Shown here piece after piece: positions 1-64,000 of a stretch of DNA of 64,000 nucleotides (within the stretch, counting starts at the first letter, position 1; every line of letters begins with the position of its first letter). The notes beneath the pieces were generated by a model, which saw nothing but the letters and a program-made list of their open reading frames with translations, searched no databases and had not been told where the DNA came from. The DNA is from Synechococcus sp. CS-1330 (GTDB lineage: Bacteria; Cyanobacteriota; Cyanobacteriia; PCC-6307; Cyanobiaceae): the NCBI GenBank assembly GCA_025128025.1, contig JAHLYR010000047.1, forward strand, positions 62,001 through 126,000. Reading direction: 5' to 3'. Both the position numbers and the translations under genes were made by a program.

Positions 1-393
1 TGCCGCCAACAGCCGCAGGGCCATGTCCCCGCTGAGGAGCAGCAGATCGGGGCCCAGCCCAGCCCGGTTGCGGTGCTTGATCTCCCACTCCAGCTGTTGC
101 TCGGGGTAGAGACTGTCCTGAAAGCGGGTGTTTGGCTGCAGCTGGCGGTAGCTAGCCTCCAGCCCGCCCAGTCTCTGCAGGGTGTCGGCGCGTAGCTCGG
201 CGTCGATCTTTTCGTCGGGGTTCACCTCCACCCCGAGGTGAAGCACGTTGGGCAACTCACGGCCCAGGGTGCAGCCCCCGAGGGGGGCGAGCAGGGCTAA
301 GGCGCCCAGCAGCCTGAGCAGGCGATCGCGCCGACGTTGGGATTTCTGAGCGGCAGGGGGCGGGGCCATGGATGGCACGAGCTGACCCATCAT
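1..393 (-). CDS. Extracellular solute-binding lipoprotein, N-terminal part (cut by window edge)
   Basis: The reading frame on the minus strand runs off the left edge, so only the N-terminus is visible. From the ATG at 369 the protein has basic residues, a hydrophobic stretch and a lipobox Leu-Gly-Gly-Cys ending at about residue 33, followed by a soluble domain that begins GRELPNVLHLGVEVNPDEK. This is the pattern of a lipoprotein signal peptide and of the first strand of family 1 periplasmic binding proteins of ABC importers. In-frame ATGs also exist at 390 and 393; the true start is not settled. The ligand cannot be told. It is transcribed away from valS, so 394-764 should hold its promoter. 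Confidence 0.65.
   Translation of the reverse strand, partial: MMGQLVPSMAPPPAAQKSQRRRDRLLRLLGALALLAPLGGCTLGRELPNVLHLGVEVNPDEKIDAELRADTLQRLGGLEASYRQLQPNTRFQDSLYPEQQLEWEIKHRNRAGLGPDLLLLSGDMALRLLAA
322..329. repeat. HIP1 octamer sites (GCGATCGC), first of several
   Basis: The palindromic octamer GCGATCGC, the highly iterated palindrome characteristic of many cyanobacteria, occurs here and at 3950-3957, 12055-12062, 35514-35521, 41153-41160, 42006-42013, 44646-44653, 49957-49964 and 57664-57671 (those I located; the list may not be complete). None of these lies inside the lower-GC blocks 10144-10950, 16436-22011 or 45562-48087. In the decayed ligA copy the site equivalent to 12055-12062 is mutated to GCAATCGC. 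Confidence 0.8.
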
Positions 394-535
394 CCCGCTG
401 CGGGGGCACCGTGACAGCGAGCCTTGATTTGCTCACTCTTTGCCTAGCCTTCAGGGTTTTCCTGAGGCTCCTGCTTTAAGTGGGGAAAGCTGTCCATCCC
501 CGTTGTTCTGCCGGACAGCAGCACCAGGTCTCTGA

Positions 536-721
536 ACTCTCCCCAGCGCGTTCTCTCGCTCAACCTGGCTGCTGTGCTGGGCTATCGAGTGCTCGCCGCT
601 CTCGATCGGGGCCATCTGGCTGCTGCACCCCACGGGCCTGGTCGTTGAGCTGCGCCGGCTCGACTGGTGGGCGTTGCTGCTGGCCATCACAACGAAGGGC
701 GCAATCGTCTCTGCTTGCTGA
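536..721 (+). pseudogene. Possible remnant of a small membrane protein gene
   Basis: The 371-base gap 394-764 between two divergently oriented genes has no convincing intact gene. In one plus frame, open from 536 to the TGA at 719-721, the translation contains a hydrophobic, protein-like stretch (IGAIWLLHPTGLVVELRRL then DWWALLLAIT) but has no ATG or GTG start. The adjoining frame just upstream gives a sensible-looking stretch (SPQRVLSLNLAAVLG). The two pieces could be one small membrane protein broken by a frameshift near 580-600. This is inference from composition only; it may be non-coding. Confidence 0.25.
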
Positions 722-764
722 CGCGACCGCTTTGAGACCATAGGGGCCACGCCGAGCCTTCACC

Positions 765-3554
765 GTGTCAGCCGAAGCCTTGCCCAAGACCTACGACCCG
801 GCGGGCACGGAAAGCCGCTGGCAGCACGCCTGGGAGAGCAGCGGTGCTTTTCACCCCGATCCCAATGCCCCCGGCGAGCCCTTCAGCGTGGTGATTCCGC
901 CGCCGAACGTGACCGGCAGCCTGCACATGGGCCATGCCTTCAACACGGCCCTGATCGATACGATCGTGCGCTTCCAGCGCCTGCGCGGCAAAAACGTGCT
1001 GTGCCTACCCGGCACTGACCACGCCTCGATCGCCGTGCAGACGATCCTCGAAAAGCAGCTCAAAGCCGAAGGCAAACGCAAAGAAGACCTAGGCCGCGAA
1101 GCCTTTCTGGAGCAGGCCTGGGCCTGGAAAGCCGAGAGCGGCGGCACGATCGTGGGCCAGCTGCGCCGGCTCGGTTACTCGGTGGATTGGCAGCGGGAGC
1201 GCTTCACCCTCGACGCCGGCTGCAGCGCCGCCGTGATCGAGGCCTTCAACCGCCTGCATGAGCAGGGGCTGATCTATCGGGGTGAATACCTGGTGAATTG
1301 GTGCCCCGCCTCGGGATCGGCGGTGAGTGATCTGGAGGTGGAGATGAAGGAGGTGGACGGCCATCTCTGGCACTTCCGCTATCCGCTCAGCAGCGGTGCC
1401 GGTTTCCTAGAAGTGGCCACCACCCGTCCCGAAACCCTGCTGGGCGACACTGCCGTGGCGGTGAACCCCAAGGATCCGCGCTACGCCGAGCTGGTGGGCC
1501 AAACCCTCACCCTGCCGCTGGTGGGCCGCCAGATCCCGATCGTGGCCGACGACCACGTGGATGCGGAGTTCGGCACCGGCTGCGTCAAGGTGACCCCCGC
1601 CCACGACCCCAACGATTTCGCGATCGGCCAGCGCCACAACCTGCCGCTGATCACGGTGATGGCCAAGGACGGCTCCATGAATGAAGCGGCCGGCCGTTTT
1701 GCCGGCCTGGATCGCTTCGAGGCTCGCCAAGCGGTGGTGGCGGCCATGGAGGCCGAAGGTTTCCTTGCGCGTGTGGAGGACTACCGCCACAGCGTGCCCT
1801 TCTCTGATCGCGGCAAGGTGCCGGTGGAGCCCCTGCTCTCCACCCAGTGGTTTGTCAAAACCGAGCCCCTGGCGGCCCGCTGCCGAGAGGCCCTCGAGAA
1901 CGCCGATCCCCGTTTCGTGCCGGAGCGCTGGAGCAAGGTCTACCGCGACTGGCTCACCGACATCCGCGACTGGTGCATCTCCCGTCAGCTGTGGTGGGGC
2001 CACCGCATCCCCGCCTGGTTTGTGGTGAGTGAAACGGGCGGTGTGATCACCGACAACACGCCCTATGTGGTGGCTCGCGATGAGTCAGAAGCCATGGCGA
2101 AGGCGGAGGCCCAATTTGGCGGCGGCACCCACCAGCACCCTTTGTTGCTGGAGCAGGACCCCGATGCCCTCGATACCTGGTTTTCCAGCGGCTTGTGGCC
2201 TTTCTCCACCCTGGGCTGGCCCGATGCCGATGCTGCCGATCTTCAGCGCTGGTATCCCACCAGCGTGCTGGTGACGGGCTTCGACATCATCTTCTTCTGG
2301 GTGGCCCGGATGACGATGATGGCCGGCGCCCTAATGAGTGGGCGGGAAGGTTCTGGAATCCCTTGGATTCCCTTTAAAGATGTGTACATCCACGGCCTGG
2401 TGCGGGATGAACAGAACCGCAAGATGAGCAAATCGTCTGGCAACGGCATCGACCCCCTGCTGCTAATCGAGCGTTATGGCGCCGACGCCCTGCGCTTCGC
2501 CCTGGTACGTGAGGTGGCCGGCGCCGGCCAGGACATCCGCCTCGATTACGACCGCAAGAGCGACACCTCCGCCACGGTGGAGGCCTCTCGCAACTTCGCC
2601 AACAAGCTCTGGAACGTCACCCGTTTCGCCTTGATGAACCTGGACGGCGAAACGCCGGCCGGTCTGGGCGAACCCGATGCTGCGGCCCTGCAGCTGGCCG
2701 ATCGCTGGATCCTTTCGCGCCTGGCCCGCGTCAACCTTGATACGGCTGAGCGTTATGGCAACTACGGCCTGGGCGAGGCGGCCAAAGGGCTTTATGAGTT
2801 CGCCTGGAATGAGGTGTGCGATTGGTATGTGGAGCTGATCAAGCGACGGCTCAACCCAGGTGCAAACCCGAGCCCAGCAGCCTTGGCCGATCAGCGCACC
2901 GCCCGCGCTGTGTTGGCCAAGGTTCTTGGCGAGCTGCTGGTGATGCTGCACCCGCTGATGCCGCACCTGAGTGAGGAGCTTTGGCACGGCCTCACTGGCC
3001 AGCCAGAGAGCAGCTTCCTGGCCTTGCAGAGCTGGCCGGTGCTTGATCAGGCCGCTTTAAAAGAGCAGCTTGAAGCCCAGTTTGCCGAGCTGATCGAGGC
3101 GATTCGGGTGGTGCGCAACCTGCGGGCGGTGGCGGGGCTCAAGCCCAGCCAGAGCGCGCCGGTGTCGTTTGTGACTGGCCGCGCTGAGCTGGCAGCCCTG
3201 CTGCAGGAGGCCAGCCCCGACATCACGGCTCTTACCCGAGCGGAAAGGGTGGAGGTGCTCGATCCCGCCGCCGCCGCCGCCAGCCCTGCCGCGCGGGCCC
3301 TGGCCGGCGTGAGTGGTGAGCTGCAGGTGCTGCTGCCCATCGAGGGCCTGGTGGATCTCGATGCCTTGCGCGGCCGCCTAGAGAAGGACATCGCCAAGGC
3401 AGATAGGGAGATCAAGGGCCTGGCGGGTCGCCTCGCCAATCCCAACTTTGCAGATAAGGCCCCGCCTGAGGTGGTGCTGGAGTGCAAGGCAAACCTGGCC
3501 GAAGCCGAAGCCCAGGCGGCCCTGGCCCGCAGGCGCCTGGGGGATTTGGGCTGA
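765..3554 (+). CDS. valS: Valyl-tRNA synthetase
   Basis: Cytoplasmic class I aminoacyl-tRNA synthetase that charges tRNA-Val and edits mischarged threonine. The 929-residue product is of normal length. The HIGH-type signature appears as HMGHAFN near residue 55, in the context [13 protein letters not shown] typical of ValRS, and [12 protein letters not shown] is the KMSKS loop. The editing (CP1) domain lies between, with [15 protein letters not shown]. The anticodon-binding region follows and the C-terminus is a Lys/Glu-rich coiled-coil arm, as in other ValRS. The start is GTG at 765; no better upstream start is visible. It stands alone, with more than 200 bases to the next gene. Confidence 0.98.
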
Positions 3555-3778
3555 GGGATCAGGCGTGGCTTGCTGCCGATATGCCTGGGATGTGCGGATC
3601 GATCTGCGCAGCCGCCCGAGCTGGCGAAAGGTTTTGACCGCTGCGGCCGCCCTTCCTGGCGATCCTCGGTTTGATCGGGCCAGGATGCGTTTTCCGTATG
3701 GCTCTGTATGGATTAGTTGCAGCGGGAAATCCTGCCGATGCGGCCCTCCAGGCTTGGCCCATCCCGCTCCCCCTCCCG

Positions 3779-5581
3779 ATGGCGCCGGCCTCCTCTCCCA
3801 CTGCCACCGCCAAAGCGTGGTTGACCTCGTTCGCTGAAGCCCTGGCCTCCGGCGACTCCCAGGCCGTGCCGGCCCTGTTCGGCCCGGAGTGCTTCTGGCG
3901 CGATCTGGTGGCCTTCACTTGGAACCTGCGCACCGAGGAGGGCCCCGAGGCGATCGCGGCGATGCTGGCGGCCCGGCTGGCGGATGTTGCCCCGCACGCC
4001 TTCGTGCTGCGCGGCGAGGCCAGCGAGAGCGGCGGTCGGGTGGAGGCCTGGTTCGGCTTTGAGACCCGGGTGGGTCGCTGCAGCGGCCATGTGCGGCTGC
4101 AGGATGGTCGCGCCTGGACCCTGCTCACCGCCCTTGATGAACTGAAGGGCCACGAGGAGCGGCTGCGTGAGCGGCGGCCGGTCGGCGCTGAGCATGGCGT
4201 CCATCCGGGGCGGCAGTCGTGGGCGGAGTGGCGCGAGTCGGAGCGGCAGGCCCTGGGCGTGACGGAGCAGCCGGATGTGGTGATCGTGGGCGGCGGCCAG
4301 GCGGGCCTCACCCTGGCGGCCCGTCTGCGCTATCTGGAGGTGCCCACCCTGGTGCTCGAGAAGCTGCCCCGGCCGGGCGACCACTGGCGCCGCCGCTACA
4401 AGAGCCTCTGCCTGCACGATCCGGTTCACTATTGCCATTTCCCCTATCTGCCCTTCCCCGAGGGCTGGCCCCTGTACACGCCCAAGGATCAGCTGGCCGA
4501 TTGGATGGAGGCCTATGCGAGCGTGATGGGCCTGAACGTGTGGGGTGGTTCGCCGGCCCGCAGCGCCCGCTTCGATCCGCAGCAGGGCCGCTGGCAGGTG
4601 TTCACCGAGCGCGATGGCCGGCTGGTGGAGCTTCGGCCCCGCCATTTGGTGATGGCCCTGGGGGTGTCGGGCTACCCGAGTATTCCGCAGATTCCCGGTG
4701 CGGAGGCCTTCGCAGGCGATCAGCACCACTCCAGCGCCCATCCGGGTCCCGACGCTTACCGCGGCAAGCGCTGCGTGGTGGTGGGCTCCAACAACTCCGC
4801 CCACGACATCGCCGCCGGTCTCTGGGAGGCCGGAGCCGCCGAGGTGACGATGCTGCAGCGCAGCTCCACGCTGATCGCGCCGGTGCCGGCACTCGAGAAG
4901 CTCGCTTTCGCGGGGTCATATTCGGAGCAGGCGCTGCAGCGGGGCATCACCCCCGAGCAGTCGGACATGACGGTCGCTTCGATTCCCTACAAGCTGCTGC
5001 CCCAGTGGCAGAAGCCGATCTACGACGCGATGCGCGTCGAATACGCCGACCTCTATGCGCGCCTGGAGAAAGTAGGTTTCCTGCTCGATTTCGGCGCCGA
5101 CGACTCGGGCGTGTTCATGAAGTTCCTGCGGCGGGGCTCGGGCTACTACCTCGATGTGGGCGCCTCCGAGCTGGTGGCCGATGGCCGCATCCGCCTGCGC
5201 AGCGGCGTGCGGATTGAGCGGCTTACGCCCCACACGGTGGTGCTCAGCGACGGCAGCGAAATGCAGGCCGATCTGGTGGTGTATGCCACGGGCTACGGCT
5301 CGATGAATCGCTTCCTGGCGGAGCTGATCTCCCCTGAGGTGGCCGAAAAGGTGGGCAAGGTGTGGGGGATGGGCTCAGACACCCCGAAGGATCCCGGCCC
5401 GTGGGAGGGGGAGCTGCGCAACATGTGGAAGCCCACCCAGGTGGAGAACCTTTGGATCCACGGTGGCAACCTGCACCAGTGCCGCCACTACTCCCTCTAT
5501 CTGGCCCTGCAGCTCAAGGCGCGCCTGGCAGGGATCGACACGCCGGTGTACGGCCTGGCGTCAAGCTTTCACACTGCCTGA
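3779..5581 (+). CDS. NTF2-like domain fused to FAD/NAD(P)H flavin monooxygenase
   Basis: About 600 residues. Residues 10-140 resemble a SnoaL/NTF2-like alpha+beta domain. From about 165 there is an FAD Rossmann motif (VVIVGGGQAGLTLAARL), then an FMO-identifying type motif FAGDQHHSSAH near 310, and a second dinucleotide fold (VVVGSNNSAHDIA) near 331 for NADPH. The layout matches flavin-containing/YUCCA-type or Baeyer-Villiger-like monooxygenases that oxygenate a small nucleophilic or carbonyl substrate; the substrate is unknown. I chose the ATG at 3779 because the domain begins right after it; an in-frame ATG at 3671 would add 36 residues without domain character. No cofactor-motif defect is seen and it is monocistronic. 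Confidence 0.85.
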   Translation: MAPASSPTATAKAWLTSFAEALASGDSQAVPALFGPECFWRDLVAFTWNLRTEEGPEAIAAMLAARLADVAPHAFVLRGEASESGGRVEAWFGFETRVGRCSGHVRLQDGRAWTLLTALDELKGHEERLRERRPVGAEHGVHPGRQSWAEWRESERQALGVTEQPDVVIVGGGQAGLTLAARLRYLEVPTLVLEKLPRPGDHWRRRYKSLCLHDPVHYCHFPYLPFPEGWPLYTPKDQLADWMEAYASVMGLNVWGGSPARSARFDPQQGRWQVFTERDGRLVELRPRHLVMALGVSGYPSIPQIPGAEAFAGDQHHSSAHPGPDAYRGKRCVVVGSNNSAHDIAAGLWEAGAAEVTMLQRSSTLIAPVPALEKLAFAGSYSEQALQRGITPEQSDMTVASIPYKLLPQWQKPIYDAMRVEYADLYARLEKVGFLLDFGADDSGVFMKFLRRGSGYYLDVGASELVADGRIRLRSGVRIERLTPHTVVLSDGSEMQADLVVYATGYGSMNRFLAELISPEVAEKVGKVWGMGSDTPKDPGPWEGELRNMWKPTQVENLWIHGGNLHQCRHYSLYLALQLKARLAGIDTPVYGLASSFHTA

Positions 5582-5704
5582 AGCGGGTCGCCCAGGGGCG
5601 CTGGCGGTGAAACGGTGGGGCCAGCCCCACACCCGTGAGCGTGTGTCCGATCGTGGCCACGGCCTGGGCGATGACCGCCATCGGCCAGCCCTAGCCTCAT
5701 GGCC

Positions 5705-6325
5705 ATGTCCATACCTGATCCCTCCTGGCTGGATGCCGTGCTACCGGCCCTACAATCACCCCTGGGGGCCCTGGCCTTTGTGCCCCTATACGCCCTCTGG
5801 GTAACCCTGCTGCTGCCAGGGGTGTGGGCTTCGATGCTGGCCGGCGCCCTCTATGGCCCCTGGTGGGGCAGTTTGATCGTGTTTGTAGGGGCCTGCCTGG
5901 GGGCCGAGGCCGCTTTCCTGCTCGGTCGTACCTGGCTGCGAAATTGGGCCCGCCGGCGCCTGGCGGCGTTGCCGAAGCTGCTGGCGATCGAGCAGGCAGT
6001 GAGCCGGGAGGGCCTGAAGCTGGTGCTGCTCACGCGGCTCTCGCCGGCCTTTCCCTTCTCCCTGCTCAACTTCGCCTACGGCCTTAGCGAGGTGAGCCTG
6101 CGCGACTACTCCATTGGCTTAATCGGCATCCTGCCCGGCACGATCCTGTTTTGTGGCCTGGGGGCCCTGGCCGGTGATGTGGCCCGCTTCGGCGAAGTGC
6201 TCTCCGGCGAGGCCGATGCCGGCACCTGGGCCCTGCGGGTGGTGGGGGTGCTGGCCACCGTGGCCAGCGTTTGGTTGGCGGGAAGGGCGGCGCAGCGGGC
6301 GCTCACCCCTCCCGATGGTCCCTGA
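5705..6325 (+). CDS. TVP38/TMEM64 (VTT domain) family membrane protein
   Basis: A polytopic inner-membrane protein of about 206 residues. Hydrophobic segments alternate with the signature of the SNARE-associated/VTT family: a GxxxG-rich helix (GVWASMLAGALYGPWWG), the conserved LLTRLSPAFPFSLLNFAYG stretch, and a later GILPGTILFCGLGALAG helix. Family members (DedA/TVP38) are linked to lipid scrambling and membrane homeostasis in bacteria; the exact role here is unknown. ATG 5699 is two codons upstream and equally possible. It ends 9 bases before the stop of the convergent gene at 6335. Confidence 0.85.
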   Translation: MSIPDPSWLDAVLPALQSPLGALAFVPLYALWVTLLLPGVWASMLAGALYGPWWGSLIVFVGACLGAEAAFLLGRTWLRNWARRRLAALPKLLAIEQAVSREGLKLVLLTRLSPAFPFSLLNFAYGLSEVSLRDYSIGLIGILPGTILFCGLGALAGDVARFGEVLSGEADAGTWALRVVGVLATVASVWLAGRAAQRALTPPDGP

Positions 6326-6334
6326 GCTCTCCGC

Positions 6335-8080
6335 TCAGAGCGTGGCGTACTGGGCCGGATTGGCCAGGCTGCTGGCCAGATAGGCAGCTCCGTTGCCGTT
6401 GTTGAGCAAGGCACCGAAGTCGAGATACTCCACCGAGTTGGAATCATCCTCGGCGCTCACCCCGAGCAGCACCCGGCCAGTGGGGCTCTGGCTGGCGCCG
6501 ATCACTTCCAGCCCTTCCGGAGAGCGGCTCACCTGTTGATAGGTGACGAAGTCGACGTCGTTCACATTGGTGACGTCGTAGATCACCAGGAGGCCGCCCT
6601 GGGTGACGGGATCAGGTGTTGTGCCGGTCTTATCTCCAGCAGTGGTGCGCTCGAGGGAGCTTACGACGTAGCGGCGGTCCCCGTATTTCAGCACCGTCAC
6701 GCTCTCCGGCTCCACACCCTTGTCGTCGCTACGGCCGTCGTCGTAGATGCCGGCGAACTGGGCAATGTTCTGCAGGCTTGTGTTGTAAGAGTTGCCGCCG
6801 ATTTCATCGGTCATCCAGCTGTCCCAGAGCAGCTCGCCGGTGAGGCCGTCGAACAGGCTGAGGCTGCGGGAGCCGAAGCTCACCGGCGTGCCGGTGCGGG
6901 TGCCGGATTCGAAGGTGAAGTCGTTGGTGGGGTCGGTGTCGTTGAGGTTGTCGCTTTGAATAAGGGCTTCTCTTTGATCATTCCCATTCACGATCAGCTT
7001 GAGGCGTGAGGGAACGTCGGCGTAGCCCAGATCCTTATTCCGCTCTTCGTCCACATAATCGCCATATTCGCGGGCATCGCCTTCGTTTGCGGTGATGAAG
7101 TAAACGTCGTCGCCCTGCTCCCAGGCGGCGATGCCGTCGGCCATGCGTAGACCTATGACACCCTGGCCGGGGATGGGATTGAATCCACCATCTCGATCAT
7201 CGAGATCCACCGAAACTTTGCTGTAATCGATCCAGCCCAGCCCGATGTAGGCCTCCACAGTGTTGGTGTCTAGATTGATTCGAGCCACCGCGTTGTTCTC
7301 CTGCAGGGTCACGAACAGGTAGTCGTCGGTGGCGGCCAAGTATTCAGGTTCGGCGTCCTGGCCGAAGCTCAAGGTGACGCCGGTCTTGCCGCTGAAGCGG
7401 ATGCCGTCGCCGAGCATCTCCACTCCATTGGAATTTAGCTCGGGGAAGGTGATTTCGGCTTCCGAGAGGCGGAGGTCGCGGCTCTTGCCTTTAATTTCGA
7501 TGATAGACACGCTGCCGATCGGATCTACGCTGTAGTCCTTGTTGGGTTGCCCCTCATTGGCGACATAGAGCTGACGGCCGTCGTCGCTGAACCGAATGGA
7601 ATCGGTGAGGAAGCCAGTGTTCACGACGGCTACTTCCTTGAGCGTGCCGGCCGCATTAATATTGTAGAAGCGAATCTGGCTTTCCGGTGTGGCGATGCCG
7701 ATTGCGTCGTAGTTGTCCGGAGTGGCGGCAATCGCGATCAGGTCGCCGAAGGTCGCCACCGAAGTGGTGAAGAAGCCGACCAGGTCGAGCTGCTGCACCA
7801 GCCGGGGGTTGGTGGGGTCGCTCCAGTCACTGAGCGATACCAGGTTGCTGCCGCCGCTCGAGATGGTGTAAAGGCGTTTGCCGATTGACACCGATGCGCT
7901 GATCTCGGCCACCAGGCCGTCTTCGTCCGGGGTCGAATCCTTTGAGGAGCTGCTCAGGTCGAGTCGGCCAAGTAGGGGCGCCTCCGGCGCGGGTGCCACG
8001 GGCCTGCGGCCTGGTTTGGTGAACAAGTCTGGGATCGACTTGATGGATCTTTGGGACGCAACTGGAAAAGTAGCGGACAT
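6335..8080 (-). CDS. Choice-of-anchor I family beta-propeller-like protein
   Basis: The 581-residue product carries the hallmarks of the choice-of-anchor I family: FITANEGDAREYGDYVDE near residue 325, SLFDGLTGELLWDS, PESVTVLKYGDRRYVV with an ERT triplet, and the C-terminal block PEGLEVIGASQSPTGR. These secreted or surface proteins are often labelled alkaline phosphatase-like, but I see no metal-binding phosphatase motif, so the activity is unproven. No Sec signal peptide and no RTX repeats are visible, so how it would leave the cell is unclear; the N-terminus is low-complexity (Pro/Ala/Ser). A weak Pho-box-like direct repeat lies upstream (8129-8146). Start ATG at 8080. Confidence 0.8.
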   Translation of the reverse strand: MSATFPVASQRSIKSIPDLFTKPGRRPVAPAPEAPLLGRLDLSSSSKDSTPDEDGLVAEISASVSIGKRLYTISSGGSNLVSLSDWSDPTNPRLVQQLDLVGFFTTSVATFGDLIAIAATPDNYDAIGIATPESQIRFYNINAAGTLKEVAVVNTGFLTDSIRFSDDGRQLYVANEGQPNKDYSVDPIGSVSIIEIKGKSRDLRLSEAEITFPELNSNGVEMLGDGIRFSGKTGVTLSFGQDAEPEYLAATDDYLFVTLQENNAVARINLDTNTVEAYIGLGWIDYSKVSVDLDDRDGGFNPIPGQGVIGLRMADGIAAWEQGDDVYFITANEGDAREYGDYVDEERNKDLGYADVPSRLKLIVNGNDQREALIQSDNLNDTDPTNDFTFESGTRTGTPVSFGSRSLSLFDGLTGELLWDSWMTDEIGGNSYNTSLQNIAQFAGIYDDGRSDDKGVEPESVTVLKYGDRRYVVSSLERTTAGDKTGTTPDPVTQGGLLVIYDVTNVNDVDFVTYQQVSRSPEGLEVIGASQSPTGRVLLGVSAEDDSNSVEYLDFGALLNNGNGAAYLASSLANPAQYATL

Positions 8081-8128
8081 CTTCTCTGTGAAGTTGATCT
8101 CACCTTTTCATCAATACGTTGCTCTGTG

Positions 8129-8146
8129 GGTTGTGGAAAGTTTAAG
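8129..8146 (-). promoter_or_regulatory. Weak Pho-box-like direct repeat upstream of the choice-of-anchor I gene
   Basis: On the minus strand CTTAAAC (8146-8140) is followed 11 bases later by CACAACC (8135-8129). The 11-base period and the C/T-TTAA-C type half-site recall the PhoB box of cyanobacteria, but the second half-site is poor. It lies about 50-65 bases upstream of the start codon at 8080. This is a candidate only. Confidence 0.25.
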
Positions 8147-8228
8147 AGAATCTTTCCGCTACATGTTGATGTCATCCCGGCGACATTTTCGGCTCAGGTT
8201 GCTCCGCGCGGCCAACATTTTTATTTGA

Positions 8229-8384
8229 TCATTGCAGCCGCCAATCCCGCAACACTGCGATCAACACAAACCAAGCCAGCCGCAGCTTTGCCAGCAGCCC
8301 CTGCTGGGCGGCCAGTTGGTCGTATTTGGCTCGACCGCACTCCGTTTTGATCCAGCGGTAGGCCTGCGGCTGGGGGTTGTCCAT
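8229..8384 (-). CDS. Small hypothetical protein (51 residues)
   Basis: From ATG 8384 the frame encodes 51 residues, beginning MDNPQPQAYRWIKTECGRAK and ending with a hydrophobic segment (LRLAWFVLIAVLRDWRL) that could be a single amphipathic or membrane helix. Amino-acid use looks like a real protein rather than a shadow, and the gene fits the gap between the choice-of-anchor I gene and the zinc-ribbon gene, divergent from the latter. The frame stays open further upstream to 8465, but that extension would run into the start of the divergent gene. Function unknown. Confidence 0.5.
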   Translation of the reverse strand: MDNPQPQAYRWIKTECGRAKYDQLAAQQGLLAKLRLAWFVLIAVLRDWRLQ

Positions 8385-8463
8385 GAATCCATCTTGCCGC
8401 GCAGGCCCGAAGGGGAACTGCGGGTCGCTTTTGCGCCTTAAGTGGGTAGAGCACTCACAGGTC

Positions 8464-8841
8464 ATGGAACCTCCGCAGCCCAGCGCCTGGGATTGGCTGG
8501 CTATTGATCGAGCCCCCCAGCCCCCGGATCTAAGTCAGATCGGCTCGCCGGAGGCCCTCACTGCCTACCTAGTAGGCGTTGAGGAGCGCATGCAGCGGCT
8601 TGCCCTCATCGTTGAGGCGGTGAGGCAGAGCTTGGCGGCCGGAGGACTGCTCAGTGAAGCCCAGCTGCTGCAGAAGGTGACCGACCTTGATCTGAGCGAT
8701 GGGGTCGCCGATGGGCGCAATGTGGCGCCTGTGCTGCAGGTATGCGGCAAGTGTGGTTGCAGCCAAACGGGCCAACACCGCTTTTGCGTGCGCTGCGGTA
8801 GCGATGCCCTGCGGCCCGCCGAGGGGCTCTCTGATCCCTAA
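8464..8841 (+). CDS. Hypothetical protein with C-terminal zinc ribbon
   Basis: About 125 residues from ATG 8464. A helical N-terminal region (IGSPEALTAYLVGVEERMQR) is followed by a C-terminal treble-clef or zinc-ribbon-like motif: CGKCGC, then a 12-residue loop, then CVRCG. The knuckle spacing is good enough to bind one zinc. Such ribbons mediate protein or nucleic-acid contacts; no enzyme domain is seen. It reads toward the TerB-like gene at 8886, 44 bases downstream, so the two may be co-transcribed. Confidence 0.6.
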   Translation: MEPPQPSAWDWLAIDRAPQPPDLSQIGSPEALTAYLVGVEERMQRLALIVEAVRQSLAAGGLLSEAQLLQKVTDLDLSDGVADGRNVAPVLQVCGKCGCSQTGQHRFCVRCGSDALRPAEGLSDP

Positions 8842-8885
8842 TCTTTGCTCATAAGTTTTTCCTGCTTGGGGATAGGGCCATCGAC

Positions 8886-9614
8886 TTGCTTTTGTGGCTG
8901 TTGGGAGCTCGGCGTTCACGCCGCCGGCCCCAAGGCGGGCAACCCCCGGCTGAGACAACTTTTGTTGCGCCAACCTCCTTCGATTTAGGGCAATGGCAGC
9001 CCGATCGACCGATCAACCTTTTGCTGGAGGTTGATCACCTGCAGATCGATGGCACAACTTTGAGGGGTCAGATCCGCGTCAAGCGCTATCGCCTGAGCAA
9101 GCAGGGGGATCAGGCAATTCTGGGGGCCCACTGTCAGCTACTTAAGCGATTCCTGGATTTCGATAGCCAGTCGCTGCAGCGCTGTCTGGATTTGCAGAGT
9201 GGCGAACGGATCGATGATCTGCCTGCATTTCTTGAGGCCAGCCATGCTGCAAGTCAGCAGGGACAGCTTGATCGCCTCTACCAAAGCCATCAAGATGAAT
9301 TGGCCGTTCTTTTATATGTGGGGCGTGCCGATGGAGTTTTGCAGCGGCGCGAAAAGGAATTGATTGCCCACTACCTGGCGGACCGATTTACTGGCGGAGG
9401 CCTGCAAGTTGAAGAGATCGCCCGTGATCTGGCCTGGAAGCCTGTGCCAAATCACGATGATTTCAGACTGGCTACGCAACGGCTTGCGCGGCTGGAAGCT
9501 TCGCTGAAGAGTCAGATCGTGCAGCTCTGCAGGCAGCTCATTGAGGTGAAGGAAACCCTTGATGGCGATGAGGAGGCATCTATGGCTGAAGTGATTGCTT
9601 TGCTCCAGCCTTAA
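8886..9614 (+). CDS. WYL-like plus TerB-like domain protein
   Basis: 242 residues from a TTG start at 8886 (a stop lies just upstream; TTG 8892 is an alternative). The middle (residues 35-120) has a beta-rich character resembling a WYL-like sensor fold, with the phrase LLKRFLDFDSQSLQRCLDLQSGERI similar to the end of WYL domains. Residues 140-200 look like a TerB-type helical bundle: LAVLLYVGRADGVLQRREKE carries the DG..Q..E acidic signature. Both assignments are by eye. It probably shares a transcript with the zinc-ribbon gene. No tellurite-resistance genes are nearby, so a tellurite role should not be assumed. Confidence 0.55.
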   Translation: MLLWLLGARRSRRRPQGGQPPAETTFVAPTSFDLGQWQPDRPINLLLEVDHLQIDGTTLRGQIRVKRYRLSKQGDQAILGAHCQLLKRFLDFDSQSLQRCLDLQSGERIDDLPAFLEASHAASQQGQLDRLYQSHQDELAVLLYVGRADGVLQRREKELIAHYLADRFTGGGLQVEEIARDLAWKPVPNHDDFRLATQRLARLEASLKSQIVQLCRQLIEVKETLDGDEEASMAEVIALLQP

Positions 9615-9617
9615 GTA

Positions 9618-10060
9618 GCTCAAGTCTTGAGCCGCTCCCGCAGCTCCGCTTCATCCAGCCCGCTACTCCCAGGCTTTCGGCCTTGCTGAGTTGGCTGCTG
9701 GTCTCCTGGATTAGAGACTGGGCGGCGCTGCGGCTCAAAGATGGCAGGCTGCCGGTGAGCACGATGGTCTGCTCGGCAAGGGGCGTCTTCGGCCCGGTTG
9801 CCAGCGAGAAGCCCAGCTACTCCAGATCCAGTAGCAGCTGGTTGGTGGGGGGTGGCAACCACCCCGGTGCTCACCATCTTGCAGGCCAGCCGCAGCAAAA
9901 TGCTCGGCGCCTCCTCGGCAGCGTATTTGAGGGCAATCGCCCAGCGAGGCGCCTTTTGGGTGAAGCCGCCGGCGTCTTGGAGGCGCAGATCCTTGAGCCT
10001 GCCCCCAAGCCGTCGCTGGCGTAAGCCTCCAGTCCAGGCTTTGACACTGGCTGCAGGGAC
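9618..10060 (-). pseudogene. Decayed, internally deleted copy of ligA
   Basis: The minus strand matches intact ligA downstream (10947-13007) at many places but has no long frame. The segment around 9640-9850 corresponds to ligA 10990-11290 (BRCT and C-terminal part), with small internal losses near the sites equivalent to 11062-11120 and 11195-11220. It then jumps to sequence matching ligA 11976-12170 (oligonucleotide-binding region side), so about 0.7 kb is missing, with ACCAC shared at both ends of the deletion. The stretch 9896-10006 is almost identical to 12012-12122. It is a dead tandem copy separated from the live gene by a sulfotransferase gene. Confidence 0.85.
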
Positions 10061-10143
10061 GCGGCGGGTCGCTGTAGGTTGGCATATATTAAATTGACTA
10101 AAGGGCTGGCGATCTTTAAGGCCTGCCTGAGGATTAGGAGCCT

Positions 10144-13440
<3,297 letters not shown>

Positions 13441-13551
13441 CTCGATTCCAGCTGCGCTTGAGAGGTGCAGAGTCTGACCGACGGCCTTGCCTCTTGAGAC
13501 CTGGCGCCTGGGCTCGGCACAATGCACCCAGCCCCTGCGTTCCCCGGCGGC

Positions 13552-14097
13552 ATGCCCCTTGAGCCTCTGCTGCCGCTGTTTCACCGGCTCGACCGGGAAT
13601 GGTTTGACGGCAGCCTGGCGCCTGCTGGTCAGCGGTTAGTGGATCTGCGCTGGAGTGACGGCCGCATGCGCCGCACCGCAGGGCTCTACCGGCGCGGACG
13701 TCATCCCGATGGGCGCCCCCTGTGCGAAATCGTGCTGTCGCGGCCCCTGCTCGATCCCCTGCCGCAGGAAGCCACCCTCAGCACCCTCTGCCACGAAATG
13801 ATCCACGCCTGGGTGGATCGGGTGGTGGGTGTCGAGGAGGCCCATGGCCCCCACTTCCGCGCCCGTATGGCCGCCATCAACGCCGCCCAGGCTGGCTTCA
13901 AGGTGAGCATCCGCCACCGCTACCCCTTGCCCTCCAGCACCAGAGCGCCCCGCTGGCTGGCCTGTTGCCCCAACTGCGGCGTCAGCGCCCCCTACCGCCG
14001 CCGGGTGCAAGGTTTGGCCTGCCGCTTCTGTTGCGATCGGCTGCACGGCGGCCGCTGGCACGCCAGTTGTCTGTTGCGATTTGAGCAGGCGACCTAA
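13552..14097 (+). CDS. SprT-like zinc metalloprotease-fold protein
   Basis: About 181 residues from ATG 13552 (ATG 13522 is also in frame and would add ten). The zinc motif HEMIHAW (HExxH) near residue 85 with a downstream His (GPHFRARM) defines the SprT/Spartan-like fold, and the C-terminus carries a zinc-ribbon (CCPNCG, then CRFCC). Spartan relatives process DNA-protein crosslinks in eukaryotes; the function of bacterial members is not established. It is divergent from the ligA transcript, with the promoter region between 13440 and 13522. Confidence 0.8.
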   Translation: MPLEPLLPLFHRLDREWFDGSLAPAGQRLVDLRWSDGRMRRTAGLYRRGRHPDGRPLCEIVLSRPLLDPLPQEATLSTLCHEMIHAWVDRVVGVEEAHGPHFRARMAAINAAQAGFKVSIRHRYPLPSSTRAPRWLACCPNCGVSAPYRRRVQGLACRFCCDRLHGGRWHASCLLRFEQAT

Positions 14098-14120
14098 GGT
14101 CCCGGCAGCACGGCACTGCC

Positions 14121-14216
14121 ATGGGCGTTTTCCTCTGGACCCTGGAATTCGGAGGCCTCACCATTGCCTTGGTGGGGATGGGCCGGGAGCGCTGGCTGGC
14201 GAGTCGTCGTCGCTAG
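14121..14216 (+). CDS. Possible 31-residue membrane miniprotein
   Basis: An ATG at 14121 opens a 31-codon frame encoding a hydrophobic N-terminal half (MGVFLWTLEFGGLTIALVGM) followed by a strongly basic tail (GRERWLASRRR). One transmembrane helix with a positive C-terminus is typical of cyanobacterial photosystem or cytochrome small subunits, but the sequence does not match one I know. It lies in an otherwise empty gap between two plus-strand genes. Coding status is uncertain. Confidence 0.35.
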   Translation: MGVFLWTLEFGGLTIALVGMGRERWLASRRR

Positions 14217-14237
14217 CTGGATCCTTAGCCTGGGGCC

Positions 14238-14708
14238 ATGCCTGAATCCTGGAAAGATCTAGATCGCCTGGTGAGTGCGGGCCGCCAGCTCGTGGATGGG
14301 GTGTCCGGTGCCCGCCCCGGCTCCCGCAGCGGCAATCGGGGCGAAGGCCGCCGGCTCGCTGGCCTTGGTCGTTGGGTGGAAAACAAGCTCGATTGGATCC
14401 TTGAAGACGAGGAAGACTGGCGCGAGCCCTGGCAGGAGACTCGCCCTGAACTGGTTTCCCAGGACCGGCCTCGCCGCCGCCTTGATGCCATTTCTCGTCG
14501 CAGTGCCGCGCCACCCCAGGGCCAGCCCAGACAAGCAAGGGAGCCAGAAGAATGGCCCGAAGATGAAGCTTTCGCCCTGCCTCGTTGGCAGCGGCAGCCG
14601 TCTAGTGCGCTCCAATCCCAGCCCCAAACCCAATCCCAGCCCCCATCACAATCCCAGCTCCCGGGCCGCGCCATGCCCCGCTCCAGCAGACGCCGAGCTG
14701 GGGGCTGA
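14238..14708 (+). CDS. Hypothetical protein with disordered Gln/Ser/Pro tail
   Basis: 156 residues. The N-terminal part (PESWKDLDRLVSAGRQLVDG, then GLGRWVENKLDWILED) looks like two amphipathic helices; the remainder is acidic then Pro/Gln/Ser-rich (alternating SQPQ/SQPP repeats near residues 122-145) and ends in a basic Arg/Ser cluster. It has no recognised enzyme domain. Codon use matches a real gene of this genome. Length and layout resemble short lineage-specific picocyanobacterial proteins. It precedes the DUF1269 gene by about 50 bases on the same strand. Confidence 0.55.
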   Translation: MPESWKDLDRLVSAGRQLVDGVSGARPGSRSGNRGEGRRLAGLGRWVENKLDWILEDEEDWREPWQETRPELVSQDRPRRRLDAISRRSAAPPQGQPRQAREPEEWPEDEAFALPRWQRQPSSALQSQPQTQSQPPSQSQLPGRAMPRSSRRRAGG

Positions 14709-14756
14709 GGGCTGCTCCGGCAAGCTGGTTAAGTTGGCTGCAAATGCACTTAAAAG

Positions 14757-15278
14757 ATGGGCAGCCTTGTGGTGGTTGGCTTTCCGAAGGCGGAAGAAGC
14801 CGAGCAGGTGCGGCGCGAGTTGGTGGACATACAGCGTGAGCAGCTGATTGCCCTCGAGGATGCGGTGGTGGTGGAGCACGACAGCGAGGGCCAGGTGCAC
14901 CTGCGTCAGGCCATCAATCTCACCGCTGCTGGCGCCCTAGGCGGTGGCTTTTGGGGCACCTTGGTGGGCCTGTTGTTTCTCAATCCCCTGCTGGGTGCTG
15001 CCGTGGGAGCGGGTGTGGGCGCAGCCTCGGGCTCCCTTTCCGACATCGGCATCAACGATGGCTTCATGCGCGAGCTGGGCGAGACCCTGCCCCGCGGTAG
15101 CGCGGCCCTGTGCCTGCTGGTGCGGGAAGCCACGCCAGATCGGGTGATCGAGCGCCTGCGCGCCCATGCTCCCCACGCCAAGTTGCTACGCAGCAACCTC
15201 AGCCATACCGACGAGGATCAGTTGCGGGAGCTGCTGGAGCGGGCGCGCCTGCAGGCAGAAGCCTTGCGTCTTACCTGA
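14757..15278 (+). CDS. DUF1269 family membrane protein
   Basis: 173 residues. The N-terminus begins with a ferredoxin-like fold (SLVVVGFPKAEEAEQVRREL) followed by a glycine-rich hydrophobic hairpin (GALGGGFWGTLVGLLFLNPL, then GAAVGAGVGAASGSLSDIGI) and a second soluble part with ALCLLVREATPDRVIERL. This is the standard DUF1269 layout, a family of bacterial membrane-associated proteins with no assigned biochemistry. Its 3' end overlaps the convergent gene 15218-15676 by 61 bases. Confidence 0.8.
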   Translation: MGSLVVVGFPKAEEAEQVRRELVDIQREQLIALEDAVVVEHDSEGQVHLRQAINLTAAGALGGGFWGTLVGLLFLNPLLGAAVGAGVGAASGSLSDIGINDGFMRELGETLPRGSAALCLLVREATPDRVIERLRAHAPHAKLLRSNLSHTDEDQLRELLERARLQAEALRLT

Positions 15279-15676
15279 AACCGGCAGCCCCGTTGGCGCA
15301 GCTCCTGATTCACCTGGGTCACCAGGTTTGCAGGTAGGTCGCTGGCCATTTCCTCGGCGGAGGTGTTGATCGAGGGGGACCCCTGCTCCAGGGCGCTGAG
15401 CAGGTCTGCCCATTGGTCGATCAGGTTGCGCTCGGCCATGGGCCGCAGACCCTTCTCCTGCAGCAGGGTTGCGCAGCCTTCCCCGTTCCAAACAGCGTTG
15501 GGGCAGGTGGCATGGGGATGGTGTTGATAGGCCAGACCCTGTTGCAGGGCCTTACTGCTGGGGGCACCGTTCTGCTGGCGCAGGCCGGCATCGCTGAGCA
15601 GCCGGCCGCAATGCACGGCGGATATGCCGTAGATGCGGCCGAGGTCGGTGAGGCTCAACCAGAGGCTTGTAGTCAT
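15218..15676 (-). CDS. Hypothetical protein (152 residues)
   Basis: From ATG 15676 the frame begins MTTSLWLSLTDLGRIYGISAVHC, a segment that could form a helix-turn-helix-like unit, and contains a central His/Cys-containing part and a helical end (NLIDQWADLLSALEQG). The last 20 codons overlap the convergent DUF1269 gene, and there the composition turns Arg/Ser-rich, so the functional protein may effectively end earlier. No family recognised; codon use over 15290-15676 is consistent with a gene. Confidence 0.5.
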   Translation of the reverse strand: MTTSLWLSLTDLGRIYGISAVHCGRLLSDAGLRQQNGAPSSKALQQGLAYQHHPHATCPNAVWNGEGCATLLQEKGLRPMAERNLIDQWADLLSALEQGSPSINTSAEEMASDLPANLVTQVNQELRQRGCRFQVRRKASACRRARSSSSRN

Positions 15677-15760
15677 GGCCAGGCTCCCCGGCGCAAGTGG
15701 CCCCATGCTGGGCAGAGCACTAGGCGCGTCAATCCGTCAACCTCGAATTGCTGTAAGCCG

Positions 15761-16378
15761 TTACTGAGTTTGTAAATCGTGACAAAGCTTGGCCGGGCCC
15801 AGCCAGTGTTCAAGGGCCGGTGAGAACACCTCCCGAATCACGGTGAGCTCCTTGCCCCCGCGGAAGAAGCGGTAGTGGCGACTCCAGAAGGGTCCCGCCA
15901 GGCCAAAGCGCTGCTCCAGCCAGGGAGCAGCAACAAGGGCCAGGCCATCCACCTCGCGGAACAGTTCAGCCCGGTTGGCCGTCAGGCTGCGCCAGATCGG
16001 CAGCTCCCGCTGCTGTAGGTAGGCGTCGGCCTGGCTTTGATTCCACCAGCTCTCTGCCCAGGCCAGGGTCTTGTCGCCGCAGCGCAGCCACACCTGGCGC
16101 CGCAGCAGGGGACCATCGAGCTCCACGATTTCCGGGGGCGGTGGCGCGCCGGCGCCGGGGCCAGCTGGCTCAGGCGCCATGGCGATCAGTTCGATCTCCA
16201 CCGGCTTGCCCGTGAGCGACTCCAGGTGCCGGGTGGGGCTGCCGTCACCCAGCAGCAGCAGGCGCCAGGGGCCGCTCAGCAGACCATCTCCAGCGGCGGT
16301 ACTGCCGTCGCTGAGGTTGAGCTGCCAGATAGGCTCCGGCGAGGTTTGCAGCTTGGTCTTATCACTGACAGTGCTCAT
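15761..16378 (-). CDS. Chorismate pyruvate-lyase (DUF98 type)
   Basis: About 205 residues. The core WRLLLLGDGSPTRHLESLTG, the following RRQVWLRCGDKTLAWAESWW block, and the ELPIWRSL segment are the signature of the cyanobacterial DUF98 chorismate lyases, which make 4-hydroxybenzoate and pyruvate from chorismate for plastoquinone synthesis; the Synechocystis homologue was shown to have this activity. I chose ATG 16378 because upstream sequence overlaps the promoter region of the divergent glycosyltransferase gene at 16436. It is the last housekeeping gene before the lower-GC polysaccharide block. Confidence 0.85.
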   Translation of the reverse strand: MSTVSDKTKLQTSPEPIWQLNLSDGSTAAGDGLLSGPWRLLLLGDGSPTRHLESLTGKPVEIELIAMAPEPAGPGAGAPPPPEIVELDGPLLRRQVWLRCGDKTLAWAESWWNQSQADAYLQQRELPIWRSLTANRAELFREVDGLALVAAPWLEQRFGLAGPFWSRHYRFFRGGKELTVIREVFSPALEHWLGPAKLCHDLQTQ

Positions 16379-16435
16379 CTCTAAATTCTGGCTAGCAGCT
16401 TCAGCTTTCGGCGCCTGGGTGGGTAATTTGAACTC

Positions 16436-17515
16436 ATGCGGATGGCGCCATTGCTTCCTGAAGTCGTCGTTACCAACCTTCACCGGCGCTACACCGGTGT
16501 GTCTGCCACGGTGATGGCGCTGGTAGCGGAACAGCGGAGATATTTAAACGTGGCAGTCTGGGACTGGGGTGGCCTCGCCCTTGGGGGAGAAGTGAGTTTT
16601 TTGCAAATTTTGCGTTGGGGTTGGTCTTCACCGTCCCATTGGCGTTGGCGGGTATGGCATGCCAGGCGTGACAACGAGTTATTTGTGGGCCTGCTGCTTC
16701 GCTCACTGCTGCGACAGCCTTGGAAAGTTGTATTTACCTCTGCTGCGCCTAAGCGGCCCAGCTGGTGGTTGCGGCTTCTGATCCGGCATTGTGATGCGGT
16801 GATTGCTACTTCACCGCGTTCTGCTGATTTTCTGGAGCGTTGTGATGCGGTGATCTTTCACGGGGTTGACTGCCAACTATTTCAGCCGCCTGCTGACCGT
16901 CAGGCGGCCCTTGCAGAGGTAGGACTTGCTGGGCGTCATGTTATTGGTAGCTACGGGCGGATTCGCCCTAGTAAGGGCACGGACCTGTTTGTGGATGCGC
17001 TGATCCAAGTGTTGCCATGTCAGCCAGACTGGGTTGGTGTGATAACGGGTCTGTGCCAGAGGCGCGATCAGGCATTCCTTAATGTTTTGTTGCGGCGAAT
17101 TGCAGAAGCTGGACTGGAAGAGCGGATTCGGTTTGTTGGTGATTTAGAGCAAACTGAGATTAGGCGCTGGTATCAGAGAGCCTCGATTTGTGTAGCAGCT
17201 TCTCGCCGTGAGGGCTTTGGTCTCACTCCACTGGAAGCAATGGCAAGTGGTTGTGTGCCTGTCACTTCGCAGGCAGGGGCGTGGCCATGGATTATCCAGC
17301 CGGATTTTGGTGCCGTGTTCGAATCTGGATCTTCAACTAGCTTGGCCGCTAAGCTTGCCCCCTTGATGACCAACATTGAAAATTTAGATCATTTGGCGAT
17401 GGTTGCGCGTAACGCGGCATCCCAACAACATTCTATTCAGAGAGAGGCAAGTCAGCTGAATCAAGTGTATTGCGATCTCCTGAGTGCCACTAGTAAGCTA
17501 TTGCCCGTCCCTTGA
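16436..17515 (+). CDS. GT4 glycosyltransferase, LPS core mannosyltransferase-like (LpcC type)
   Basis: 359 residues, GT-B fold. It follows the LpcC family of lipopolysaccharide-core mannosyltransferases closely: the N-terminal TNLHRRYTGVSATVMAL, the phrase RVWHARRDNE, VFTSAAPKRP, DAVIATSPRSADFL, a nucleotide-sugar domain beginning GSYGRIRPSKGTDLFVDAL, and the acceptor EGFGLTPLEAMASG motif with its EX7E glutamates. It likely transfers a hexose to a lipid-linked or LPS-core acceptor at the inner membrane. The start ATG 16436 faces the chorismate lyase start 57 bases away. The downstream GT2 gene starts 10 bases after the stop, indicating co-transcription. Confidence 0.85.
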   Translation: MRMAPLLPEVVVTNLHRRYTGVSATVMALVAEQRRYLNVAVWDWGGLALGGEVSFLQILRWGWSSPSHWRWRVWHARRDNELFVGLLLRSLLRQPWKVVFTSAAPKRPSWWLRLLIRHCDAVIATSPRSADFLERCDAVIFHGVDCQLFQPPADRQAALAEVGLAGRHVIGSYGRIRPSKGTDLFVDALIQVLPCQPDWVGVITGLCQRRDQAFLNVLLRRIAEAGLEERIRFVGDLEQTEIRRWYQRASICVAASRREGFGLTPLEAMASGCVPVTSQAGAWPWIIQPDFGAVFESGSSTSLAAKLAPLMTNIENLDHLAMVARNAASQQHSIQREASQLNQVYCDLLSATSKLLPVP

Positions 17516-17525
17516 TTCTTGCGCA

Positions 17526-18404
17526 ATGACCCAGCCTGCCGTTAGCCTCATCATCTCAACTTATAATTCTGTTGAGTGGTTGTCTAAAGTTTTAGAAAGC
17601 GTATTTTCTCAGTCTTTTAATGATTTTGAAGTAATTATTGCCGACGATGGTTCCAGGGCTGATACAGCATCCCTGTTGAGGAGCTATGCAGCAAGAAGTC
17701 CAGTACGGGTTTCACATATTTGGCAGCAGGATCAGGGATTTCAGAAATGTCGAATTTTAAATAAAGCCATCGCAGTTTCAAGAGGTAAAAGGTTGCTGTT
17801 TACAGATGGCGATTGCGTGCTGCCGCAAGATTTTATCGCCGTCCACCAGGATATGGCGAGGCCGGGTTACTATTTGACAGGAGCATATTTCAAGTTGCCC
17901 CAACGTGTATCTGATCTCATTTCCGCTGAAGAGATACGTAATGGTAGTGTTTTTAGGGCCTCATGGATTCTTAGCCATGGATTAAAGCCAAGTATTAAAT
18001 TAGCAAAGCTAATTGTGCCGCGATCTCTTGCCAGAGTTGCTAACCACCTAACTCCTACCAAGAAAACCTGGAACGGTCACAATTCATCGTGCTTACGCAG
18101 TGAGGCAATTAAGGTCAATGGTTTTAACGAAGACATACAGTACGGCGGGCAAGATGTTGAATATGGCACTCGATTGAATCATGCAGGAATTCATGGGCGC
18201 CATCTTCGTTTTTCTACTATACCACTACATCTTTACCATGGTCATTCCTATGTTACGCCTGGAATGCGAGAACGCAGTTTGAATCAGCGTAAGGAAACTA
18301 TTAGACAGCATCGCGTTCGAGCTCTGCGAGGTCTGGATCAATGGCTTAAGCCTGATGGGTCGGTCTGTCTTGACCCAGAAGATCACTATCTAGTCCTGAG
18401 TTGA
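17526..18404 (+). CDS. GT2 glycosyltransferase
   Basis: 292 residues from ATG 17526. The GT-A core starts VSLIISTYNSVEWLSKVLES and continues with VIIADDGSRADT; the metal-binding DxD is in LFTDGDCVLP. The middle FQKCRILNKAIAVSRGKRLL and the later GGQDVEYGTRLNHAGI are typical of the GT2 group with a galactosyltransferase-like C-terminal acceptor segment, common in LPS and exopolysaccharide loci. Sugar specificity is unknown. Its 3' end overlaps the convergent gene by 19 bases. Confidence 0.85.
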   Translation: MTQPAVSLIISTYNSVEWLSKVLESVFSQSFNDFEVIIADDGSRADTASLLRSYAARSPVRVSHIWQQDQGFQKCRILNKAIAVSRGKRLLFTDGDCVLPQDFIAVHQDMARPGYYLTGAYFKLPQRVSDLISAEEIRNGSVFRASWILSHGLKPSIKLAKLIVPRSLARVANHLTPTKKTWNGHNSSCLRSEAIKVNGFNEDIQYGGQDVEYGTRLNHAGIHGRHLRFSTIPLHLYHGHSYVTPGMRERSLNQRKETIRQHRVRALRGLDQWLKPDGSVCLDPEDHYLVLS

Positions 18405-19642
18405 TATTGCTCGCCAATCTCTTCCTTAAGTTGTTGCCGAAAAAGGCCCACTAGAATATTCTTTTGTGTGATAAGTTCTTGCGTCTCCTCTTCAATATGA
18501 GCTTGTAGCGACTGACGAGATGTCGTGTGCTCGTCGCTAGGAATGATTGCTGCAATTGTCTCAAGGGCAATTAGGGGTTTCTCATATGTCATGGCTAGTC
18601 CGATCGCTCCTGTTGTTTGTCCGCAGGATGAGTAGTGTTGGCGTTTTAAATCAAGAAGACAGCTTGAATTTATGATCGAATTAGCCAGGCATTGATCTGA
18701 CACCTTTGAGTATTTTGTCAACGAAAGATCGAGAGACCCTCCAATCCAGAGTGACGAAAGATTTGGGTACTTAAGGATAAATAGCCAAGAGGCTGGTAAT
18801 GCAAATAGGCGAAATACTTTTTCATACCATGATTCGAGCTTTATCCTCCCTACGATTTTTATTAAAACTTTTTGAGAACGTAACCATTCTCGATGGTTAT
18901 TCAGTTTGGCGAGGCTTTTATAGTTACGGCGTTTCGAGCTGATTTCACCAGCAACAACCATAGTTATACCATCAATGGAGGCTGCTTTTAAATTCTCACC
19001 AGACAAAGTGTAAAGTCCAATTGCGGGCATGATTAGTTCTGACCGAAATCGATTCGGAAACGCTTTGCGGCTAAATTCTGCGGTCTCTTTGCTTAAGTAG
19101 ATGGCCGATATTTTTGCGCACTCATTTTGCTTAAGGCTCCCTATTAGCCTGGCGGCATCTTCCTGCGGCTTGTGCATAACAATATAAACTAACTTGTTGC
19201 ACTTTAGTGCTTCTCTTATTGTCAGTAGCATTTGCTCGTAGCGTGACTGGCGCGAATTCGGGCGGCGTGCCTGTGTATGCTTTGAAGGTGGAGGGATGGT
19301 TCCAATAAATAAAGCATCAGCCGCCCGAAAGTGCGGTTCAATCGCTTGGGAGTCGTCTGAGACTAGAATATTGAATTCTGCATGGTTAAGCCTGGCCAAC
19401 TCTTTTAGTTGCTCGAAGCTACCTGCCGCAAACCTTCTTATCGCCTTATTAATTCCTCCCGAGGGGGATACAATTAGGGTGTTATAATTAAGCTCTACTG
19501 AATATTTGCAGAATGCAGCAAGTACTTCATGATGAAAAGTCATGAATTCTATGGCGGTTATTGATGCATTTTGGTTTGATCTGAGGGGCAGGGAAAATGA
19601 ATCAACTCTGTAGCCACCCTGGTCATCCATTCCTTTGTTCAC
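18386..19642 (-). CDS. Unknown protein in polysaccharide island
   Basis: 418 residues from GTG 19642 (an ATG at 19630 is in frame). I do not recognise the family. The sequence has alternating strand/helix segments with hydrophobic beta-like stretches (NTLIVSPSGGINKAIRR, FNILVSDDSQ, KLVYIVMHKPQEDAARLIG, ITMVVAGEI, VLIKIVGRI) and a late GAIGLAMTYEKPLIALETI followed by a Glu-rich helix. This alternation would suit a Rossmann-like GT-B glycosyltransferase, and the neighbours fit, but no diagnostic donor-binding motif is visible. No signal peptide or clear membrane helix. AT-rich like its neighbours. Confidence 0.7.
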   Translation of the reverse strand: MNKGMDDQGGYRVDSFSLPLRSNQNASITAIEFMTFHHEVLAAFCKYSVELNYNTLIVSPSGGINKAIRRFAAGSFEQLKELARLNHAEFNILVSDDSQAIEPHFRAADALFIGTIPPPSKHTQARRPNSRQSRYEQMLLTIREALKCNKLVYIVMHKPQEDAARLIGSLKQNECAKISAIYLSKETAEFSRKAFPNRFRSELIMPAIGLYTLSGENLKAASIDGITMVVAGEISSKRRNYKSLAKLNNHREWLRSQKVLIKIVGRIKLESWYEKVFRLFALPASWLFILKYPNLSSLWIGGSLDLSLTKYSKVSDQCLANSIINSSCLLDLKRQHYSSCGQTTGAIGLAMTYEKPLIALETIAAIIPSDEHTTSRQSLQAHIEEETQELITQKNILVGLFRQQLKEEIGEQYQLRTR

Positions 19643-19663
19643 GATGCTAGGTACATGTATTGT

Positions 19664-20692
19664 TTAAGGCTGGAAAACCTGCTTGGATTTTTGATCTAAA
19701 GCATAACCTTCTTTGTTATTGATTTGAAGCAAGGTAATTGACTTGGCGACTTCATGTTGATGCACGAGCCGCCTAAATAGGCGATTGCTATAGGCCAAGA
19801 CCTTGTAAAGTGGTCCTTTAATTGTATGCAAAGCCCTGTATAAGAGCATGTTGTCTCTTATTGATTTTGCAACTTCGTCGTTTAGACTGCTTCTCTGTCG
19901 ACAGAGGCTTGATGCAGTGGCGGAAGCCTGAGCTTTATTTGTTAAGCAAAGAGCAGCCACAATTTGTGCTGCGGTTTCTTCCAGATTAATTTCAATATTG
20001 GTTTCGTAGGTCAAAATTTGGTCATATTTAAATCCAGAATTTGGCGGCGCTATGGAGTCATTCTCGATTTTTAATTTTTGATAGCACCTTGCGGCATTAA
20101 TGCAAATGTATAGCCTTTTGAGCCTTCCTGCTGACGTGCTTTTTACCGGTCGAACAGTTGACCATTGTCTTGTTTGCTTGGCGATTGCATAGGAAGCCGC
20201 TTGTTTATATATGTCCAGCCTATGTAGGTAGTCTTTGCGTACTTCAAGATTGGGATTGAGGCTTTTGGCCTGCTCGATAAGGGCATTCAAGTAACCCAGA
20301 TGTGACGCATGACAGTTGATACCTAAGGTCCCGTCCACGGCGCGATGTCTCACAAGTTCCTCAAAATATTTGCTTAATACTATGATTTCATGTTTAGGAT
20401 TTGATCGAGTGTGAGCCGGCTTCTCGATGGCGCCATAGCGAGAAGCTAGGTAGGGCATGTACTGGAACGGTTGAAGATATTCGTGAATGACGAGCCCAGT
20501 TTGTTTGTATATCTCAGTGCAAAGTGCCGTGCTTCCGCTTCTGGGCGTGGAAATCAGGATATAAAGATTTTTTATCTCTCTATTATGGGGGATTGGATTG
20601 TCAAAATCTGACGAGGCGAAATCATGATCTTGGATTGCAGTTTTAAGATCGGTGGGGACTGGCATGTAGAGCATTTTAGTCTCATCCTGCAT
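19664..20692 (-). CDS. Stf0-type sulfotransferase
   Basis: 342 residues from ATG 20692. The PAPS 5'-phosphosulfate loop is TPRSGSTALC near residue 54, and YLHRLDIYKQAASYAIAKQT with the following RQWST is the characteristic Stf0/NodH-type second motif. Members sulfate carbohydrates such as trehalose or Nod factor. Inside a glycosyltransferase cluster it most likely decorates the island's polysaccharide. It lies 21 bases upstream of the unknown gene on the same strand (stop 19664, next start 19642), so the two are probably one operon, divergent from the ligase-like gene at 20749. Confidence 0.8.
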   Translation of the reverse strand: MQDETKMLYMPVPTDLKTAIQDHDFASSDFDNPIPHNREIKNLYILISTPRSGSTALCTEIYKQTGLVIHEYLQPFQYMPYLASRYGAIEKPAHTRSNPKHEIIVLSKYFEELVRHRAVDGTLGINCHASHLGYLNALIEQAKSLNPNLEVRKDYLHRLDIYKQAASYAIAKQTRQWSTVRPVKSTSAGRLKRLYICINAARCYQKLKIENDSIAPPNSGFKYDQILTYETNIEINLEETAAQIVAALCLTNKAQASATASSLCRQRSSLNDEVAKSIRDNMLLYRALHTIKGPLYKVLAYSNRLFRRLVHQHEVAKSITLLQINNKEGYALDQKSKQVFQP

Positions 20693-20748
20693 CAATATTT
20701 TGGCCGAGTCATTGGCCTGTTAAACTAATCAAGATTCGTCGGTCGATC

Positions 20749-22011
20749 GTGAGTTGGACTAACAAGCGCATATTAGGCATGGGTCTACCTAGTAGCAATT
20801 TTGTTGGGGCTGGGTTGTCCCGGTTGCTTTTTCCACAATCTTACCAACGAATACACGGAATAGTGCTGGCTGTGTTTGACGTGCTGCTATTTCTGGGTCT
20901 TGTCGGGATTTTTTACCCGGGATGGGGGCGTGTGATGGCTTGGCTGTCATGTGCTGCTGCCCTTGCTAGCTACTACGAGTTGAATATCAATCCCGTCATG
21001 CTGCGTAATGGTGTGATCTTGCTGCTTCCGATGATAGTCACCACATTGTTTGCCTCTAGTATGGTTCGGTCTGCTGGCGCTATTTTAGATATTGTGCTTG
21101 GTTTGTGTATGTTTTTGCCGGGCGTCCTTTTTGGTAGACGACTTTTTTATAGACCGCTTCAGTGGGCACCACTTGCGGTCACGTTTCTTTTTGTACTAAC
21201 TCATTTTGCATTCCCTTTGGTTTATCTTGATCGCATCAGCTATGGATTTTTTGACAATCCTAATCTAAATGGAAGAGGTCTTGCTTATGTGGCGCTTTTG
21301 CTTGGTATTTTAATATGGGCTTTTGTGTCCTCTGATAAGGGAGGGATTTCTCGTTTTCGGCTCGGTGTTCTTGCCAGCCTCTTTACTGCTGCATCTGTAG
21401 GGGTTATTTCATTATTGATCTTGACTAATTATCGAGCCGGTTGGATTGCTATAGCCTTTTTCTCGGTCACTTCCTTCTTTATTGTGGCTCGAGTTTCGAA
21501 TCTGCTCAAGACCGCAGTCTTGGCATTGTTTTCTGGTGGGCTTGTTGGTTTAATTAGGTTTGTAGATGTTAAGGGTTTTGCCTATGGAAGCGTTGGGGAG
21601 CGCCTCCTTATGTGGCATTGTTCTCTTGAGAGTTGGATTAAGAACTATTTTTGGTTTGGATCTGGTTTTGATTCTTTTAAGAATCTTCGCCTCGCTTGTT
21701 TGCCTGAAAGCGCAATTGATGTTCACTCTTACCCCCATAATATATCAATCGAACTTCTTTTGTCTGGGGGCCTTGTTGGGTTCGCTTGTGTGCTGATTTT
21801 TGTTGCCTATGAGTTTAAGGCCTTGAACCGTGCTGGTTGCTTTAGTAGCCCTGTTGCTTCAGCGGCGTTATGTGCAATTCTGGGTTTGTTGATGTCAGGC
21901 CAGCTAGGCATGAAATTCGCAAGTTTTACGTTTATTGGTTCGATTTCGGCGTTGGTTGGGATTGCCTATTCCCAGTCTTTGAGGACCGGATCGTCCATTT
22001 GTGACTCCTAA
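20749..22011 (+). CDS. O-antigen ligase / polymerase-like membrane protein (Wzy_C)
   Basis: 420 residues from GTG 20749 (ATG 20779 is in frame). About ten hydrophobic segments are followed by a large periplasmic loop between roughly residues 270 and 340. That loop holds GSVGERLLMWHCSLESW, the GSGFDSFKN phrase and VHSYPHNISIELLLSGGLVG, the R..W and H..N signature of the O-antigen ligase family. Members either ligate undecaprenyl-linked glycan to lipid A-core or polymerise repeat units; which applies here cannot be told from the sequence. AT-rich island gene. Confidence 0.85.
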   Translation: MSWTNKRILGMGLPSSNFVGAGLSRLLFPQSYQRIHGIVLAVFDVLLFLGLVGIFYPGWGRVMAWLSCAAALASYYELNINPVMLRNGVILLLPMIVTTLFASSMVRSAGAILDIVLGLCMFLPGVLFGRRLFYRPLQWAPLAVTFLFVLTHFAFPLVYLDRISYGFFDNPNLNGRGLAYVALLLGILIWAFVSSDKGGISRFRLGVLASLFTAASVGVISLLILTNYRAGWIAIAFFSVTSFFIVARVSNLLKTAVLALFSGGLVGLIRFVDVKGFAYGSVGERLLMWHCSLESWIKNYFWFGSGFDSFKNLRLACLPESAIDVHSYPHNISIELLLSGGLVGFACVLIFVAYEFKALNRAGCFSSPVASAALCAILGLLMSGQLGMKFASFTFIGSISALVGIAYSQSLRTGSSICDS

Positions 22012-22073
22012 TTTTCCGCTTTGGGCGGGCATTGCATGATCTTGTGTTATTCGCGGCTAGGTTTTTGGGGTTG

Positions 22074-22997
22074 CTAGAAGCCGCTACTGATGCTGATGCG
22101 GCGTTGCTCGCCCCCCTTCTCAATGACTGCCGTATCACCACTGGCTGAGCGCAATCGCCAGCCGCTGCTGCCGATGCTCTCGCCTACGGCGGCGCCGGTA
22201 GAGCTACCGCCCAGTTGAAAGATTGCTGAGCCGCTTTGCCCTGGCACCTGCACCACTCCCACGAGTTGGGGAGCGTTGCCACCAGTTCCAATATTGCTAC
22301 CGCCACTTGAGGAGCTGCCCCCAGGGCTGCCGGCTGAGCCGGTGGCAGCGGGTGCCGGACTGGTGATGCGGCTGTTGATAGGCACTTTGAGTACCTCGGC
22401 TGCTGGGGGGCTGCTGGCAGGGAGGGTTGCCAGCTCTTCCATCCAGGGTTCGCCCGGAGGCGGTGGGGGCAGCTCTCCGTCTTCTGCTGACTCAACAGCG
22501 GCTGCCTGGGCGGTCTCGTTTGCTTTGGTTGGGGTTGTGCCGGTCCCCATGGTGCGCAGCCGCTCGATCAGCAGCATGTTGCGCTCCTGGCGAATAGCCT
22601 GCTGGCTCTGGTTCCAGAGGCCGAGCACCGCCAGGGCCATTCCTGCCACCACCATTACCGTCACACTGGCTCCTGCTAGTAGCAGGCTGGGCGGCGTTTT
22701 GCTGAGGTCGGCTTTGGTTTGGAAGTTGGTTGTTTGGCTGGAGCTGGCCTGGTGGCAGGAAGGGTTAGATGGAGCAGAATTAAAAGGTGCTGCTGGCGGC
22801 GGGTCATGCAGCATCATGGGGATGCTGCCGGCTTCGCAAAAAGCTGCGGGCGTGTCGCAGACCTCCACCTCAATCGGCTTTTCAGGTTCGAACACCCGAT
22901 TGAGCACCTGCTCTGCCTTGAGCTCCCAGTAGGCGCGGGAGGTAGGTATGCCTCGTACCGGACCCACCTGCTGCGACCTCTTATCTATTGGGTTCAA
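22074..22997 (-). CDS. Single-pass protein with PilP/GspC-like C-terminal domain
   Basis: 307 residues from a TTG at 22997 (GTG 22967 is an alternative). A cytoplasmic N-terminus with a conserved-looking [18 protein letters not shown] is followed by one transmembrane helix ([20 protein letters not shown]), a Pro/Ala/Ser/Gly-rich linker, and a C-terminal beta domain beginning [11 protein letters not shown] with later [20 protein letters not shown]. That C-terminal repeat pattern resembles the PilP/GspC homology region domain that connects inner-membrane parts of type IV pilus or type II secretion machines to the secretin. The link to pili is inference. It overlaps the end of mnmG by 17 bases. 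Confidence 0.6.
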
Positions 22998-24954
22998 GAG
23001 TACCGGCCCTCTGCTGGCTTGACGAGTTTTGGCGTTTACGTAGCTCCAGCCAGAGCAGCAGGGCCGTGACGTCCGCCGGACTTACCCCTGGAATGCGGCC
23101 GGCTTGGCCCAGGCTGAGAGGCTGAATTGAGCTGAGTTTTTCGCGGGCTTCCTTTGAAAGGGTGGCAATGGTGGCGTAATCCACGTCTGCTGGGATGGCG
23201 CGGTGCTCCTGCTTTTTCACCTGGTCGATCTGCTGCTGCTGGCGGGCCAGGTAGCCGCTGTATTTGATGTCGATCTCAGCGCCATCACGCACGTCGCTTG
23301 GCAAATCCGCCGGTGCCAGGCCCAGGCGCACCAGATCGCTGCTGTGGAAGCCGGAGCGGCGCAGCAGGTCGGCCAAGGTGATTGATCCCTTGATGGGGGC
23401 TTGGGTCTGGGCTTCCACGGCGGCGGCGGTCGGGTCGCTGCCCTTGAGGCGCACCGATTCCAGGCGCTGTTTTTCGGTGCTGATGGCTTGTTGTTTGGCG
23501 GTGTAGATGGCCCAGCGCCGCTCGTCGATCAGGCCTAGCTCCCGCCCTAGGGGGGTGAGACGCCGGTCGGCGTTGTCGCCCCGCAGCACCAGCCGGTATT
23601 CGCTGCGGCTGGTGAGTACGCGGTAGGGCTCGCGCAGATCCTTGCTGATCAGGTCATCGATCATGGTGCCGATGTAGCTGCCCTCCCGGGGGAAGTGCAC
23701 CGGCTCTTGTTCGCGCACCAGGCGAGCGGCGTTCAGACCAGCCACCAGGCCCTGGGCCGCGGCTTCCTCGTAGCCGGTGGTGCCGTTGAGCTGGCCGGCG
23801 CAAAACAGCCCGGCTACCCGCTTGGTTTCCAGCGACGGCTTGAGCTGGGTGGCGGGCAGGTAGTCGTAGTCGACGGCGTAAGCGGGCCGCAGCATCACGC
23901 ATTGCTCCAGGCCAGGCAGGGTGCGCAGCAGCTCGAGCTGTAGCCGCTCCGGCAGGCCGGTGGAGAAGCCCTGCACGTAAATCTCAGGGGTGTCGCGGCC
24001 TTCGGGTTCGAGAAAGATCTGGTGGCTTTCTTTGTCGGCGAAGCGCACGATTTTGTCTTCGATTGAGGGGCAGTAACGGGGCCCCTTGCTGTCGATGAAG
24101 CCGCCGTAGATGGGGGTGAGGTGCAGGTTGTCGCGGATCAGCTGGTGGGTGGCGGCCGTGGTGCGGGTCATGTGGCAGCTCATCTGCTCGCCGCTCACCC
24201 AGGAGGCCGGATCAAAGGAAAAGAAGCGATCTACGGCATCGCTTGGCTGCTCTTCAAGTTGGTCGAGGGCGATGCTGCGCCGGTCTACCCGGGCTGGGGT
24301 GCCAGTTTTGAGCCGGCCCATCTGGAAGCCCAGCGCCTCGAGGGCTTCGCTGAGGCCAACGGCGGCCTGCTCTCCTGCCCGGCCGGCGCTCATCGACTGG
24401 TTGCCCACCCAGATCTGGCCGCCCAGGAAGGTGCCGGTGGTGAGGATTACGGCGGCGGCGCCGTAGCTGCTGCCGAAGTAGGTGCTGATGCCGCTGATGC
24501 GGGCGTCCTCGCCGGGGGTGCCCTCCACCAGCAGCCCGGTCACCATCGCTTCGCGCAGGGCCAGGTTTGGCGTGTGCTGCAGCAGCTGCAGCATCTGGCG
24601 GGCGTACTGGCGCTTGTCGGTCTGGGCGCGTAGGGCCCACACAGCAGGGCCGCGGCTGGCGTTGAGCACCCGCTTCTGCAGGGCCGTGGCATCGGCCAGC
24701 CGGCCGATCACGCCGCCGAGGGCATCCACCTCGTGCACCAGCTGGCTCTTGGCCGGGCCGCCCACCGCCGGGTTGCAGGGCTGCCAGGCGATGCGATCGA
24801 GGTTGAGTGAAAACAGGGCCGTGTTTAGCCCTAACCGAGCGGCGGTGATGGCGGCTTCACAGCCGGCGTGGCCGCCGCCCACCACGATCAAGTCGAAGTG
24901 CTCGCTGCAGGGTGCGGTGTACGCGGCGGTGGGGGCTGGGGAGCGTTCAACCAT
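22981..24954 (-). CDS. mnmG: tRNA uridine-5-carboxymethylaminomethyl modification enzyme MnmG
   Basis: 657 residues. With MnmE it installs cmnm5 on wobble uridine of tRNAs, using FAD and methylene-tetrahydrofolate. The FAD Rossmann motif [12 protein letters not shown] lies at about residue 24-35, and the family phrases [36 protein letters not shown] and the C-terminal [17 protein letters not shown] are intact. Length is normal. It is transcribed after fghA with a gap of 9 bases (stop at 24964), and the PilP-like gene overlaps its end. Confidence 0.97.
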
Positions 24955-24963
24955 GGCTTGAGG

Positions 24964-25836
24964 CTAGGGCTCTGGGCCCAGCAGGGCAGCGGCGTGGTGG
25001 CGCAGGTGGTCGTCAATGAAGCTGGACACGAAGAAAAAGCTGTGGTCATAGCCGGCCTGGCGCCGCAGGCTTAGGGGATGGTTGCTGACTGCAGCGGCGG
25101 CTTCCAGGGCCTCGGGCAGGAGCTGGCTGGCGAGGAACACATCGGCACTGCCCTGGTCAACTAGTAGCGCTAAGGGCCGGCCATCTGGACCCACCGGTCC
25201 CCGGCCGGCGCTGAGCAGCGCACTGGCATCCCAGGTCTGCCAGGTTTGCTTGTCGCTGCCCAGCAGATAGCCGAAAGCCTTCTGGCCCCAAGGGCAGCTG
25301 GCGGGATTGGCGATCGGAGCCAAGGCAGAGACAGAGGAGTAACGGCCTGGATGGAGCATGGCAGCCACCAGCGCGCCATGGCCTCCCATGGAGTGGCCGC
25401 TGATGCCGCGCCGGCTGCTGATCGGCAGCTGGGCCTCCAGCAGCTCTGGCAGTTCCACGGTCACGTAGCTGTGCATGCGGTAGTGCCGGCTCCAGGGCGC
25501 CTGACTGGCATCCACGTAGAAGCCGGCGCCGTGGCCGAAGTCCCAGCTGCCTTCGGGATCAGATGGAACCTTCTCTCCGCGGGGGCTGGTGTCGGGCGCC
25601 ACCAGGGCCAGACCCAGCTTGGCGGCTAGCCGCTGCGCGCCGGCCTTCTGCATGACGTTTTCGTCTGTGCAAGTGAGGCCTGAGAGCCAGTAAAGAACCG
25701 GTACCCGGGCCCCCTTGAGGGCTTGGGGCGGCAAGAACACCGCAAACACCGTGTCGCTTGCCAGCTCGCGGGAGTGGAAGCGGTAGCGGCGATGCAAGCC
25801 AGCAAAGCAGCGGTTTTCGACCAATAGTTTGAGCAT
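24964..25836 (-). CDS. fghA: S-formylglutathione hydrolase
   Basis: 290 residues, esterase D family alpha/beta-hydrolase. The nucleophile elbow is GHSMGGHGAL (Ser about residue 150), the oxyanion part YWLSGLTCTDENVMQKAG is typical of the family, and the Asp in VDQGSADVFL and His in AGYDHSFFFV complete the triad. It hydrolyses S-formylglutathione to formate and glutathione, the second step of formaldehyde detoxification. It follows frmA by about 22 bases on the same strand. Length is close to the usual 280. Confidence 0.95.
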   Translation of the reverse strand: MLKLLVENRCFAGLHRRYRFHSRELASDTVFAVFLPPQALKGARVPVLYWLSGLTCTDENVMQKAGAQRLAAKLGLALVAPDTSPRGEKVPSDPEGSWDFGHGAGFYVDASQAPWSRHYRMHSYVTVELPELLEAQLPISSRRGISGHSMGGHGALVAAMLHPGRYSSVSALAPIANPASCPWGQKAFGYLLGSDKQTWQTWDASALLSAGRGPVGPDGRPLALLVDQGSADVFLASQLLPEALEAAAAVSNHPLSLRRQAGYDHSFFFVSSFIDDHLRHHAAALLGPEP

Positions 25837-25858
25837 GGCGATCAGGCAGTGCGGGGGC

Positions 25859-27794
<1,936 letters not shown>

Positions 27795-27797
27795 CGC

Positions 27798-29192
27798 TCA
27801 AGCCGCCAGGTTGCGGAAGCGGGTGAACTGGGGCTCAAACAACAGCTTGACCGTGCCCACCGGGCCGTTGCGGTGCTTGGTCACGATCACTTCGGTGATG
27901 CCCCGGTCGGGGGTTTCCGGGTTGTAGTACTCGTCTCGGTAGATCATCAGCACCAGGTCGGCGTCCTGCTCGATTGAGCCCGATTCGCGCAGGTCACTGA
28001 GCATCGGGCGCTTGTTGGTGCGCGATTCGACGCCGCGGCTCAGCTGGGAAAGGGCGATCACCGGCACGTTGAGCTCGCGGGCCATGCCCTTGAGGCCCCG
28101 GGTGATGCGGCTGAGCTCCTGCACCCGGTTGTCGGGGGTGGAGCCCTCCATCAGCTGCAGGTAGTCGATCACGATCAGGCCCAGCTCCTTGCCGGTTTCG
28201 GCCATCAGCCGGCGGCAGAGGGAGCGCATCTCCAGCACGCCGGTATTGGGCTTGTCGTCGAGGAAAAGGGGCAGCTGGCCGAGGCTGTTGATGCCCTGGC
28301 CCAGCAGGGGCCACTCCTCCTGCTGCAGCCGGCCGGTGCGCAGCCGGCCGCTTTCGATGCCCACCTCCATCGACAGCAGGCGGTAGGTGAGCTGTTCCTT
28401 GCTCATCTCCAGGGAGAACACACACACCGGCAGGGCGTGGAGCTGGGCGACGTTTTTGGCGATGTTGAGCACGATTGAGGTTTTGCCCATCGCCGGCCGG
28501 CCGGCCACGATGATCAGGTCGCTGCGCTGCAGGCCCTGGGTGATGGCATCGAGGTCGTAGAAGTTGCAGGGGATGCCCGCAACGGAGGTGCCCAGCGAGC
28601 GGCTCTCGATCTCGTTGAAGGTGCTGGTGAGGATCTCGGCGGTGGGGGTGAGGCCGGTGCTGGGCTTCTCCTGGCTGATGGCGAAGATCTTTTGCTCAGC
28701 CTCATCGAGCACCTGCTCCATCGGCTTGCTCTGATCGAAGCCCAGGGCGATCACCTCATTGCCGGAGCGGATCAACTGGCGCCGCAAAAACTTGTCCATC
28801 ACCAGGCGGGCCACCTGGTCGATCGAGGCCGTCGAGGTGATGCGCTCCACCAGCTCCACCAGCCGGCCCTGACCGCCCACCTTCTCCAGGGCGCCGGTGT
28901 CCGCCAGCCAGGCGCACATCGCCGTGAGGTCGGTGGGTTTGCCCTGGCTGTGCAACATCACCGCCGTGCGGTAGATCTCGCGGTGGGCACCGAGATAAAA
29001 GGCCTCGGCCTGCAGCACGTCGGCGATGCGGCCGATGGCGTCTGGGTCCAGCAGGATGCCGCCCAGCACGGCCTCTTCGGCCTCCAGGTTCTGGGGCGGC
29101 ACCGAATCGGGCAGGGCCTCAAAACGGGCTTCCGAGCGCCCGTCCGAACGGGATTCGCGGCTGCTGGATTGGTTGAGGGGAACGCTCACCAT
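27798..29192 (-). CDS. dnaB: Replicative DNA helicase DnaB
   Basis: 464 residues, hexameric helicase that drives the replication fork. The N-terminal domain begins PPQNLEAEEAVLGGILLDP; the RecA-like domain has Walker A GRPAMGKTS near residue 235 and Walker B LIVIDYLQLMEG, and the arginine-finger region with KHRNGPVGTVKLLF. The length is that of an intein-free DnaB; many cyanobacterial dnaB genes carry inteins, this one does not. It follows rplI after about 134 bases with a hairpin between. Confidence 0.98.
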   Translation of the reverse strand: MVSVPLNQSSSRESRSDGRSEARFEALPDSVPPQNLEAEEAVLGGILLDPDAIGRIADVLQAEAFYLGAHREIYRTAVMLHSQGKPTDLTAMCAWLADTGALEKVGGQGRLVELVERITSTASIDQVARLVMDKFLRRQLIRSGNEVIALGFDQSKPMEQVLDEAEQKIFAISQEKPSTGLTPTAEILTSTFNEIESRSLGTSVAGIPCNFYDLDAITQGLQRSDLIIVAGRPAMGKTSIVLNIAKNVAQLHALPVCVFSLEMSKEQLTYRLLSMEVGIESGRLRTGRLQQEEWPLLGQGINSLGQLPLFLDDKPNTGVLEMRSLCRRLMAETGKELGLIVIDYLQLMEGSTPDNRVQELSRITRGLKGMARELNVPVIALSQLSRGVESRTNKRPMLSDLRESGSIEQDADLVLMIYRDEYYNPETPDRGITEVIVTKHRNGPVGTVKLLFEPQFTRFRNLAA

Positions 29193-29244
29193 GATCTTGG
29201 GGGGCGCTTAGCCGGGAGGGCAATCTTGAGTGCGGCGGCGCCAT

Positions 29245-29280
29245 TTGAACACCCCACTGGCCCTACCGGTGGGGGTTCAA
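29245..29280 (-). promoter_or_regulatory. Hairpin between rplI and dnaB
   Basis: The arms TTGAACACCCCAC (29245-29257) and GTGGGGGTTCAA (29269-29280) form a 12-base-pair stem with one bulged A and an 11-base loop. On the minus strand, in which both neighbours are read, no T-run follows, so a strong intrinsic terminator is unlikely; it could attenuate or act as an RNA-processing site between rplI and dnaB. Confidence 0.45.
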
Positions 29281-29326
29281 CACACAAGCTGCCCCATCCC
29301 TGGGTTTTCAACTGCTGGCTCTGGCC

Positions 29327-29785
29327 TCAGAAGCTGGCAACTTCCAGGTTGAGCTCGGCGGTGACTTCGGGGTGGAGCTTCACCTGCACCTTGTAAGAGC
29401 CGGTGCGGTGGATTTCGGGCACCGTGATGTCGCGGCGGTCCACCTCTTTCTTGGTGGCAGCTTCGATCGCTTCGGCTACGTCACCGTTGGTCACGGTGCC
29501 AAACAGCACGTCGTCGCCGCCGGTCTGCTTTTTGACGGTGAAGCGGCCGATCGTGTCGAGGGCGGTGCGGAAGGCCACCGCTTCGGCCTTGAGGGCGGCC
29601 TGGCGCTCCGCTTCCTTGGCGCGGCGGGCTTCCACCTGGCGCAGCACAGCTGCCGTGACGGGCTGGGCCTTGCCAGTGGGCACCAGGAAGTTGCGGGCGT
29701 AACCGGGGGCTACTTCCACCAGATCACCATTTTTGCCCAGGCTGAGAACGTCTGAGTTGAGGACGACTTGAACGCGCTTAGCCAT
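29327..29785 (-). CDS. rplI: Ribosomal protein L9
   Basis: 152 residues, large-subunit protein binding 23S rRNA domain V. The N-terminal domain reads [20 protein letters not shown] then [16 protein letters not shown], an almost canonical L9 signature, followed by the long connecting helix ([18 protein letters not shown]) and the C-terminal domain with [14 protein letters not shown]. It is upstream of dnaB, the usual bacterial order. Start ATG at 29785. Confidence 0.98.
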
Positions 29786-29822
29786 GGCAAATAAGTAGGA
29801 GATTGATCAAGACCCGATCCAA

Positions 29823-29841
29823 CACCCTAAATCAGGGGGTG
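29823..29841 (-). terminator. Weak hairpin after desC
   Basis: CACCC and GGGTG around an A/T-containing loop lie just past the desC stop at 29850 and before rplI. The stem is short and no clear T-run follows on the minus strand, so it is only a possible terminator. Confidence 0.25.
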
Positions 29842-29849
29842 ATCAGGGC

Positions 29850-30821
29850 TCAGGTCCGCCGAGGCGCAGCAGCTGCGGGCAGGCGTACGTGCTTGGCCAG
29901 CCCCAGGAATCGCATCAGGCGGATGTGCTGCCAGGTGAGATCGATCTGGGGGCCAAAGCCGTGGCGAGCTGAGTGGGGATAGGCGTGGTGGTTGTTGTGC
30001 CAGCCCTCGCCGAAGGTGAGCGCCGCGACCCACCAGTTGTTCTTGGAGTTGTCGCCGCTGGCGTGGCTTACGTCACCCCAGCAATGGGTGGCGGAATTGA
30101 CCAGCCAGGTGCAGTGGTACACAACGACTAGGCGCAAGGGGATGCCCCAAAGCACCAGGCCCCAGCCACCAGCGCCCGTGGCGGTGCCGACCCAGAACAG
30201 CAGGGCGGCCAGGGGGATCTGCAGCAGCAGGAAGTTGGTGTTCAGCCAGCGGTAGTAGGGATCCTTGGCCAGGTCGCCGGTGAGGCGGGTCACTGCGCCC
30301 ATGGCGGGGATGGGTGCAAACATCCAGCCCATGTGGCTCCACCAGAAGCCTTTGAGGCTGCTGTGGTGGTCAACCTCGGTGTCGGAAAACTTGTGGTGGT
30401 GGCGGTGCAGACCCACCCAGTCGATCGGGCCGTGCTGGCAGCTGAGGGCGCCGCAGGTGGCGAAGAAACGCTCCAGCCACTGGGGCACCCGGAAGGCGCG
30501 GTGGCTGAGCATGCGGTGATAGCCGATCGTCACGCCCAGGCAGGCGGTGACCCAATAGAGCACCAGGAAGCTGGCCAAGGCCGGCACGCTCCAGAACTGG
30601 GGCAGCAGGGCCACCACCGCCAGCACATGGATGACGGCCATGAAGCCGATGGTGACCCAGGGGGTGGTTTTCGAGCCCTGGCTGCTGCTGGCTTCACCCT
30701 GGTGGCTCCGGTGTAGGGCCTCCGCGCGGCGCTGGCCGCCAACGCCCTGGTTGATGAAGGCGGGCTTGCGGGTGGCAAGGCGCTGGGTGGCTGGTGCGCT
30801 GGGACTAACTGGTGCGGCCAT
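29850..30821 (-). CDS. desC: Acyl-lipid delta-9 desaturase, first copy
   Basis: About 323 residues from ATG 30821. Integral-membrane di-iron desaturase with all three histidine boxes: GYHRMLSH, HRHHH and HNNHH. Hydrophobic segments (IGFMAVIHVLAVVALLPQFW; FLVLYWVTACLGVTIG; a pair after FLLLQIPLAAL) match the DesC layout. It introduces the first double bond into membrane acyl lipids using ferredoxin. The N-terminal 50 residues are a low-complexity extension. A paralogue lies at 31671-32606. The start sits at the edge of a perfect inverted repeat in the divergent promoter. Confidence 0.93.
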   Translation of the reverse strand: MAAPVSPSAPATQRLATRKPAFINQGVGGQRRAEALHRSHQGEASSSQGSKTTPWVTIGFMAVIHVLAVVALLPQFWSVPALASFLVLYWVTACLGVTIGYHRMLSHRAFRVPQWLERFFATCGALSCQHGPIDWVGLHRHHHKFSDTEVDHHSSLKGFWWSHMGWMFAPIPAMGAVTRLTGDLAKDPYYRWLNTNFLLLQIPLAALLFWVGTATGAGGWGLVLWGIPLRLVVVYHCTWLVNSATHCWGDVSHASGDNSKNNWWVAALTFGEGWHNNHHAYPHSARHGFGPQIDLTWQHIRLMRFLGLAKHVRLPAAAAPRRT

Positions 30822-30829
30822 GACGGACC

Positions 30830-30869
30830 GGCTCCGTATTGATCTGTAGAATAGTAGCAATACGGATCC
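30830..30869. promoter_or_regulatory. Inverted repeat in the divergent promoter of desC
   Basis: TCCGTATTG (30833-30841) and CAATACGGA (30858-30866) are perfect inverse complements 16 bases apart, and the match extends to 12 positions with one mismatch (GG at 30830, CC at 30869). The spacer holds a -10-like TAGAAT (30847-30852) on the plus strand and TACTAT on the minus strand, so the repeat straddles both divergent promoters. It is a good operator candidate; it could also form an RNA hairpin in either leader. Confidence 0.5.
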
Positions 30870-30876
30870 ATATCGA

Positions 30877-31686
30877 GTGGGATACCGGGAAGATCTCCTA
30901 TCGGGGCGGGTCGCTTTCGCCCATCTGATCAAGGTGTGGCATGAGCGCAACGGCTGGTCGCACCGGGTGTTGCCGGCTCTGGCCGAGGCCCTCGATCTGG
31001 GCCGGGTCCACAACTCCCAGCTCTCGATGCTGCGCAACGGCAAGCTGGCCTCCCCCGGCCCGGAGGTGTTCCTGGCCCTCGGCCAGATCAACCAGGTGCT
31101 GGCCGCCGAGGTGCGTGGCGGGGTGATCGGGGAGCCGCTGCTGCAGCGCCTGGCGGACCACCCGGAGCTGGTGGCGGCCCTGGAAACCTCGGCCCTGCCC
31201 GTTCAGGATGAGGGGGCTCCGGTGCTGGGCCCCGGCGAGCTGCTGGAGGTATTTGTGGGGCTGCGCCAGCCGCCGGTGGCCTTCGACCTGCGCATTGCCA
31301 GCGAGGAGGCGGGGCCGTTGAGCGCGGCGTTGTCCCAGTTGTTCACGGCCGGCCAGCCCTGGCGCCTCTGCCGCGATCAGCTGATTGCGGCCTATCCGGT
31401 GGAGAAGCGCCAGCGGCGGGAGCGGTTTGCCGAGGTGATGGCGGGCCAGCGGGATTTTTCGGCAGCGGAGCTCGACAGCGAACTCCCAGATCTGCGCCTC
31501 ACCCTGGCTCGGCTTGGGGCGACGGGCGAGGCGGAGCTGGAGCCCGATCAGTTTCTTGAGCTGCTGCGCCAGCAGGCCAAAGCCATGGGCTTAACGGCTA
31601 CCGGCGCCATGGCAAAACTGGATCTAGCAGCTGCAATTAGGCAGCAGCTCCAGGCCCCGCCAGACAGCCTTCAGGAGGGGTTGTAG
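30877..31686 (+). CDS. Hypothetical protein between two desaturase genes
   Basis: 269 residues from GTG 30877. I do not recognise a family. The N-terminus (AFAHLIKVWHERNGWSHRVLPALAE then NSQLSMLRNGKLASPG) has the helix and spacing pattern of a helix-turn-helix like that of phage Cro/CI type regulators, and most of the rest is helical, with Leu/Glu/Gln-rich stretches. It is divergent from desC, sharing the inverted-repeat promoter, and its stop overlaps the convergent second desaturase by 16 bases. A DNA-binding role in desaturase control is a reasonable guess only. Confidence 0.6.
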   Translation: MGYREDLLSGRVAFAHLIKVWHERNGWSHRVLPALAEALDLGRVHNSQLSMLRNGKLASPGPEVFLALGQINQVLAAEVRGGVIGEPLLQRLADHPELVAALETSALPVQDEGAPVLGPGELLEVFVGLRQPPVAFDLRIASEEAGPLSAALSQLFTAGQPWRLCRDQLIAAYPVEKRQRRERFAEVMAGQRDFSAAELDSELPDLRLTLARLGATGEAELEPDQFLELLRQQAKAMGLTATGAMAKLDLAAAIRQQLQAPPDSLQEGL

Positions 31687-32606
31687 CTCGCTTCCCGCAC
31701 TCGCTTGGCCCAGCCCAGGCGGCGCAGCAGCTTGATGTGCTGCCAGGTGATGTCGAACTCAAACCAGCGCAGGCCGTGGCGCGCTGAGTGGGGGAAGGCG
31801 TGGTGGTTGTTGTGCCAGCCCTCGCCGAAGCTCAGGATTGCCACCCACCAGCAATTGCGCGAAAGGTCGGGGGAATTGAAGTTGCGGTAGCCGCAGAAGT
31901 GGGTAGCCGAATTCACCAGCCAGGTGACGTGATACACGATCACCAGACGCAGCGGGATCGCCCAGAGCACCAGGCCTAAGCCGCCGCCATGGAAGCCGGC
32001 CAGCTCGCCATACCAATAGAGAGCGGCGCCGAGGGGCAGTTGCAGCAGCAGGAACCAGCGATCCAGCCAGCGGTAGAAGGGGTCGCGCTGCAGGTCGCCA
32101 GTGAGCCGGCCCACGTGTTGCAGGGCCGGGATTTCGTGCAGCATCCAGTCGCTATGGGCCCACCACAGGCCCCGGGCCGCGTCGTGGTGGTCGTTGGGTT
32201 GGTCGGAATACTTGTGGTGGTGGCGGTGCAGTCCCACCCATTCGATCGGGCCGCTCTGGCAGGCCAGGGCTCCCATCAGCACCAGGAGGTGCTCCAGCCA
32301 CAGGGGGGCACTGAAGCTGCGGTGGGTCAGCATCCGGTGCAGGCCCAGGGTCACCCCCAGCACGGTGGTCCAATAGAGCACCGCCAGCACCACCACGGCC
32401 TGCCAGCTCCAGAAGCGCGGCAGCAGGGCAAACACCGCACCCACGTGCATCGCCAGCATGAAGCTGGTGGTGCCCCCCTTGAACTTGCGCTGGCGGCCCG
32501 GCAGGGGTTGGCGCCTTTCGGATACAGCAGCGCGGATGCGCTGATCCTCAAGCGCGCTGGGTGTGGCCGCACCCAAAACTTGGGCCGAATCGGTGCTGAC
32601 TACCAA
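31671..32606 (-). CDS. desC: Acyl-lipid delta-9 desaturase, second copy
   Basis: About 311 residues from the TTG at 32606. This start keeps the gene clear of the divergent gene starting at 32707; an upstream in-frame ATG (32774) would run well into that gene, and no other good start is seen. The histidine boxes are HRMLTHRSF, HRHHHKYSD and HNNHH. The paralogue at 29850-30821 is similar over the whole membrane part; the two differ in the N-terminal extension. A duplicated desC suggests different lipid positions or temperatures (inference). Confidence 0.9.
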   Translation of the reverse strand: MVVSTDSAQVLGAATPSALEDQRIRAAVSERRQPLPGRQRKFKGGTTSFMLAMHVGAVFALLPRFWSWQAVVVLAVLYWTTVLGVTLGLHRMLTHRSFSAPLWLEHLLVLMGALACQSGPIEWVGLHRHHHKYSDQPNDHHDAARGLWWAHSDWMLHEIPALQHVGRLTGDLQRDPFYRWLDRWFLLLQLPLGAALYWYGELAGFHGGGLGLVLWAIPLRLVIVYHVTWLVNSATHFCGYRNFNSPDLSRNCWWVAILSFGEGWHNNHHAFPHSARHGLRWFEFDITWQHIKLLRRLGWAKRVREASYNPS

Positions 32607-32636
32607 AGAACTCTCCGGGTGGTGCTCGCCCGATTC

Positions 32637-32670
32637 ACGCCTGGGCAGCGAGGCAAATCTAGCCAGGCGT
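32637..32670. promoter_or_regulatory. Inverted repeat upstream of second desaturase
   Basis: ACGCCTGG (32637-32644) and CCAGGCGT (32663-32670) are perfect inverse complements with an 18-base spacer, placed between the second desaturase start and the divergent lyase-family gene. The arm spacing is nearly the same as in the repeat at 30830-30869, although the sequence differs. Confidence 0.3.
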
Positions 32671-32706
32671 CGCCCGGCAACATGGGACTCCCTGAGGGCT
32701 AGGCAG

Positions 32707-33975
32707 ATGGCGGATGTAGCGGAGGCCTTGGCCCGTAAGGCCGCCGAGCGGGTAGCCGCTGCCGTGGCCGCCACTGCCGCTGCTGCCGCTCACCACACCA
32801 GTCAGGTGCAGCCGCGGCTGGCCCGGGTGCTCGAGGCTTTCGCCGCCGAGCGGCTCGGCACCCAGCACTTCGCCTCGGTGAGCGGCTATGGCCACGGCGA
32901 TCAAGGCCGGGAGGTACTCGATCGGGTGTTTGCCCGGGTGCTGCAAGCCGAGGCGGCGGCCGTGCGACTGCAATTTGTCAGTGGTACCCACGCCATCGCG
33001 GCGGCGTTGTTTGGGGTGCTGCGCCCCGGCGACCGCCTGCTGGCCCTCACCGGCCGCCCCTACGACACCCTCGAAGAGGTGATTGGCATCCGCGGCAGCG
33101 GCCAGGGCTCCCTGGCGGAATTCGGCATCACCTACGCCGAGCTGGCGCTCACCGCCGCCGGCCGGGTCGATTTCGACGGCCTGGAGGACGCCCTGGCGCT
33201 GCCCACCCGCATGGTGCTGATCCAGCGCAGCTGCGGCTACAGCTGGCGGCCGTCCCTGTCGGTGGCCCAGATCGGCCTGCTCTGCGAGCGGGTAAAAGCG
33301 CTCCAGCCCGGCTGCGTCGTGTTCGTAGACAACTGCTACGGCGAGCTGGTGGAGGCCCAGGAGCCCACGGCGGTGGGGGCCGATCTGATTGCCGGCTCCT
33401 TGATCAAAAACCTCGGCGGCACCATTGCCCCCACCGGCGGTTACGTGGCCGGCCGGGCTGAGTTGGTCGAGCAGGCCTGCTGCCGGCTCACGGCGCCGGG
33501 CATCGGCGGCGAGGGGGGCACCAGCTTCGACCTCAATCGCCTGCTGGCCCAGGGGCTTTTCCTGGCTCCCCAGATGGTGGCTGAGGCCCTGATCTGCAGC
33601 GAGCTGGTGGCGGCCGTGTTCTCGGATCTGGGCTACGCGGTGCAGCCCCTGCCCGGTGCCCCCCGCAGCGACGTAATCCAGGCGGTGCGGCTCGGCGATC
33701 CCGAGCGGCTCAAAACCGTTTGCCGCGCCTTCCAGGCCGCATCACCGGTGGGCGCCTATCTCGATCCGGTGCCGGCGCCGATGCCCGGCTACGCCAGTGC
33801 CCTGGTGATGGCGGGCGGCACCTTCATCGACGGCAGCACCAGCGAGTTTTCCGCCGATGCGCCGCTGCGGGAGCCCTACGTGCTGTTTGCCCAGGGCGGC
33901 ACCCACCGCGCCCATGCCCAGATCGCTCTGGAGCGAGCCCTGCTGGCACTGGCGCAGGCAGGCCACCAGGTCTGA
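32707..33975 (+). CDS. Methionine gamma-lyase family / YnbB-like PLP enzyme
   Basis: About 422 residues from ATG 32707 (MADVAEALARKAAERV); an in-frame ATG at 32563 exists but the added part has no family character and would overlap the divergent desaturase gene. Fold type I PLP enzyme of the methionine gamma-lyase/aluminium-resistance protein family: FGVLRPGDRLLALTGRPYDT, VFVDNCYGELVE with the PLP Asp, GSLIKNLGGTIAPTGGYVAG with the Schiff-base Lys, and GEGGTSFDLNRLLAQGLFLA. The substrate is not established. gcvH begins 66 bases after its stop. Confidence 0.85.
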   Translation: MADVAEALARKAAERVAAAVAATAAAAAHHTSQVQPRLARVLEAFAAERLGTQHFASVSGYGHGDQGREVLDRVFARVLQAEAAAVRLQFVSGTHAIAAALFGVLRPGDRLLALTGRPYDTLEEVIGIRGSGQGSLAEFGITYAELALTAAGRVDFDGLEDALALPTRMVLIQRSCGYSWRPSLSVAQIGLLCERVKALQPGCVVFVDNCYGELVEAQEPTAVGADLIAGSLIKNLGGTIAPTGGYVAGRAELVEQACCRLTAPGIGGEGGTSFDLNRLLAQGLFLAPQMVAEALICSELVAAVFSDLGYAVQPLPGAPRSDVIQAVRLGDPERLKTVCRAFQAASPVGAYLDPVPAPMPGYASALVMAGGTFIDGSTSEFSADAPLREPYVLFAQGGTHRAHAQIALERALLALAQAGHQV

Positions 33976-34041
33976 TTACGCAGATCTCGCCGCTGTTTTC
34001 AACCCAATGCCGACAGACTGGCACCACCTTGCTGCTGCGTG

Positions 34042-34431
34042 ATGGCGCTCCCCATCCCCGGTGATTGCCGCTACGCCGACAGCCATGAATACGTGCGCCC
34101 TGAGGGCGAGAGGCTGCGGCTGGGCCTGAGTGCCTTCGCCGTCGACCAGCTTGGCGACATCGTGTTTGTTGAGCTGCCAGCGGTGGGCGCCAGCCTTGTT
34201 CAGGGCGCCAGTTTTGGCAGCGTTGAATCGGTGAAGGCGGTGGAAGATCTGATGGCGCCGGTGAGCGGTGTGGTGCTGGCCCGCAATGAGGCGGTGCTCG
34301 CTAGCCCGGAGGAGCTGCAGAACGATCCCTACGGGGAGGGTTGGCTGCTGGTGCTGCAGCCCGCTGATCCGGCTCAGCTCGCTGGACTGCTGGATGCGGC
34401 CACCTACTCGGCCAAGGTGCAAGGCGCCTGA
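34042..34431 (+). CDS. gcvH: Glycine cleavage system H protein
   Basis: 129 residues from ATG 34042 (a GTG one codon upstream is also possible). The lipoyl attachment site is [11 protein letters not shown] with Lys65. It carries the aminomethyl group between GcvP, GcvT and the dihydrolipoyl dehydrogenase, linking photorespiratory glycine breakdown to one-carbon metabolism in the cytoplasm. Its TGA overlaps the ATG of gcvP (TGATG at 34429-34433), so the two are translationally coupled. gcvT is not in the window, which is usual in cyanobacteria. Confidence 0.97.
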
Positions 34432-37340
34432 TGGCAGCTGCGGACGCACCAGACCTTTCTTTTATTGGGCGCCACATCGGTCCGAGCGCCGCTGAGCAGC
34501 AGCGGATGTTGGCGGAACTCGGAGCGTCCAGTCTCGAGGCCCTGGCCGCCCAGGTGGTGCCCGCCGATTTGCTTCTAGATCCGGCGGCCTCGGCTGCGGG
34601 TTTGCCCGAGCCCTGCAGTGAGGCCCAGGCCCTGGCTGAACTTGCCGAGATCGCTGCGGCTAACCAGCTGCAGCGCAGCTTGATCGGCCAGGGTTACTAC
34701 GGCACCGCCACGCCGGCCCTGATCCAGCGCCAGGTGTTTGAAAACCCCGCCTGGTACACCGCCTACACCCCCTACCAGGCCGAAATTGCCCAGGGCCGGC
34801 TGGAGGCCCTGCTGAATTTTCAGACCCTGATCAGCGAGCTCACCGGCCTGCCGATCGCCAATGCCTCCTTATTGGATGAGGCCACCGCCGCCGCTGAAGC
34901 CATGGCCATGGCCAGCGCTGTCTGCAAGCGCCCCGGTGCCACGCGCTTTCTGGTGGATCGGGCCGTGTTCCCCCAGACCCTGGCGGTGCTGCAAACCCGG
35001 GCCGAGCCCCTGGGCATCCAGCTCGAGCTAGTGGCAGCCGAGTCGCTGGCTGCAGCCCCCCTGCCAGCAGATGCTTTTGGTTTGCTGATCCAGCTGCCTG
35101 GCCGCAAGGGCAGGCTCTGGGATCCCAGCGAACTGCTGGCTAGCGCCCGCCAGGCCGGGGTGATCACGGCTGTGGCGATCGATCCCCTGGCCCAGGTGCT
35201 ACTGGAGCCGGTGGGCCACCTCGGCGCTGATATCGCCGTCGGCAGCGCCCAGCGCCTGGGGGTGCCGCTGGGTTTTGGTGGTCCCCATGCCGCTTTTTTC
35301 GCCACGGGCGACCAGTTCAAGCGCCAGATCCCTGGCCGCCTGGTGGGGCGCTCGCTGGATGCGGAAGGCCAGCCGGCCCTGCGCCTGGCCCTGCAGACCC
35401 GAGAACAACACATCCGCCGCGACAAGGCCACCAGCAACATCTGCACCGCCCAGGTGCTACTCGCGGTAATGGCCGGTTTCTATGCCGTGCACCATGGCCC
35501 GGACGGCCTGGAGGCGATCGCCCGGCGCTTGCTCAGCCTGCGCGCGGCCCTTGTGGCTGGCCTGGAGGCCCTCGCACTGCCGGTGTTGCCGGGCCAGGGT
35601 TTTGACACGGTGTGGCTGCCCCTGCCGCCGGATCAAGCCGAGGTGCTGGTGGCCGCTGCTCTGGCGGCCGGCTTCAACCTGCACCAGGCAGATGATGGGG
35701 TTGGTATCAGCCTTGATGAGCTGAGCAGCGCCGAGGAGCTGGAGCGGCTGCTGCGGGGGCTGGCTGGCTGCGCTGAGCCCTGGCGGGAGCTGGGCACCAG
35801 CCCGCCTGCTGGCCCGGCCATGCCCCTGCGCCAGCAGCCCTGGTTGCAGCAGAGCGTCTTCCACCGCTACCGCAGTGAAACGGAGCTGTTGCGCTACATC
35901 CAGCGCCTTTCAGCCAAGGATCTATCCCTGGTGCACGGGATGATCCCCCTTGGCAGCTGCACCATGAAGCTCAATGCCGCCGCCGAGCTGGCGCCGGTGA
36001 GCTGGCCGGCCTTCAGCCAGCTGCACCCCTTCGCCCCGGCTGAGCAGGCCGCCGGATACCAGCTGCTGGCGGCGGATCTGGAGCGTTGGCTGGCGCTGAT
36101 CACCGGGTTTGCCGGCGTGTCGCTGCAGCCCAACGCCGGCTCCCAGGGGGAATATGCCGGCCTGCTGGCGATCCGGGCCTGGCACCGCAGCCGGGGGGAA
36201 GCCCATCGCACCGTTTGTTTGATTCCCACCAGTGCCCACGGCACAAACCCAGCCAGCGCGGTGATGGCGGGCCTGCAAGTGGTGGCGGTGGCCTGCGATG
36301 GGGCCGGCAACATTGATCTTGCAGACCTGGAGGCCAAGGCCGCTGCCCACGCCGAGCAGCTGGCGGCGCTGATGGTCACCTATCCCTCCACCCACGGCGT
36401 GTTTGAGCCGGCTATTCGCCGCATCTGCGAGCTGGTGCACAGCCGCGGCGGCCAGGTGTATCTCGATGGCGCCAACCTCAACGCCCAGGTGGGCCTATGC
36501 AAGCCGGGTCTCTACGGCGCCGATGTTTGCCACCTCAACCTGCACAAGACCTTCTGCATTCCCCACGGCGGCGGCGGCCCTGGCGTGGGCCCGATTGCGG
36601 TGGCCTCCCATCTGCTGCCCTTCTTGCCGGGTGCCGCAGGGGTTGAGTGCGGAGGGGTGGGGCCCGTGGCGGCGGCACCCCTGGGCAGTGCTTCGATTCT
36701 GGCGATCAGCTGGATGTACATCCGCATGATGGGCGGCGCGGGCCTGCGCCAGGCCAGCCAGGTGGCCCTGCTGGCCGCCAACCTGCTGGCCGAGCGCCTG
36801 GAGCCCCACTTCCCCGTGCTCTACCGGGGCATGGGCGGCCGCGTGGCCCACGAGTGCATTCTTGATCTACGGCCGCTCAAGCGCAGCTGTGGCCTGGAGG
36901 TCGACGATCTGGCCAAGCGCCTGATGGACTACGGCTTCCATGCCCCCACGGTGAGCTGGCCAGTGGCGGGCACGGTGATGGTGGAACCCACAGAAAGTGA
37001 GTCGCGCGCTGAGCTCGACCGCTTCTGCGCGGCCATGGTGGCGATCCGCCAGGAGGCAGCGGCGCTGGAGGCCGGCAGCGCCGATCCCCTCAACAATCCC
37101 CTCAAGCGAGCCCCCCACACCCTGGCCGCCGTGACTGCTGAGCAATGGGATCGGCCCTATACCCGCCAGCAGGCGGCATTTCCGGCTGGTGAGGATCAGC
37201 GCCTATCGAAGTTTTGGCCGGCGGTGGCCCGGATCGACAACGCCTACGGCGATCGCAACCTGGTGTGCACCTGCCCGAGCATGGAGGAGCTGGCAGAGCA
37301 GCAACTGGCCCAAGTGGTGCCAGCTGCCACTGTTCTTTAG
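34431..37340 (+). CDS. gcvP: Glycine dehydrogenase (decarboxylating), P protein
   Basis: 969 residues, full length of the single-chain GcvP. It decarboxylates glycine using pyridoxal phosphate and passes the aminomethyl group to lipoyl-GcvH. The N-terminal half begins with [17 protein letters not shown]; the PLP-binding Lys is about residue 706 in [20 protein letters not shown], and the family phrase [11 protein letters not shown] follows. The C-terminus ends with [14 protein letters not shown]. No damage is seen. Start overlaps the gcvH stop; no glycine riboswitch is present in the short leader before gcvH. Confidence 0.98.
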
Positions 37341-37420
37341 TGCCGTCATGACGCACACTGTGCGGGCTTGACGCCTCTTAACAGGCACAATCAGCGCCTT
37401 AGCCATTCATTTTCGGGACT

Positions 37421-37615
37421 ATGAAAGGCAGCAACGACGGAACTGGTACAGGAGCGGGCCAGGTGCTGCGCGTCGAGGGCACCAACGTGTTGCGTGTTCC
37501 TTTTGGTGTGCGCCGCTCCCGCCGCACCCGTCCCCAGCGACCGGATCACTGGGCAACCCTGGTGCTGCCGTTCCATTCCCATCACGATCCCACGCCACCA
37601 CCTCAAGCAGCTTGA
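37421..37615 (+). CDS. Small basic hypothetical protein (64 residues)
   Basis: A 64-residue product beginning MKGSNDGTGTGAGQVLRVEG with a basic middle (FGVRRSRRTRPQRP) and a Pro/His-rich C-terminus (HSHHDPTPPPQ). It has its own apparent promoter gap after gcvP and looks like a short lineage-specific protein. No domain. Function unknown. Confidence 0.5.
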   Translation: MKGSNDGTGTGAGQVLRVEGTNVLRVPFGVRRSRRTRPQRPDHWATLVLPFHSHHDPTPPPQAA

Positions 37616-37633
37616 GTTCAAGCTTGGCTGAAA

Positions 37634-37864
37634 TCAAGCCGCATTTATTGATACGCCTAAGCGCCAATCAACTAAGGCTTTGACGTCAGATAGGGAGCTA
37701 GCGGGTACACGAAAAGGCAGCAGTCTCATGGGACTGCGCTCGGGGCGCACCAGCCAGGTTAAATCAGTTTGGGGAATTAGGACGAATCCCCTGTGACGAA
37801 CAGTTGCTCGCACCCCTTTGGAATAGCTATTGATTGCGCCAATAGTTGTGCTTTCGCCGAGCAT
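37634..37864 (-). CDS. Small hypothetical protein (76 residues)
   Basis: 76 residues from ATG 37864. The C-terminal two thirds (HRGFVLIPQTDLTWLVRPER, SPMRLLPFRVPASSLSDVKA, LVDWRL) have the look of a compact alpha/beta domain and match my memory of short conserved cyanobacterial proteins of unknown function. It converges on 37421-37615. Base composition here is somewhat more A/T-rich than gcvP. Confidence 0.55.
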   Translation of the reverse strand: MLGESTTIGAINSYSKGVRATVRHRGFVLIPQTDLTWLVRPERSPMRLLPFRVPASSLSDVKALVDWRLGVSINAA

Positions 37865-38005
37865 CCTTACTAGTCGAACTACGGCTATTGCAGTGGGCTG
37901 GCGGTGAAATCACAGCCTTTCGCGGAATTGCTTCGGATTATCATTGCACCTGCAAAAAGCTTTGGCCACCTAGTCATGGTAATGGGTTCTGGCCCAGTTG
38001 GGGTA

Positions 38006-38719
38006 TCAAATCCTTAGAAGTTTAGGCTCCCGGTAGGGCACGAAGCTGGTCTTGCGGGCGCCGCAGATTTGGCAACGCCAGTCGTCGGGGATCGCTTCAA
38101 AGGGGGTGCCTGGAGCGATGCCGGAATCGGGGTCGCCGGCTGTGGGGTCGTAGATCATTGAGCACAGCTTGCATATCCACTTGCCCGCTACGGGCTCAGC
38201 TGCTTCGCCGGCCACACCCTTGCCCTTCAGGGCTTCAAGGGCGAGGCCGTAGCGCTCGGCGTGGTGCTGCTCGATCGGCGTCAGCAGGCCGAAGTTTTTG
38301 GCGGCGGTGCGGAAGATGCCGGCGTGCTGATGTGATTCGTCGATCTGCTCCTGGAATTCAGCTGCGGCTTCGCCATCACGATCGGTGCGGGCCTGGGCGG
38401 CAAACTCCGGATACATGGTCGTGTATTCGTAGGTTTCGCCCTCGATCGCCAGCTCCAGGCAGCGGCTTAGCAGGGCTTGCTTCTGATCGTCGGAGAGGTT
38501 GGTGGGATTGTCGATCACCAGCTCGGGGTGGAGCAGCCTGAAGTGGGCGAAGGCATGCTCGGTTTCCTGGGCGGCGGTGTCGCGAAACAGCTTGGCCAGC
38601 TCGGAATTGCCGACCTGCTTGGCCACCTCCGCGAAAAACAGATATTTGCGATTGGCCATGCTCTCGCCGCCGAAGGCGGCTTCGAGGTTGGCCTGGGTGC
38701 TTGGTTTGGAGATATCCAT
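38006..38719 (-). CDS. Rubrerythrin
   Basis: 237 residues. N-terminal four-helix di-iron domain with the ligand helices AFGGESMANRKYLFFAEVAK, AQETEHAFAHFRLL and the later EGETYEYTTMYPEFA and QIDESHQHAG (ExxH-type ligands). C-terminal rubredoxin domain with paired knuckles CKLCSMIYDP and CQICGA. It reduces hydrogen peroxide in the cytoplasm using electrons passed via the rubredoxin iron. It lies after the DevBCA genes on the same strand with about 75 bases between, so weak coupling to that operon is possible. Confidence 0.95.
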   Translation of the reverse strand: MDISKPSTQANLEAAFGGESMANRKYLFFAEVAKQVGNSELAKLFRDTAAQETEHAFAHFRLLHPELVIDNPTNLSDDQKQALLSRCLELAIEGETYEYTTMYPEFAAQARTDRDGEAAAEFQEQIDESHQHAGIFRTAAKNFGLLTPIEQHHAERYGLALEALKGKGVAGEAAEPVAGKWICKLCSMIYDPTAGDPDSGIAPGTPFEAIPDDWRCQICGARKTSFVPYREPKLLRI

Positions 38720-38795
38720 GGCTTGGGCAAGCTGTTAGGTCAGCATAGGCCAGGTCGGACTCGGTATGAGTTGGTAGCGTTCGTGGTCGTTGGGG

Positions 38796-39497
38796 TCAGT
38801 CTTCCACCAAGGCGCCCGCTTCAAGGGCCACGATGCGATCAGCAATGTCCAGAACTTTGTTGTCGTGGGTCACCATCACAATTCCTGCTTGCTGCTCCTT
38901 TGCAAGGCGTTGGAACAGATCCACCACATCCCTGCCGGATTGGCGATCTAAGGCGGCGGTGGGTTCGTCGGCCAGCAACAGCTTGGGCCCCGCTACCAGG
39001 GCCCTGGCAATGGCGACCCGTTGTTTTTGGCCGCCCGAAAGTTTGGCGGGGCCGTAATCGAGGCGATGGCCCAGGCCCACTTGCTCTAGCCCTTGCTGGC
39101 AACGTTTATCCATGGCGGAGCGACCCTGCCGCAGCCAGTCCGGCAGCACCTCCAAGCCAAGCCGGACGTTTTGGAGGGCTGAGAGATAGGGCATCAGATT
39201 GTGGGCTTGAAAGATGAAGCCCACCTGGCGCCTCAACAGCGTGAGCTGTTGGCTTGACGCCTGCCTTAGCTCTTGGCCAAATATCTGCAAGCTGCCCTCT
39301 TGGGCTGCCCGTAGGGCTCCCACCATGGTTAGTAGGGTGGTTTTGCCTGAACCCGAGGGTCCAGTCAAGATCAAAATTTCTCCAGGATGCACGCTGAGGT
39401 TGATGTTGCGTAGCACCTGTTTGGGGCTGCCCGCCTCTTCAAACCAATGGTTTAGGCCTGCAATTTCGACGAGGGGGTTTTCCCCTGAGGTGGCCAT
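38796..39497 (-). CDS. devA: ABC transporter ATP-binding protein, DevA type
   Basis: 233 residues from ATG 39497, which overlaps the devC stop (TGATG); a TTG one codon upstream is also in frame. Walker A GPSGSGKTTLL, signature LSGGQKQRVAIARAL, Walker B LLLADEPTAALD are all intact. It powers the DevBCA exporter. In heterocyst formers DevBCA exports glycolipids with TolC; in unicellular species related complexes are of unknown cargo. The D-loop and H-loop (VTHDNKV) are normal. Confidence 0.93.
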   Translation of the reverse strand: MATSGENPLVEIAGLNHWFEEAGSPKQVLRNINLSVHPGEILILTGPSGSGKTTLLTMVGALRAAQEGSLQIFGQELRQASSQQLTLLRRQVGFIFQAHNLMPYLSALQNVRLGLEVLPDWLRQGRSAMDKRCQQGLEQVGLGHRLDYGPAKLSGGQKQRVAIARALVAGPKLLLADEPTAALDRQSGRDVVDLFQRLAKEQQAGIVMVTHDNKVLDIADRIVALEAGALVED

Positions 39498-40660
39498 CAA
39501 AAAACCTCGGCTGGATCAAGACGCCGCAGCTTCCCTGTGGCGAGCCATCCGGAGGCGCTGCACAGCACAAGGGTGAGGCAAAAAACAAATAGGGCTCGGC
39601 CTAGGGTCATGGCCACTAGGAGCCCTGTGGCACGCACCAGGACTTGATACAGCAGCATCGAAAGCAACACGCTGGGTAAGAAGGCCACGGTTGCCAGGAG
39701 CAGGGACTCTTGAAGAATGATCCCTACAACGAAGTTGTCGCCATAGCCGATGGCTTTCATGGTGGCGTACTCGCTGAGGTGATCGCCCACGTCTGAGTAG
39801 AGAATCTGATAGACAATGATTGCTCCAACAGCTAGGCCGACAAGCACGCCCAGGTTGAAGATCAAGCCAAAGGAGGTATTGCGCTGCCAATGGATCATTT
39901 CACGATCTTTGAGCTGCTGGATCGTCAGCACCTGGAGTGAGGGATCCAAAAACCTGGAGATCGTTGCCTGGACCTGGGCTTCATTGGCGCCAGCACTGAG
40001 CTGGATTACGCCTAATTGGATGTCATCGTTGCTCTTTTCAGGGAAGTAGGTCTGAAAGTTGGCTGCAGACATGATCAGGTTGATGTCGGCTGCAAAGGTG
40101 AGTCCAAGCTTGAAGATTCCCACCACCTTGGCCTGTTGGCCGCGCAATTCAGTCAGATAGCTGTTGCCCATCGCCAGGGTCTGCACTACTGATCCAGCTG
40201 CTTTTTTCGATGCTGAGTCGAAGAAGAGGGTGTTTGGCTGCTTGAGCAGTGCTCTATTTTGTTGGAGGATCGGCAGCTTCAGAGCCGGATTCTCTGGGGT
40301 GACCCCAAAGACAAGCGCTTGCTTACTCTGACGGGTATCCCTGTTGAGCCAGTCGGCTTTACCGATATACAGAGGTGTGACACCAGCAACACCTTGAACC
40401 CCTAGGGCCCGAACGAGTTGGGCCCTGGAGAAATTGAGAGGTTCGCCCAGGTTGGTGTATCGCTTGGGAACGAGGACCAGTTGACCACTGATTTGATCGA
40501 TGGGCCTTTTTTGGCTGTCGTACAGCGAACCGGATAGTCCGAGCTGGAAGAAGACCAGCACATTGGCGAAACTCACCCCAGCGATAGCAGCCAGAAGCCG
40601 GAGGGGACGATGGCTGAGTTGCAGCCACGCTATGGGGGTGCGACAGCCCAGCGGGTTCAT
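39497..40660 (-). CDS. devC: ABC exporter permease, DevC type
   Basis: 387 residues, FtsX-like/MacB-type permease: one N-terminal helix (LLAAIAGVSFANVLVFFQLG), a large periplasmic domain of about 220 residues, then three C-terminal helices (GLIFNLGVLVGLAVGAIIVY; the segment around GIILQESLLLATVAFLPSVL; ALFVFCLTLVLC). The conserved YATMKAIGYGDNFV coupling segment contacts DevA. The ATG overlaps the devB TGA by four bases (ATGA). Confidence 0.93.
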   Translation of the reverse strand: MNPLGCRTPIAWLQLSHRPLRLLAAIAGVSFANVLVFFQLGLSGSLYDSQKRPIDQISGQLVLVPKRYTNLGEPLNFSRAQLVRALGVQGVAGVTPLYIGKADWLNRDTRQSKQALVFGVTPENPALKLPILQQNRALLKQPNTLFFDSASKKAAGSVVQTLAMGNSYLTELRGQQAKVVGIFKLGLTFAADINLIMSAANFQTYFPEKSNDDIQLGVIQLSAGANEAQVQATISRFLDPSLQVLTIQQLKDREMIHWQRNTSFGLIFNLGVLVGLAVGAIIVYQILYSDVGDHLSEYATMKAIGYGDNFVVGIILQESLLLATVAFLPSVLLSMLLYQVLVRATGLLVAMTLGRALFVFCLTLVLCSASGWLATGKLRRLDPAEVF

Positions 40661-41649
40661 AATTTTATCGGCCGCATCTGTCGCTGCGCTGCTGTTAGGG
40701 GACTGAAAAGCACATTCACCTGTAGATAATTGACCCGACTGGCTTTTGCCATGGCGTTTTCGGGAAGGGTTATCTTTACTTCGACAACTCGCCGGTCGAC
40801 GTTTTCGCCCGACTCCCCACTAAATACACTTTGGCGACTGACCTGGCGGGAAATTTCCGTGACACGCCCTCGCTCGGTCTTGCCTTGGAATCCATCAGCG
40901 GTGATGGTTGCCTCCTGGCCCAAACGGATTTCTGGTAGGTCCGTTTGATAAACCTCAGCGATCACTCCCATGCTTTTGGTGTTTCCCATTTCGACAAGTC
41001 CTGCGTCTCCAACTTTGTCGCCGGCACGGGCATTGATTTTAAAGATAGTGCCGGCATAGGGCGCCCGTATGGTGGCCTTGGCTAGTTCACTTCTGTCTTT
41101 CGCCAGGCTGGCCCGGCTCTCGTCAAGTTCGGCGGCCAGGGTTGCCCGGTCGGCGATCGCCTGCTCAAGCTGGGCGCTGGCGCTCTCGGCTTCAGCCACT
41201 TGAGACTCCATTCTGTTCGCGCTTGTGGCTCCAGAGGCAAACAACTCCCTGGCTCGGCGTGCTTCTGCCTCGGCCTGGCCCAAGTCGGCGCGGTAGCGCC
41301 TGATCACGCTTTCCTGGGCTGAGAGTTTGCGCTGGGCAACCTGCAAGGAAGCCTGGGATTTGCGCACCGTGGCACTGAGGGGATCAATGCTTGCGAGGAT
41401 TGCCAGGGGTTGCCCTGCTACGACGAAATCCCCCTCTTGAATCAGGATTTTACGGACTGGATCGTTGATCAGCGAGCTTGGAACGGAGACCTTGCTGATG
41501 CCTTCGAGGGGCTCAATGCGTCCAATGGCTGAAATCTGTCTGGGCAGGAGTGCCTGCTCAGATTTGGGCGGATTTTGGGAAGCGTTACATCCCGCCAGAA
41601 CCCCATACGCCAATAAGAGGGAGAGCGATATGGAAAAACGGCGACCCAT
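40657..41649 (-). CDS. devB: HlyD-like periplasmic adaptor, DevB type
   Basis: About 330 residues from ATG 41649; an in-frame TTG at 41664 would add five residues. The N-terminus is a lipoprotein-type signal (SLSLLLAYGVLAGC) with the lipobox Cys near residue 21. A membrane-fusion adaptor layout follows: half-motif GRIEPLEGISKVSVPS, a long coiled coil (QASLQVAQRKLSAQ to ASLAKDRSELAKA), and the second half IRAPYAGTIFKINARAGDK. It joins DevC/A to an outer-membrane TolC-like channel. Confidence 0.93.
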   Translation of the reverse strand: MGRRFSISLSLLLAYGVLAGCNASQNPPKSEQALLPRQISAIGRIEPLEGISKVSVPSSLINDPVRKILIQEGDFVVAGQPLAILASIDPLSATVRKSQASLQVAQRKLSAQESVIRRYRADLGQAEAEARRARELFASGATSANRMESQVAEAESASAQLEQAIADRATLAAELDESRASLAKDRSELAKATIRAPYAGTIFKINARAGDKVGDAGLVEMGNTKSMGVIAEVYQTDLPEIRLGQEATITADGFQGKTERGRVTEISRQVSRQSVFSGESGENVDRRVVEVKITLPENAMAKASRVNYLQVNVLFSPLTAAQRQMRPIKL

Positions 41650-41720
41650 CCATGCCCTAGGCAATGATCAAATTATGGCAAGGATCCAACAGATCTGATC
41701 AATTGAAGTTAGGGGGATGG

Positions 41721-43502
41721 TTAGTAATTGGCGCCGCTGCGGCGTTGGTGCACGGCCGTGGTGGCGCTGGCGTCGAGCACGCCGCCCTGGCTCACCTGGG
41801 CATACAGCAGCCAGTGGTCGCCGCATTCCATGCGCTGCTGCACCGTGGCGTCCAGCCAGGCCAGGGCCTCCGGTAGAAGGGGTTGGCCGGCGGGGCTGTG
41901 CTCAAGCTCCAGGCCGGCGAAGCGGTCGGCGCCTGGGGCAAACGGCTGCAAAAACTGCTTCATCGGACCGGTTTCACGCCCTGCGGCCAGCACGTTGAGA
42001 GCAAAGCGATCGCCGACGTGCAGCAGGGCCTCCACCGCCCGGTCTTTCGCTACGGCCACGGTGAAGCCAGGCGGCGAGAAGCTGGCCTGGCTCACCCAGC
42101 TGGCCACCATGGCGCTGCTGAGGCGGCTGCCGCCCTCCCCTTTGCTGGTGGTGAGCACGCACAGGGAGCCCACCACCCTGCCCAGGGCCTGCACTGCTGG
42201 ATTGCTGCGACTCTCGCTGAGTCCGCCACTGGCGCTTCGGCGCTGCACCTTGCGCTGTTCGCTCTGCAGTTGGCGGCCCAGGGCGGTGCCGGTTTCCTCG
42301 ATGGCTTTGAGGCTGGCCGCATCGGGGCTGAACTTCACCTTGATCGGTTCAAAGGCGAAGTGGAAGCCGCCATCGCGCAGTTTGCTCTCCAGCAGATCCA
42401 GGGCTTCACCGCTCCAGCCAAAGCTGCCGAACACCCCCACCGGCTTGCTGCGGTCGCCTTCAGCTAGCACCGTGCCCAGGGCCGAAACGATCGGCGTGGG
42501 GGCATGGCCGCCGAGGGTGGGAGAGCCGATCAAGATCGCATCGCAGCTGCGGATCGCCGCCAGCAGCTGCTCAGGTGGCGTGAATTCGCAGTTGATGCTC
42601 TCCACCCGCACGCCGGTGCGGGCGACCCCCTGGGCGAGCGCATCGGCGATGGCGGCCGTATTGCCGTAGGCGCTGGCAAACAGCAGCGCCACCGATAGGC
42701 GCGCCCGCTCCTGGGTTGCGCCCCAGCGGTGGTAGTCGTTGAGCAGGCTGCGCCAGCTCTCGCTGATCGCGGGCCCGTGGCCGGGGGCAATGGTGCGGAT
42801 GTCGAGTGCTTCGAGCCGCTCCACCACCGACTCCACCTGGCGCGCCATCGGTGCCATCAGGCAGTCGTAGAAGTAACGGCGGTCTTCCTCACTACTGCTG
42901 CGGTTGGCCTCGGCGAAACTCTCGCTGCAGAGGTGGGCCGCGAAAAATTTGCCGCTCATCAGCAGGCCGCTGGTCTCCTCGAAAGCCATGAGAGCCCCGG
43001 GCCAGCGGGGGGTGGGGGTGGGAATTAGGCGCAGCACGTGGCCATCGACGAGGTTGCGGCTGGCCTCCTGCTTCACCACATCGATCCGAGGCAGCGCTGG
43101 TATCGGCTCTGGGGTTGTCTCGCTGCCGGGGGCGACCGGTTTTTGCAGGTTCCAAAGCTCTTCGAGCAGCTTGGCGCCGGCATTGGAGCTCACCAGCAGC
43201 AGGTTGGGCCAGCGGGCCGCCAGCTGGCGCAGCAGAGCTACCCGATTGGGGTTGACATCACCCACCACCACCTTCAGGGGGGCCTCGGCCGGCACCAGCT
43301 TCGCCAGCTCAGCCAGGAAGGGCTCGGCGAAGGAGGCCCCTGGGGGATGGACCAGCAGGGGCACCTCCTGGAATAGGAAGCTGTTGGCGGTGGTGCCCCG
43401 CTCCAGGCCGTATTCCACCTCGAAGCGCAGCCGGGTGGGGCTCAGGCCCTTAAGGCAGATCAGCCCCGGCTCGATGGGGATCTGGATGACACGGCGAGCC
43501 AT
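41721..43502 (-). CDS. flv1: Flavodiiron protein, Flv1 type (non-canonical iron ligands)
   Basis: 593 residues: beta-lactamase-like domain, flavodoxin domain (ALLFASAYGNTAAIADALAQ near residue 270) and C-terminal NAD(P)H:flavin-reductase-like domain (SSAMVASWVSQASFSPPGFT). The diiron motif that reads HxExDH in its partner is here degenerate (VVVGDVNPNRVALL, no His or Glu), the hallmark of Flv1-type subunits. With Flv3 it is used in light-driven reduction of O2 to water at the acceptor side of photosystem I. Its ATG overlaps the stop of the Flv3-type gene by one base. Confidence 0.93.
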   Translation of the reverse strand: MARRVIQIPIEPGLICLKGLSPTRLRFEVEYGLERGTTANSFLFQEVPLLVHPPGASFAEPFLAELAKLVPAEAPLKVVVGDVNPNRVALLRQLAARWPNLLLVSSNAGAKLLEELWNLQKPVAPGSETTPEPIPALPRIDVVKQEASRNLVDGHVLRLIPTPTPRWPGALMAFEETSGLLMSGKFFAAHLCSESFAEANRSSSEEDRRYFYDCLMAPMARQVESVVERLEALDIRTIAPGHGPAISESWRSLLNDYHRWGATQERARLSVALLFASAYGNTAAIADALAQGVARTGVRVESINCEFTPPEQLLAAIRSCDAILIGSPTLGGHAPTPIVSALGTVLAEGDRSKPVGVFGSFGWSGEALDLLESKLRDGGFHFAFEPIKVKFSPDAASLKAIEETGTALGRQLQSEQRKVQRRSASGGLSESRSNPAVQALGRVVGSLCVLTTSKGEGGSRLSSAMVASWVSQASFSPPGFTVAVAKDRAVEALLHVGDRFALNVLAAGRETGPMKQFLQPFAPGADRFAGLELEHSPAGQPLLPEALAWLDATVQQRMECGDHWLLYAQVSQGGVLDASATTAVHQRRSGANY

Positions 43503-45277
43503 CAGTAGTGGTTCCCGACTTTGCGGTGGTGCACGGCGGTGCTGGCTTCGGTGTCAGCCACGTTGCCCTGCTCCACCTCGGCGTAGATGATCCAGTGGTC
43601 GGGGCCTTCGAGGCGCTGCACCACGCGGCAGCCCAGGTAGGCCAGGGCATCACCGAGCACTGGGCCGCCCGTGGCGGCGACCTCGAGGGTGTTCACTCCG
43701 GCGAAGCGGTCGGCGCCGGGCGGGAAGCGCTTGAGGAAATGGCGCAGCAGCTCCTGGTGGTTGTCCTCCCGCAGGATGTTGAGCACGAAGCGATCATCTA
43801 CCTGCAGCAGCGCCTCGATGGCCCGGTCTTTGGCTACCGCAACCGTGAGGCCGGGGGGCTCGAAACTTGCCTGGCTCACCCAGCTGGCCACCATTGCTGA
43901 GCTGCGCGTGCCCTCCGGTGTCTCCTGCCGCGCTGTCACCACATACAACCCCCCGGATAGGCGACCCAGAGCCTTGTCGAGGTCGCCATCGAGAGACTTC
44001 ATCGCGGCGATTGTCTTCTCCTTGGTGAGCAGCTGGCCCAGGTCGGTGCCGGCTTCCTCGCAGCGCTGATAGTCGTTGCCGCCAGGCACCTGGCGCACCC
44101 GCAACGGTTCAAAGGCGGTTTTCTGGCCGAGGCTGCGCAGCTGGCTTGCCACGGTGTCGATTGGTTCGTCGTCGCCGCCGAAGGCGTCGTAGCTGCCCAC
44201 CCATTGCTTGGGCTTGAGGGCCGCCAGCAGGGTGCCGATCGAGGCCTGGAGCTCCGGATCGGGGCTGGCGGGCCAGGTGGGCACCACCACGGCGTTGGCC
44301 TCGCTGATCAGAGCAGACAGCTCCTGGGCGTCGGTGGCTCGCAGATCCACCAGCTGCACTGCGGCGCCGGCCTTGCCGATGCCGCGGGCAATCGCTTGGC
44401 TGAGCCGGTCACAGAAGCCGTATTGGCTCAAATAGCAAACGGCTGCGTAGGCCTCACCGCTGCTGCGCTCAGAACTCCACTCGCGGTAGTCGCCCAGCCA
44501 CAGGCCGAGGTGATGGCGCAGCAGCGGCCCATGACCCACCGCCACTGTGCTGATCTCGGGCAGGCCATCCATGCGCTTCAACGCCTGCAGCACGCTGCGA
44601 GCGTTGGGGCCCATCAGGCAGTCGTAATAGAAGCGGAAGTCCGGCGCGATCGCCCCCGGATCCACATCAAATAGGTCATCGGAGCAGTAGTGCAGGCCGA
44701 AGGCATCGCAGGTGTAGAGGATGCCAGTGCCGTGGTCAAACGAAAAGATCGTGTCGGGCCAGTGCAAATTGGGAGCGCTCAGAAACTCGAAGCGGTGGGC
44801 CACGCCGCTTGCCGGGTTGGTGCCCAGATCGAGCTCCTCGCCACTTTTCACCGCCCGGCTCTTGAAGGGCCGGTGCACCTGGTTTTCCAGGAATTGGATC
44901 GCCACCTTGGAGCCCACGATCTCGACCTCGGGGTTGAGGTCGAGCAGGTGGCCGATCAGGCCGGAGTGGTCGGGCTCGGTGTGGGAAACGATTAGGTGAT
45001 CGATCGCCAGCGGGTCGATCTGCTCCTGCAGCAGTGGCAGCCAGCTGCCTTCAAATTTGAGATGGCTGGTGTCGATCAGGGCGGTGCGCTCACCCCGCAC
45101 TAAAAAGCTGTTGTAGGTGGTGCCGTTGCGCAGCCCAAACTCAATGTCGAAGCGGCTGCGATCCCAGTCGAGAGAGCGGATCGTGGTGGTGTCGGGCCCG
45201 ATCGTTGCGCATTGGAGCGAGAGGCGTGGGGTGGCACTCGCGGCTGGGGAGGTGGCGGTTGCTGGAGTGGCGACCAT
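43502..45277 (-). CDS. flv3: Flavodiiron protein, Flv3 type (canonical iron ligands)
   Basis: About 591 residues from ATG 45277 (MVATPATATSPAAS); in-frame codons upstream to 45346 add only low-complexity sequence. Canonical ligands are present: LIVSHTEPDHSGLIGHLL has the HxExDH set, with the later His in VAVGHGPLL. Flavodoxin and flavin-reductase-like domains follow as in the other subunit (AVCYLSQYGFCDRLSQAIAR; SSAMVASWVSQASFEPPGLT). It is first in a two-gene operon with the Flv1-type gene; both form the heteromer that dissipates electrons from photosystem I to oxygen. Confidence 0.95.
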   Translation of the reverse strand: MVATPATATSPAASATPRLSLQCATIGPDTTTIRSLDWDRSRFDIEFGLRNGTTYNSFLVRGERTALIDTSHLKFEGSWLPLLQEQIDPLAIDHLIVSHTEPDHSGLIGHLLDLNPEVEIVGSKVAIQFLENQVHRPFKSRAVKSGEELDLGTNPASGVAHRFEFLSAPNLHWPDTIFSFDHGTGILYTCDAFGLHYCSDDLFDVDPGAIAPDFRFYYDCLMGPNARSVLQALKRMDGLPEISTVAVGHGPLLRHHLGLWLGDYREWSSERSSGEAYAAVCYLSQYGFCDRLSQAIARGIGKAGAAVQLVDLRATDAQELSALISEANAVVVPTWPASPDPELQASIGTLLAALKPKQWVGSYDAFGGDDEPIDTVASQLRSLGQKTAFEPLRVRQVPGGNDYQRCEEAGTDLGQLLTKEKTIAAMKSLDGDLDKALGRLSGGLYVVTARQETPEGTRSSAMVASWVSQASFEPPGLTVAVAKDRAIEALLQVDDRFVLNILREDNHQELLRHFLKRFPPGADRFAGVNTLEVAATGGPVLGDALAYLGCRVVQRLEGPDHWIIYAEVEQGNVADTEASTAVHHRKVGNHY

Positions 45278-45561
45278 CGGCAGCTGGGGCGGCTGGTGGA
45301 ACTGTAGTGAGGGCCGCTTGGGCTCGGGCCAGAGGGCTGGTATCAAGACTGTGAGCTAGGCGAATCAGGAGACTGCTGGTGTTTTCAGTCCTGATGTGTC
45401 TCTCCAGGCCGGAACTGGAGTCCTGTTGTCGCGTCCTGGCCCAGCCGGTGTTCAGCAGTGGTGGCGAGTTAGCCACCAACGTGATACAAGGGGGGCGATA
45501 AGACGATCTTCTCCACGCTTAGGGCTGCGTCAGTTCCATTCCAACCGTTCAGATTCTGTTG

Positions 45562-46473
45562 ATGGCATTCTCAGAGCCCACCAGCTTTTCGATGAGACAG
45601 CGGCTTCAGCTGTGTTCGTTTGGCGTTTTGGCTATGGGATTGGCGGGCGGCTGGTTTGCTGAAGTTGGCGTAGTGCGCCTTCAGGGGCATTTGGCCAATC
45701 CTTGGAGCGTTCTCTCTCCGGCTGTGGAGTCTGTCCTGCAGGCCTCCTCTGGGCCAATCTCTGAATTCTCACAAGCTAGTAACAGCGAGTCCGAAGAGGG
45801 TCGCCTTCTCCAAGAGATTGTCGATCAGTCGTCGTCTCCCGGCCAGATGATTGTTGTGTCATCCCCCAAGCGAAGTCTGATCATCCCGTCCGCAGAGGCC
45901 TTGCTGCGCTTTGATCCCGAGCTCCAGGCTCAGCAACTCAGGAGCTTGCCTTGGTTGCAGGTGCAAAAACTTGAGAGTACCACTCTTTTTAAGTCGTATC
46001 TGCACCAATCGATTGCGATCAATTCATCTGGCCTCTCTGTTCATCTTATAACCAAGGTGCCGACTTCGCCGCGTTACGATCCTCTACTCCTGTGGGCAGC
46101 ACTTGCATCAGGCATTGTCGCTTTGATGGCTGTAATTGAGGCGAGTGTGAGGCCTTTGGATCGTCTCGCTGATGCAATCAGTCGCATAAACACAGACTCT
46201 ATTGCAGCCAGCAATCCCGCTTTTTTGGATTCAACTGGGTTTCCGATAGAATTCCATGGCATGGTGACATCTGTGAATCGAATCCTTGAAAAGTTTGTAA
46301 TGTTGCATGAGATGGTGCCTGGCAGGCTCAAGCCGGTGGCTCTGCAAGCGCCAAATGGATTAAACAATAAGCACGCTGAGGCGTTGGCCTCTAGCGAATC
46401 CCGTTCTTCTTCAGGCCGCTCTTCTTCTGGACGACTAGAGAGGGGTGCCGATGATATTCCCCGCGCGGCTTGA
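45562..46473 (+). CDS. Kinase-less sensor-HAMP protein (histidine-kinase relative)
   Basis: 303 residues. One N-terminal helix (QLCSFGVLAMGLAGGWFAE), a periplasmic domain of about 140 residues, a second helix (PLLLWAALASGIVALMAVIE) and a HAMP-like segment (ASVRPLDRLADAISRINTDS). After a short coiled-coil-like ILEKFVMLHEM the sequence turns into a Ser/Arg-rich tail and stops; there is no DHp or ATPase domain. Segment order and phrases resemble the neighbouring kinase (46576-48087), so it looks like a paralogue that lost its catalytic part, or a co-receptor. Start: ATG 45562; ATG 45592 is possible. Confidence 0.65.
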   Translation: MAFSEPTSFSMRQRLQLCSFGVLAMGLAGGWFAEVGVVRLQGHLANPWSVLSPAVESVLQASSGPISEFSQASNSESEEGRLLQEIVDQSSSPGQMIVVSSPKRSLIIPSAEALLRFDPELQAQQLRSLPWLQVQKLESTTLFKSYLHQSIAINSSGLSVHLITKVPTSPRYDPLLLWAALASGIVALMAVIEASVRPLDRLADAISRINTDSIAASNPAFLDSTGFPIEFHGMVTSVNRILEKFVMLHEMVPGRLKPVALQAPNGLNNKHAEALASSESRSSSGRSSSGRLERGADDIPRAA

Positions 46474-46494
46474 CACCCACCCTTCGGGATGCAA

Positions 46495-46509
46495 ATATTA
46501 AGTTAATAT
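46495..46509. promoter_or_regulatory. Palindrome overlapping a -10-like element before the kinase gene
   Basis: ATATTAA-G-TTAATAT is a perfect 7+1+7 palindrome (46495-46509). The -10-like TATACT begins at 46507, at its right edge. It lies 67 bases upstream of the histidine kinase start, in the only gap between the sensor and kinase genes. Candidate operator. Confidence 0.4.
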
Positions 46510-46575
46510 ACTCTTTTAGGCTCCTCGCCCATTGATGGCCAAGAATTTCATTTGTAATAGCAGATTGATGGTGCT

Positions 46576-48087
46576 ATGCGACTAATGTCGATCAAGCGCC
46601 GTTTGGGCTTGTCGCTCACCGCTCTGTTATCGGTCGTTTATGCGATAACTTTGTTTGATGCGGAATTCGTAGTACGCCGCGATCGATTCCAGCGCCATGA
46701 ACGGCTGGGTATGGGCATTGCAGAAGCGATTCAGGTCGAACTCGATGATCACGGGACCACCGCACTGCTTAAAACCAGCAGCTCTTTGGCAGATGCACAT
46801 GTCAAGGCTTTATTGAGTGACTTCTCTGGTACACGAGTGCTGGTCTGGTTAAGCAGGCCGGGAGGCCAATTGCTGCTGCCTTCGCCAACTACACCGATTC
46901 TAACCCAGTCTGCTGCTTATCGTACTTTTTTCCAGGATCCAAAGCTATTGCAGTTGGCAGGCATGCATGCCAACACTATGCAGAAGCCACGAGTCTTTAC
47001 ACACGCTGGGGGAACTTTTTTCACTTGTTCGATCCCTTTAAAGGGTAATGCAGGTGTGCTTCGTATTCTGGAAGACGTGGGCGTGAGCCCGGCAAGCCAG
47101 AGGCTAAATTGGCTCATCCTTTTGGGTATTTGGCTTGTCTTGGTTGTTGTAACAGCGGCTGTGGTGAGGATTTTGCTGAATTTTGTGTTGGTGCCGATTC
47201 GGCGTTTAGAGAAAGCTTTGGATACCGTAAGCCTTGTCCCAACGGGATCAGTTGATGGCCTGAAGATACCTGCAGCTGAACTTCCGGAGGAATTACAGGG
47301 AATTGCCTACGCTTACATACGCTTGTCCAAGCGCTTAGAAGAGGCATGGTCTCGGCAGAGTTTGTTTATTAAAGCCATCAGTCATGAATTGTTAACCCCG
47401 ATCACATTGATTACCGTGTCATCGCGGCGATTGCTTCGTAAATCGTCAGGATTAAATACTGGCGATCATGAATTGTTGGCGACTGTTTATGATGAGTCCT
47501 CGAGGATTTCAAATTTAGTCCGCGACCTTCTTGATCTTGCCCGTGGAGATACTGGAAGTTTGGCTATTAAGAATACCCCTTTTGACGCTGTTCAGGTAAT
47601 TAGAGAACTTGTTGATGATGTAGCTCTTTTGGAGTGGGGACATCGTGTGAATTTCCAATCTGATCCAATACTAAAGCTGCCTCGCGAGCTCATGGCAATT
47701 GGCGACCCGGAGCGTGTTCGCCAATGTGTACTGAACCTGATGGAGAATGCTGTGAAGTATTCGGATGCTTCGACGCCAGTAATTGTGTCTCTTGAAGCGA
47801 TTCAGCATGAAATTCTGATTTCGGTGAAGGATTATGGGCCGGGCATCCCTAAGCAAGATTGGGATAATATTTTCCTAGCGTTTTATCGATCGACAAGCGA
47901 TATTTCTGGCGAATCTGGCAAGCCTGTGGCCTCCGGATCAGGGATTGGCTTGGCTATTGTTAAAATGTTGACAGAGCAGATGGGTGGTTCCGTGTCAGTT
48001 GTTGAATCAGATACAGCTGGGGCAAGTATTCAGATACGACTTAAAAGGCAGCTGTCGGCGGCAAAGCAGATTTCTTCTGCTGCATAG
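46576..48087 (+). CDS. Membrane sensor histidine kinase
   Basis: 503 residues. A first helix (LGLSLTALLSVVYAITLF), a periplasmic region of about 150 residues, a second helix (NWLILLGIWLVLVVVTAAVV), HAMP, then DHp with the phospho-acceptor in SHELLTPITL (His270). The N box (NLMENAVKYS), G1 (DYGPGIP), F-like region and G2 (SGIGLAIVKML) of the ATPase domain are intact. It should autophosphorylate in response to an unknown periplasmic cue. The response regulator at 48408-48899 lies convergent to it and is the only visible candidate partner. Lower GC than the flanking operons. Confidence 0.9.
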   Translation: MRLMSIKRRLGLSLTALLSVVYAITLFDAEFVVRRDRFQRHERLGMGIAEAIQVELDDHGTTALLKTSSSLADAHVKALLSDFSGTRVLVWLSRPGGQLLLPSPTTPILTQSAAYRTFFQDPKLLQLAGMHANTMQKPRVFTHAGGTFFTCSIPLKGNAGVLRILEDVGVSPASQRLNWLILLGIWLVLVVVTAAVVRILLNFVLVPIRRLEKALDTVSLVPTGSVDGLKIPAAELPEELQGIAYAYIRLSKRLEEAWSRQSLFIKAISHELLTPITLITVSSRRLLRKSSGLNTGDHELLATVYDESSRISNLVRDLLDLARGDTGSLAIKNTPFDAVQVIRELVDDVALLEWGHRVNFQSDPILKLPRELMAIGDPERVRQCVLNLMENAVKYSDASTPVIVSLEAIQHEILISVKDYGPGIPKQDWDNIFLAFYRSTSDISGESGKPVASGSGIGLAIVKMLTEQMGGSVSVVESDTAGASIQIRLKRQLSAAKQISSAA

Positions 48088-48407
48088 TCTTGATTTTTCA
48101 TGCTTTTAATGATTTAGGTTTGTCCGGCTCATCGTTAAACTGGTCTATTAAGATGGGCTCTGTAGTTATAGTGCTTTTGCGGGATGGCAAGCTGGACTGG
48201 TTGTTATAGGCAATTGTCTTTTTGCCCAGCATCTATAAGTTAAGTACTTGGCTTAGAAGTTGTACTCTTATCAAAGCATTTTAGAGGGCGTAGAGCTATG
48301 GTCATGACTTGGATTCAACGCGGAGTAGAGTTTTGACTGGGATTCTTTTCTGGGGCCACTTGTCGATGCTTGTCTCAAGTCCTGCGGGGATGGTTAGGGC
48401 GACTTGC
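48088..48407. other. Intergenic region between kinase and response regulator
   Basis: About 320 bases between convergent genes. I found no convincing frame, tRNA or strong hairpin. It is A/T-rich like the kinase gene. Confidence 0.5.
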
Positions 48408-48899
48408 TTAAGGCCGCTCCACGCCTAGATGCCGCCTTATTACCTCTTTTAGATTGTCAAATAAATCTGGTTTGAGAATGTATTCGTCAACTCCGGCTAG
48501 CTCTGCCTCGCGACGTTTATCGTTATCGCTGAGGGCAGTGAAGATTAGTACGGGCTTGTCATAGCCCTTAGCGCGCAATAGTTTCAGGCACTCCACGCCA
48601 TCCATTTGTGGCATCATTAGATCGAGCAGCACAAGGGCCCAGGGGCCGGGGGTGCTGATATCAAGTAGTTCAAACCCATCCGCGAAACAGGCGCATGTAT
48701 GGCCAAGATCCTGGAGCTCTTCTGTGAGTAGCTTGCGAATGCGTGGATCGTCATCAACGATGGCTATCATCTGAGGGGCGCTTGGATCGGGCCCGGATGA
48801 TTCTTTTGCTGAGCGCGCAAAATTGTCCGACGCCATTTGAGATGTTAGTTCGTTGAGGAATATTAGCGGTTTTCCGAGAGGAGCGCTTTCATGTGACAT
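48408..48899 (-). CDS. Single-domain response regulator
   Basis: 163 residues from ATG 48899. A 40-residue Ser-rich leader precedes one REC domain: MIAIVDDDPRIRKLLTEEL, phospho-acceptor Asp93 in LVLLDLMMPQMDG, the conserved Thr in LIFTALSD and Lys in YILKPD. There is no output domain, so it would act by protein contact or as a phosphate relay. It is read toward the kinase gene; pairing is likely but unproven. Confidence 0.85.
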   Translation of the reverse strand: MSHESAPLGKPLIFLNELTSQMASDNFARSAKESSGPDPSAPQMIAIVDDDPRIRKLLTEELQDLGHTCACFADGFELLDISTPGPWALVLLDLMMPQMDGVECLKLLRAKGYDKPVLIFTALSDNDKRREAELAGVDEYILKPDLFDNLKEVIRRHLGVERP

Positions 48900-49043
48900 C
48901 CTCTGTCAACTTGACTCATTCTTTTCTGTAGCGGCGGCGATTGATAATGGTCATTGTGTGCGACTCCTTTACCCTACGCGTTGCTAGCTGTATTTAGGAG
49001 GTCTCTAGAAAACTGGCACATCTGCTGGAAAATGACTCCATGC

Positions 49044-49550
49044 TCATAGCCACCACCAGCTGTTGAATGTAGCCGCCTGGCCGCAGGCTCGATTGTATTT
49101 GTCCCTAAGGGTCCAAACTCGTGCGTTGGTTATCTGGAAACGGCGACCCTGGCTGTTGACGCGCACTCCTCGGTAGCCCTGCAGGGCTCCATGGTCCTGG
49201 GCTTTGGCCAGGGCCAGGCTGCGGCTGGCCCGCTCCGTGGGCGCGGCGGTGAGCTGCGATGGCATTCCCACCATTTCTCCCCAGGGGCGCTGCCACAGCC
49301 GCAGGGCCGCCCGGTTGGCATAGATCAGCCTTGGCCCTGGATCGCTGCCGGGATCGGCGCCGTCATGGGCCAGCAGCACCAGCTCGGCGGCAAACAGCTC
49401 CTGGGCCACCAGCAGGGGCGAGGCATCGGCGGCTAGGCCGGCGATCAGGGGGGTGCCGAAGGCGCGCTGGTAATTGCTGAGCAGGCACAGGGCCAAGCTT
49501 TGGGCCGCCGGCGTCAGCCAGGGGGGCGGGCTGGGGAGCTCAGCTGTCAT
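49044..49550 (-). CDS. MEKHLA domain protein
   Basis: 168 residues from ATG 49550, which lies inside the end of the upstream SWIM gene (11-base overlap). Family phrases are LSNYQRAFGTPL, RLIYANRAALRLWQRPWGEM, the GYRGVRVNSQGRRFQI segment and VWTLRDKYNRACGQAATF, a PAS-like fold described in plant HD-ZIP III proteins and many cyanobacteria. The biochemical role is unknown. It is the last gene of the SNF2-SWIM operon. Confidence 0.85.
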   Translation of the reverse strand: MTAELPSPPPWLTPAAQSLALCLLSNYQRAFGTPLIAGLAADASPLLVAQELFAAELVLLAHDGADPGSDPGPRLIYANRAALRLWQRPWGEMVGMPSQLTAAPTERASRSLALAKAQDHGALQGYRGVRVNSQGRRFQITNARVWTLRDKYNRACGQAATFNSWWWL

Positions 49551-50445
49551 CGCCGTTGGCCGGGCCCATGGCCTTGGCCATGGCCTGGGCCGCCAGCTGC
49601 TGGCCGTGGGCCTTGAGGTGCTCCAGGAAGTGGAGATTGGCCTCTGGGAAGCGGGGTTCTTCGGCCAGGGGCAGGGGACCGGCGGCATCGAGGCCGGTGT
49701 CGCCCTCCAGGGCTGGAGTGATCACAACCAGATCCGAATCGAGGGCTGCGCCGTAGCGCCACCAGCGGTTTGGGTCCTTGATGGCTGGATGCACCGGTTG
49801 CAGGGCCACCGCGGCGACCGGCTGGGAGCCCTGTTTGGCTGCAGCCTGTCTGGCCTGTTTTGCCAGCGCCTTGCGCCGTCGCTTGGCCAGGTCGGCCAGC
49901 AGCTGGGCCCTGGTGCGGCCGCGCATCTGGAACAACACAAAGGGGTCTTCGCTGAAGCGATCGCCCATCAGGTAATAAACGGCGCTGACGTGTTTGCAGG
50001 GGTTGGCCTTATCGGGGCAGCTGCATTCGCTGCGCACCTCCTGCAACTTGAACGGAAACAGGCGCTTGCCGCTGGCCGCGAAGGCGCGCTCGATGTCCTG
50101 GGGCATGACGCCGGCCAGCAGCTGGGCCGACCAGCGCGCTTTCTGGGTGAGGGCGTCGAGCACGTAGTTCCAGTCGTCGTCGTGGAGTACGTCGAGCCAG
50201 AGCTTCACCTTGTAGGGCTCCTCATCGGTGCCCTGCACCCGGGCATGCACTCGCCGCCCCTCAAAGCGGATCGAGGTGACATTGCCGCTGCGGGCATATT
50301 CCCAGGCGCGCTCCAGTCGCTTTTTGAAGCGGTAGGAGTTGATCAGCTCCATCCACTGCTCCACCCACCAGGGCTGCTGGGCCAGGCCCTGGTCGCCGAG
50401 CTGGGTGTTGATGGCGCTGGCGTAGGTGGTTGGGGTGAGAGTCAT
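49540..50445 (-). CDS. SWIM zinc-finger protein
   Basis: 301 residues. The SWIM motif is CSCPDKANPCKHVSAVYYLM (CxCx-n-CxH) near residue 138. N-terminal segments (QPWWVEQWMELINSYRFKKR) and the FEGRRVHARVQGTDEEPYKV part are typical of bacterial SWIM proteins encoded next to SNF2 helicases. It begins 4 bases after the helicase stop, so it is translationally linked. Likely a nucleic-acid- or protein-binding partner of the helicase. Confidence 0.88.
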   Translation of the reverse strand: MTLTPTTYASAINTQLGDQGLAQQPWWVEQWMELINSYRFKKRLERAWEYARSGNVTSIRFEGRRVHARVQGTDEEPYKVKLWLDVLHDDDWNYVLDALTQKARWSAQLLAGVMPQDIERAFAASGKRLFPFKLQEVRSECSCPDKANPCKHVSAVYYLMGDRFSEDPFVLFQMRGRTRAQLLADLAKRRRKALAKQARQAAAKQGSQPVAAVALQPVHPAIKDPNRWWRYGAALDSDLVVITPALEGDTGLDAAGPLPLAEEPRFPEANLHFLEHLKAHGQQLAAQAMAKAMGPANGDDS

Positions 50446-50449
50446 GGTT

Positions 50450-53400
50450 TCAATCCTCCTCGCTCAGGGCCACTAGATCTTTGAGCTGGCCCACATCAAA
50501 GCCGCCTAGCCAGTCTTCACCGGAGCCGACGATCTCGGCGGCCAGCTTTGATTTCTCCTTGATCATGCGGTCGATCTTTTCTTCCACTGAGCCGCTGGTG
50601 ATGAACTTGTGCACCAGCACCCGATTTTGTTGGCCGATCCGATAGGCCCGGTCGGTGGCCTGGTTTTCCACGGCCGGGTTCCACCAGCGGTCGATGTGGA
50701 AGACGTGGCTGGCCCGGGTGAGGTTGAGGCCCACACCGCCAGCTTTGAGCGACAGCAAAAACAGCTGGGGGCCGCGGGGGTCGTCCTGGAAGCGATCGAC
50801 CATGGCCTGGCGTTCGGTTTTGCTGGTGCTGCCGTAAAGGAACGGCACCTCCTGGCGCCATTTGCGCTCCAGGTGGGCCTTGAGTAGCAGCCCCCATTCG
50901 GCGAACTGGGTGAACAGCAACGCCCGGTCGCCCGCCTCGATCACCTCCTCGAGGATCTCTTCGAGCCGCTGCAACTTGCCGCTGCGGCTGCTGAAGCTGC
51001 CGTTGCCGCTGGCCAGCACGGCCTCGGCGTTTTCCTTCAGGGCCAGGGCCGGGTGGTTGCAGATCTGCTTGAGCTTGGTGAGCAGGGCCAGCACCTGGCC
51101 GTGCTTCTGGCCCAGCGGTGCCCGGGCGATGGCATCGAGGCTCTCGTCGACTGTTTTGTTGTAGAGCTTCTTCTGCTCTGGAGCCAGGCCCACCCATTCG
51201 TTGAGCTCCACCTTCTCCGGCAGGTCGGAAATGATCGACTTGTCGGTTTTGAGGCGCCGCAGGATGAACGGCCCCACCCGGCTTTTGAGATCCCGCAGCG
51301 ACGACATGTCGCCGTAGCGCTCGATCGGCAGCCGGTAGCGCTGGCGGAAGAAGGGCTCATCGCCGAGCACCTTGGGGTTGAGGAAATCCATCAGCGCCCA
51401 CAGCTCGCTGACGCGGTTTTCCACCGGCGTGCCGGTGAGGGCAATCCGGAAGCGGCTGCCCCCTTTGCCGCCGCGGCTAGGGCGGGCCAGGTCCCGGGCC
51501 GCTTGGCTCTGCTTGGCGGTGTGGTTTTTGATCGCCTGGGCTTCGTCGATCACCACCCCTTGCCAGTCGATGCTCTCGAGCAGCTCGCTGTCGCGCTGCA
51601 GCAGGCCGTAGCTGGTGAGCACCAGATCCACGCCCTTAAGGGCTTTTTTGAGGGCCTCGGGGCTGCTCGGCCGGCGCGGGCCGTAGTGCTCCCGCACGCC
51701 CAGCTCGGGGGTGAAGCCATGGGCTTCCCGCTTCCAGTTGGTGAGCACCGAGGTAGGCGCCACCAGCAGCACCGGTCGCTTGAGTTCGTCTTCGGCCTTG
51801 AGGTGCTGCAGGAAGGCCAGCAGCTGGATCGTTTTGCCCAGGCCCATGTCGTCGGCCAGGCAGGCGCCTTGGTCGAAGCGGTGCAGGAAGGCCAGCCAGC
51901 CCAGGCCCCGCTCCTGATAGGGCCGCAGCTGGCCTGAGAAGCCAGGTGGGGCGGGCAGGGGGTCGGGGGCCTTCTGCTGGTGGTATTGCTCCAGCACGGC
52001 CTGCAGCCGCGGGCCGGCGTCGAAGCGGTGCACCGGTAGCCGGTGGAAGGTGTCGCCATCGCTGGCGGTGAGCCGCAGGGCGTCGTCGAGGCTGAGGCCC
52101 GGATCGGCAACGCTGAAACGCTCGGCATTGCGCAGATCGGCGGGGCGCAGCTCGATCCAGGCGCCCTTGTGCAGCACAAGCGGGCTGCGCTTGGCCTGCA
52201 GGCGTTCTAGGTCCCGCAGCGTCAAGGTGACCCCGCCGATCATGAATTCCCATTCCCAGGTGAGCGTTTCGCCCAAGGTGAAGCCGCGCGATTTCTCCGG
52301 CAGCTCGGCCTTGATCGACAGGCCCAAGCGGCTGGCCAGGCCCCCTGCGAGGCTGGCCGGCAGCACCACGCCCACGCCCACATCGCGCAGCTGGTGGGCG
52401 CCGGTGCGCACCAGCACAAACGCCTCGGCTGGCGTGAGCTGCATCGTTTCCGGGGTGGCCGAATCCAGCCCCCGCACGATCGGTTCAAACACCGTCAAGG
52501 CCCGGCCCATTCCTTCGAGCAGTAGCTCACTCGGTTGGGGTACGGCCACTTCGCCCATCTGCAGGCCCCGATCTCCGGCGGCCCAGACGGCGGCGGCGGG
52601 CACCCGCAGGCTCGGGTCGGCTTCCGCTTGCAGCCCGAAGCGCAGCTCCCACAGCTCCTCGCTCTCGGCGGGGGTGAACAGCTCCAGGCAGGTGCGGGCT
52701 GGCTCCACCTTTCCCGCCACCCCTTCACGCCAGTGGTGGGTGGCGATGCTGAGCCGCTCCAGCTCCTCCTCGCCCAGGGCAAGGCTGCCATCGCCCTTGC
52801 CCAGGGCCTTCTGCCAGGCCACCAGCAAGGGATCGAGCCCTTCGGCGCTTGGACTGAAGCCCACCCGCAGCTGGCCATCGAGCAGGGCTTCCAGCAGGCT
52901 GGCCACCCGCAGGCGCCCGCTGCCGGGGCGGCGGCAGGCCAGGGAGGGGTCGCCGCTGGGGCCGGCGGCCAGGGCGCAGGTGGCCACTTGGGGCAGGCCG
53001 CTGGCGAGGTCTTCTAGGCGGCGGCGGTCGTCTTCGCGGTTGAGCAGGGGCAGCCAGCGGGCCTTGCCCTCGGCGATCTGGGGCAGCCAGCGGCCGCGGG
53101 CGATCAGGCTCAGGGCCCAGCGCTGCAGGTGACTCCACCAGCGCAGCTCATCGGCCATCTCAGGGTGCTCACCCGCCAGGGGCACCTGGCTGAGCCATTC
53201 GCCCGCATTGGCAGCATCGAGGGCCCAGCCCTCCACCTGCCAGGGCCACCACTCCAGCTGTTTGGGAATCGGTTCGCCGGCCTGCAGGGGCAGGCCGCTC
53301 CAGCTGCTGGCGCTGGTGCGGCGGCCCTTGGCAGCCTGGTTGCGGCTGGGCAGGCTCAGGGTGGCCCGGGCTGGGCGCAGGGCCTCTGACCACAGCCCGT

Positions 53401-53569
53401 TGTCGTCGAGCCAGGTGGCCAGGTCGTCTTCATTGAGGGCTAGCGGGTGCTCAGGGGCCTCCAGCTTTGGCACGGCAGGGGCCGCCACCCGCCAGGTGTC
53501 GGCCCACAGGAATAGGCGGCCGCCCGAACCCTCGGGGGGAAACAGCCAGGTGGCGTGCAGCAGGCTCAT
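50450..53569 (-). CDS. SNF2-family DEAD/DEAH-like helicase
   Basis: About 1039 residues from ATG 53569 ([10 protein letters not shown]). The N-terminal 450 residues are a family-specific region; the ATPase has Walker [15 protein letters not shown], motif [13 protein letters not shown], and the C-terminal helicase lobe with [36 protein letters not shown] and [11 protein letters not shown]. Such bacterial SNF2 proteins are encoded with SWIM proteins and may remodel RNA polymerase or DNA complexes; a defined role is lacking. It heads the three-gene SNF2-SWIM-MEKHLA operon. Confidence 0.93.
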
Positions 53570-53579
53570 GAACCCGGCC

Positions 53580-53984
53580 TTACGGCCGTCGGGCGGGCAG
53601 GAGGCGTGGGGCCAAGCGCTGCGCTGAATGCAGCACCAAGGCACTGCCGATCAGCGGCAGCCAGAGCGGCAGCCACCCGCGGATCGACTCCATCATCACA
53701 GTTGGCAGGCCCGATGTCAGCTCTAGGGGGCTGCCGAGGCTGCGAATTCCACACACCGCACCCACCAACCCCGCCTGTAGGTGGCTGTCGTCGGGGTCGA
53801 CCCGCTGCAAGTGAAAGGCCAGCAGACCATAAAAAAAGCCGCAGCCCGCCGAGCGCAGGGCTGGATCCAGCCCTGCTGCCACCAGCTCTGGCAGGCCTGC
53901 TACGGCACCGGCGGCCAGGGCCCAACCGATCGAGCGGAGCCTTAGATCCGCTCGACTGATCGCAGTTGTCTTGAGGCTGCTCAA
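53580..53984 (-). CDS. Hypothetical membrane protein (134 residues)
   Basis: From a TTG at 53984 (no ATG fits) the frame encodes a protein with at least three hydrophobic segments (IGWALAAGAVAGLPELVAAG, GCGFFYGLLAFHL, and WLPLWLPLIGSALVLHSAQ). It ends 10 bases before the SNF2 start and is read in the same direction, so it may belong to that transcript. No family recognised. Confidence 0.5.
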   Translation of the reverse strand: MSSLKTTAISRADLRLRSIGWALAAGAVAGLPELVAAGLDPALRSAGCGFFYGLLAFHLQRVDPDDSHLQAGLVGAVCGIRSLGSPLELTSGLPTVMMESIRGWLPLWLPLIGSALVLHSAQRLAPRLLPARRP

Positions 53985-54508
53985 GCCCGGTGCTTTGGTA
54001 TCAGCCAGAAATCATGCCTGCTTTGCTGGGCAGGTGGCAGTAGGTTTGATATGTGGTCAGGCTATGTACAACTTCCATCTAGCCCTGCACAAGGTCTAGC
54101 CAAGGAGGACCATTTGGAAGGCCAAGTCATTTCCCAGGAAGGGTTAGTAAGTTTGCCATGGCGTAATACCCTGCTGTATAAATTTAAGTCTCGCTGCGGC
54201 GACCAGACGCTTGCCAGACGCGGCATGTACTTTGCGGCAGCGGTAAAGGCAGCTGTGTTTTGTATGAGTCCCTTGACTTGGCTGCACCCTCCTTTCAGCA
54301 CGGCAGGGATCCCTTAACCCCATGGCCTTCACCAGATGCTGGCCCAGTCGGAAGCAATAAATCCCACGCTAAATCTGATCGTTAATTTTTGTTAAATAGT
54401 TTGCACGGCATCCATGGCTGTTTCGGGAGTTCGTCCTGAAATGAGTTTATTATTGTTGCCAGGGAAGATTATGTTTCCTTTCGGCTCTGATTATTCGGCG
54501 CAAGGACC
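53985..54508. other. Intergenic region before the polyferredoxin gene
   Basis: About 524 bases. A plus frame at 54051-54317 and minus frames opposite it have poor codon use and no ribosome-binding site. The last 120 bases are A/T-rich, with GTTAATTTTTGTTAAATAG around 54381-54400, and probably hold the promoter for 54509. No RNA gene is recognised. Confidence 0.4.
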
Positions 54509-55702
54509 ATGAATATCTTTAATTCTGTGTCTGAGCGGCAGGTTCGTCTTCTTCGCTGGGGCTTGGTAGCTGGATGGCTTTTGCTGATTCTTTCCCTGCT
54601 GATCTCGCCCTGGTATTCCCTAGAGCTCCATCGCTGGGCCGGAGGCATGGTTCCCTGTGCCCTAGGCGTTTCCTGCGAGCTTCATCGACATGACGGCAAC
54701 CGGATCTTCTGGGGTCTGGTTGTGCCCGCTGGTCTGCTGGTGATTGTGGCGTTGAGCCATGAGGTCTGGCGGCGCACCTGTCCCCTTGCCTTTGTTTCCC
54801 AGTTGTTCAGGGCCCTGGGCTGGCAGCGCACGCAACTGGGCAAGACGGGTCGTCGTGAAGTTGTAAAGGTGTCGCCTGAGTCCTGGCTGGGCCGCTATCA
54901 CATCCAGCTGCAATGGTCGCTTTTGATTGCAGGGCTGGTGCTCCGCCTGCTGGTAGTGAATAGCAGTCCGCTCGGGCTTGGGTTGCTGTTGTTGCTCACG
55001 ATTGGTGCTTCCCTGGGGGTTGGCTGGGCCTATGGAGGTAAGGCCTGGTGTCAGTACGTCTGCCCCATGGCGCCCGTGCAGGCCATTCTGATCGGACCTC
55101 GCAGTCTTCTGGGCAGCTCAGCCCATCTGGGCGGCAAGTCAAAGATGACCCAGTCAATGTGCCGAAGCGTTGGCGAGCTTGGTAAAGAGACCAGCGCCTG
55201 TGTGGCCTGTCAGAGCCCTTGCATCGATATTGATTCTGAACGGCTCTATTGGCAGACCCTGCGCGGGAAGCGTGGTTTGGACTGGGCTTGGTATTCCTAC
55301 CCTGGGTTGATTTTCGCCTTCTTCTTGCTCATCCAGTGGCAGGGCGATGGTGATATCAATTACCTGAGAAGTGGCCGCTGGGCCTATGACAATGCTCTTG
55401 CCGAACGGGTGCTCACACCGCTGGGCGGGTTCAGTCGCACAGTGACAGAGCCGATCCTTCAGCCCCTCCAGGTGTTGCTGCCGAAGGCTCCTGTGTTGCC
55501 GCCTCCAAAGCAGAAGTCTTTATTCCCATCCCAATTGCCTAGGTCGGGCAATTGGAGGGCTCGCCCTGTTCCTCCTGAGCAGGATCCTCCGGTCGAGCAA
55601 AGTGATTCTTCTAAGGATTCAATGCACGATAAGGGTCAGTTGCTGGATCACATGCCGCCAGATTTCATTGGTGGTAGTCGCAAGTCAGGAAGCGCATTCT
55701 AG
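54509..55702 (+). CDS. Membrane polyferredoxin (NosR/NapH-like 4Fe-4S protein)
   Basis: 397 residues. Two N-terminal helices flank a short periplasmic loop (GMVPCALGVSCEL); further helices around residues 70-90, 135-180 and 265-280. Iron-sulfur cysteines: CPLAFVSQ, then WCQYVCPMAPVQAI, then MCRS and CVACQSPC. This is the layout of the membrane ferredoxins of the NosR/NapH/RdxA group, which pass electrons across the membrane. The C-terminal 80 residues are Pro/Ser/Asp-rich and not part of that fold. The redox partner is unknown. The downstream gene starts 34 bases later and is probably co-transcribed. Confidence 0.8.
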   Translation: MNIFNSVSERQVRLLRWGLVAGWLLLILSLLISPWYSLELHRWAGGMVPCALGVSCELHRHDGNRIFWGLVVPAGLLVIVALSHEVWRRTCPLAFVSQLFRALGWQRTQLGKTGRREVVKVSPESWLGRYHIQLQWSLLIAGLVLRLLVVNSSPLGLGLLLLLTIGASLGVGWAYGGKAWCQYVCPMAPVQAILIGPRSLLGSSAHLGGKSKMTQSMCRSVGELGKETSACVACQSPCIDIDSERLYWQTLRGKRGLDWAWYSYPGLIFAFFLLIQWQGDGDINYLRSGRWAYDNALAERVLTPLGGFSRTVTEPILQPLQVLLPKAPVLPPPKQKSLFPSQLPRSGNWRARPVPPEQDPPVEQSDSSKDSMHDKGQLLDHMPPDFIGGSRKSGSAF

Positions 55703-55736
55703 ATCTAGTTATTGTCTTTTTTAGGATAAATAGCTT

Positions 55737-57239
55737 ATGTCTGCTGCTATTGGGTTCATTGTCCCCTGGGCTCTTCCGCGGCTGGTCTCGATACCAGCTT
55801 TGCTGCTATTCGCTGGTGTCATCTCCTTTCTGTTGTTTAAGGAGATTGAGCGGCTGCAGCGGCGCTGGCTGTCAGATCAGGGTTATGCCTTGGCTGCGGA
55901 TATGGCGATCCAGCGCACGCGTTTGATTGCCTCTTTTCTGGCGATCAACAGTTTTTTCTGGTTCGCTGATCCCACCCTTGGACTTGCTGGTGGTGTGGGA
56001 GGACAGCTGGTGCGCTCCCTGATGCTTGTGGTCACCGCTGCTTGGCTGGCTAGGGGGTGGCGACGCAGTCCTGACGATTATCGCCGGGAAAGTCTCAGTG
56101 TGAGCCTGCGTCGTCAGCTGGAGCCCCTCGAGCCTCAGTTGCAGGCTGCATTGGATGGCCGATCCCTGGCCCAGTTATCGGCGGCGGAAGTGTTTACCCT
56201 GGCCAAGGCGCTTCCTGCGCACCTGCGCACGAACACCCTCACGATCTATCGCAATGTGCTCGAGGACATGTTCAGTTCCGGGCGCCTCGATCGGGCTTCG
56301 GCCTTTCTGCAGCTGGAGGAACTTCGGGGTGTCCTCGGCCTGCAGGAAGCCGATCACCATGAGGCCCTGCGGGAACTGGCGCTCCGCGATCCCGGCCTGC
56401 TCGAACTCGATGCCCGACAGCGCCAGGCCAGAGATCTGCGCCAGGCTGCTGCTACTGAAGCGGTTGCCGATCTGCTCGATCTCGGGTCTGGATCGCCGGC
56501 CCAGCTAGATGCCCTGACGCCAAGGCAACGCCAACGATTGGAGCGCCTGCGTCAGCAGAGCGGCCTTGAGGATGCGGCTTGGGCCGCGGTGCTGGCAGCT
56601 TTCGATCCCTCGGCCTCCCTGCGCTCTCCCCTGATCGCCAGGAATCTGGAGCTCCTGGCGCTGCTGATCGAATCCCGCCGGAGCGTCGCTCAGGCCTGCG
56701 AGCATGAATTGCTGATGCAGCCACTATTGGTTGCTCTCGATCTCCAGATCGTGAGTGTGTTGGTCAACCTCGCGCCGGCGATGGCGAAGGGTCTGGAGGA
56801 CGAGCTGCAGCTCGTCTGGGAGCGCCTGCTCCGGCAGCTGCCGGGTTCGGTGGAGATACGACTTGACCTCAGGGGGATTCGCCTGCCGGCTACGGATCCT
56901 GGGCCGGAGTCCAGTGAGGCCGAGACGGCGTTAGCCCCGCCCCCCCTGGATGGGGTGCTCCAGGAGCTGTGGCAGGACCCCGATCCGCTTACGGCCGCCT
57001 GGGCGCTCTGGATGTTGCGTCGGCGCAACCCGGAGTTGGCGTCGTCCGTATTCCGTCAGCCCCGCCTCGGACTGCCCAGCTCGAAACAGTCCGCCTTGCT
57101 TCTGAGCCAGATCGACCAGCCGGGCATTTCGGTGACAGCTCTGGAAACGCGGCTGCTGGAGATCCTGAGCCTGGATGCATCTGCCTCCCAATGCAGTCCT
57201 GCCGCGTTGCTTGACCGGGCCAGTACCAGTGCAGTCTGA
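55737..57239 (+). CDS. Unknown membrane-anchored helical protein, partner of the polyferredoxin gene
   Basis: 500 residues from ATG 55737. Three hydrophobic segments in the first 110 residues (IGFIVPWALPRLVSIPALLL, LIASFLAINSFFWFADPTLG, LVRSLMLVVTAAWLARGW), then about 380 residues that are almost wholly helical. Around residue 175-225 the phrase TIYRNVLEDMFSSGRLDRAS then LQLEELRGVLGLQEADHHEA has the pattern of a TerB-like or EF-hand-like helical unit seen in various signalling proteins; a second similar unit may lie near residues 255-285. No enzyme motif. It is linked to the polyferredoxin gene by position. Function not known. Confidence 0.65.
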   Translation: MSAAIGFIVPWALPRLVSIPALLLFAGVISFLLFKEIERLQRRWLSDQGYALAADMAIQRTRLIASFLAINSFFWFADPTLGLAGGVGGQLVRSLMLVVTAAWLARGWRRSPDDYRRESLSVSLRRQLEPLEPQLQAALDGRSLAQLSAAEVFTLAKALPAHLRTNTLTIYRNVLEDMFSSGRLDRASAFLQLEELRGVLGLQEADHHEALRELALRDPGLLELDARQRQARDLRQAAATEAVADLLDLGSGSPAQLDALTPRQRQRLERLRQQSGLEDAAWAAVLAAFDPSASLRSPLIARNLELLALLIESRRSVAQACEHELLMQPLLVALDLQIVSVLVNLAPAMAKGLEDELQLVWERLLRQLPGSVEIRLDLRGIRLPATDPGPESSEAETALAPPPLDGVLQELWQDPDPLTAAWALWMLRRRNPELASSVFRQPRLGLPSSKQSALLLSQIDQPGISVTALETRLLEILSLDASASQCSPAALLDRASTSAV

Positions 57240-57318
57240 TTGACTGATCTGGCGCTGGATGGCGCCGCTGACGCTGGGCGATCATGACTTCTCAGTCTTG
57301 CTTCGCTTCCGATCTGCC

Positions 57319-59997
57319 ATGGCTGCCGTTCCTTGCGCCCCGTTCTCCGCCGGTGATGATCTCCCCCGCAGCGGAGCCGAGATCCGCGAGGCTTTTCTCA
57401 ATTTCTATGGGCAGCGCCAGCACCGGCGCATGCCTAGCGCTTCGCTGATCCCGGACGACCCGACGGTGCTGCTCACCATCGCCGGCATGCTGCCGTTCAA
57501 GCCGGTGTTCCTGGGGCAGGCGCCGCGGCCGGCGCCTAGGGCCACCAGCTCCCAGAAGTGCATCCGCACCAACGACATCGAAAACGTGGGTCGCACGGCG
57601 AGGCATCACACGTTTTTTGAGATGCTCGGCAACTTCTCCTTTGGCGATTACTTCAAGGAGCAGGCGATCGCCTGGGCTTGGGAGCTGAGCACCGGGGTGT
57701 TCGGCCTCTCGCCCAACAACCTTGTGGTGAGTGTGTTCCGCGAAGACGATGAGGCAGGCGCGATCTGGCGCGACGTGGTTGGGGTAAACCCCAAGCGGAT
57801 CATTCGCATGGATGAGGCCGACAACTTCTGGGCCTCAGGCCCCACCGGCCCCTGCGGCCCCTGCTCGGAGATCTACTACGACTTCAAGCCCGAACTCGGC
57901 GACGACGGCATCGACCTGGAAGACGACTCGCGCTTCATCGAGTTCTACAACCTGGTGTTCATGCAATACAACCGAGACGCGGAGGGCACCCTCACGCCGC
58001 TGGCCAACCGCAACATCGATACGGGCTTGGGGCTTGAGCGCATGGCCCAGATCCTGCAGTCGGTGCCGAACAACTACGAAACTGATCTTATCTACCCGCT
58101 GATTGAAACGGCGGCGGGATTGGCGGGGATTGCGTACCCCGCCCTCGACGCCAAGGGCAAAACAAGCCTCAAGGTGATCGGCGACCACAGCCGTGCCATC
58201 ACCCAGCTGATCTGCGACGGCGTCACGGCTAGCAATTTGGGCCGCGGCTACATCCTAAGGCGCCTGCTGCGCCGGGTCGTGCGCCACGGCCGGCTGCTGG
58301 GCATCGACAAGCCATTTCTGGCGGCGATGGGTGAGGCGTCGATCACGTTGATGGCAGCCGCCTACCCCCAGCTGCTGGAGCGCCGTGAGGTGATCCTGGC
58401 CGAGCTGGAGCGCGAGGAGGCCCGCTTCCTGGAAACCCTGGAGCGGGGCGAGAAGCTGCTGGCGGAGGTGCTGGCGGCCAAGCCCAAGCAGATCAGCGGC
58501 GAGCAGGCCTTCGAGCTCTACGACACCTACGGCTTCCCGCTGGAGCTCACCGAGGAGATCGCCGAGGAGCAGGGGCTCTCGGTGGACGTGGCCGGTTTTG
58601 AGGCGGCGATGGAGGCCCAGCGCCAGCGGGCCAAGGCCGCGGCCGTGAGCATCGACCTCACCCTGCAGGGGGCGATTGAGCAGATGGCGGCCGCCGCCGA
58701 GGCCACCGCCTTCAAGGGCTACGAGGCCCTGGAGCACCCCAGCTGCGTGCTGGCCCTGGTCGTGAACGGTGAACCGGCGGAGCAGGCGACGGCCGGCGAC
58801 ACAGTGCAACTGGTGCTCGACTCCACCCCCTTCTATGGCGAGGGCGGCGGCCAGGTGGGTGACCGGGGTGTGCTCTCAGGCGATGGCGTGATCGTGAGCA
58901 TCGAGGGTGTGAGCCGCAACCGCTCAGTGTTTGTGCACAGCGGCCAGATTGAGCGCGGCAGTTTGGCGATTGGGGCCCTGGTTACGGCTCGGGTGGATGC
59001 CGCCTGCCGCCGCCGCGCCCAGGCCAACCACACGGCCACCCACCTGCTGCAGGCGGCGCTCAAGCAAATTGTCGATCCGGCCATCGGCCAGGCCGGCTCC
59101 CTGGTGGACTTCGACCGCCTGCGCTTCGATTTCCACTGCCCCCGGGCCGTGACCCCGGCGGAGCTCGAGCAGATCGAGGCCCTGATCAACGGCTGGATCA
59201 GCGAGGCCCACACCCTCCAAGTGCAAGAGATGGCGATCGAGCAGGCCAAGGCCGCCGGCGCCGTGGCGATGTTTGGCGAGAAGTACGCCGAGGTGGTGCG
59301 GGTGGTGGATGTGCCGGGCGTCTCGATGGAGCTCTGCGGCGGCACCCACGTAGCCAACACCGCTGAGATCGGCCTGTTCAAGATCGTGAGCGAGGGCGGC
59401 GTGGCTGCCGGCATCCGCCGCATCGAGGCGGTGGCCGGCCCGGCGGTGCTGGCCTACCTCAAGGAGCGCGAGGCGGTGGTGAAACCCCTGGCCGAGCGCT
59501 TCAAGGCCCAGCCAGGCGAAATCGTGGAGAGGGTGGTGGCGCTGGCCGATGAGCTCAAGGCCACGCAAAAAGCCTTGGCGGCAGCCCGCAGCGAGCTGGC
59601 GAGCGCCAAGGCCGGCGCCCTGGTGCACAAGGCCGAGCCCCTCGGCGACTACCGGTTGCTGGTGAGCCGGCTCGATGGCGTCGACGGCGCTGGCTTGCAG
59701 AATGCCGCCCAGGGCCTGGCCGACCAGCTGGGCGACGGCGCTGCCGTGGTGCTGGGCGGTCTGCCCGATCCGGCCGATCTGGCCAAGGTGATTTTGGTGG
59801 CGGCCTTTGGCCAGGCGGTGATCGCGGCCGGGCCCAAGGCCGGGGCCTTCATCGGCGCGGTGGCCAAGGCCTGTGGCGGCGGCGGCGGCGGCCGGCCCAA
59901 CTTGGCCCAAGCTGGCGGCCGGGATGGCGCGGCCCTGGATGGGGCGTTGGAGCAAGCGCGGGCGGAGCTCACCGCATCGTTGCTGGTTGTGGATTGA
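57319..59997 (+). CDS. alaS: Alanyl-tRNA synthetase
   Basis: About 892 residues from ATG 57319 ([10 protein letters not shown]); an in-frame ATG at 57259 would add 20 residues that lack family character. Class II core: [41 protein letters not shown] and the motif 2/3 region with [13 protein letters not shown]. The editing domain has the zinc set HTATHLLQ and [15 protein letters not shown], and the C-Ala domain ends with a glycine-rich [15 protein letters not shown]. It charges tRNA-Ala. No defect seen. Confidence 0.98.
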
Positions 59998-60010
59998 TCT
60001 TGCTGATTGA

Positions 60011-61132
60011 CTACGGATCGGTGGTCGAGCCCTGGAGCCCATTTACATAGAAGGTGGCAACTTCACCAAGCCCCTTGGCCTGCACCAGTCCGCGGGACTC
60101 CAGAGCGAAATCGTTGCCCAGCAACTCGGCGGTCTGGGCGGAGATATGCACTCTCCCCGGGGTGCCACTGGATTCCATGCGGCTGGCCACATTCACCGAG
60201 TTGCCCCACAAGTCGTAGGTGAATTTGTGCTTGCCAATCACCCCGGCGACCACCGGGCCGCTGTGAATACCAATCCGCATCATCAGATCGGTGCTGTGGG
60301 CTTCGTTGAAGCGCGCCATCGCCTCGAGCATGAGCAAGGCCGTTGCCACAACGGCCTTGGCATGGTCGTTGCGCGCCTCCGGCAGCCCTCCCGCCAGCAT
60401 GTAGCAATCGCCGATGGTCTTGATTTTTTCGAGCCCTGCCTGCTCTACCAACTGGTCGAATTCCGAGAACAGGTTGTGCAGTACCTCGACAAGTTGGCCG
60501 GCAGTCATGCCCTGGGACATCTTCGTGAATCCAACTAGATCGGCGAAGAGAACGGAGACATTGGCGTGGCTGTCGGCGCAGCGATGCTCCCCCCCCTTGA
60601 GGCGTTCGGAGATCGCGACTGGCAGAATATTGAGCAGCAGCAGTTCAGATTTTTCCTGTTCCTGAATCAGCCGCAGGTGTTGGGATTCGAGTTGTTTGCG
60701 CTGATTGATTTCGATGTCACGCAGCTTTTTTTTCTCGAGGGATGAGGTGAGTCGGGCCCGCAATAGCACCTGGCTGAAGGGTTTGGGGAGATAGTCTTCC
60801 GCCCCCATCTCAATACAAGAAACCACCTCTTCGATCGCCTCTCCACCGGAAATCACGATCACCGGTAGGTTCCTCAGCTCCGGATTGGCCTGCATGCGGG
60901 CCAGCACGGCCAGGCCATTCATCTGGGGCATTTCCATATCTAGCAGCATCAGGTCAAATGCCTCCTGCTCGAGGCGCTCCAGGGCGTGCTGACCATCCAC
61001 GGCTTCCTCAATCTGCTCAACCCCCAGTTGACGCAGCGAGCGGGCGATGCCCATGCGCAGCATCTTGCTGTCGTCCACTATCAGGATGCGGGCATTGCTG
61101 AGCAGGTCTGTTTCGGGGATTGTCACGGGCAA
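60011..61132 (-). CDS. REC-adenylate cyclase (class III) response regulator
   Basis: 373 residues from TTG 61132; GTG 61126 (start of VTIPETDLL) is an alternative. N-terminal REC: ILIVDDSKMLRMGIARSL, phospho-Asp in LMLLDMEMPQMNG. Linked by a coiled coil (SSLEKKKLRDIEINQRKQL) to a class III cyclase: metal Asp in VLFADLVGFTKMSQG, the adenine-reading Lys and second metal Asp in EKIKTIGDCYM, and YDLWGNSVNVASRMES with the adenine Asp and transition-state Asn/Arg. The Lys/Asp pair points to cAMP, not cGMP. It is the last visible gene of the chemosensory operon, 30 bases after cheB. Confidence 0.93.
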   Translation of the reverse strand: MPVTIPETDLLSNARILIVDDSKMLRMGIARSLRQLGVEQIEEAVDGQHALERLEQEAFDLMLLDMEMPQMNGLAVLARMQANPELRNLPVIVISGGEAIEEVVSCIEMGAEDYLPKPFSQVLLRARLTSSLEKKKLRDIEINQRKQLESQHLRLIQEQEKSELLLLNILPVAISERLKGGEHRCADSHANVSVLFADLVGFTKMSQGMTAGQLVEVLHNLFSEFDQLVEQAGLEKIKTIGDCYMLAGGLPEARNDHAKAVVATALLMLEAMARFNEAHSTDLMMRIGIHSGPVVAGVIGKHKFTYDLWGNSVNVASRMESSGTPGRVHISAQTAELLGNDFALESRGLVQAKGLGEVATFYVNGLQGSTTDP

Positions 61133-61162
61133 GGGTGAGGCAGGGGGCGAGGTCGTTGGGAT

Positions 61163-62227
61163 TCAGCTCCTGAGCTGATTGAGGTTGTCCACGATGGCTT
61201 GGGGCATCGACTGCAGAGAGACGCTGCGGTCGACCACCCCCAGAGCAACGGCGGCCCTGGGCATGCCATAGATGACGCTGCTGGCTTCGTCTTGGGCCAG
61301 GGAGCGGCCCCCGGCCTCTTTGATCGCTTGTAGCCCCCGGGCGCCATCGCTGCCCATGCCGGTTAGCAGCACCCCCAGGGCGTGGGGGCCGGCGGCGGCG
61401 GCGGCCGAGCGGAACAGCACATCCACGGCTGGTCGGCAGTGGTGCACAGGCGGCGTCTGGATCAGGCGCACTCGATAGTTTCCCTGTTTGACGATCATCA
61501 TGTGATAGTCCCCAGGAGCGATTAGACAAACGCCGGGCAATAAGGGGTCGTTGTCAGAAGCCTCCTTCACTTCGAGGCCACTGAGGCTGTTGATGCGCTC
61601 CGCTACCGCCTTGGAGAAGTAGGCCGGGATGTGCTGCACCACGGCGATGGGCGGCAGGTCCGCCGGTAGGGCCGGCAGGATGTAGCGCAGGGCCTCCACC
61701 CCCCCGGTGGAGGAGCCGATGATCACCAGCCGCCGGTCCGATGGGCTCAGTGGTGAGCCGCTGCTGGGGCGAAAGGATTGGCGTTGCTGGGGTGCCGGCA
61801 GGGCAGATAGGTCTCGGCGGGCTTTGGCGGCAGCCTTGACGTGGTATGCCAATTTCCCCGCTAGGGCGCCGATGGAGCTGCTGCCGTCCGGTTTGGCCAG
61901 CACTTCCTTGGCCCCGGCTTCCATGGCATCGAGGGCAAGCTTGGATCCGTGCTGGGTGAGGGAGCTGATCACCACAACAGGGATGGGTGAATTTTCACTC
62001 TTGAGTTTGCGCAGGAATGTGAGGCCATCCATGCGCGGCATCTCCATGTCCAGGGTCAGAACATCGGGCTGCAGCTTCGGAATTTTGTCGATGGCGATCA
62101 GCGGATCATTGGCCACTCCGACCACCTCGATTTCGGGGTCCATCTGCAGAGTGTCTGTGATCGTCTTGCGCACGAGGGCAGAATCGTCGATCACGAGTAC
62201 CCGAATTTTGCGTCTCATGGCGAGCAT
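61163..62227 (-). CDS. cheB: Chemotaxis methylesterase/glutaminase CheB
   Basis: 354 residues from ATG 62227; ATG 62218 (MRRKIRVLVI) is also good and TTG 62236 is possible. REC domain IRVLVIDDSALVRKTI with phospho-Asp in VLTLDMEMPRMDG, linker, and the esterase domain with the triad Ser in GSSTGGVEAL, His in VVQHIPAYFSKAVA and Asp in LLTGMGSDGARGL. It removes methyl groups from receptor glutamates for adaptation. cheR precedes it by under 25 bases. Confidence 0.97.
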   Translation of the reverse strand: MLAMRRKIRVLVIDDSALVRKTITDTLQMDPEIEVVGVANDPLIAIDKIPKLQPDVLTLDMEMPRMDGLTFLRKLKSENSPIPVVVISSLTQHGSKLALDAMEAGAKEVLAKPDGSSSIGALAGKLAYHVKAAAKARRDLSALPAPQQRQSFRPSSGSPLSPSDRRLVIIGSSTGGVEALRYILPALPADLPPIAVVQHIPAYFSKAVAERINSLSGLEVKEASDNDPLLPGVCLIAPGDYHMMIVKQGNYRVRLIQTPPVHHCRPAVDVLFRSAAAAAGPHALGVLLTGMGSDGARGLQAIKEAGGRSLAQDEASSVIYGMPRAAVALGVVDRSVSLQSMPQAIVDNLNQLRS

Positions 62228-62239
62228 GTTTGGCAACGG

Positions 62240-63112
62240 CTAGGTGTTACGCCGATAGACGCCGCCACCCAAGGGTGTGAAGTCATGCCGGAAACAATTA
62301 AGGCTATCGGAGTGACCAACGATAAGGAAGCCGCCTCGGGTTAACATGCTGTGAAGGCGAGCAACGAGTTGTGCCTGGGATTCCTGCTCGAAGTAGATTA
62401 GAACATTGCGGCAAAAGATGAGGTGAAGAGGCTGGGGCAATGGATAGCTTTTTTGAAATAGATTAATTTGCTGAAATTTGACGTGTTTAAGGATCTCTGG
62501 CTTAACTCTGCATTTGCCTTCGTAGGGTCCGCTGCCTCGTTTGAAATAGCGTCGCAGCCACTCAGGGTTGGGCAGATTGAGGTTGCTACTGGGATAAATT
62601 GCAGCCTCTGCAACCTTCAGGGTTTTACGCGAGATATCGCTGGCGTAAACCATCCAATCACTGGGAGGTCCAGGGCGCTGGCTGAAATGCTCTTTGATTG
62701 TGATGGCGAGAGAAAATGGCTCTTCCCCGGATGAACTCGCGGCAGACCAGGCTAAAAACTTTGTGGCGGCACCACCGCATTCCTTGAGAATGGTATCAAT
62801 AATTTCCGACTTTAGGCGATCGAAATGAAGATTTTCTCGGAAAAATTGAGTGTGATTGGTAGCTATTAAATCGATCAATATTCCCAGTTCTTCTCCCTTT
62901 TGATTCTTGCTGAGATGCTCATAGTAGGCATCCCATGATTTGATGCCTAGATGTTGACGTCTGCTGTTGAGTCGGCTGACCAGCATGGACTGGCGGTTGG
63001 CTCCTAGATAGATGCGGCTGTGGCGGAAGATGAGGTCGCAGAGGCTCCGATAGGTGGCCTCAGACATGGTTGCATCTGTTGTCGCCTGTCCACCTCTGGC
63101 GTCGACAACCAT
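62240..63112 (-). CDS. cheR: Chemotaxis protein methyltransferase CheR
   Basis: 290 residues. SAM motif WSAASSSGEEPFSLA (the usual GCSTGEE is changed to ASSSGEE), YASDISRKTLKVAEAAIYP, and the motif LIFCRNVLIYFEQES are all present. The beta-subdomain reads RRYFKRGSGPYEGKCRV, much like the pentapeptide-binding part of enteric CheR (RGTGPHEG). The start ATG 63112 overlaps the TGA of the upstream MCP gene (TGATG); ATG at residue 16 is an alternative. It methylates the MCP. Confidence 0.96.
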   Translation of the reverse strand: MVVDARGGQATTDATMSEATYRSLCDLIFRHSRIYLGANRQSMLVSRLNSRRQHLGIKSWDAYYEHLSKNQKGEELGILIDLIATNHTQFFRENLHFDRLKSEIIDTILKECGGAATKFLAWSAASSSGEEPFSLAITIKEHFSQRPGPPSDWMVYASDISRKTLKVAEAAIYPSSNLNLPNPEWLRRYFKRGSGPYEGKCRVKPEILKHVKFQQINLFQKSYPLPQPLHLIFCRNVLIYFEQESQAQLVARLHSMLTRGGFLIVGHSDSLNCFRHDFTPLGGGVYRRNT

Positions 63113-64000
63113 CAGTAGTCGCTGAAGTGGTCGTCCAAACTACCTCCCCCCAAGCCACCTTGATCTGGGGTTGCTTTTCTGGGATGGCGAGAGCCCCCGG
63201 TTTTGCCGACTTCCCCTGCGCTTCCTGCCGATGAGGATGGTTCGGTAGTCGATCCATCGATGACTTCCCGCAGTTGGGAGGTGCTTTGACGCTGCAAGGC
63301 TGCCTGTCGCCTCATCTCTTCCGCTGCACTGGCGATTTGCTCGGTATTGGCGGCACTGGATTGTGCAACTTTGCTCATCTCCTGGATCGCTGAGGTGATG
63401 TGTTCGATGCCTTGGGCTTGCTCCTTAGCTGCCATGGCAATCTCCGATACTAAATTGTCTGTTTCCTTCACTTTGGTGCCGATCTTGGTGAACGAATCCC
63501 CCACTCCTTGCAGACATCTTGCACCTTGACGGCTGCTTTGGATTGAGGCTTCTATCTTGGTAGCTGATTCGTGGGCTGCTGCTGCACTGCGTTGGGCGAG
63601 GGATCGCACCTCTTCCGCTACCACGGCAAAACCGGCGCCGGCTTCACCGGCTCGCGCAGCTTCCACGGCGGCATTAAGGGCAAGGATGTTAGTTTGAAAA
63701 GCAATTTCATCAATGCTTTTGACGATTTTTACCACTTCGTTACTGGAATGCTCGATAGCTGCCATGGCTTCTGTCATCTCCTGCATGCCGGCCATTCCTT
63801 CTTTGGCATTCGCCTGAGATTCGCTGGCTAAGTTTTTTGCATGATCAGCATTGCGAGCGGAGGAATGGATCATGCTCGACATCTCCTCCAAGGAAGCACT
63901 AGTTTCTTCAATGGCAGCGGCCTGCTCGCTCGCCCCTTCGGCTAAGCGGTTGCTGGACTCAGCGATCTGGATAGAGCCCTGTAGAAATTCATCCGCACCA
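63112..64000 (-). CDS. Methyl-accepting chemotaxis protein, C-terminal part (cut by window edge)
   Basis: The frame is open to the right edge. The visible part is the signalling coiled coil: [20 protein letters not shown], an adaptation helix ([20 protein letters not shown]), the highly conserved hairpin tip [20 protein letters not shown] with [19 protein letters not shown], the return helix and a Ser/Gly-rich flexible tail. The tail ends in DDHFSDY. The last five residues fit the CheR-tethering pentapeptide consensus (x-aromatic-x-x-aromatic). The sensor domain lies outside the window. Confidence 0.96.

Follow-up and report, generated by a model that had tools for sequence, protein, structure and literature searches.

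The window analysed here, a stretch of 64,000 nucleotides from Synechococcus sp. CS-1330 (genome coordinates G000:C65:62001-126000), ends within a chemosensory gene cluster encoded on the minus strand. In the order of transcription, the cluster comprises genes for an MscS-type channel with a cyclic-nucleotide-binding (cNMP) domain, CheA, the chemoreceptor MCP2, CheW, a second chemoreceptor (MCP1), CheR, CheB, and a protein joining a receiver domain to a class III cyclase; the first four lie immediately outside the window. CheA has Hpt, dimerisation, ATPase and CheW domains. In the host genome, that of a photosystem-II-bearing cyanobacterium, this cluster holds all the MCPs (two) and the single CheA and CheW genes.

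The 3' part of the MCP1 gene (63112..64000, minus strand; Pfam MCPsignal 1.6e-41) encodes the signalling domain, a linker and a short tail. Its frame (63112-63999) runs open at the window edge, and the complete gene (L003:5113-6714, minus strand), which extends to contig position G000:C65:126713, encodes a protein of 533 amino acids with a match to the MCPsignal domain at E 5.7e-41. Downstream on the same strand are the genes for a CheR methyltransferase (62240..63112, 290 aa; Pfam CheR 2.1e-52, CheR_N 1.3e-12), with Salmonella CheR (1AF7/1BC5) as its best solved match, for a CheB methylesterase with receiver and CheB_methylest domains (61163..62236, 357 aa; Pfam 2.7e-63, 9.5e-23), and for a putative receiver-adenylate cyclase (60011..61132, 373 aa; Pfam Guanylate_cyc 6.7e-61, Response_reg 6.4e-29). 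A previous sequence-only reading had noted that the MCP and CheR genes overlap, and indeed one base of the sequence TGATG is common to the MCP1 stop codon TGA (63114-63112) and the CheR start codon ATG (63112-63110).

MCP1 terminates in the residues DDHFSDY. The last five of these (HFSDY, 63115..63129, minus strand; the preceding DD at 63130-63135) form a predicted CheR-binding tether end, which fits the consensus x-[HFYW]-x-x-[HFYW], as the earlier reading had proposed, and also satisfies the stricter xZxxZ (Z = F, W or Y). The criteria of Perez and Stock (2007) are used here in the form in which they are relayed by PMC2577667 and PMC7390727. Between the end of the signalling domain (...VIDGS) and DD-HFSDY lies the remaining unstructured linker (63136..63249, minus strand), for which conserved columns are absent from the orthologue alignment. 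This linker had been described as long and Gly/Ser-rich, which is correct for MCP1 (16 Gly or Ser in the 40 residues past IDGS, DD included) but does not extend to the orthologues. MCP2 (L003:7359-9038, 559 aa) has the C-terminus NIDAHFSDY after a linker unrelated to that of MCP1, and both MCPs of the genome therefore end in HFSDY. No HAMP domain was detected in either receptor, and in both the signalling domain follows almost immediately after the second membrane helix. Relative to MCP1, MCP2 has two additional, matched segments of 14 residues, which flank the hairpin on either side.

The CheR encoded next to MCP1 contains the beta-subdomain loop RGSGPYEGKCR (residues 192-202; 62507..62539, minus strand), a predicted tether pocket corresponding to R187-R197 of the Salmonella enzyme. 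The likeness of its RGSGPYEG segment (residues 192-199) to the enteric RGTGPHEG, pointed out in the earlier reading, was borne out by an alignment to 1BC5, in which the loop aligns with Salmonella RGTGPHEGLVR without a gap; in the same alignment, P. aeruginosa CheR1 is three residues shorter at this position. The predicted structure of the window CheR (mean pLDDT 91) has 1BC5, the complex of CheR with NWETF, as its top match (Z 32.6, rmsd 2.0 A over 269 residues); 5Y4S and 5FTW rank below it, and Foldseek agrees. The pentapeptide contacts of CheR have been reported as Q182, R187, G188, G190, G194 and R197 in Salmonella numbering (PMC2577667). Five of these six residues are present in the window CheR, with Q182 replaced by R, and every orthologue has at least four. 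An MCP-CheR fusion considered for a docking model was dropped because the frames of the two genes do not join naturally.

A CheR of the cluster type was detected in six of 400 genomes of the host's family, counting the query genome (G000, with G126 and G195 from the same genus, and G239, G360 and G372), and the gene order CheA ... CheR-CheB-receiver-cyclase is common to all six clusters. The orthologous clusters of the five further genomes hold seven further MCPs, all of them tailed, so that D-[DEA]-[HQ]-F-[SRG]-[DN]-[YF]-stop is the end of all nine cluster MCPs; the orthologous tails include YDEHFSDY (twice), LDDQFGDY and VDAHFRDF (twice). The linker spans 28-45 residues past the conserved DG[ST], and an alignment of the nine MCPs shows zero conserved linker columns from DG[ST] to the final D, with the D and F of the tail invariant. 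Codon differences in the tail are mostly synonymous (TTC/TTT, CAC/CAT, AGC/AGT, GAC/GAT, TAC/TAT). The motif is found at none of the ends of 148 background ORFs (expected rate 0.0066 at local composition). An MCP search of the 400 family genomes returned 23 ORFs, with the tail in 9/9 cluster MCPs and 0/14 others, although these counts are not independent of phylogeny. Most of the 14 untailed MCPs end in SRFHVAN or a similar sequence, and two stray ones in ESRPRPLR.

The beta-subdomain loop has the full length of Salmonella CheR in all six cognate CheRs, and it is 3-4 residues shorter in all CheB-CheR fusions compared and in three CheR-TPR-type enzymes of the family. Loop length, R187, G188 and an R or K at position 197 (Salmonella numbering) are invariant across the six. 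The GxGPxEG pattern, which the sequence-only reading had offered as a marker of such enzymes and which is not a published defining feature, proved less constant: G000, G360 and G372 retain it, but it has given way to RGRDIYES in G126 and G195 and to RGLKSYTG in G239, so the pocket chemistry may differ in these three genomes. The co-occurrence predicted for relatives was nevertheless found at the level of the loop. Tail and full-length loop are present together in all six genomes with the cluster and both absent from the family's other chemosensory system, and receptors without the tail beside a CheR retaining the insert, the pattern named beforehand as contrary evidence, were not seen in this clade. 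In the one cluster of that second, unrelated system that was examined (L065, G279:C48), a CheR-TPR is encoded together with a CheA-REC hybrid, and SRFHVAN is the end of the MCPs. The stray third MCP of G126 and G195 (L058 and L059; G126:C44:14384 and G195:C1:2044256) has 515 aa, the end ESRPRPLR and no tether tail; being accompanied by a tether-type CheR, it would need to be methylated by another route or not at all.

We consider HFSDY to be a CheR-tethering pentapeptide, with a probability of roughly 0.88. Binding is predicted from three features visible in the sequence, namely the tail, the fact that it is conserved, and the correspondingly long loop in the beta-subdomain of the cognate CheR, which support the interpretation first put forward in the sequence-only reading. 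Counted against it are the F at position 2 of the tail, where W is commoner, and the replacement of Salmonella Q182 by R in the window CheR. By homology to the Salmonella CheR-NWETF complex, the two aromatic residues of the free C-terminus (F, and Y or F) would dock on the CheR beta-subdomain beside R192 and R202, and the flexible linker of 28-45 residues would keep CheR at the receptor array. The tethered enzyme could then methylate the conserved E-E/E-Q pairs of neighbouring receptors; all nine receptors contain three canonical Glu/Gln pairs in heptad register, or close variants, which represent candidate methylation sites. CheB would demethylate the receptors and may be aided by the tail as well, and its presence in the cluster together with CheR means that both arms of adaptation are encoded. 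The adapted receptors would set the activity of CheA, which presumably phosphorylates CheB and the receiver-adenylate cyclase. The output would then be cAMP, possibly read by the MscS-type channel with its cyclic-nucleotide-binding domain, and a flagellar output is not expected.

It is improbable that the tail mainly serves CheB, recruiting or activating the methylesterase with little or no use by CheR. The CheB gene does sit in the same cluster as the tailed MCPs, and CheB also binds the pentapeptide in E. coli and in the case of P. aeruginosa CheB2 (~93-160 uM), but this is far weaker than CheR-pentapeptide binding where both have been measured, and CheB has no diagnostic sequence feature (PMC7698151), whereas the published signature on the CheR side is present in 6/6 genomes. 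Less probable again is a role of the tail as a signal outside adaptation. Protease, polar-localisation or PDZ-type recognition can rely on short, conserved acidic-aromatic C-termini, and with GxGPxEG decayed in three genomes the link of the tail to CheR is looser; however, the tail is restricted to MCPs with a long-loop CheR in their own cluster, being found in none of the 14 other family MCPs or the 148 background ORFs, and its position, spacing and aromatic pattern fit the tether consensus. A chance likeness to a short and loose consensus, expected at random in ~0.7% of proteins, has a negligible probability and was rejected, as the conservation pattern already refutes it: nine of nine orthologous and paralogous receptors are tailed despite scrambled linkers, with synonymous codon changes. 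Coding constrained by gene overlap was likewise rejected because MCP1 and cheR overlap by one base and MCP2, with no cheR after it, has the same tail.

The proposed tether resembles that of the E. coli and Salmonella receptors Tar and Tsr, in which an aromatic-x-x-aromatic pentapeptide (NWETF) follows a flexible linker, there of ~35 aa, and is bound by CheR (1BC5). The loop of the window CheR shares its length and R187, G188, G190, G194 and R197 with the Salmonella enzyme, consistent with the fold similarity (Z 32.6). In contrast to the enteric system, F and Y replace W and F, Q182 is R, HAMP domains were not found in the receptors, CheY is missing from the cluster, and the apparent output is a receiver-adenylate cyclase rather than the flagellar motor. 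An F/Y-type pentapeptide (EFEKF) with a cognate CheR (group B) in the cluster is also known for the class 34H MCPs of Geobacter (PMC2577667). The Geobacter (Desulfuromonadales) clusters, however, are of the flagellar type, and the lengths of MCP1 and MCP2 are consistent with classes 36H and 40H, respectively, as a length estimate only. Pentapeptides have been reported as confined to classes 34H and 36H, with xF/YxxF/Y assigned to the former and xWxxF to the latter (PMC2577667). In the Che2 pathway of P. aeruginosa, CheR2 and McpB (GWEEF) likewise pair one CheR with the tailed receptors of its own cluster (PMC7698151), an arrangement that would insulate the pathway from other CheRs. Unlike in Che2, the tailed receptors of the host strain are the only receptors of the cell, and insulation is therefore not needed there; it would be needed in relatives that also hold the CheR-TPR system or an untailed MCP.

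The receiver-cyclase is the most likely output of the pathway, since its gene closes each of the six clusters, the cluster contains no CheY and the catalytic residues of the enzyme are suitable. Elsewhere in the genome there are receiver frames of 134 and 165 aa, the size of stand-alone proteins. In an alignment with AC5 and AC9 (motifs FADLVGFT, KTIGD, YDLWGNSVNVASRM), the cyclase has the metal-binding Asp residues and the adenine-specifying Lys (in KTIGD) and Asp (in YDLWGN), which fit an adenylate cyclase, and no other Pfam class III cyclase is encoded in the genome (a single PF00211 match). Gene order and these residues point to cAMP as the product. Receiver-cyclase outputs and multidomain receiver-cyclase response regulators are known from clusters of the ACF pathway (PMC3447774), although the ACF clusters of that study were chosen for CheR-TPR, whereas the host CheR is of the pentapeptide type without TPR.

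The MscS-cNMP channel gene at the head of the cluster (L003:11498-12979, minus strand) adjoins CheA in G000, G126 and G195, all of one genus, and no other cNMP-binding match in the host genome is as strong as that of its product. Directly 3' of the cluster in G195 (L036:13253-16860), a second MscS-cNMP gene overlaps the gene for a further nucleotide cyclase, suggestive of a cyclase-channel pairing that recurs. The channel possibly reads cAMP. The genome's other cNMP-binding proteins inspected were NtcA, two small stand-alone domains, a glutaminase-like protein and a longer exporter-looking protein, and no clear CRP-type cAMP receptor was recognised among them by eye. In Synechocystis, cAMP controls piliation and motility via SYCRP1 (PMC4284465). 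With this precedent, and because type IV pilus ATPases are encoded in the genome, pili represent an alternative target of cAMP. The cluster thus likely serves adaptation in a chemoreceptor-to-cAMP pathway. A more specific proposal, which we put forward tentatively and regard as rather doubtful, is that in this presumably non-flagellated picocyanobacterium tethered methylation adapts the array, with cAMP from the only class III cyclase as direct output read by the cluster's own MscS-cNMP channel. If true, a second messenger would place turgor or the flow of ions across the membrane under chemoreceptor control.

Most known cases of tethered adaptation come from flagellated proteobacteria, and a link with host association has been proposed. 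The mechanism itself is already known; the host and the apparent output are unusual, and the lineage is little studied. In these small-genome cyanobacteria, both halves of the tether have been conserved although the sequences have diverged widely, indicating that the tether persists in a setting with cAMP as the apparent output, and the cell's only Pfam class III adenylate cyclase appears to be controlled by adapting chemoreceptors. With two receptors, one CheR, one CheA and one CheW, the system is far simpler than that of E. coli, which makes the chemistry of the tether and the drift from RGTGPYEG to RGRDIYES testable.

The KEGG name cheBR denotes a CheB-CheR fusion, a different protein from the CheR described here. 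For this reason, the 'cheBR' of a freshwater picocyanobacterial ecotype (PMC11316352) was not counted as a prior description. Pentapeptide receptors have been reported from 11 phyla and make up about 10% of receptors, with Oscillatoriales listed at 0.5% of 402 (PMC7390727). The statement that no description exists for this lineage accordingly stands for picocyanobacteria, for which none was found in the literature searched, and needs qualification for cyanobacteria at large, given the Oscillatoriales entry in that survey.

A scan of genome contigs with the single CheR sequence as query retrieved no relatives, and a query built from the CheR alignment retrieved named relatives that are only distant (30-39% identity). 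In a quick tree of 129 CheR sequences, the six cluster CheRs form one clade (SH-aLRT 100), nested in a branch (SH-aLRT 96) shared with the Salmonella enzyme and the majority of long-loop CheRs; this branch contains no further CheR of oxygenic cyanobacteria. Their placement suggests that the tether-type CheR was acquired from outside the oxygenic cyanobacteria. The other oxygenic cyanobacteria among the best matches (L155, L157, L158 and L160-L178) have a short CheR loop; in one genome from a different class of the phylum (G508, L150), the loop is long and an MCP ends in SDFVRF.

Among 60 distant loci, a long loop is accompanied by an HFYW-type tail in 23 and occurs without such a tail in another 23. 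A general rule equating the long loop with an HFYW tail was rejected as too loose, and the argument for a tether therefore rests on the family itself. This looseness is due in part to alphaproteobacterial MCPs, which account for many of the cases without an HFYW-type tail and have other ends of a D-x-D-F-like type, such as DDxDFRESA. Alphaproteobacterial MCPs encoded beside long-loop CheRs (L076, L080, L108, L120, L127, L142 and others) show D-x-D-F-R-E-S-A-like ends, and their sequences suggest a separate class of tether motif overlooked by xZxxZ-based surveys.
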